From Endozoicomonas sp. (ex Botrylloides leachii) (GTDB lineage: Bacteria > Pseudomonadota > Gammaproteobacteria > Pseudomonadales > Endozoicomonadaceae): DNA of 32,925 nucleotides. Both the position numbers and the translations under genes were made by a program. This document shows positions 1 to 32,925 of the stretch, piece after piece. Position 1 is the first letter of the stretch, and each line of letters starts with the position of its first letter. The DNA lies in NCBI GenBank assembly GCA_028728195.1, contig JAQYUY010000143.1, positions 1 through 32,925 of the forward strand, in the 5' to 3' direction. The notes under the pieces are model-generated. The model searched no databases. It was not told the origin of the DNA and saw only the letters and a program-made list of their open reading frames with translations.

Positions 1-34
1 CCCCTGATCAATTAAGCGGTCAGGGGTTTTTTTT
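1..34 (+). terminator. Rho-independent terminator of an upstream gene
   Basis: The 7-bp stem CCCCTGA/TCAGGGG (1-7 and 20-26) is followed directly by a run of eight T. The gene it serves lies left of the window. It separates that gene from the flagellar operon, so the operon probably has its own promoter. Confidence 0.85.
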
Positions 35-100
35 ATGTGAAAAATTAGAGCAACGCCGTTACTTTATTCTCATTCACCTCGTGCGGGCTAGCCGAATACT

Positions 101-180
101 AGTACTGCGTTGGCGCTGTTCGCAGTAGCTCTGCTATTGCTCATCATTCCGACGGGTTCTCTAGTCTGACGACCCAAGCT
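101..180 (+). repeat. Dispersed non-coding repeat, copy A
   Basis: This 80-base stretch aligns without gaps to the minus strand of 14056-14135, with 58 of 80 positions identical by hand count. The best-conserved core reads CTGCTATTG.TCATCAT.CCG. With a small indel, similarity extends left to a shared CTAGCC. Copy A contains a hairpin, GCAGTAGC/GCTATTGC, with a 3-base loop at 122-140. Both copies lie between genes. I do not recognise the family. It could be an old mobile-element end, a REP-like element or a structured RNA. Confidence 0.55.
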
Positions 181-256
181 TATTACGGTAATTAGAAAAT
201 ATAATGGGTATAAAACAGTGTCTAATTACTGACTCACCGGATATTGCAATTTTTTC

Positions 257-283
257 TAAACTCTGTCAAAAGCTTGTCGATAC
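257..283 (+). promoter_or_regulatory. Candidate sigma-28 (FliA) promoter for fliE operon
   Basis: TAAACTCT (257-264), an 11-base spacer and GTCGATAC (276-283) match the flagellar sigma-28 consensus TAAAGTTT-N11-GCCGATAA at 12 of 16 positions, with exactly the consensus spacing. The site is about 43 bases before the fliE start. The fliE operon is usually an earlier class driven by sigma-54 or FlhDC, so a FliA promoter here would be a regulatory difference or a second promoter. Confidence 0.4.
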
Positions 284-325
284 TTCATTATACCTTTGTT
301 ATTAAGCTTGTAGCAGAGCTTTACA

Positions 326-670
326 ATGACTACTGAATTAGGAACTGATGCTATGGATACTTCGCCAGCTTTAGCTTCTCGGCTTATGCCATCTGTAACT
401 GAACAGCCGCAAGCTATTATGCCTTCATATTTTTCTTCTAAAGATGACGTGCCTGATTTTCACCAACTGCTAAAGAAGTCAATGGATAAGGTTAATGCGT
501 TACAGCAAGATGCTTCTGTTCGGATGCATAATGTTGATACTGGAGATTCACAAGATTTATTGGGTACTATGCTAGCTGTGCAGAAATCTGGGCTCTCATT
601 TCAGGCGTTAATGCAGGTGAGAAATAAAGTGGTATCTGCATATGAAGAAGTCATGCGAATGCAAATGTAA
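326..670 (+). CDS. fliE: FliE, flagellar hook-basal body protein
   Basis: FliE joins the MS ring to the proximal rod and is among the first substrates of the flagellar export apparatus. At 114 residues it has the family length. The C-terminal half carries the family pattern: FHQLLKKSMDKVN, then QKSGLSFQALMQVRNKVVSAYEEVMRM at the end. The N-terminal 45 residues are variable, as usual. The start is uncertain: there is no clear Shine-Dalgarno before 326, and ATG at 353 follows AGGAACT. It heads the fliE-flgA block, 62 bases before fliF and just downstream of a candidate sigma-28 promoter. Confidence 0.93.
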   Translation: MTTELGTDAMDTSPALASRLMPSVTEQPQAIMPSYFSSKDDVPDFHQLLKKSMDKVNALQQDASVRMHNVDTGDSQDLLGTMLAVQKSGLSFQALMQVRNKVVSAYEEVMRMQM

Positions 671-732
671 TACTGCACTATGATACTTGATTTAGCCTAG
701 TAGATCATGCGGACCAAGGAAGGACTGAAATA

Positions 733-2385
733 ATGGCTGAGGCAGACGTCCCAAAGGTTTCTGAAGATGCGGAGCCAAAGCAATTCCCAGAAGGCATTTG
801 GCCAAAGTATTTAGATAAAGCTAAGCAGATTTTAAAAGGTAGTAGCGGATATCAAGCAATGTTAGTCGTGCTTTTGGCAGCAGGGTTAGCGCTGTTAATT
901 GTTTCATGGCTATGGTCGCAGTCTACTGATTATCAGCCGCTTTATGGGAATCAAGAACTCTATGATGTTGCTAGTATTGTAAGCATCCTAGAGAAGGAAG
1001 GCATTGATTATCGGCTGCATCCAGTATCCGGTCAAGTCATGGTAGATGCAGGTCAACGAAGCTTGGCGCGAATGAAACTTTCTGTTGCTGGGATTCAAGC
1101 GCAAAAACCTACAGGGCTTGAGTCGCTTGAGAAACAAGAAATGGGTGCCAGCCAATTTATTGAAAACATTCGTTATCGAAAAGGGCTTGAAGGTGAGTTG
1201 GCACAAACAGTGATTAGCCTAAAGCCTGTTCGTAATGCCCGCATTCATTTAGCTATTCCCAAACGCAGCAGTTTTATACGAAGACAGGAAAAGCCAACGG
1301 CATCAGTCTTTGTTGATATTATTTCAGGATACAAGCTCAGTCATGAGCAGGTAGAAGGCATTATTAATCTGGTAGCAACCAGTATTACCAATATGAAGCG
1401 GGAAGATGTTTCTGTTGTTGATCAGTATGGCAATTTGTTATCTGCGGATGTGTTATTAAATAACAGTGCACTAGGTGAAGCCACCAAACAGCTGGACTTT
1501 AAGAATCAAGTTGAATCTCGTTATCGTCAACGCATTAGTAACTTATTAGAGCCGTTAGTGGGGCCTAATAACTTCCGAGCCCAGGTTACAGCTAGTGTTG
1601 ATTTTGAAAAAGTCGTTCAGACAGTGGAGCAGTTTGATCCCAATGCAAGTGTTTTAAGAAGTGAGCAGGGTAAAGAGAAAAAGAGTAATGGTGGCTTTGC
1701 TCGTGGTATTCCTGGCACGCTTAGTAATCAACCACCTGCCGAAAATGATGATGAAAATAATGCTGAGAATGGGCAAGAAAGTACAACGGAACAGTCTGAG
1801 TACATCCGAAATTATGAAGTTGATAAAGTAGTTCGCCAAGTTTCTAATCAGCAGGGACGGGTTACTAAGCTGAGTATTGCTATCGTTTTAAATGAAAATA
1901 GCGATGCAGCTGTAGTGCCCAACTGGGATCAAGAACGATTAGATAGCATGAGACAAATGATGATTGATGCTGCCGGCATTGATCTTGAAAGGGGCGACCA
2001 GATAAGCATTCATCTTGCCCCCTTTGTTCAGTTGGAGAATGCAGCATTAGCTGAACTACCTTGGTGGCAGCAATCTCAAACACTTTATTATGCAAAATAT
2101 GCCAGTGGTACTTTATTAGCCATATTGATTTTACTGTTTGTAATAAGACCTATGATACAGCAAGTATCATTAAAGTTTGATCCGGATGAGCTGCCAGATA
2201 TGTCTAAAACTAAAGAAAGCAATATCGAGAGCAGCACAGATAAAAAAGAACTACCTACTACAGATATGGAAGCGCCAGAGCTTGAAGATTTTGATGGCCT
2301 GATTGCTTATATGCATACCTTATCTGAAAAAGAACCGGAGCGTGTTGCGCAAGTTATTAAACTTTGGATGAACGGTAATGGATAG
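733..2385 (+). CDS. fliF: FliF, flagellar MS-ring protein
   Basis: FliF forms the inner-membrane MS ring, the platform for the rotor and the housing of the export gate. The 550 residues are the usual length. There is a first membrane helix at about 42-62 and a second at about 452-472. Between them is a periplasmic domain with the YscJ/FliF-type region (DYQPLYGNQELYDVASIV...) and an acidic/Asn-rich insert near residues 320-355. The cytoplasmic tail ends with DGLIAYMHTLSEKEPERVAQVIKLWM, the FliG-binding peptide of the family. A strong AAGGAAGG site precedes the start. Only 6 bases separate it from fliG. Confidence 0.97.
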   Translation: MAEADVPKVSEDAEPKQFPEGIWPKYLDKAKQILKGSSGYQAMLVVLLAAGLALLIVSWLWSQSTDYQPLYGNQELYDVASIVSILEKEGIDYRLHPVSGQVMVDAGQRSLARMKLSVAGIQAQKPTGLESLEKQEMGASQFIENIRYRKGLEGELAQTVISLKPVRNARIHLAIPKRSSFIRRQEKPTASVFVDIISGYKLSHEQVEGIINLVATSITNMKREDVSVVDQYGNLLSADVLLNNSALGEATKQLDFKNQVESRYRQRISNLLEPLVGPNNFRAQVTASVDFEKVVQTVEQFDPNASVLRSEQGKEKKSNGGFARGIPGTLSNQPPAENDDENNAENGQESTTEQSEYIRNYEVDKVVRQVSNQQGRVTKLSIAIVLNENSDAAVVPNWDQERLDSMRQMMIDAAGIDLERGDQISIHLAPFVQLENAALAELPWWQQSQTLYYAKYASGTLLAILILLFVIRPMIQQVSLKFDPDELPDMSKTKESNIESSTDKKELPTTDMEAPELEDFDGLIAYMHTLSEKEPERVAQVIKLWMNGNG

Positions 2386-2391
2386 GTACTT

Positions 2392-3414
2392 ATGGTTGAT
2401 ACTGATAAACAGTTAATGGTTCGACAGCCCTCAAAAAAAGATATAGCAGTATTAATGATGAGCTTAGGGGAGGAAGGAGCTGCTAGGGTTATGTCCCATT
2501 TGAGTCAGCGTGAGCTACATGACGTCAGTGCTTCTATGGCAGAAATAGAGCCTCTTCGGCGACACCAGATTCAGGAAGTATTGGGCATGTTCTTACACAC
2601 GTACCGGTTTGAAAGTGGAGTCACGGGGTCATCAAAAGGATATCTGGATAAAACTTTGAAAATAGCCTTAGGTGATAAAGAAGCAAAAACGGTCATGGAG
2701 TCTATTTTTGGAGAAGAGTCCAATAGCCTTGATCATGTAAGGTGGATGGATTCCGGTACAATTGCGGAAGTGATTACAGGGGAACACTCTCAATTGCAGG
2801 CAGTGGTTCTAGCTTATCTTGAGCCTGAGCAAGCTGCTGAAGTACTTCAACGCTTACCTGATAAATCTCATGAAGATCTATTATCTCGGGTTGCTCAAGT
2901 AGAGGAGCTTCATCCATCGGTGTTACATGAGTTAGCGGTAATGTTTGATGATAATACGGGCTTGCTGAATAAAGGTCGTAATACTTCGGTTAGTGGCATG
3001 AGGCAAGTAGCGGATATCATGAATCAGATGTCTGATGATCGTGTCCAACAGTTACTTAAGTTTTTTAAACGACAGGATCGTCAGATGGCAGATATGATTG
3101 AGCAGCAAATGTTTGTCTTTGAATATTTGATGCGGTTAGAAGATGACTCACTTACTAAAGTGGTAGCGGAAACCAGCCCTGATATCTTGGCCTTAGCGCT
3201 TAAAGGTGCAGACTCCAGAACCATGGATGCATTTTTGGCTACCATGACGAATAGGGCAGGTCGATTCTTGCAAGAAGACATTAAGAATTTGGGGGTTGTC
3301 CGGGCCAGTCAGGTAAAAGAAGCGCAAAGAGAAATGATAGAGCTTGCCAAAATGCTGGGTGAAGATGGCCAGATCAACCTAAATTTCAATACAGGTGATG
3401 AGATGATTGATTGA
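2392..3414 (+). CDS. fliG: FliG, flagellar motor switch protein
   Basis: FliG is the rotor protein of the C ring. It binds FliF through its N-terminal domain and FliM through its middle and C-terminal domains, and contacts the stator through charged C-terminal residues. The 340-residue protein has the EHPQ motif in the form EHSQ (131-134). By alignment to E. coli FliG, the torque-helix charges are kept as K271, R288, D296 and R304; one of the paired aspartates is glutamate here (E295). The arrangement of the three domains looks complete. It follows fliF by 6 bases. Confidence 0.97.
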   Translation: MVDTDKQLMVRQPSKKDIAVLMMSLGEEGAARVMSHLSQRELHDVSASMAEIEPLRRHQIQEVLGMFLHTYRFESGVTGSSKGYLDKTLKIALGDKEAKTVMESIFGEESNSLDHVRWMDSGTIAEVITGEHSQLQAVVLAYLEPEQAAEVLQRLPDKSHEDLLSRVAQVEELHPSVLHELAVMFDDNTGLLNKGRNTSVSGMRQVADIMNQMSDDRVQQLLKFFKRQDRQMADMIEQQMFVFEYLMRLEDDSLTKVVAETSPDILALALKGADSRTMDAFLATMTNRAGRFLQEDIKNLGVVRASQVKEAQREMIELAKMLGEDGQINLNFNTGDEMID

Positions 3415-3508
3415 TTTTTTTTGAATGATTTTTTTCTTAAGACTGTCAGTATTTAGTCGATAAATTATTGGAAGGAAGTTTTCATCGTTTAATGGAAGGC
3501 AAGATGGC

Positions 3509-5245
3509 ATGAGAACCAGAGGAAAAATCTGGAATCCGGGTGCAGCGACTTTTCAACGTGTTTGCTTTCCTGGCTATGGTGATGACCAATCTGACAGGCA
3601 GCAGGTTATGCCAGCGCAGCGGTCACCTGATCAGGAACAGGCATATGATAAGTCATTCGCTGATAGGGTAAACAGGGTTGATCGGGCTGTAACAATAAAT
3701 AGAGGCGATTATGTATTACCAATGCATAATCAAATACATATTGAACCAGAATACAAGGAAACCGCTGTTCCAAGTGAACCCCTATTTGGTTCAAGTAGTT
3801 TTGTATCACAAGAGGTAGCGTCTACCCATCTATCTTCTAGATTAGACATTAAACCAGAGGTTGCTCAAATGCCGCCAAATTACGCTTCTCCTATGCAATA
3901 TGCAGAAAACTATTCACAGTCATTAGACAGCGATAGTCGTATTACATGCGATGAGTTGTCTATGCCTAAAAAAGAGTCTGTTCCAGCGCAGCAAGAGATA
4001 CATAATATAATGCAGCGTGAGATAAAATGCCTGGGAGAGCAGTTAACGGCAACACTAATAAGTAGTGTCAATGCCCTAGTTAAAGGACAGCAAGAGGTTT
4101 CACCCGAGTCTTCTATTCCAATCTCAGCCACATTGCCACAGGATCACAGATCACGCACTAATGAAACTGGGCGGGTACAGGTTGCAAAAATTGATAGTGA
4201 CAGTGTGAGTTCTTATGAGCAAAAAACGCTACAAGCTAATAAACCGTTGTCTTTTTATGCAAACTCACATGTGCCTAAAGGGGTGGCAACAAGCTATCAA
4301 TCATCTGGTAACCGACATAAAGTCGCTAAGGCATTGGAAGAAAAGCTATGCATATCATTACCTGGGGGCGCAGAGTCTTCCTTTGAATCAGGTAATCTTC
4401 TAGGGACGTCAAAAGTAAAGGAAAAAGTTACTGATAGTGAGCTGAATAATGTGTCTCAATCGAGCAATTGGCAGCAACAGTTTGGTTTATTGAAGCCTTT
4501 TATACAGACGATGTGCCAAGAATTTATTCAAGAGGAGCTACAGTCTTTTCGTGCCGAGTTAACGGAGATGATAAAAGAAAAAGTTCAGCCTACAGTCATT
4601 AGTCAAGATCACAGTAAAGAATCTACTGATGCATTGACTAAAATGAATAGCGCTCAACAAGACAAAGGTGACAGCATAAAAGCAGCAGAACCTTCTGAAT
4701 CGACTGAAAATCATACAGAGTCTACTCTGATTAAACAAACCTCTGATAATGTTAGCCGGTTAGGGTGTTTTTCAGAAGCAGGCGCTGTTGCATATCGACA
4801 TCTCCGGAAAAACCCTGAAAAAGTAATAAGATTTCAGCAGAAAATCACAGCAAGCAATAAGCAAGAAAAAGATGTGCCAAAGCATTCTAAGAAAATAACA
4901 GTAGCTCAAGGCAGTATAAAAAGACTTAGAGAACAACTTAATATGCTTGTTCATGATGGATCGCAGTTCTTTGTTACAAGTAATGAAAAAAAAGTTACGA
5001 AAGATAATCAACAGGCAGAGGAGGCTAATACGCTTAAGAAAAATTCGTTAGCCCCAGAGCTTGAGGTAAGTGAAGCAACAGCGCAGACAGGTTTGAACAG
5101 CCATGAAGCTATTGCGAAATATAAAAGGGTGCATGCACATAATATAGCCGAACCGGCTAGCAATGATAAGCCGACTTGGCGATGGGGGGGGAGTAGTCCG
5201 AGAAGTACCGTAAACCTTTTTTCAAAAGTTAAGCCAACGCTGTAA
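3509..5245 (+). CDS. Unrecognised protein with a FliH-like N-terminus
   Basis: I do not recognise this 578-residue protein. It starts MRTRGKIWNPG, and its residues 6-22 share K-I-W-x-P-G-x4-Q-R-x2-F-x-G with the first residues of FliH encoded just downstream, at the same positions. In FliH the N-terminal tryptophan-containing peptide is known to dock on FliN and FlhA, so a similar docking role is inferred. The rest is Ser/Gln/Glu/Lys-rich and probably disordered, apart from two possibly helical stretches (about 162-194 and 320-360). A basic, potentially helical segment lies at 435-485, and the C-terminus contains WRWGG. I see no membrane segment, signal peptide, FliH C-terminal domain or FliK-type C-terminal domain. 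It sits between fliG and fliH in the same direction. The ATG overlaps the stop of a 6-codon ORF (3492-3512) by ATGA, and GGAAGG lies 9 bases upstream. Confidence 0.8.
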   Translation: MRTRGKIWNPGAATFQRVCFPGYGDDQSDRQQVMPAQRSPDQEQAYDKSFADRVNRVDRAVTINRGDYVLPMHNQIHIEPEYKETAVPSEPLFGSSSFVSQEVASTHLSSRLDIKPEVAQMPPNYASPMQYAENYSQSLDSDSRITCDELSMPKKESVPAQQEIHNIMQREIKCLGEQLTATLISSVNALVKGQQEVSPESSIPISATLPQDHRSRTNETGRVQVAKIDSDSVSSYEQKTLQANKPLSFYANSHVPKGVATSYQSSGNRHKVAKALEEKLCISLPGGAESSFESGNLLGTSKVKEKVTDSELNNVSQSSNWQQQFGLLKPFIQTMCQEFIQEELQSFRAELTEMIKEKVQPTVISQDHSKESTDALTKMNSAQQDKGDSIKAAEPSESTENHTESTLIKQTSDNVSRLGCFSEAGAVAYRHLRKNPEKVIRFQQKITASNKQEKDVPKHSKKITVAQGSIKRLREQLNMLVHDGSQFFVTSNEKKVTKDNQQAEEANTLKKNSLAPELEVSEATAQTGLNSHEAIAKYKRVHAHNIAEPASNDKPTWRWGGSSPRSTVNLFSKVKPTL

Positions 5246-5271
5246 GTTGTTCAGCTGATAAGGATAGCGCG

Positions 5272-6051
5272 ATGAAGAATAAGGTTAAAATATGGGAGCC
5301 AGGCTCAATAGGCTATCAACGATTTCAATTTTTTGGCTCTTCTCAGGAATCAAAAAATCAAGAAAGTATTGGTGATGATGCTGATCTGGTTTCAGAAGAT
5401 GTTACGCCGCTTTCTCCAATTTCACAAGAACTCGATACCGTATCAGAACAGAGCGCGAGCCAAGTAGATCAGGAAACCGGTTTCTCTGTAGAAAAGCACT
5501 TGGAAAATATTACTAAGGAAAGTTACCAGAGAGGATATGAAGAAGGACGTAGGCTGGGTTTTGATGAGGCTATCCAGCAAGCATTAAAGCAGACACATCA
5601 GATTTCTGAGAACCAACAGCAGTTGGCGTCATCACTTGCAGTTCAAATGCAAGGCATCCAAGCACAAACAGTTAATAACAAGGAACAGATGGCTACTTGG
5701 CTGGGAGCACTTGTTGAAGAAGTGTGTCGTCAAGTCCTCCGTAGGGAAATTCAAACAAGTCCTGAGCACATTATTCGGGTAATTAAAGATACATTGATGC
5801 TCATTCCTAATGAGTCGGAATACGTCATTCATGTTAGCGAGAATGATGCGGAATTATTAAGCAGAATAGTACCTGATTTAGGCGTCCATTGGCATATGAT
5901 GCCATCGAGTGAAATAGCCTCCGGTGATTGTTTAATTGTTGCTAAAGACTCTGAAGCTGAAGCAAAAATGGATGTTAGATTAGAAGAGTGTCTGGATATT
6001 ATAAAAGAGTCATTGCCAGCCATGATAACCTCTGAACCCTCAGAGGCGTAG
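5272..6051 (+). CDS. fliH: FliH, negative regulator of export ATPase
   Basis: FliH binds FliI as a dimer, restrains its ATPase activity and tethers the FliI-substrate complex to the C ring and FlhA. The 259-residue protein has the N-terminal docking peptide KIWEPG (6-11), a variable acidic linker to about 80, and a glycine-spaced helix YQRGYEEGRRLGFDEA of the type seen in FliH. A long Gln-rich coiled coil follows. The FliI-binding C-terminal domain contains VEEVCRQVLRREIQ and the segment ending ...DCLIVAKDSEAEAKMDVRLEECLDII. The gene is 26 bases after the FliH-mimic gene and 24 before fliI. Confidence 0.92.
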   Translation: MKNKVKIWEPGSIGYQRFQFFGSSQESKNQESIGDDADLVSEDVTPLSPISQELDTVSEQSASQVDQETGFSVEKHLENITKESYQRGYEEGRRLGFDEAIQQALKQTHQISENQQQLASSLAVQMQGIQAQTVNNKEQMATWLGALVEEVCRQVLRREIQTSPEHIIRVIKDTLMLIPNESEYVIHVSENDAELLSRIVPDLGVHWHMMPSSEIASGDCLIVAKDSEAEAKMDVRLEECLDIIKESLPAMITSEPSEA

Positions 6052-6075
6052 CCACTTTTTTTAGGAACTGCTTAG

Positions 6076-7416
6076 ATGGATGATAATGGCCGCTTCGCTT
6101 TATCAAGTCGCTTACAGTCTGTACCTATCGCAAAAATTTCAGGGAAAATTATTTCTATTCGTGGCCTGCTTCTGGAAGCAGTTGGTCTGAAGGTTCCTGT
6201 AGGACAACTTTGTAAAATTATCCAGAAAAGTGGTGAAGAAACAGAGGCTGAAGTTGTTGGCTTTAATGGTAAACATCTTTTTTTAATGTCTCTGTCGAAT
6301 ACTATTGAGGGGATAGCTGCTGGCAATCAGGTCACGCCATTGCCTATCAGCTACAGGGTACCCGTAGGAGACCAACTGATAGGCCGAGTAATTGATGCAT
6401 TAGGCGTACCATTAGATGGTCGCCCGCTTTTGCTTACTGAGTCTATTCCGTTGTCACCAGCTCCTTTAAACCCTCTGGCACGGCAACCTGTTAGTCAGCC
6501 TTTGATGGTAGGTATTCGAGCTATTGATAGTTTATTGACCCTTGGTAAAGGACAACGAGTTGGTTTATTTGCTGGCAGCGGCCTTGGGAAAAGCACATTA
6601 CTTAGTATGATGACGCAGTACACAGAGGTTGATGTAACAGTGATTGGTTTGATTGGTGAGCGCTCTCGGGAAGTTGGAGAACTTGTTAATAAAACGCTTG
6701 GTGTTGATGGGCTCAAGCAGGCTGTTGTCATTGCATCTCCTGGCGATGAGTCGCCTGTCAGGCGTGTTCGTGCTGCACTTTATTGTCATTGTATAGCTGA
6801 ATATTTTCGTAATCAGGGAAAATCAGTTCTGTTATTAATGGATTCGCTGTCTCGCTTCGCTCAGGCATTGCGAGAAGTTGCTTTAGCAGCAGGTGAAACA
6901 CCTGCTTCGCGCGGTTTTCCTCCTTCAGTTTTCAGTCGTATCCCTTTATTAATAGAGCGCGCAGGTCCGGCTATCGGAAGTGGTTTTATATCGGCAGTTT
7001 ATACTGTTTTGGCAGAAAGTGATGATATGAATGATCCTATAGTCGATTGTGCGCGATCGGCTTTGGACGGCCATATTATTTTGAGTCGTTCCCTTGCTGA
7101 AAGAGGACACTATCCAGCTATTGATATTGAAAAATCCATAAGTCGTGTGATGACTAATGTGGTGTCTCAAAGTCACCATAACAGCGCCCTAAGCTTTCGT
7201 CGCTACCATGGGAAGTACCATGAGTCTCGTGATTTAATGGCTATTGGTCTCTATAAAAAGGGAGTTGACCCATTGCTCGATAAAGCTATTGATTTGAATC
7301 CAGTAATGGATAACTTTTTAAAGCAGTCAAGTCATGAAAAAACGCAAGCTACAGACAGTATCCGTCAACTTGATGAGCTGGTTCAGCCAAAGAGCGTTAT
7401 ACCAGAAGCTAGCTAA
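6076..7416 (+). CDS. fliI: FliI, flagellar export ATPase
   Basis: FliI is the F1-beta-like ATPase that energises and primes type III export of flagellar subunits. The 446 residues include Walker A GSGLGKST (167-174), GERSREV (194-200) and Walker B VLLLMD (251-256), followed by SLSRFAQALREVALAAGE. This is the flagellar/type III branch rather than F1. The N-terminal beta-barrel and C-terminal helical domain are both present. Its stop overlaps the fliJ start by one base (TAATG), so the two are likely translationally coupled. Confidence 0.97.
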   Translation: MDDNGRFALSSRLQSVPIAKISGKIISIRGLLLEAVGLKVPVGQLCKIIQKSGEETEAEVVGFNGKHLFLMSLSNTIEGIAAGNQVTPLPISYRVPVGDQLIGRVIDALGVPLDGRPLLLTESIPLSPAPLNPLARQPVSQPLMVGIRAIDSLLTLGKGQRVGLFAGSGLGKSTLLSMMTQYTEVDVTVIGLIGERSREVGELVNKTLGVDGLKQAVVIASPGDESPVRRVRAALYCHCIAEYFRNQGKSVLLLMDSLSRFAQALREVALAAGETPASRGFPPSVFSRIPLLIERAGPAIGSGFISAVYTVLAESDDMNDPIVDCARSALDGHIILSRSLAERGHYPAIDIEKSISRVMTNVVSQSHHNSALSFRRYHGKYHESRDLMAIGLYKKGVDPLLDKAIDLNPVMDNFLKQSSHEKTQATDSIRQLDELVQPKSVIPEAS

Positions 7417-7832
7417 TGAATATTAAGCAATTGAAAAAAAATCATGCCCTGGTAGAAAAAAAGAAAAAACTTTTAGAAAAAGAAGCCTATGAGTTAGATA
7501 AAAAAATTATTGAATTGAAAAATAATAAGCAACTTATCGAAAAGTCTTTATCGAATTGTGACAAAAAAACAGGTGATAAATTAACGCCAATAATTTGTTG
7601 GAATATTAATGATTTTTCTTCGTTAACAAGTGGGATTATTAAAATAATAACGCAACGTATTCAAGAGCAAAAAATTAGACTTGATGACCTTAACAAGGAA
7701 GTCAAAGAAAATATTGTAATGGCTGGCGGTATTGAGAGGTTGTTAATAAAAGAAGAGAAAAGACAAGCAGAGCATTTAATTTATGTGGAACGCTTAGAGC
7801 TTGAAGATTCACTTGCTAGACGAAAAGGATAA
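7416..7832 (+). CDS. fliJ: FliJ, flagellar export chaperone/stalk protein
   Basis: FliJ is a coiled-coil protein that fits in the FliI ring like the gamma stalk of F1, and escorts chaperones. This 138-residue protein is almost entirely charged, Lys/Glu-rich heptad sequence, as expected. Primary sequence conservation in the family is poor, so the call rests on length, coiled-coil character and its place directly after fliI (TAATG overlap). It is markedly AT- and lysine-rich compared with its neighbours. Confidence 0.85.
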   Translation: MNIKQLKKNHALVEKKKKLLEKEAYELDKKIIELKNNKQLIEKSLSNCDKKTGDKLTPIICWNINDFSSLTSGIIKIITQRIQEQKIRLDDLNKEVKENIVMAGGIERLLIKEEKRQAEHLIYVERLELEDSLARRKG

Positions 7833-7837
7833 AAGAA

Positions 7838-8572
7838 ATGAGACTATTTAATGGAGCGTTGTCTCAAAAAAAGGCATCATGGGTATCGACTATTTTAATA
7901 ACTTTTTTGGTACTTCCTTGTGTCAGTAGAGCTGAAGCTAATCAGCAAACATCGGTAGATAAACGAGTAAAAGATTTAATTAAGCAGGATGTTCAGTTAT
8001 TTTTAGAAGACTGGCCACAGGCGAAATACACTATTGCTATCAGAGATGATTCTAAAAAAATTAAGGCATGTGAAAAACCTGAAAATTTTTCTAGAATGGC
8101 AACTAGCCGACCACCTATTGGTACTATCAGGGTAAATATGGACTGCGCCAATGGATATCGAAGCTATCGCATAGCAGATGTTGCTGTAACTATCCCTGTT
8201 GTAGTCAGTCGAGGTAATCTTATGCGTGCGCAATCATTAAAGATATCTGATCTGAAAAAGATTGATGTACCGTGGAAAAAACTTAGAGGACAGTTTTATA
8301 CCGATATCCATATGCTAGTTGGGCGAACGCTAAATCGTTCAATTAATAATGGAAAGGTCATTGAGTCTCGTTATCTTTTACCACAATACCTAATAAAAAA
8401 AGGTGAAAGTGTAACGATTCAGGCTAGCAAGGCAGGGTTACAGATATCGATGATGGGCACAGCTCTTGAAAGCGGTGAATTAAAACACCGTATTCAGGTG
8501 CGTAATCGGTCATCGGGCAAGGTCATTGATGCGTTGATTACAGCAAAAGGTAAGGTTGAAGCTATTTTTTAA
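7838..8572 (+). CDS. flgA: FlgA, flagellar P-ring assembly chaperone
   Basis: FlgA is the periplasmic chaperone needed for FlgI to form the P ring. The 244-residue precursor has a basic N-terminus, a hydrophobic core (about 15-28) and an AEA cleavage region near residue 33-35. The C-terminal half has the SAF-type pattern of FlgA: VVVSRGNLMRAQSLKISDL, a GRTLNRSINNGKVIESRYL segment, then KKGESVTIQASKAGLQISMMGTAL and a terminal VIDALITAKGKVEAIF. It begins 5 bases after fliJ, with AAAGGA upstream, so it belongs to the same operon. flgA directly after fliJ is not the usual order for a primary flagellar cluster. Confidence 0.93.
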   Translation: MRLFNGALSQKKASWVSTILITFLVLPCVSRAEANQQTSVDKRVKDLIKQDVQLFLEDWPQAKYTIAIRDDSKKIKACEKPENFSRMATSRPPIGTIRVNMDCANGYRSYRIADVAVTIPVVVSRGNLMRAQSLKISDLKKIDVPWKKLRGQFYTDIHMLVGRTLNRSINNGKVIESRYLLPQYLIKKGESVTIQASKAGLQISMMGTALESGELKHRIQVRNRSSGKVIDALITAKGKVEAIF

Positions 8573-8590
8573 GGCATAATTTGATTCTGA

Positions 8591-9460
8591 TCATCCAGTT
8601 AAATCGCAGCCAAATATAGTTTTAATTTCTTCAGCATTGAAGATGTATTGCTGATTACAGAATTGACAATCCATCTTTATTTGTCCTTGTTCGCTCAATA
8701 CTGAGAGTGCTTCTTCTTGTCCTATATTCTTGATAATCGTTGCGCTGCGCTGGCGTGAGCAGGTGCATTTGAATGTTACAGGTTGGCTATCGAATAGCCT
8801 GACATTCTCTTCATGATACAAACGATATAATAGGGTTTCTGTATTGAGACTTAATAATTCTTCATCAGAAATGGTACTGGTTAGCGCAATGATTCTTGAC
8901 CAGTCCTCTTCAGGGGCTTCACAGAGTGTATTATTAGTATGATGTGGTAGTTGTTGTATCAATAGGCCTGATGAAATAATACCATCGCTTGCCAGCCAAA
9001 CATAGGTAGGAAGCTGTTCTGATTGGGTAAAATAATGTTCTAAGCTTTTCGATAGTGTTGGTTGGTTAAGAGGTACAATCCCCTGATAACGCTTGCCCTG
9101 CTCTGGATCTATACTGATCACCAATTGGCCGTCTTTCAGCATAGGTTGCTCTGCTTGATGCGAGTTTTCACCTTGCCAGCGAGCCAGTGCCCGGAAGGAG
9201 TTTTTATGGTTACATTCGACCATCAATAATGGCAATGAACCGGTGCTTCTAACTTGAAGCGTCATGATGCCAGCGTACTTCAATGAAGTGCTAAGCAGCA
9301 CCGATGCAGCCACTAGCTCACCTAATAATACCCGAATAGGCTGAGTGTAAAGGTGAGACGCAAGCGCTTGGGCAAAGCTATGCTTAATATAAACCCGCTC
9401 GCCACGGATAGCAGTTTTTTCAAATAGGAACCGCTGTACAGAATCGTTTGTTTTGCTCAT
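8591..9460 (-). CDS. hslO: Hsp33, redox-regulated holdase chaperone
   Basis: Hsp33 is inactive while reduced and zinc-bound. Under oxidative plus heat stress it forms disulfides, unfolds and holds client proteins. The C-terminal zinc-binding cysteines are visible as C-T-C and C-Q-F-C, 30 residues apart (Cys 232, 234, 265 and 268 from the ATG). The N-terminal half has the family FLFE..AIRGE..., LLGELVAASVLLSTSLK and GTLQVRS-like segments. ATG at 9460 is taken as the start; a TTG one codon upstream is possible and no good ribosome site separates them. The gene is convergent with flgA, with an 18-base gap. Confidence 0.96.
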   Translation of the reverse strand: MSKTNDSVQRFLFEKTAIRGERVYIKHSFAQALASHLYTQPIRVLLGELVAASVLLSTSLKYAGIMTLQVRSTGSLPLLMVECNHKNSFRALARWQGENSHQAEQPMLKDGQLVISIDPEQGKRYQGIVPLNQPTLSKSLEHYFTQSEQLPTYVWLASDGIISSGLLIQQLPHHTNNTLCEAPEEDWSRIIALTSTISDEELLSLNTETLLYRLYHEENVRLFDSQPVTFKCTCSRQRSATIIKNIGQEEALSVLSEQGQIKMDCQFCNQQYIFNAEEIKTIFGCDLTG

Positions 9461-9555
9461 CAATGGGTACTAATTAAAGGAGAAGAGCAATTATAACGAA
9501 TTCCCCCCGCATTTTCTAACGCCAGCATATTACTCACACAGCAGGAGATGGTATT

Positions 9556-10221
9556 GTGTCTTTTATCCATTATTTGCCTTTCACTAAAGAAAGTTATCGC
9601 CAGATACCTATTGTTGAAAATGGAGTTAGAAATCTTGATGATAGCAGCATTGGGGACATAGGGATCTATTTTTGTTCTAATAAATACAGGGTTAAGCATG
9701 CGGTAATAGTGGGTTCCAATCCACCCTGGGTGACGCACTCCATTTATAAATACGGCGTTTATTCAAGCAAGCTGCAACTATCTCGGCCGATTATTTTTTT
9801 TCGATTAAAGTGCGCTAGAGCAGTGGCTTTGAAAGCAGCTCAAATTGCCCAAAATTGGTCAAGAGGATTTAGAGAAACACGCCAAGATGACTTTGATAGC
9901 GTGACTACCGAGCAAGTGGGTTTCTCTTCATCAATGCCTCGGGGGGTAACTGCATTTATGGGAAGCTCTGCCTTTGGCTCTGGTGCATCACGTAGGTTAG
10001 ACAAATATAGGCGTAGAGAAAGTGAAAACTTTGCGCCTAAATATGTTATCTGTTCAGAAATGGTTATTCTTGCTTACCAATTGGCGGCTTTTGGGTGCCA
10101 AGAGAGCAAAGGATTCATTATGCTGGATGCAAAACACAGTCTTCCTGGCACTCTTGCGCAGTATTTATATGAAAGTCCTTTTTGGGAATTGACTGCCAGA
10201 TCAAAGGCGCAGGTGCTCTAG
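9556..10221 (+). CDS. Putative permuted papain-like (YiiX/NlpC-P60-type) hydrolase
   Basis: The 221-residue protein has the layout of the circularly permuted NlpC/P60 (YiiX/DUF830/LRAT-like) group. Gly-Asp (33-34) opens a strand, His48 lies in KHAVIVG, and the likely nucleophile Cys166 lies in YVICSEMVILAYQLA, so His comes before Cys. A conserved-looking SLPGTLAQYLYES follows, as in YiiX proteins, where a proline-containing segment follows the Cys helix. Known members cleave peptide, amide or thioester bonds; the substrate here cannot be told. There is no signal peptide. The start is GTG with a strong AGGAGA site 8 bases before it. It is divergent from hslO. Related proteins in intracellular bacteria include secreted effectors, but nothing here proves that. 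Confidence 0.6.
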   Translation: MSFIHYLPFTKESYRQIPIVENGVRNLDDSSIGDIGIYFCSNKYRVKHAVIVGSNPPWVTHSIYKYGVYSSKLQLSRPIIFFRLKCARAVALKAAQIAQNWSRGFRETRQDDFDSVTTEQVGFSSSMPRGVTAFMGSSAFGSGASRRLDKYRRRESENFAPKYVICSEMVILAYQLAAFGCQESKGFIMLDAKHSLPGTLAQYLYESPFWELTARSKAQVL

Positions 10222-10278
10222 TTACTGCTCGTTAGTGATAGGTTGCTTTGGTAGTATTCGTATAGGTGGGTAATGCAA

Positions 10279-10857
10279 ATGACTAAAATAAGGGTAGGCG
10301 TTTTTGGTTCAGCATTTGATCCGCCAACCTATGGACACAGGGATGTTTTGCAGCAAGCAGCCCCTTTTTTTGACAAGATTTTGCTTGTTCCCAGTGCTTG
10401 CCATGCTTTTTCAAAGAAGATGCAGCCATTTAAACATCGCATTACAATGTTGAAGCTTTTTCTGGGGGCATTATCTCTTGGAACCTGCACCGCAGAAATC
10501 TGTGCGATAGAAAGTACACTGCTTGCTAAAGATAAAGCATCTCCGATATATACTTTTGACTTAATGGAAGCTTTAGAAAAGAGCTATTGCGGAGAAGCTG
10601 TCCTGAGCTTTATTCGCGGGCCTGATAATGCTATACCTGATGTGTGGCAGACATTTTACAAAGCGCGTGAAATAGAACAACGTTGGACAATTTATACTGC
10701 ACATGAGCGTATAAAGGTCAGGAGCAGCAAGGTACGTGAAGTTATTGCAAGCGGCGCGAAACAGGCTCAGAAGGCTAGGATGGTGAAACAATTATTATTC
10801 CCTTCTGTTTATGATTACATAGAAAGTCAGGCATTGTATCGGACAACCATGCTATGA
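10279..10857 (+). CDS. nadD: NadD-like nicotinate-nucleotide adenylyltransferase
   Basis: This is a nucleotidyltransferase of the (H/T)xGH superfamily. The start has GVFGSAFDPPTYGH, matching the G-x-F-D-P-x-x-x-x-G-H ATP-binding signature with Thr in the first variable position. The middle has FIRGPDNAIPDVW, resembling the NadD F-I-x-G-x-D...W segment. The C-terminal VRSSKVREVI corresponds to the S-S/T-x-x-R loop. The expected reaction is NaMN (or NMN) plus ATP to the dinucleotide. ATG at 10279 is preferred to 10273 because AGGTGGG (10264-10270) is 8 bases before it and only 2 before the other. It overlaps nudF by ATGA. A paralogue with altered specificity cannot be excluded. Confidence 0.75.
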   Translation: MTKIRVGVFGSAFDPPTYGHRDVLQQAAPFFDKILLVPSACHAFSKKMQPFKHRITMLKLFLGALSLGTCTAEICAIESTLLAKDKASPIYTFDLMEALEKSYCGEAVLSFIRGPDNAIPDVWQTFYKAREIEQRWTIYTAHERIKVRSSKVREVIASGAKQAQKARMVKQLLFPSVYDYIESQALYRTTML

Positions 10858-11471
10858 AATTATCTGGACTAGGTAATGATGATGTTCAAATTGAAAAGCA
10901 AGAGGTGCTTTTTGATGGATTTATGAGGCTTTCAAAATACACACTCCGGCATCGTCTTTTTGATGGAGGGCGTAGCCCATTGCTGGAGCGAGAAGCGATA
11001 ACAAGATGTCCATCAGTGGGAGTATTGCTATTTGACCCAGTTTTACATTCTGTTGTTCTAGTTGAGCAATTTAGAATAGGGCCTTATCTGGGCAATGATG
11101 ATCCTTGGATGTTGGAGGTGGTAGCAGGTATTTCAGAACCTGGTGAAGCACTAGAAGATGTGGCATATAGAGAAGTAAAAGAAGAGACAAACTGCTGCGT
11201 TGAGCGCCTGTTCCCAATCGCCAATATTTATTTAAGCCCGGGAGGGGCTAATGAAAAAATAATGCTGTACTGTGGCACGGTAGACTCTAGTAAAGCAGGC
11301 GGTATTTATGGACTCGATGAAGAGGGAGAGGATATCAAAGTACACGTGCTTTCATTTGAAAAAGCGTACATGATGGTGTTAGATGGGCGCATTTGTAATG
11401 CGCCTGCTGTGATGGCATTACAATGGCTAAAGCTTAGCTACTCAGAGGTAATAAAAAGTGCACAGGCATAA
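10854..11471 (+). CDS. nudF: Nudix hydrolase, probable ADP-ribose pyrophosphatase
   Basis: The 205-residue protein matches NudF/ADP-ribose pyrophosphatase: an N-terminal VLFDGFMRLSKYTLRHRLFDGG dimerisation strand, VVLVEQFRIGPY, WMLEVVAG, and a Nudix box at 92-114. In the box G92, E98, R106-E107 and E110-E111 (metal ligands) are kept, but the usual Gly is Asn113. After the box comes YLSPGGANEKIMLYCG, typical of the ADPRase subgroup. The expected reaction is ADP-ribose to AMP plus ribose 5-phosphate. The start overlaps the nadD-like stop by 4 bases, and the next gene overlaps its own end, so the three are probably co-translated. Confidence 0.85.
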   Translation: MKLSGLGNDDVQIEKQEVLFDGFMRLSKYTLRHRLFDGGRSPLLEREAITRCPSVGVLLFDPVLHSVVLVEQFRIGPYLGNDDPWMLEVVAGISEPGEALEDVAYREVKEETNCCVERLFPIANIYLSPGGANEKIMLYCGTVDSSKAGGIYGLDEEGEDIKVHVLSFEKAYMMVLDGRICNAPAVMALQWLKLSYSEVIKSAQA

Positions 11472-12006
11472 ACAGACTCCTTTCTGGTTGTTTGTTTTTT
11501 TTTTGTTATCAGGCTGTCAGTCAGGCATCTCTGACCTTTATAGTGAAGGCTTTCCAAGCACTGCTTCGTGGCGTATTTTACCTTTTATTAATTTATCTGC
11601 AGCCGCAGGTGTTGGCCCTCGGGTTGAAAGAATGGTTGCGGTTTTATTACCTTCTGTAGGCATTAAATACGCAGAACTGTACCAAGACCAGGGCGCCTCT
11701 CCCATTGAAATAACCGGCGAACCTGCAGAAGTTGGCACTGACATATTGATTGGTCATGGCATTGGCTATAGCGTGTCAGCAGGGTTTGCAATTGGGGGAA
11801 AAATTGAAGATTGGTTTATAGATGGTGATGGTCATGCTCATGTTTCTCTTGGCTTGTATGTCAATGATGTTGGTTCTGGTGCAACGCTTTGGGATGTTAG
11901 CGGTTCTCATCAAGGTATGGCAGGAGAAAGTATATATGACGTGAGTCGAAGCCTGATCACAGCTCTACTAAAACAGTTGCCGGTGAATCGGGGATATCGC
12001 TTTTAA
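11458..12006 (+). CDS. Lipoprotein, LpoB/GNA1162-like fold suspected
   Basis: The N-terminus has a basic start, a hydrophobic run and the lipobox LLSGC, with Cys20 as the lipid attachment site, so the mature protein should be anchored in a membrane, most likely the outer one. The rest (SWRILPFINLS..., ERMVAVLLPSVGIKY, TDILIGHGIGYSVSAGF, HVSLGLYVNDVGSGATLWDVSGSHQG, SRSLITALLKQLP) has the strand/helix rhythm of small lipoproteins that combine an 'IaVlPf.n.S' strand with a helix and a 'w.v...G..g' hairpin, as in LpoB, PelC and GNA1162. Function is unknown. GTG at 11458 overlaps the end of nudF by 14 bases. Confidence 0.7.
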   Translation: MHRHKQTPFWLFVFFLLSGCQSGISDLYSEGFPSTASWRILPFINLSAAAGVGPRVERMVAVLLPSVGIKYAELYQDQGASPIEITGEPAEVGTDILIGHGIGYSVSAGFAIGGKIEDWFIDGDGHAHVSLGLYVNDVGSGATLWDVSGSHQGMAGESIYDVSRSLITALLKQLPVNRGYRF

Positions 12007-12009
12007 AAG

Positions 12010-12049
12010 GCACCCTTTTAAATTATTTGTTAGTAAGGGCGCTTTTTTT
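12010..12049 (+). terminator. Rho-independent terminator after the nadD-nudF-lipoprotein cluster
   Basis: GCACCCTT pairs with AAGGGCGC (one A-C mismatch) across an AT-rich loop, and seven T follow the stem. It lies just after the lipoprotein stop. Confidence 0.65.
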
Positions 12050-12095
12050 CAGTCAGTAGCTGTGCAATATTAAGAGGACAAGGGAGGACTAATTT

Positions 12096-12440
12096 ATGCT
12101 ATATGTGCTCAGAGACGAGCAGGGAAATATTCAGGCAGTAGCTGAGCAGGCTATTTCTAGCGAATGGCAGTCTATAAGCCTTAATGATAAAGCGCTGCAT
12201 GCTTTTCTCAGTAAAAATCCATCTATTGGCAGTAAGATCATGGAGGCATCTGATGCCGATTTTATTCGGGTGCTTGAAGACGTTATTGATATTTTGATTG
12301 ATAAAGAAATTATTCGTTTTACAGAATTTCCTATTCCTGTACAAAATAAATTACTAGATCGACGTCGTTATCGTGAAGAGATTAGGAAAGATAAGGATAC
12401 TAATCACCTACTTGATGACGAGAATAATATGCTTATATAA
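12096..12440 (+). CDS. 'Tryptophan synthase subunit beta like' small protein
   Basis: This is a 114-residue protein of a family found in Pseudomonas and marine relatives that databases often label 'tryptophan synthase subunit beta like'. Recognisable pieces are MLYVLRDEQGNIQAV at the start, a central DADFIRVLEDVIDILIDKEIIRFTEFPIPVQNKLL, then RRRYRE and LLDDEN near the end. It has nothing in common with the TrpB catalytic domain and no PLP lysine motif, so the name is historical. True function is unknown. GGGAGG lies 9 bases before the ATG. It stands alone between a terminator and a 250-base gap. Confidence 0.75.
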   Translation: MLYVLRDEQGNIQAVAEQAISSEWQSISLNDKALHAFLSKNPSIGSKIMEASDADFIRVLEDVIDILIDKEIIRFTEFPIPVQNKLLDRRRYREEIRKDKDTNHLLDDENNMLI

Positions 12441-12690
12441 CGCAATTATCGGTAGTTTTAAGGGTCACTCATAGAGGTGATAGTGATAAACATATCTGAA
12501 TAATAACTTGTCCTTGGTAAGTTGCAAATAGCATGCTCTCCTCACGACCAATTTTTATTTTCGCTTCCTCATGATTCTTGTTCCATATAGGTTTTTCAAA
12601 CTGCGTTTAATGTCATCATCAATATTACAGCAGAAAGAATAAAGAGCAATTATTAGATAATTACGAGATGCATTAGCAGGGAGGCTAACC

Positions 12691-12963
12691 ATGAAAATGA
12701 ATCCGTGCCCATGTTGTAAAGGTCGAGCGTATTTTGCGGATATACAAGTAGGTGGGTTGAAAATGTGGCAGGTAACCTGTGAGCAGTGCGGCTTATCAAC
12801 CGAATATGATGATGATAAATTCTTTTGTAGGGATCGGTGGAATTTGAGGCAGGAAAATAGTAGCTTGAAAATGTGGGTGACAACATTAGCTATCTTGCTT
12901 CCTTTTTTTAGTATTACGTGTTTTTTATTTGGTTATTTGGCCGGGGCAAGCCTTTGGAAATAA
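12691..12963 (+). CDS. Lar-like zinc-ribbon protein with C-terminal membrane helix
   Basis: The 90-residue protein starts with a zinc ribbon of the Lar restriction-alleviation type: PCPCCKGRAYF, then W26, VTCEQCG and a closing WNLR. The likely ligands are Cys6, Cys9, Cys30 and Cys33, with Cys8 extra. Lar proteins are short, soluble, phage- or prophage-borne modulators of type I restriction. Here a hydrophobic helix (about 64-85) follows and would anchor the ribbon in the membrane, with the ribbon presumably in the cytoplasm. AGGGAGG lies 8 bases before the start. There is no prophage or restriction gene nearby. Confidence 0.65.
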   Translation: MKMNPCPCCKGRAYFADIQVGGLKMWQVTCEQCGLSTEYDDDKFFCRDRWNLRQENSSLKMWVTTLAILLPFFSITCFLFGYLAGASLWK

Positions 12964-12964
12964 T

Positions 12965-12990
12965 AAGCCAATTTAACATTGGCTTTATTT
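12965..12990. terminator. Bidirectional terminator between Lar-like gene and znuA
   Basis: AAGCCAA and TTGGCTT form a 7-bp stem with a 7-base loop. TTATTT follows on the plus strand, and the minus strand also ends in TTATTA. It suits both the plus-strand gene ending at 12963 and znuA ending at 13008. Confidence 0.75.
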
Positions 12991-13007
12991 GTATTGGTGA
13001 GTGTAAA

Positions 13008-13949
13008 TTAGGCGGCTAACTGATACGGGTTATTAACAGACCGAGCAAGTGATCTGTGAATAGTAGCAACTAGTGAATTAATAAAATCAATGTATCCATT
13101 AGCTGTTAGCGGAATATTCGTACCTAATGGGTCTAGAACGCTAACGGTTACAGGTAAACCTTTAATCACCCGGCTAATATAAGCAGGACGAAAGTCTGGT
13201 TCTATAAAAATACTACAAGCGCCCGCTTTTTCTAGCTGCTGCCTGATATGTTCTAGATGTTTGGCACCAGGTTGTTGCTGAGGGGTGATTGTAAAGTAGT
13301 CGACTATATTTAAACCATAATGATCTTGCAGGTGGCTGTAAGCATCATGAAAAACAAAAAATGGCTTTTTTCTAACATCTGCAAGCAACTGTTTATTTTT
13401 TTCGTCCGCTATGGCTAGGTTTTTCTCAAAGATCTGCAAGTTCTTGGCGTATTGCTGTCGATGTAGTTTATTCGTATCCATCTTTTGCAAATAAGCATTA
13501 ATGGCTTTTGCCATAACTAACGCATTAGAGGGATCAAGCCATATGTGGGGGTTATAATCTTTATGATGATGGTGGTGGTCATCCGTATCATGGTTTACCC
13601 CTTTAGATATACCTTGAAGATCCATCATGGCGATGGATTTTGTTCCGCTAGTTTTTAATACAGAAGTAAGGAAAGCCTCCATATCGGGACCGATCCACAG
13701 AACAACGTTTGCACGCTTAATTTTTTCTAGGTCCGAAATTTTCAAGCTATAACTGTGAGGTGATGCACCAGCAGGCAATAAAACCTCTGTGTTTGAGACA
13801 CCATTAGTAATTGCTTGAGCTATTAACTGTAGTGGTTTGATTGAAGCCAAAACTGTAAATGGCTTTGTTTCATTAGCCCATAGGTTCATCGAAATGGAGA
13901 CCAATAAAATAGAAAGTAAAGTTTTTGATAACTTATTTAAGAAAGACAT
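13008..13949 (-). CDS. znuA: ZnuA, periplasmic zinc-binding protein of ABC importer
   Basis: ZnuA captures periplasmic Zn2+ for the ZnuBC importer. The 313-residue precursor has a signal peptide (hydrophobic 9-23, cleavage likely after LWA at about 25). Likely zinc ligands by family alignment are H65 (GASPHSYSL), H135 (NPHIWLDP), H201 (FVFHDAYSH) and D273 (LDPLG). The histidine-rich loop that marks zinc-specific members is present but short (H120, D121, D123-D124, H125-H129). A Zur operator lies 24-46 bases upstream of the start. The znuC and znuB genes normally found next to it are absent. Confidence 0.95.
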   Translation of the reverse strand: MSFLNKLSKTLLSILLVSISMNLWANETKPFTVLASIKPLQLIAQAITNGVSNTEVLLPAGASPHSYSLKISDLEKIKRANVVLWIGPDMEAFLTSVLKTSGTKSIAMMDLQGISKGVNHDTDDHHHHHKDYNPHIWLDPSNALVMAKAINAYLQKMDTNKLHRQQYAKNLQIFEKNLAIADEKNKQLLADVRKKPFFVFHDAYSHLQDHYGLNIVDYFTITPQQQPGAKHLEHIRQQLEKAGACSIFIEPDFRPAYISRVIKGLPVTVSVLDPLGTNIPLTANGYIDFINSLVATIHRSLARSVNNPYQLAA

Positions 13950-13972
13950 AGGTACAGCGCGTTAGAATTGTT

Positions 13973-13995
13973 GAAACGGTATAATATAACATTAT
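13973..13995. promoter_or_regulatory. Zur operator upstream of znuA
   Basis: These 23 bases match the enterobacterial Zur box (GAAATGTTATA, one central base, then TATAACATTTC) at 19 of 23 positions when the central base is taken as A. The palindromic core TATAATATAACATT is intact. Zn-loaded Zur would bind here and repress znuA; zinc shortage would release it. Confidence 0.8.
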
Positions 13996-14055
13996 TATAA
14001 GAATTATTCTAATTCGGTTGTATTATACAAATCCTGCTTTCTAACTATCGTAATG

Positions 14056-14135
14056 AGCATGGGTAGTCGGACTTCGAAACAAGGCGGCATGATGATCAAT
14101 AGCAGGGCTGTTGTGAAAAGCTCTAATACAGTGCT
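14056..14135 (-). repeat. Dispersed non-coding repeat, copy B
   Basis: This is the minus-strand counterpart of 101-180 (58 of 80 identical, no gaps), lying between the Zur-controlled znuA and recG. A 93-codon minus-strand reading frame (14004-14285) runs through it and starts at the recG stop (ATGA overlap). Its sequence resembles nothing I know, and it contains the repeat, so I do not call it a gene. Confidence 0.55.
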
Positions 14136-14281
14136 GGTTCGGATGGCTAGCGCAATAATGTAGTTAGAAAAGATGATGGGTACTATATGCTCAGTAACTA
14201 TTAAATATGACTTGCACAAAGATTTGCATCGATATAATGACCCCTTATGCGGATAGTGCTCTATTAGGTTATCGCAAGGCA

Positions 14282-16366
14282 TCATACATTGGCATATCGT
14301 TCACTTCCTGAAAGCCAGCGAGTCATCAAAGGTTCAGCTAAATTTGGTGTTTGGTGCATCAATGCCTGTGCGGCCCAGCGCACCTCAGCCAGCAAATCGT
14401 TATCCCGCTCAAGATCAGCGATTTTGAACTGTACTAGGCCGGTCTGCCGAGTACCTAATACTTCACCAGGGCCGCGAATTTCCAGATCTTTTTCCGCAAT
14501 AACAAAGCCGTCTGACGAGTTGCGCATGACTAGTAGGCGTTCTTTGCTCTGCTGAGACAGCGGGGCGTGATACATTAGCAGGCAATGGCTGGCAATATTG
14601 CCTCGCCCTACTCGCCCTCTTAGCTGGTGAAGCTGAGATAATCCTAAACGTTCAGGATTTTCAATAATCATCAAGCTGGCATTAGGCACATCCACGCCGA
14701 CTTCAATTACTGTCGTTGCTACTAGTAAATTAATATGCCCTTTTTTAAAAGCAGCCATAATGGTTTCTTTTTCATTGGGTTTCATGCGTCCATGGATTAA
14801 TCCAATGGATAGATCAGTTAGGATTTCTTTTAATAGATCAGCAGTGACTTCAGCGGCTTGGCACTGAAGAGCTTCAGACTCTTGAATAAGCGTGCACACC
14901 CAATAAGCCTGCCGACCTTCAAGGCAGGCTTTTCTTAGGTGTTCGATAACCTCATTGCGTCGATTATCACTAATTAAAACCGTATTAACCGGTGTACGCC
15001 CTGGCGGTAACTCGTCAATAATTGAACAGTCAAGATCTGCATAAGCAGTCATTGCCAGTGTTCTAGGAATAGGTGTTGCGGTCATTATTAATTGGTCTGG
15101 CTGCCCCCCGGTCTGTTCGCCTTTTTGGCGTAAGGCTAATCTTTGGTGAACGCCAAAACGGTGTTGTTCATCAATAACAGCCAAGCCCAATTTATGAAAA
15201 TGCACATCTTCTTGGAATAAGGCATGTGTTCCGATTACCACCATAGCTTCTCCAGAAATAATCTTTGCCAATTCTGCCTTGCGCTTTTTGCCTGAAGTTT
15301 TTCCTGATAGGTATGCAACTGAAATCCCTAGGGGCTTCAACCATTCATGGAAATTGCGCTCATGTTGCTCCGCTAAAATTTCGGTGGGTGCCATAATGGC
15401 AGCTTGAAAGCCATTTTCTACTGCTTGCAATGCAGCCATTGCTGCAACAATTGTCTTGCCCGAACCCACATCTCCTTGGATTAACCGAAGCATGGGAGAC
15501 ATTTCACTCATATCTTGGCTAATTTCAGCTAATACGTTTTCTTGCGCGCTAGTGAGAGAAAAACATAATTGCTCTTTAAATGTCTTGGTTAGTGTGTGGT
15601 GGGGACTCATGGGAATCCCCGTTTGTGAGCGCACCTTTAAGCGTATTTTTTGCAAACTCAGGTTATGAGCCAGAAACTCTTCAAAAGCCAATCGTTTTTG
15701 TGCGGGGTGTCGCCCTTCACCAGTAAGCGTCAGCGCTAAGGCTGCTGGAGGTTGGTGCAATAACCGGATTGCATCGGCCATAGAATCAAGTTGAAGGCGA
15801 TTTTTGATGTAGTCAGGTAACAACTCCTCTAAAGACGCAGCGCCGTCAAGTAAGCTTAATGCCTGTTTACATAAAGTACGAATGCGCTGTTGTGTTAGCC
15901 CTTCCGTGGTTGGGTAAACAGGTGTCAGCGTTTCTTCGCTATCTATGGAATCATTAGGCTTAATTATCTTATATTCTGGATGATAGATTTCCATACCACT
16001 GGCTCCTCTGCGGGGAGAACCAAAACACCTTACCATTGTGTCGGGTTTTAAGTTAGTTTGCTGTGCCATAGAGAAGTGGTAGAACCGCAAGCCAATTACA
16101 CCGCTATTATCTCTGAGCTTGCATAAGAGGCTGCGCTTTCGCCCCATGACAATATCTAAGGATATAACCGCTCCTTGAAATACGGCGTCATGTTCAGGAG
16201 TCAGCTGATTAATAGGAGTAATACGTGTGCGATCCTGATAGCGTGAAGGGAGATGAAATAGTAAATCTTGCAATGTATAAATACCCAGTTTCGATAATTT
16301 GTCAGCCAGAGCAACACCAACACCTTTTAGTGCAGTGACAGGGGTTTGATGTAGCGGCTGAGACAC
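14282..16366 (-). CDS. recG: RecG, branched-DNA helicase
   Basis: RecG remodels stalled replication forks and Holliday junctions by driving duplex DNA over its wedge domain. The 694-residue protein is family length. There is an N-terminal OB-fold wedge region (about 60-140), Walker A GDVGSGKT (298-305), motif II as DEQHRFG (399-405) and motif III TATPIPRTLAMT. Later come motifs TTVIEVGVDVPNASLM and QLRGRVGRG. The start is GTG, with AAGGAG about 6 bases before it. It lies 76 bases after oxyR in the same direction, the same pairing as the pseudomonad oxyR-recG operon. Confidence 0.98.
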   Translation of the reverse strand: MSQPLHQTPVTALKGVGVALADKLSKLGIYTLQDLLFHLPSRYQDRTRITPINQLTPEHDAVFQGAVISLDIVMGRKRSLLCKLRDNSGVIGLRFYHFSMAQQTNLKPDTMVRCFGSPRRGASGMEIYHPEYKIIKPNDSIDSEETLTPVYPTTEGLTQQRIRTLCKQALSLLDGAASLEELLPDYIKNRLQLDSMADAIRLLHQPPAALALTLTGEGRHPAQKRLAFEEFLAHNLSLQKIRLKVRSQTGIPMSPHHTLTKTFKEQLCFSLTSAQENVLAEISQDMSEMSPMLRLIQGDVGSGKTIVAAMAALQAVENGFQAAIMAPTEILAEQHERNFHEWLKPLGISVAYLSGKTSGKKRKAELAKIISGEAMVVIGTHALFQEDVHFHKLGLAVIDEQHRFGVHQRLALRQKGEQTGGQPDQLIMTATPIPRTLAMTAYADLDCSIIDELPPGRTPVNTVLISDNRRNEVIEHLRKACLEGRQAYWVCTLIQESEALQCQAAEVTADLLKEILTDLSIGLIHGRMKPNEKETIMAAFKKGHINLLVATTVIEVGVDVPNASLMIIENPERLGLSQLHQLRGRVGRGNIASHCLLMYHAPLSQQSKERLLVMRNSSDGFVIAEKDLEIRGPGEVLGTRQTGLVQFKIADLERDNDLLAEVRWAAQALMHQTPNLAEPLMTRWLSGSERYANV

Positions 16367-16442
16367 GGGTCACTCCTTATGCGATATCAGAAGATTATTT
16401 ATTTTAATCAAAAGAAGAATGATCTTTGTCAGTATTAGCTAA

Positions 16443-17348
16443 CTAAGAAAAAGAGCATAGCCTAAGAGCTTGGGATAATGCTTCAATCGCTTTTGGCCTT
16501 GGGAAGCTCACACGCCATGCTAATGCCACGGTCCTGCTCGGTGCAGGCGAATGAAATGGACGTGTAGAGAGCACATCAGGAGCATAAAAACTATTGATCA
16601 TAGCTGATTGTGGTAATACGCTGATGCCCATGCCGGAGGCGACCATATGTCTTATTGTTTCAAGCGTGTCTGCAACGATGCCCCCATGCTCGATAGCATT
16701 ATCTTTTTTATGTGCTAGAGCTGGGCAGGCTGCTATAATTTGATCTCTGAAACAATGACCTTCCCCCAGTAATAATAGTTCTTCATCCACTAAATCTAGT
16801 GGATTAATTGCCTGCCTGGCTTCCCATGGATGCCCAGCAGGAAGTAGAACTTGAAAAGGCTCATCATATAATGGTTGGGTTAGCACATCAGGTTCAGTGA
16901 ATGGCAGAGCAATAATGATGCTATCGAGCTCTCCTATCCGCAGCTTTCGTCGCAGTATTGCAGTGAAGTTTTCTTCGATATATAACGGCATATTAGGTGT
17001 AGCGGTTTTTAGCTGGGGTATCAAGTGAGGAAATAGATATGGGCCAATGGTATAGGTAGTGCCTACTCGCAAAGGGGTTTTAAGTTGATCAAATCCCGTA
17101 CTGGCTATTTGTTTAACGGTAGCAGCGGCTTCCAATACTTTTTGCGCCTGAAGGACAATTTTTTTACCTATGGGTGTTACGGTAACAGAGGTTCGGGTAC
17201 GCTCAAATAGTGCAACACCCAGGTCGTCTTCTAGTTTTTTTACGCCAACACTGAGCGTGGGCTGGCTGACAAAACACTTGGAAGCTGCTTTCCCAAAGTG
17301 TTGTTCTTGAGCAAGAGTAACGATATAACGAAGCTCTGTCAGTGTCAT
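16443..17348 (-). CDS. oxyR: OxyR, peroxide-sensing LysR-type regulator
   Basis: OxyR senses H2O2 by forming an intramolecular disulfide and then activates catalase, peroxiredoxin and related genes. The 301-residue protein has an N-terminal LysR helix-turn-helix (HFGKAASKCFVSQPTLSVGVKKLEDDLG). The redox pair is at Cys199 (GEGHCFRDQ) and Cys208 (IIAACPA), exactly the E. coli numbering. This separates it from other LysR members. recG follows it, and an SDR gene diverges from it 83 bases away. Confidence 0.96.
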   Translation of the reverse strand: MTLTELRYIVTLAQEQHFGKAASKCFVSQPTLSVGVKKLEDDLGVALFERTRTSVTVTPIGKKIVLQAQKVLEAAATVKQIASTGFDQLKTPLRVGTTYTIGPYLFPHLIPQLKTATPNMPLYIEENFTAILRRKLRIGELDSIIIALPFTEPDVLTQPLYDEPFQVLLPAGHPWEARQAINPLDLVDEELLLLGEGHCFRDQIIAACPALAHKKDNAIEHGGIVADTLETIRHMVASGMGISVLPQSAMINSFYAPDVLSTRPFHSPAPSRTVALAWRVSFPRPKAIEALSQALRLCSFS

Positions 17349-17418
17349 CGGTTCTGGTATACACCTTTTTGTATCAATTTAGTTATTATGCTTTTTTCAA
17401 CGCACATGGCAAATGATA

Positions 17419-17433
17419 ATAGAAAATTTCTAT
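17419..17433. promoter_or_regulatory. Perfect 15-bp palindrome at the SDR start codon
   Basis: ATAGAAAATTTCTAT is a perfect palindrome around its central base pair. Its outer ATAG/CTAT match the OxyR half-site consensus ATAG-N7-CTAT, although the inner T and A of that consensus do not fit. It overlaps the ATG of the SDR gene in the oxyR-SDR divergent region. No second half-site is evident at the expected phase. Confidence 0.35.
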
Positions 17434-18274
17434 GAAAAAGAAACAGGTTTTTATCGCTGGTTGTGGGTATGTTGGCTGTGAGTTAGCAAGACAGCTAATG
17501 AGCCGAGGTGATGTTGATGTGTGGGGTTTGCGGCGGAACACGAAGGCATTGCCAGCTGGTGTTCATCCTATCCAAGGCGATTTGGCAATAGCTAAAACAT
17601 TTGACTCATGGCCAGTCTCTATTGACTATGTGATATATTGCCTCGCTGCCAAAGATCACACCGAGGCCAGTTACAGGCAGGCGTACTTACAATGCCTTGA
17701 TAACCTGATATGTCTGCTGGAAAAAGAAAATCAACAGCCAAAACGAATATTGTTTACTTCCAGTACGGGTGTTTATCATCAGTCGGGGGGTGTCTGGGTA
17801 AATGAATCATCGACAACTGAGCCAAAAAATTACGCTGGGCAGATCATGCTTGAGGCGGAAAACCTGTTAAAACAAGCGCCATTTCCATCTACGGCAATTC
17901 GCTTTGGTGGCATTTATGGACCTGATCGGATAAGACTATTGAACCGGGCGAAAGAGGGAGTAGGTTGTTATGCTGAACCGCCTGTGTATGGCAACCGTAT
18001 TCATCGAGATGACTGCGCCGGCATTCTGGCGCACCTGCTGATGATTTCTGCTGCGGAATTACCGATTCAACCAGTGTATTTAGGTGTTGATAATGACCCA
18101 GCGCCTATTTATGACGTACTTCAGTGGCTTGCTAATAAGGAGGGTACCACGCTCAACAATGATAACCCACCACCCGCCAGAGGTAATAAACGATGCGATA
18201 ATGCACTGATAAGGTCGACTGGTTATCGATTTCATTACCCTGATTACCGCTCAGGTTATGCTAATGGCTGTTGA
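17432..18274 (+). CDS. NAD(P)-binding SDR/epimerase-like protein (YeeZ-like)
   Basis: This 280-residue atypical short-chain dehydrogenase/reductase has the Rossmann motif GCGYVG (10-15) directly after the start, QGDL after the third strand, and FTSSTGVYHQ where extended SDRs have the active-site Ser/Tyr region. The usual Tyr-x-x-x-Lys is not present in the normal place, as in the YeeZ-type subgroup. IRFGGIYGPDR and a nucleotide-sugar-epimerase-like NRIHRDDCAG are also visible. The substrate is unknown. No Shine-Dalgarno is visible, but the Rossmann motif leaves no room for a later start. Confidence 0.8.
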   Translation: MKKKQVFIAGCGYVGCELARQLMSRGDVDVWGLRRNTKALPAGVHPIQGDLAIAKTFDSWPVSIDYVIYCLAAKDHTEASYRQAYLQCLDNLICLLEKENQQPKRILFTSSTGVYHQSGGVWVNESSTTEPKNYAGQIMLEAENLLKQAPFPSTAIRFGGIYGPDRIRLLNRAKEGVGCYAEPPVYGNRIHRDDCAGILAHLLMISAAELPIQPVYLGVDNDPAPIYDVLQWLANKEGTTLNNDNPPPARGNKRCDNALIRSTGYRFHYPDYRSGYANGC

Positions 18275-18447
18275 CGTTTATATAGGTGCTAAAATACGGC
18301 AATAGGCAAATTGATTATTATACTATCGATTTGATAGGGATGGCCTGCACAAACCGATGCTTATAAACTCCTCAACTTTTGCAGGAATTGACGTTGAAAG
18401 TATTTTGCTAAAGAAATAGGTTTATTTTTGAGTTATGTAGTAGTCCT

Positions 18448-19557
18448 TTAAACGGACAAGGCATCAGTATCAAAGCCTTTTTCGCTCGTCGGTGGTGTGC
18501 CTTTTAATTTAATCATTAATCGTAAGTCATTGGCTGAAGTGGCATGCAGCAGCGCCTTTTCATAGGAAATTTTTCCTGCCTCATATAGATCATATAGTGA
18601 TTGATCAAAGGTTTGCATGCCCTGTTCTCTTGATTTAGTAATGACATCTTTTAGCTCACTGATCGCCCCCTTTCTGATTAAGTCAGCAACTGTAGGGCTG
18701 TTTAGCATAACTTCAACAGCTGGATAAATTTTATCCCGTGCCTTTGACTCAATAAGCTGTTGGCCAATGATGGCTTTAATATTAAGAGAAAGGTCCATCA
18801 ATATTTGCGAACGTTGCTCCAAAGGGAAAAAGTGGATAATACGTTCAAGCGCCTGATAGGAATTATTAGCATGAAGTGTGGCAATGCAGTGATGCCCAGT
18901 TTCTACGGCAGTAAGCACATATTTCATAACCGCGAGCGATCTTATTTCGCCAATTGCTATAATATTTGGCGATTGGCGTAATGCATTAATTAACCCTTTT
19001 TCGTAAGATGCTGTGTCTAGCCCGACATCGCGCTGGGTAATGATGCACTGGTTATGCGTGTGAACATACTCTATTGGATCTTCAATAAGAATAATGTGCC
19101 CTTTATCCGCAGCATTTCTATGACTGATTAGTGATGCCATTGTTGTGCTTTTGCCCGATCCTGCAGGCCCAGTAATCAGAGTTAACCCTTTGGGTTGACT
19201 GGCTTGTTCGCTAAGATGGGCGGGTAAACCTAACTCTGAAAGGGTGGGAATTTTAGTATTAATCCGTTTAATTACCATGCCAGGCTCTCCTTTTTGATAA
19301 AAGGCACTTATCCGGAAGCGACCTGCACCATCAATATCAACAGCACAATTACTTTCATGGGTATTATGGAGCTTTGCGCATTCATCTTCATTTAAGGTAG
19401 CGTTAATAGCGGTTGTAACATGCTGTGTTGATAAGGACTCTTTTGTAATAGCCTGAATTTGATTATTAATCTTTAGGGTCAGCGGGAGGCCAACCGTAAC
19501 AAAAAGATCTGATCCATTTTTATCCACAAGCATTTTCAATGCTTTAAAAATATCCAT
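18448..19557 (-). CDS. pilU: PilU-type pilus retraction ATPase
   Basis: PilU is a PilT-dependent motor accessory that helps retract type IV pili. The 369-residue protein has Walker A GPAGSGKS (130-137), an IEDPIEYVH Asp-box region, Walker B IIAIGE (199-204) and a His box HCIATLHA (223-230). The tail KSREQGMQTFDQSLYDLYEAGKISYEKAL...NDLRLMIKL marks PilU rather than PilT. Two oddities stand out: the usual GEIRDxET after Walker B reads GEIRSLAV, and no pilT lies beside it. The neighbours (SDR and dapB) are unrelated. Confidence 0.88.
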   Translation of the reverse strand: MDIFKALKMLVDKNGSDLFVTVGLPLTLKINNQIQAITKESLSTQHVTTAINATLNEDECAKLHNTHESNCAVDIDGAGRFRISAFYQKGEPGMVIKRINTKIPTLSELGLPAHLSEQASQPKGLTLITGPAGSGKSTTMASLISHRNAADKGHIILIEDPIEYVHTHNQCIITQRDVGLDTASYEKGLINALRQSPNIIAIGEIRSLAVMKYVLTAVETGHHCIATLHANNSYQALERIIHFFPLEQRSQILMDLSLNIKAIIGQQLIESKARDKIYPAVEVMLNSPTVADLIRKGAISELKDVITKSREQGMQTFDQSLYDLYEAGKISYEKALLHATSANDLRLMIKLKGTPPTSEKGFDTDALSV

Positions 19558-19703
19558 ATTCAGTTCTCAGCTCATGTTTTTATAGATTATTCATTAGCTT
19601 TTGCAGTTGGCAAAAAGCATACGAATGGTTTCTTATAATGCTTGCTGTTTCTGGTATTGCCGATAGAATTACTTATTTTAAGGCATTGGCTAGGTGGAAT
19701 GGA

Positions 19704-20504
19704 ATGATAAAAGTAGCAATCGTCGGCGCAGCGGGTCGTATGGGACGTATGCTGATGGAGTCAGTGGTGGCTGACAATGAAACAACCCTTTCGGCAGGTA
19801 TTGTTTCAACAACTAATGGCTTGCAGGGCATTGATTGCGGCGAGTTAATCGGTGCTGGTAATCTGGGTGTTGCGCTAACAACTAGTCTTGCAGAGGTAAT
19901 TGATACAGTTGATGCAGTGATTGATTTCACATGCCCTACATATACCATGGAAAATGCAGCGATATGTGCTCAACATAAAAAAACATTGGTTATTGGTACT
20001 ACTGGACTGACGGATCAACAACAACAGCAATTGAAAGTCTTATCACAAAAGACACCGATTGTGTGTGCGCCAAATATGAGCACTGGAGTTAATTTGGTTT
20101 TTAAGGTGCTTGAAACTGTGGCCAAAGTGCTTGATGGTGAGGCTGATGTTGAAGTAGTTGAAATGCATCATCGCAGCAAAGTCGATGCTCCCTCGGGTAC
20201 GTCACTGAAAATGGCCGAAATCGTGGCCAAAGCAACCCATAGGAGCTTGGAAGAATGTGCTGTTTATGGTAGGGAGGGGCAAGTTGGGGTAAGGAAAAGA
20301 GAAACTATTGGTTTTTCAACTATGCGCGGCGGAGATGTTATTGGCGATCATACGATGCTTTTTGCTTGCGAAGGTGAAAGGATAGAGATCACTCATAAAG
20401 CCAGCAGCCGGATGATTTATGCCAAAGGTTCAGTAAGGGCAGTAAAGTTTCTTGCCACAAAGCAGGCAGGTTTTTATAGCATGACAGATGTGCTGGGGTT
20501 GTAA
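19704..20504 (+). CDS. dapB: DapB, 4-hydroxy-tetrahydrodipicolinate reductase
   Basis: DapB uses NAD(P)H to reduce the dihydrodipicolinate precursor in the diaminopimelate/lysine pathway. The protein begins MIKVAIVGAAGRMGRM, the family N-terminus, which is why ATG 19704 (AGGTGGA 6 bases upstream) is preferred over a longer frame opening at 19638. The catalytic and substrate motifs EMHHRSKVDAPSGTSLKMAE and the later FACEGERIEITHKASSR are complete. At 266 residues it has the usual length. In gammaproteobacteria dapB commonly precedes carAB, as here. Confidence 0.97.
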   Translation: MIKVAIVGAAGRMGRMLMESVVADNETTLSAGIVSTTNGLQGIDCGELIGAGNLGVALTTSLAEVIDTVDAVIDFTCPTYTMENAAICAQHKKTLVIGTTGLTDQQQQQLKVLSQKTPIVCAPNMSTGVNLVFKVLETVAKVLDGEADVEVVEMHHRSKVDAPSGTSLKMAEIVAKATHRSLEECAVYGREGQVGVRKRETIGFSTMRGGDVIGDHTMLFACEGERIEITHKASSRMIYAKGSVRAVKFLATKQAGFYSMTDVLGL

Positions 20505-20745
20505 GACAAACCATGCTGAGCTGTTATTATCGGTGGTGTTAAAAAGCAGCTTCATTGCAAGAAGCTAAGTGCCACTTATCTTTTGGAAAGGGATCTTCCT
20601 TGTCTACTTTCATTCTTTGTGCTTAACTTCCTGAAATTTTTATCTATCATGGTTGTATTGACAGCCGCATGAAATAAATGCGAGCACTCTATTATAAAAA
20701 TACTGTCAATTAAAACAGATTGCATGAATGTAGCCTAAACTGGCT

Positions 20746-20770
20746 GCCAAAAGTTCATGTAGATTTTGGC
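20746..20770 (+). promoter_or_regulatory. Hairpin in the carA leader
   Basis: GCCAAAA and TTTTGGC form a perfect 7-bp stem with an 11-base loop, ending 10 bases before the carA ribosome site. An outer TAGCC (20731-20735) can pair either with GGCT (20742-20745) or with GGCTA (20768-20772). No T-run follows, so this is not a simple terminator. It could affect carA translation. The rest of the 280-base dapB-carA gap contains TTGACA (20658-20663) without a well-spaced -10. Confidence 0.4.
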
Positions 20771-20790
20771 TACAATAATGGGAGACGGTG

Positions 20791-21951
20791 TTGACTAAAG
20801 CAGCCATTTTAGCCTTGGAAGATGGTACTATTTTTCAAGGGATAGCCATTGGTTCTGCGGGTGAAACATGTGGTGAAGTTGTTTTCAATACAGCAATGAC
20901 AGGCTATCAAGAAATTCTCACCGACCCTTCTTATTCTCACCAGCTAGTTACGTTGACCTACCCACATATTGGAAATACAGGTGTCAACCTTCTGGATCAA
21001 GAGTCTAGAACCATTCATGCAGCTGGGCTTATTATTCGTGATCTCTCGATAACAGCCAGTAATTGGCGCAATCAACAACCATTAGATGCATATTTAAAAG
21101 CCCACAATAATGTGGCTATTGCAGGAATTGATACCCGAAAGTTAACACGCATCTTGCGTGAAAGAGGGGCACAGAAAGGCTGTATTATAGCTGGAGATAA
21201 TATTGATAAGACTGCTGCAATAGCGAAAGCTCAGGCTTTCTCTGGTTTGAAAGGGGTTGATCTTGTTAAAAGGGTTACCACCACTGTTCGTTACCCATGG
21301 CATGAAGGTGAATGGTCGCTTAAAGAGAATGATTATTGTCAACCGCAGCAGTATGCATGGCATGTGGTCGCTTACGACTTTGGTATAAAACATAATATTC
21401 TGCGCATGTTAGCCCAACGAGGGTGCAGGTTAACTGTGGTGCCTGCACAGACAACAGCTGAAGAGGTGTTAGCTTTAAAGCCCGATGGTGTTTTTTTATC
21501 CAACGGTCCAGGTGACCCGGAACCTTGTGGCTATGCCATAGAGGCGATTAAAGCTATTTTAGCAACGCATACCCCTGTTTTCGGTATTTGCCTGGGGCAT
21601 CAATTATTGGCACTGGCCAGTGGTGGCCAAACTGAAAAAATGAAATTTGGTCATCATGGGGCCAATCACCCAGTGCAAGCGCTGGATACAGGCTTGGTGA
21701 TGATTACTAGCCAAAACCATGGTTTTGCTGTTGTCGAAAGTTCTTTGCCAGCGTGTTTACGGGCGACACACAGATCCCTTTTTGACGGTTCTTTGCAGGG
21801 GATAGAGCGCTGTGATACGCCTGCATTTAGCTTCCAAGGTCATCCAGAAGCCAGCCCAGGCCCCCATGATGCAGCCGCTTTATTTGATCGATTTATCGGC
21901 ATGCTCAAACAGCATAATAAAAATAAGCAGTATATGGCTCGGATGGAGTGA
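20791..21951 (+). CDS. carA: CarA, carbamoyl-phosphate synthase small subunit
   Basis: CarA hydrolyses glutamine and passes ammonia to CarB. The class I glutamine amidotransferase domain has the nucleophile Cys in FGICLGHQ (about residue 267) and His/Glu in [10 protein letters not shown] (about 351 and 353). The N-terminal CarA domain starts [21 protein letters not shown] (20781-20785) is 5 bases before TTG 20791 but only 2 before GTG 20788, so TTG is the likelier start, giving about 386 residues. carB follows after 77 bases. Confidence 0.96.
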
Positions 21952-22028
21952 AGTCATACAGCGATTAGCGTAGTCGTTTGAAAGATAATAGATAGAGACT
22001 GTACTTCAGAATTGATACGAGAACAAAG

Positions 22029-25000
22029 ATGCCAAAACGTACTGATATCAACAGCATTCTTATTCTAGGAGCTGGGCCTATTATTATTGGTCAGGCTTGC
22101 GAGTTTGATTATTCTGGAGCACAGGCTTGTAAGGCACTGAGAGAAGAAGGCTGTCGAGTCATATTGGTGAACTCTAACCCTGCCACCATTATGACAGACC
22201 CGAGTATGGCTGATGCTACCTATATTGAACCAATTCGATGGCAAACGGTTGAAAAAATTATTGAGCAAGAAAAGCCCGATGCTATTCTACCTACGATGGG
22301 TGGACAAACAGCGCTAAACTGCGCACTGGATTTAGCGGCTAAAGGCGTACTCAAAAAATATAATGTCACTATGATAGGCGCAACCCGTGAAGCGATAGAT
22401 AAAGCTGAAGATCGGGAGCTGTTTGACCAAGCGATGAAAAAAATTGGTCTAGACACGCCCTGTTCAGGTATTGCAACATCGATGGCATCTGCGAATAAGG
22501 TGCTTGATAGGGTAGGTTTCCCTTGTATTATTAGGCCGTCATTTACTATGGGGGGAACCGGTGGAGGTATAGCGTATAACCGTAATGAATTTGAAGAAAT
22601 CTGTCAGCGAGGACTGGATCTTTCACCGACTAGTGAATTACTTATTGATGAATCACTAATTGGCTGGAAAGAATATGAGTTGGAAGTGGTTCGCGATAAA
22701 AATGATAACTGCATTATTGTGTGCACGATTGAAAACCTTGATCCCATGGGCATTCATACCGGCGACTCTATTACTGTAGCACCGGCTCAAACCCTGACTG
22801 ATAAAGAATATCAGATACTTCGCAAAGCCTCTTTGGCGGTTATACGTGAAATAGGTGTTGAAACAGGAGGTTCAAATGTGCAGTTCGGAGTTTGTCCTGA
22901 AACAGGGCGAATGGTTGTAATTGAAATGAACCCTCGCGTTTCTCGCTCTTCTGCTCTAGCCTCTAAGGCGACTGGTTTTCCTATTGCGAAAGTGGCAGCG
23001 AAATTAGCGCTGGGTTACACGCTTGATGAGTTGCGGAATGAGATTACTGGAAATATTACACCGGCCTCATTTGAGCCTGCCATTGATTATGTTGTTACTA
23101 AAATTCCAAGGTTTGCCTTTGAAAAATTTCCTCAGGCTGATGCCCGCTTAACAACCCAAATGAAATCAGTTGGTGAGGTGATGGCTATTGGGCGAACGTT
23201 TCAAGAGTCAGTGCAAAAGGCGCTTCGGGGATTAGAAACAGGGGCCTCCGGCTTTAATCCGATGATTAATTCAGAAGCAGATGATGCGATTGAATTAATC
23301 AAAGCTGAACTGATTACGCCTAAACCTGATCGTATTTACTGCGTTGCTGATGCATTTCGCTCAGGGATGAGTGTAGAAGAGGTTTTCAATGCATGTAAAA
23401 TTGACCCATGGTTTCTAGTGCAAATTGAAGACTTGATTCAAAAAGAAAAAAAACTATTAACACAGAAATTAACTGACATAACCAAAGACGCACTGTTTGG
23501 TCTTAAGCAACAAGGATTCAGTGATCTTCGGCTGGCTGAATTGATGGGGGTTGAGGAAGCCGATGTCCGTCATTATCGCCAGAGTTTAGGTGTTCGGCCA
23601 GTATATAAACGTGTTGATACCTGTAGTGCTGAATTTCCCTCTACGACAGCGTATATGTATTCCACCTATGAAGAAGAGTGTGAAGCTAAACCGACGGATG
23701 AAAAAAAAATCATGGTCTTAGGTGGTGGGCCTAATCGAATCGGCCAAGGTATCGAGTTTGATTATTGTTGCGTTCATGCATCGATGGCTGCAAAGGCTGA
23801 CGGTTTTGAAAGCATTATGGTGAACTGTAACCCTGAAACGGTATCAACGGATTATGATACATCTGATCGCCTCTATTTTGAGCCTGTTACGCTGGAAGAT
23901 GTGCTCTCTATCATTGAGCTGGAAAAACCCTTAGGAGTGATTGTGCAATATGGTGGACAAACGCCTTTAAAGTTGGCCCGAGCATTAGAGGCAGAAGGTG
24001 TGCCAATTATTGGGACTAGCCCCGATGCCATTGACCGAGCGGAAGACCGAGAGCGTTTCCAGCAAATGATTAACTGCTTGAAGCTGAGACAACCAGCCAA
24101 TGCTACCGCGCGATCGCCAGAAGATGCTATAAAAAAAGCGAATGAAATAGGTTATCCTCTCGTGGTTCGTCCTTCTTACGTGCTAGGTGGACGGGCAATG
24201 GAAATTGTCAAAAAGGAAAATCAGCTACGGTGTTATATGCGTGATGCAGTACAGGTGTCTAACGATAGCCCTGTGTTGCTTGACAGCTACCTTACTCATG
24301 CGGTTGAGGTGGATGTTGATGCCATCAGCGATGGTAAGCAGGTGGTTATTGGTGCAATTATGCAGCACATTGAGCAAGCGGGTATCCATTCAGGTGATTC
24401 TGGGTGTTCGCTTCCACCTTATAGTCTGAGCCCTAGAGTGCAAAATGAAATTCGTCGACAGGTAACCTGTATGGCAGTAGAGCTGGGCGTTGTTGGCTTA
24501 ATGAATGTTCAGCTGGCGATTCAGGATGGTGATATCTATGTTATTGAGGTTAATCCCAGAGCCTCAAGAACTGTGCCTTTTGTTTCTAAATGTATAGGTC
24601 ACTCTTTGGCTATGATTGCAGCCCATGTCATGATGGGTAAAACATTGAAGCAGATCGGTTTTACAGATGAAATTATTCCACCTTATTATTGCGTGAAGGA
24701 AGCCGTCTTGCCATTCAACAAGTTCCCCGGCGTTGATCCGGTTCTCGGCCCTGAAATGAAATCAACAGGGGAAGTGATGGGAGTAGGTGAGTCATTTCCT
24801 GAAGCCTATCGAAAAGCACAGCTAGCTGCTAAAATGGCGCTGCCAAATAAAGGTAACGTTATTCTTAGTGTGCGTGATTTTGATAAACGAGGCGTTCCAC
24901 CGCTGGCAAGATTGCTAATGGATATTGGCTTTAACCTGCTAGCAACTAAAGGAACGGCCAAAGTCATTGAAGAGGCAGGACTACCGGTGACCGCGGTGAA

Positions 25001-25259
25001 TAAAGTAAAAGAAGGGCGCCCCCATATGGCAGATATGATCGTTAATGGTGATATCGCTTTTGTAGTGAATACAACAGACAGTCATCAGGCTATTTCGGAC
25101 TCCCATACCATTCGTCGCTCTGCTCTTAGTAATAAAGTGCTCTATACCACCACGATGGCCGGAGCAGAAGCTATTGCTCGGGCAATAGCATTCGGATCAG
25201 AAAAAGTAGTTAGACGGTTACAGGATTTACCAAAGCTTGTGAAAGCACCGACTGATTAA
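22029..25259 (+). CDS. carB: CarB, carbamoyl-phosphate synthase large subunit
   Basis: CarB makes carbamoyl phosphate from bicarbonate, ammonia and two ATP, feeding arginine and pyrimidine synthesis. The 1076-residue protein has the two homologous ATP-grasp halves: [17 protein letters not shown] and [12 protein letters not shown] in the first, [17 protein letters not shown] and [12 protein letters not shown] in the second. The metal/ATP segments [20 protein letters not shown] and [17 protein letters not shown] are intact. A C-terminal MGS-like allosteric domain ([16 protein letters not shown]...) is complete, so regulation by UMP and ornithine is possible. Confidence 0.98.
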
Positions 25260-25932
25260 ACCGGTGTAGAAGTAGTAAGCCTGACGAAAACTTGCTTTCT
25301 TAGGCACTATAAGTCTTCACAGGTTTTAATTTTTTCTGTAGTCTTTGCATTATGAAGGTGGCAAGCCTAAAAAAACATTATAGTTGCAGCGATCATTATG
25401 AGGGTTCGACATGACGAATAAGAGTCATGATAGAGGACTGGAGCCGGAAGCAATAAAAGCAACTGCTCACGAAATGCGTGTTAGATTAGTGATACTGCTC
25501 AAGAAACCCGTTAAGTAACCTTCATTCTCGGTGTTTCGCCGAAGTTAAACATCTGTATATTCATTGAAGCGGTTATACTTTTAACCTTCAGACATCATTC
25601 CACGTTTTTCAGTGAGATAATATCAATAGAATATAAAATGGGTATAGCAAGCGTTTTTGTTCCCTTGCGTATGCTAGGAAAAAGAGATGGTTTTTTCTCT
25701 ACCTTAGGGTATTGAAACGTGGTTTGAAATAATAAATATGCGATAGCAAAATGCAGCTAAAACACAGGGAAAATTGGTTGTTCATTAATTATCAATAAGT
25801 GCAAATTTCACCTTTTCTTGCTCTGTTATTCTGTACTATTGGTGACTGATCCTCTTGCATATTAAGCAGTTTGTTGCAAAGTTGCGTTGAATTTAAATCT
25901 TAGTTTATGAGTATTTAACAAGGTAAAAACAG
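25260..25932. other. Structured intergenic region between carB and greA
   Basis: There is no recognisable gene in these 670 bases. A 35-codon frame (25411-25518) beginning MTNKSHDRGLEPEAIK has only a weak ribosome site and no known relative. CCACGTTT (25600-25607) and AAACGTGG (25715-25722) form an inverted pair. They enclose a 10-bp bulged hairpin GTATAGCAAG/CTTGC-G-TATGC (25642-25674) and a second small hairpin AGAGA/TCTCT (25683-25700). This could be a small mobile-element relic or an RNA. A greA promoter must also lie here, but I see no clear one. Confidence 0.4.
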
Positions 25933-26409
25933 ATGAACCGAATACCGATGACTGTTGAAGGTGAAAAAAGCCTTCGCAATGAAGTTGCTCACTTGAAAAG
26001 TGTCGAACGTCCCAAAATATCCCAGGCTATTGCTGAAGCCAGAGAGTTGGGAGATCTTAAAGAAAATGCAGAATATCATGCAGCGCGGGAGCAGCAAGGG
26101 TTTGTAGAAGCTCGTATTAAGGATATTGAGGCGAAGCTTTCTAATGCGCAGGTAATTGATATTACGGCGATCAATAAAACTAGCAAAGTCATTTTTGGTG
26201 TCACTGTTCGGTTGGTCAATCTCAATGATGACCAAGAAGTAACATACCGAATCGTAGGCGATGATGAGGCTGATATCAAAGACAATAAAATTTCTGTGAA
26301 CTCTCCTATTGCTCGAGCACTAATTGGCAAAGAAGAAGGTGATATTGTTATTGTTAACACACCCTCTGGTAAGGTTGAATATGAAATAGATGAAGTTCAG
26401 CATATCTGA
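25933..26409 (+). CDS. greA: GreA, transcript cleavage factor
   Basis: GreA enters the RNA polymerase secondary channel and stimulates cleavage of backtracked RNA. The 158-residue protein has the N-terminal coiled coil with the acidic tip [16 protein letters not shown], where the conserved Asp and Glu coordinate Mg2+. The C-terminal FKBP-like domain ([11 protein letters not shown]..., [23 protein letters not shown]) is complete. It follows carB as in many gammaproteobacteria, but here after a long structured gap. Confidence 0.97.
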
Positions 26410-26489
26410 GTACAGTATTGCAAATAGACTTGGGTTTAATATAAGGAATTAATTTTGTACAACATGGCTAACAAGCTAGTTAAGGATGG

Positions 26490-26966
26490 AGTAGCGCTAT
26501 GCTGATAAAGGCTTGCTGTAAGGTAGAGCGGTTTTGAGTCAAAAAATCTCATAGCAAAAAGTAAACAAAGATAGCTAATGATAAACTACGTTAGGATATT
26601 CAAGACTACCCCGATGCTTTTCAATATGAGAGAGTTGAATGGCTTGGCATTTCCCTGAGGGGGGGTTGCCATGCCCTTACAAGGCTAAGGTTTGAGTCAA
26701 TGCCATAGGAACTGTACTATCAAGTATCTGGTTTATTGTTTGTTTATTTCCATGCAATATTGACAATGACATTGATTTAATAGGCTTTCTTCCAAGACTG
26801 CCAAAGCGGTCTATCGTTGCGATGGATAATGCAACCTCCCACAAAGGAAACGATATTCAACAGCCACAACAGATGCTGTCCATACACTTGAATATCTGCC
26901 GCCATATCCTCCAGATATGAGCCTTATAGAAAAAAATGCACAGATAAAGGCAAAGCGGCGACGATA
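26490..26966 (+). pseudogene. IS630-family transposase relic
   Basis: Fragments of an IS630-type transposase appear in different frames: DYPDAFQYERVEWLGIS (26604-26654, second helix-turn-helix region), VAMDNATSHKG (around 26815-26850, the second catalytic Asp) and LEYLPPYPPDMSLIEK (26888-26932, the region of the third acidic residue). Stops, frameshifts and a loss of about 100 codons between the pieces make it non-functional. Terminal inverted repeats and a TA target duplication are not clear. It is an old insertion scar between greA and tkt. Confidence 0.75.
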
Positions 26967-26985
26967 ATATCGTGGTAATGTTGAT

Positions 26986-27006
26986 AAACCACCGCAAGGG
27001 TGGTTT
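26986..27006 (-). terminator. Terminator of tkt
   Basis: AAACCACC and GGTGGTTT form a perfect 8-bp stem with a 5-base loop (26986-26993 and 26999-27006), ending 4 bases from the tkt stop. The T-run on the minus strand is short, so strength is uncertain. Confidence 0.65.
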
Positions 27007-27009
27007 GTC

Positions 27010-29010
27010 TTATTCGTTCAATAATTCACTTGCTAATGCGATAATATTTTCTACGGTAAAGCCAAAGTAGGGGAACAGGTCGCTCGCTGGTGCTGATTCA
27101 CCAAAGGTTGTCATGCCGATAACCCGTCCATCAAGACCTATATACTTATACCAGAAATCAACAGATGCTGCCTCAATGGCAATGCGAGCAGAGACCTCTA
27201 AAGGGAGTACCGTCTGCTTGTATTTAGCACTTTGCGCATCAAATACCTCTGTTGAAGGCATGGAAACGACACGCACCTGACGGCCTTGTTTGCCCATTTT
27301 GGCAGCTGCACTGACTGCCAGCTGAACTTCAGATCCGGTTGCTATTAAAATCAGCTCTGGGGTATGTTCGCAGTCTCTTAGAATATAGCCTCCGCGCTCA
27401 ATAGCAGATAGCTGGTGGTCAGTGCGGTCAATACAAGGCAATCCCTGACGAGAGAAAACCAGAGCACTGGGGCCATCAGCGCGCTCAATGGCTTGCTTCC
27501 AAGCAACGGCAGACTCAACGGTATCACATGGACGCCATGTATTGATATTTGGTGTCATACGTAAGCTCGCCAGCTGCTCGACGGGTTGATGTGTAGGCCC
27601 GTCCTCACCTAATCCGATAGAATCATGAGTGTACACAAAGACATTGCGCTGTTTCATAAGTGCCGCCATACGTACTGCATTGCAGGCATATTCCATAAAT
27701 ACTAAGAAGGTGGCGCCATAAGGTATAAAGCCTCCGTGCAGAGTAATGCCGTTCATGATAGCACTCATACCAAATTCACGAACACCATAATATAGATAAT
27801 TACCGTTAGCATCTTCTTTGCTGATGCCTTTTGAGCCACTCCATAGTGTTAGGTTGGAACCTGCTAAATCAGCAGAGCCACCCAACAGCTCTGGAAGTAA
27901 AGGCCCATAGGCATTAAGTGCATTCTGAGAAGCTTTACGGCTAGCAATATTTTCGCCTTCTCTTTGGCACGCTTTAATGTAAGCATCAGCTTCTTTAGCG
28001 AAGTTAATGGGCAAATTGCCACTTAATCGCCGCTCTAATTCAGCGGCTAACTGAGGGTGATCAGTCGCATAGGCGCTAAATTTTTTATTCCAACTCGCTT
28101 CGCCAGTTGCTCCTTTTTCTTTGGCATTCCATGCGCCATAAATATCTTGAGGTACTTCAAATGGTTGGTGGGGCCAATCTAGGCGCTCGCGTGTGAGCTT
28201 AATCTCTTTATCACCTAAAGGTGCGCCGTGACAACTTTCTTTACCTTCTTTATTGGGTGAACCAAAGCCAATAATCGTCTTACAGCAAATTAGTGATGGC
28301 TTGTTTTTCTCAGCATGAGCCATGTCAATAGCGGCTTTAATGGCTTCAGGATCATGACCATCCACCTCAGGAATGACTTGCCAGTGATAGCCTGCAAAGC
28401 GCTGAATAGTATCATCTGTGAACCAGCCTTGAACATTGCCATCAATAGATATGCCATTATCATCATAGAAGGCAATTAACTTACCAAGCCCCAGAGTGCC
28501 GGCCAAAGAGCAAACTTCGTGAGAAATACCTTCCATAAGACAGCCATCACCTAAAAAAACATAGGTATTATGGTTGATAATCTCATGGCCGTTGCGGTTA
28601 AATTGAGCGGCCAGTGTTTTTTCGGCTATAGCCATGCCTACAGCATTAGCAATTCCTTGCCCTAAAGGACCTGTCGTGGTTTCAATACCAGGCGCATAAC
28701 CGTGTTCAGGGTGGCCTGCCGTTTTTGCGTGCAACTGGCGAAATTGTTTGATGTCCTCTATGGACAGATCATAACCTGATAGATGCAGCAAAGAGTACAG
28801 CAACATCGAACCATGGCCGTTAGATAATACAAATCGGTCACGATCAACCCAGTTAGGATTAACTGGATTGTGTTTTAGATAGTCGCACCATAGCACTTCA
28901 GCAATATCGGCCATGCCCATGGGCGCCCCAGGATGACCCGATTTGGACTGCTGGACAGCATCCATACTCAAAGCGCGCACAGCATTAGCACGTTCACGGC
29001 GAGATGTCAT
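27010..29010 (-). CDS. tkt: Transketolase
   Basis: Transketolase moves two-carbon units between sugar phosphates in the pentose phosphate pathway, using thiamine diphosphate and a divalent metal. The 666 residues are family length. The thiamine-binding segment [18 protein letters not shown]...DDNGISIDG is present, as are the N-terminal [18 protein letters not shown] and the pyrimidine-domain segments [12 protein letters not shown] and [29 protein letters not shown] lies about 11 bases before the ATG, a slightly long spacing. It stands alone between an IS relic and an AT-rich gap. Confidence 0.98.
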
Positions 29011-29480
29011 AAAACCAAAGCTCCTGATGATATCGGTTAGATATAAATGGCAGCTATTCTAGACCTTTAATTCGTGTTTGAGTACTAAAAAACGATAATT
29101 GTCGGTCTTTCTTATTGACCTAATCAGCTCGATTTGGGCATAAGGAAAGGCGAAGTAGCTTGTTCTTTAATACTAATTATATTCTTTATAGTGCTTACTA
29201 AAGAATGAATAATGCTATAGGAAATTCCAACTATAAAAATACTCTTTAAAAATATTTCCTAAGTTTCATTATAAATTTATCAATATTTGTATTATATCTG
29301 CTGTATTTTTTACTATCTTGTTATGCTTGCTATTAATAATGAACCCCGCATCATTGCTAATTGAGGGGGCGTTAATTCGTTAGAATTTACATTAAAATAG
29401 CATGGAAATAAATAAAGTAGTAAATTTAATTCGCTTTTATTATGCTCATTCCTTTAATAAAGGCTGGCAATTAATCTATT
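29011..29480. other. AT-rich gap between tkt and the H-NS-like gene
   Basis: I see no gene in these 470 very AT-rich bases. The tkt promoter must lie at the left end on the minus strand. At the right end the palindrome CCTTTAATAAAGG (29451-29463) follows the H-NS-like gene and may end its transcript. Confidence 0.4.
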
Positions 29481-29942
29481 TTAATTCTCATTTTTCTTTT
29501 CTTCACCGTCACTGGTATTACTGACAACAATACAGTCCATCCTCTTTTTCCCCGTTTTATCAAGGTAGTGTTGAAATGGCTTGGGTACTCGACCAACTGC
29601 TGCGCCATACCAGTAGACGGTATCACCTACTGGTGTTACATATTCAAAAGAATATTTCTTCTTTGAATGTTTTCGAGAAATAGATTGCAGGTCGCTGTCC
29701 TCATCATAAAAATCATCAAGTGATAACCCATTTTCCTTCATAGTTTTCTGTATCTTATTTATCATTTCTTTCTTTTTCTTTCTTTTTTCTATTTCTAAAT
29801 CTTTTGTTTTTATTTTTTCATCCAGAACACTATTTAATCTGTTAATCATTTTCTTCATGTCATCTGTGTGGACATCATTGAATAATGATCTTATGTTGGC
29901 TTTGCTATTCAATCTCGATATTACTTCTTCAAAAATATTCAC
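29481..29942 (-). CDS. H-NS-like nucleoid protein
   Basis: The 153-residue protein has the two-part H-NS plan. An N-terminal helical, highly charged dimerisation region (IRSLFNDVHTDDMKKMINRLNSVLDEKI..., then MKENGLSLDDF) recalls the family 'NIRSLRA...LEEMLEKL...ADGI...EL' pattern. A C-terminal DNA-binding module follows, YSFEYVTPVGDTVYWYGAAVGRVPKPFQHYLDKTGKKRMDCIV, matching 'y....G.tWsGrGR.P.w......gk...dfli' of H-NS. The key loop is altered: W111-YGAAVGR118 instead of W-S-G-x-G-R. Such proteins bind and silence AT-rich DNA, and the gene sits in the most AT-rich part of the window. The lysine-rich linker (44-60) is unusual. Confidence 0.7.
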   Translation of the reverse strand: MNIFEEVISRLNSKANIRSLFNDVHTDDMKKMINRLNSVLDEKIKTKDLEIEKRKKKKEMINKIQKTMKENGLSLDDFYDEDSDLQSISRKHSKKKYSFEYVTPVGDTVYWYGAAVGRVPKPFQHYLDKTGKKRMDCIVVSNTSDGEEKKNEN

Positions 29943-30559
29943 TTATTTGCTCCTAGTAAATACCATTTATTTTTTATATGGCTACAATCTATACGTTTTA
30001 TTATCCTCGCCCTTTAGGCTAAAGCAGCAGCTTTATGTCTAACGCTAGCTTACTTATAACTTTTTTTGACACCTTCTCATAAAAAAATACTTCGTATCTT
30101 GTAGGCTGAAGATACAATAAATAGACGGGGACTTGTTTTGATAGGAAAAATAGCAGTATATTTATAATCATTCAAGTTTGTAGTTTGATAAATTATAACT
30201 CCATATTCTTACAGATTTATTAATCGATATATTAATAATAAAGCCCTGATAAACTAAATAGATATCATGTGTTTGCTTTTGGTTACGCGTAAAAAATTTC
30301 CGTTTGCCTGTACTATTATTTATATTTATGACTAAATATCATTGTCTTATGTTGTGAAAAGCTTGCTATTTTATTCATTATTGTTTGTTGGTTCAGTGAT
30401 TAATTAACAAGAGATTTTCTAGGGAGTAGATAAACCCCTGTTTATCTATGCCGATATGTCTTGCTACAGGCCACCTCTTTTCGATGCTTGCTTTGAGAGA
30501 GGTAAGTGACCTTTATATAAAGCAAGAAGTTACGTAGAATTGCTCTTTTTACCTCAGGG
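29943..30559. other. AT-rich gap upstream of the Na/Pi transporter
   Basis: There is no credible gene in these 617 bases. They hold promoter-like AT-rich DNA for the divergent H-NS-like gene and the transporter, a small palindrome TAAAGC/GCTTTA (30019-30034), the perfect 9-bp inverted repeat described separately, and a weaker ACCTCT/AGAGGT inverted pair around 30470-30502. I looked for Pho-box repeats and found none convincing. Confidence 0.4.
30427..30448. promoter_or_regulatory. Perfect 22-base palindromic hairpin/operator upstream of Na/Pi transporter
   Basis: TAGATAAAC (30427-30435) and GTTTATCTA (30440-30448) are perfect inverted repeats around CCCT. They lie about 110 bases before the transporter start. 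The symmetry and spacing suit a dimeric repressor operator or an RNA hairpin. No T-run follows, so it is not a normal terminator. Confidence 0.5.
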
Positions 30560-32401
30560 ATGCTTTTTATTAGCATGCTGAATAAATTATTTCTACCCGT
30601 TATTTTTGTGCTCCTAATCTATGGATTCTGGCAAAGCTCAGAGTTCAAGATTATTGCTGCCGGTGTTGCAATCTTTTTGTTAGGTATGATTTACCTTGAA
30701 AAAGGGTTCAAGCTATATACTGGCGGGCTGCTAGAAAATATTCTTAAAAAAACAACGGATACCTTATGGAAAAGCATTAGCTTTGGTTTTACTACCACCT
30801 CATTATTACAATCTAGTTCGCTTGTTTCTGTTATTGTTATTTCTTTTTTAAGCGCTGGCATGATTGGACTTACAACAGGCGTTGGAATTATTTTAGGAGC
30901 TAATCTTGGCAGTACCACCGGCGCTTGGCTGGTAGCTTTATTTGGTTTAAGCATGGATTTATCTTCTTATGCTACGCCTATGTTGGTTTTCGGATTAATT
31001 TTAAATACCCGTAAGAAAAGACACTCGCGAGGAATGGGAGCCATTTTAATGGGCATTGGCTTCCTCTTTCTTGGCATTCATTATATGAAAGAGGGGTTTG
31101 ATGCATTTCAAAGCGCTATAAATCTGGCTGAATTTCATATTGAGGGCTTTCAGGGGGTTATTGTCTATGCTGCCATTGGTATTATTGCCACTGTAATTAT
31201 GCAATCAACCAATGCACTTATGGTGCTGGTTTTTTCTGCCCTTGCTATAGGGCAGCTTGGTTATGATAACGCACTGGCTATTACAATTGGCTCCAATATA
31301 GGTACAACAGTTACTGCTATTCTTGGCGCTATTGGTGCAAATGTTCAGGGAAAACGCTTGGCAGCAGCGCACCTTGCTTTTAATGTTATTGCAGCTTGTA
31401 TTGCTATTGTTTTTTTGCAACCCCTGACAATTATTGTTGACCACATTGCTATATTAATGGGCATTGCTGAAAATCACTTCACACTGAAACTGGCAATTTT
31501 TCATACTCTGTTTAATATCATCGGTATTATAACGCTTCTACCTTTTATTAAACTCATGGTTAGGAAGCTGAATATCCTCTTTACTGACTCTTTCAGTAAA
31601 GAGCCTCTTAATCTTGCTAAGGTAGATAAGTCCCTCATGGAACGAGCTATTTATCTTAATTCAGCCGTTATGACTTATCCTGATGCGGCCATGAGAGCAA
31701 TGACTAAAGAATGCAGCAGGCTATATCGCAATACACTAGAGTTAATTTGCTATGGTATTTATTTTTCTGGCGAACAACTGAGGGCGACGGATAATCTTAC
31801 CGAGCTAGTTGAAAATTGGCAGCGAGGAGAACAATCTTGGTCCATAAAAGGTTTGTATATTCGCCATATCAAGGGTATTTATGCCGATATTATTCACTTT
31901 GGTAGCGCTATAGAAGGCACGCTGCCTAGACAACAAGCACAAGAACTTTTTGCTTTAAAAGTTGCCTGCCGTAATTTTGTGCAAGCGATAAAACACGTAA
32001 AGCATATCTATAAAAATATGGGTCTTTATATTGAGTCTGATAATGAGCAAATCAGGCATCAATATAATGAATTAAGACTCTGCCTTGCTTCCGTATTAAA
32101 ACTGGTTGATATACTAGGTGTTAAAAGAAATTATGACCACATTCATGAACACGCTGCGCAACTTAAACTTGAGTTGTTAGAACAAGATCAGCAAACCCAT
32201 AGCGCATTAAACAGTTTGATACGCTCGGAGCAAGTTGATTCTTATATGGCCAGTTCTTTGCTTAATGATAGTGCTCATGTTCATGATGCTTGCACAAGCC
32301 TGATTGATGGTGCGGTCATCATGCTAACTCGCGATAAAGAAGAGTACCGCGAACATGATCTCAATAGCTACCCCGAGCAACAAGGTCATGAAGCACACTA
32401 G
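30560..32401 (+). CDS. Na/Pi cotransporter family protein with PhoU-like tail
   Basis: This 613-residue member of the Na+/phosphate cotransporter (NptA/YjbB) family has two inverted membrane repeats. The signature of the first is TTSLLQSSS (QSSS 84-87) plus GANLGSTTG (113-121); of the second, MQSTNALM (QST 215-217) plus GSNIGTTVT (244-252). About eight or nine membrane helices end near residue 345. The remaining 270 residues are soluble and helical, the PhoU-like domain of the longer bacterial members. It moves inorganic phosphate with sodium, and either import or efflux is possible. The start is unclear: ATG 30560 has AGGG directly adjacent, and ATG 30575 is an alternative. The stop is one base from an IS3 remnant. 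Confidence 0.92.
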   Translation: MLFISMLNKLFLPVIFVLLIYGFWQSSEFKIIAAGVAIFLLGMIYLEKGFKLYTGGLLENILKKTTDTLWKSISFGFTTTSLLQSSSLVSVIVISFLSAGMIGLTTGVGIILGANLGSTTGAWLVALFGLSMDLSSYATPMLVFGLILNTRKKRHSRGMGAILMGIGFLFLGIHYMKEGFDAFQSAINLAEFHIEGFQGVIVYAAIGIIATVIMQSTNALMVLVFSALAIGQLGYDNALAITIGSNIGTTVTAILGAIGANVQGKRLAAAHLAFNVIAACIAIVFLQPLTIIVDHIAILMGIAENHFTLKLAIFHTLFNIIGIITLLPFIKLMVRKLNILFTDSFSKEPLNLAKVDKSLMERAIYLNSAVMTYPDAAMRAMTKECSRLYRNTLELICYGIYFSGEQLRATDNLTELVENWQRGEQSWSIKGLYIRHIKGIYADIIHFGSAIEGTLPRQQAQELFALKVACRNFVQAIKHVKHIYKNMGLYIESDNEQIRHQYNELRLCLASVLKLVDILGVKRNYDHIHEHAAQLKLELLEQDQQTHSALNSLIRSEQVDSYMASSLLNDSAHVHDACTSLIDGAVIMLTRDKEEYREHDLNSYPEQQGHEAH

Positions 32402-32402
32402 T

Positions 32403-32650
32403 TGGTAGTGCTGCCGGTTGAGTCAGATAAGCCAGTGACTGAGACTGCTCGGGAGCTCTAGGTTAATACCAACACGCTTCATACTTGGATAACAAAGTAC
32501 CACCGCCCGAAGGTGGTTAATCAGCCCAGAAAAAATGATGAGCATGTGTATGATGAAGTGAAACGTTTGCGTAAAGAGCTGAAAACGCTCAAAGAGGAGC
32601 ACGTTATCTTAAAAAAGGCGGCAGCCTTCTTTGCAAGAGAAAGTCTCTGA
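32403..32650 (+). pseudogene. IS3-family OrfA, 5'-truncated with internal stop
   Basis: The frame gives ...ESDKPVTETAREL, a TAG at 32459-32461, then VNTNTLHTWITKYHRPK and the leucine-zipper-like segment DEVKRLRKELKTLKEEHVILKKAAAFFARES before TGA. This is the IS3-family OrfA helix-turn-helix plus coiled coil. About the first 15-20 residues are missing and the usual start is gone, so this copy cannot make OrfA. An A6GG run (32611-32618) lies where IS3 elements perform -1 frameshifting. Confidence 0.85.
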
Positions 32651-32925
32651 GATTCCAGTTCATCAAGGATAATCAGGAGAGCTTCAGTATGACTTCTATT
32701 TGTCGGGTTATGTCTGTATCCACCACGGGCTTTTATGACTGGTGCTCTCGTCCAGAATCGAACCGAAGTCAGGAAGACCGTGCTTTGAAGGCAGATATTC
32801 CCAAGATACATGAAAAACACCGCCAGCGTTATGGTGAGCGCCGTATAAAAGACGATCTTGCTGAGCAGGGTAAAAACGTCAGCCGTCAACGAATTAGTCG
32901 CCTAATGAAGGAGGAAGGCATTGTT
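32650..32925 (+). mobile_element. IS3-family OrfB transposase, N-terminal part, runs off window
   Basis: In the -1 frame relative to OrfA the sequence reads FQFIKDNQESFSMTSICRVMSVSTTGFYDW, then IHEKHRQRYGERRIKDDLAEQGKNVSRQRISRLMKEEGIV up to the window end. This is the N-terminal region of the IS3 OrfB/integrase-type transposase (HTH_21 region), before the DDE catalytic core. The 92 codons seen are open. An ATG at 32689 could serve as an independent start. Whether the DDE core is intact cannot be judged. Confidence 0.88.

Follow-up and report, generated by a model that had tools for sequence, protein, structure and literature searches.

An orphan gene between fliG and fliH of an Endozoicomonas flagellar operon encodes a probable FliH-type docking peptide

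In the flagellar operon studied here, a 578-residue orphan protein (gene X) is encoded between fliG and fliH, and residues 1-25 of this protein are very probably homologous to the N-terminal docking peptide (APAR) of FliH. The best reading is that gene X is a partial fliH paralogue, the remainder of which is a lineage-specific, mostly flexible chain. From these sequence comparisons we infer, with a probability of about one half, that the product docks at the FliH site, where it would compete with or stand beside FliH-FliI and affect export. The window (the whole stretch of DNA analysed, 32,925 nucleotides) carries on its + strand the order fliE-fliF-fliG-X-fliH-fliI-fliJ-flgA, as read from the open frames and their translations. 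The features discussed below are the following.

2392..3414, + strand: fliG, the upstream neighbour of gene X (homologues in 40 of 56 relatives)
3509..5245, + strand: gene X, an insertion between fliG and fliH that encodes a 578-aa orphan whose N-terminus is FliH-like (open frame, neighbour-like coding statistics, ribosome-binding site)
3509..3583, + strand: X residues 1-25, probable FliH-type docking peptide, APAR (relatives-only FliH profile, shuffles)
3584..5242, + strand: X residues 26-578, tail without detectable homologue, mostly low-confidence or disordered (database searches, AF2)
3980..4093, + strand: X residues 158-195, helix predicted weakly that may serve in binding (single-sequence AF2 pLDDT about 50-54; hydrophobic moment p 0.035)
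4466..4594, + strand: X residues 320-362, helix predicted weakly that may serve in binding or self-association (single-sequence AF2 pLDDT about 44-61; moment not significant)
4892..5041, + strand: X residues 462-511, weakly predicted helix (single-sequence AF2)
5272..6051, + strand: fliH, intact, 259 aa, with its own APAR (residues 1-25) and a C-terminal FliI-binding domain (PF02108, E 1.6e-14, residues 118-240)
6076..7416, + strand: fliI, export ATPase (position and sequence, from translation)

Coding status and distribution of gene X

A putative ribosome-binding site, GGAAGG, lies about 9 nt 5' of the ATG of gene X. Its codon usage, reading-frame bias and GC1/2/3 values are like those of its neighbours and the other two frames are negative, hence gene X is a real coding frame. 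A six-codon open frame, MEGKMA, is located at window positions 3492-3512 with its TGA overlapping the start of gene X (ATGA), and it may be a translational coupler for gene X or a product of chance. The promoter and terminator scan around gene X gave a result no better than shuffles.

The operon is otherwise conserved and gene X is an insertion specific to this lineage, since fliG and fliH were found adjacent in all 26 relatives measured and gene X has no homologue in the family and order genomes. This survey of the fliG-fliH intergenic region, which had been proposed in the first-pass annotation, placed the gene, among these genomes, in the host alone. The FliG and FliH matches are 1860 bases apart in the host and at most 365 bases apart in the 26 relatives, where this distance mostly represents the FliH N-terminus. 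No homologue was found in 36 other genomes of the family and 390 other genomes of the order, nor in a GTDB peptide-pattern scan or in IMG/VR; these searches, which would miss a tail evolving beyond recognition, returned chance matches alone (E 0.03-0.4). A profile of FliH N-termini that included those of X and the host FliH (A1), run over 37 family and 391 order genomes, matched FliH N-termini of the family only, apart from weak matches at E 1e-3 and worse.

Some observations were also made on the neighbouring genes and their relatives. The fliG product is 60-63% identical to those of other genera (g7, g6) and only 44% identical to that of the same-genus genome G002; the flagellar operon may differ in history from the genome. 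In the relative G025, a frameshift has divided fliH (L010 2522-3315) in two, one frame corresponding to residues 1-117 and the other to residues 117-254. Some relatives carry a second FliG/FliH system (L064 841-2358, L058 1294-2796, L061 1252-2388), in which FliH has 378-505 aa and ends with GLGAWG[DG]LGQ; directly 3' of this FliH lies a gene resembling a ParM/StbA-type actin (328 aa; MT[SV]LVVIDEGSAQAKATYRA), making an odd FliG-FliH-actin neighbourhood.

The N-terminal peptide and its origin

The motif K-I-W-x-P-G-x4-Q-R-x2-F-x-G, which had been claimed at residues 6-22 of X and FliH, is seen in the same register in both proteins (KIWNPGAATFQRVCFPG in X and KIWEPGSIGYQRFQFFG in the host FliH), although the likeness extends over about residues 1-25 and not 6-22 alone. 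The best ungapped match, between residues 1-33 of each protein, has a score of 61 with 10 identities, whereas 400 whole-protein shuffles of X against FliH reached a maximum of 57 and a mean of 36. The same-register score for residues 2-25 stands 6.6 sd over shuffles and was equalled in none of 100,000. A second profile (A2), built from the FliH N-termini of seven relatives with X and the host FliH left out to avoid circularity, was searched against the host genome in six frames; the host FliH came first (E 7.5e-6), X second (E 3.2e-4), and the next match stood at E 0.1. When X was compared by BLAST with all open reading frames of the fetched loci, the most consistent match was to FliH residues 1-21 with 43-52% identity, and the overlap was limited to residues 1-32.

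A chance or convergent likeness could be argued from the shortness of the stretch (merely about 25 residues) and from the plain BLAST E value of 0.06-0.08 in a small database. It is nevertheless very unlikely, as the two proteins agree in register from residue 1, their genes are adjacent, the independent profile picks out X genome-wide at E 3.2e-4, and none of the 100,000 shuffles equalled the same-register score. The pattern of shared residues also bears on the origin of the peptide. The FliH consensus of the relatives is [KR]IWQPETAA[YF]KRFxFPVH; X retains its 'AA' (A13) and 'FP' (F20-P21), both of which have been lost from the host FliH, whereas G11, Q16 and G22 are common to X and the host FliH and are mostly missing in the FliHs of the two nearest genera. 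Because X shares the latter residues with the host FliH and keeps the former in common with the relatives, duplication within the host lineage followed by divergence fits better than convergence. The earlier proposal that the 5' end of fliH was duplicated thus stands as the best explanation of the peptide, on the A2 match and this residue pattern.

The two copies have since diverged considerably, with 12 mismatches in the first 22 residues; among the identical residues with degenerate codons, four of eight differ synonymously, and the DNA flanking the shared peptide is unalignable between X and fliH. The duplication therefore appears to be old, as far as so few sites can tell. The persistence of both the peptide and the 578-codon frame despite this age suggests that gene X has been under selection.

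Structure and family relations of the tail

The tail of X (residues 26-578) gave no credible match in Pfam, NCBIfam, PHROGs or PDB sequences at E values up to 10, the PDB matches being chance only; this agrees with the first-pass statement that no described family has such a design. The same annotation had described the rest of X as devoid of the FliI-binding domain of FliH and of a FliK-like C-terminal domain, and family searches bore this out. The FliH domain (PF02108) is not detected in X at E up to 10, as against E 1.6e-14 for the host FliH, and the Flg_hook domain of FliK (PF02120) was not found. The G-rich-spaced middle stretch (QRGYEEGRRLGFDEA in the host FliH) is also absent from X.

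The single-sequence AlphaFold2 model of X has a mean pLDDT of 40.8 with no residue above 70 and contains a few long low-confidence helices, the amphipathicity of which is mostly not significant (p 0.035 for residues 158-195). The charge-hydropathy value lies near the border between order and disorder. Low pLDDT and composition taken together indicate that X is probably largely flexible, the single-sequence model of an orphan being weak evidence by itself. A second aromatic motif, PTWRWGGSSPRSTVNLF, is present towards the C-terminus at residues 555-571 (window 5171-5221) with two of the four tryptophans of X, and it is possibly a second docking site.

Docking model, rival roles and related systems

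In Salmonella, residues 1-18 of FliH suffice for FliM-FliN binding and lie along the FliM-FliN SPOA pair, with W7 and W10 clamping the FliN thumb, and the crystallised form is a FliH(1-18)-lysozyme fusion (PMC4443714). This sufficiency and the crystallised fusion mean that the peptide can dock while carried on a foreign chain, and X looks like a natural carrier of this kind, one lacking the ATPase-binding domain. The FliH N-terminal region has also been reported to contact FlhA (Hara 2012, cited in PMC4443714). Residues 1-25 of X would accordingly be expected to dock where FliH does, on the SPOA heterodimer of FliM and FliN at the C-ring base and perhaps also on FlhA. In X and in the FliHs of the nearest genera this peptide has a single tryptophan, at position 8, with F/Y at position 15 and F at position 20 after it; in more distant FliHs of the family, IF replaces IW. 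An obvious equivalent in X can be named for just one of the two clamp tryptophans of Salmonella, which counts against the docking model; with one tryptophan at position 8 in place of W7 and W10, a Salmonella-like binding mode of X can only be inferred. Further, the affinity of X for the site may have been lost, given the 12 substitutions relative to the host FliH.

Since X has no FliI-carrying domain, it would fill some of the FliH sites but bring no ATPase to them. In the simplest case X would restrict or adjust the loading of FliH-FliI, as a competitor or a spacer; alternatively, X may be a tether that keeps its tail, and the partners of the tail, at the export gate. To our knowledge, the only role recognised for the FliH docking peptide is to anchor the export ATPase. 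Were it borrowed by an independent protein, a cell could regulate occupancy of the C-ring site through competition, and X could serve as a natural means of probing how many FliH sites export requires; it would also illustrate clearly how gene duplication can transfer a short docking peptide to a new chain. We only tentatively suggest that X is the first known protein with a FliH-type APAR that is not an ATPase regulator, i.e. a dedicated second ligand of the C-ring site which competes with FliH-FliI or recruits other cargo and adds a control point to export.

Several known systems resemble X closely. FliH (PF02108, the flagellar ATPase regulator or stator) shares with it the docking peptide at the same residues, the same operon and an adjacent gene; X has over twice the length of FliH and lacks both the G-spaced middle and the C-terminal domain for FliI binding. 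The APARs of PMC4443714 resemble the short N-terminal peptide of X, which is likewise expected to lie along the FliM-FliN SPOA domains, whereas all of those described there belong to ATPase regulators, which X is not, and the peptide of X has one tryptophan instead of two. FliK (PF02120, the hook-length ruler) is also a long, largely disordered flagellar-operon protein, as is predicted for X, but X lacks Flg_hook and a normal FliK is encoded elsewhere in the genome. In the diversification of FliY/FliN in the Campylobacter C-ring (PMC6946799), duplication has similarly reshaped the interface between FliH and the C-ring; there the receptor was duplicated, and in case of X the ligand peptide.

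The main rival to docking at the FliH site is that X is a partial duplicate of no important function: the 5' end of fliH would have joined, by accident, a frame that is either new or evolving fast, and the result would be tolerated in the operon while heading for loss. The small size of the genome for its family (2.6 Mb against mostly 3-7 Mb) makes decay plausible, and X has no homologue anywhere searched and a tail that matches no family. However, long neutrality should have destroyed the frame, whereas the 578 codons of X run without interruption and resemble those of its neighbours in usage and GC1/2/3, despite the diverged synonymous sites in the peptide; we therefore hold this reading to be considerably less probable. 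Ranked next, and rather improbable, is a role as a substrate of type III export, or as a protein resembling one: the FliH-like N-terminus would direct X to FlhA/FliN at the gate, and the flexible tail would be exported. The modelled disorder of the N-terminus, the flanking export genes and the interaction with FlhA reported for the FliH N-terminal region (Hara 2012, cited in PMC4443714) are in its favour. FliH itself, on the other hand, remains cytoplasmic. We know of no type III export substrate that uses a FliH-type APAR.

The contents of the rest of the genome bear on the remaining readings. Contig C101 encodes FliM, FliN and FliP, two proteins of the FlhA family are encoded on C130 and C96, and contig C152 (L137, G000:C152:28000-40000) carries an injectisome block, sctN-O-P-Q-R-S-T-U, with its own SctQ having two SPOA domains. 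The proposed receptors are therefore encoded in the genome, and the cytoplasm houses two type III systems; docking of X at the same C-ring/FlhA site is plausible on this basis. X might then separate the flagellar and injectisome ATPase platforms or regulate exchange between them, in view of the two systems in one genome and of the subtype specificity that APARs confer in Salmonella (PMC4443714), but no sequence evidence links X to the injectisome and this role is improbable. The least credible of all is a FliK-like ruler or substrate-specificity switch, which had been considered earlier from an apparently missing fliK and which the size, predicted disorder and operon position of X would suit. 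Contig C108 encodes an ordinary FliK of 380 aa (C108:9227-10369) in which the Flg_hook domain is complete (83.8 bits); its gene adjoins fliL, fliA and motAB, and the fliEFGHIJ-flgA block of the relative G019 is likewise without fliK. The argument from absence thus fails and X is ruled out as a FliK replacement; X also has no Flg_hook and no BLAST match to FliK. On C101 (L136 9815-10991), fliM-fliN-fliP is not followed by fliQ, whereas G019 has the same-strand order fliQ, fliR, flhB, flhA, fliM, fliN, fliP, and hence this cluster was broken up in the host.
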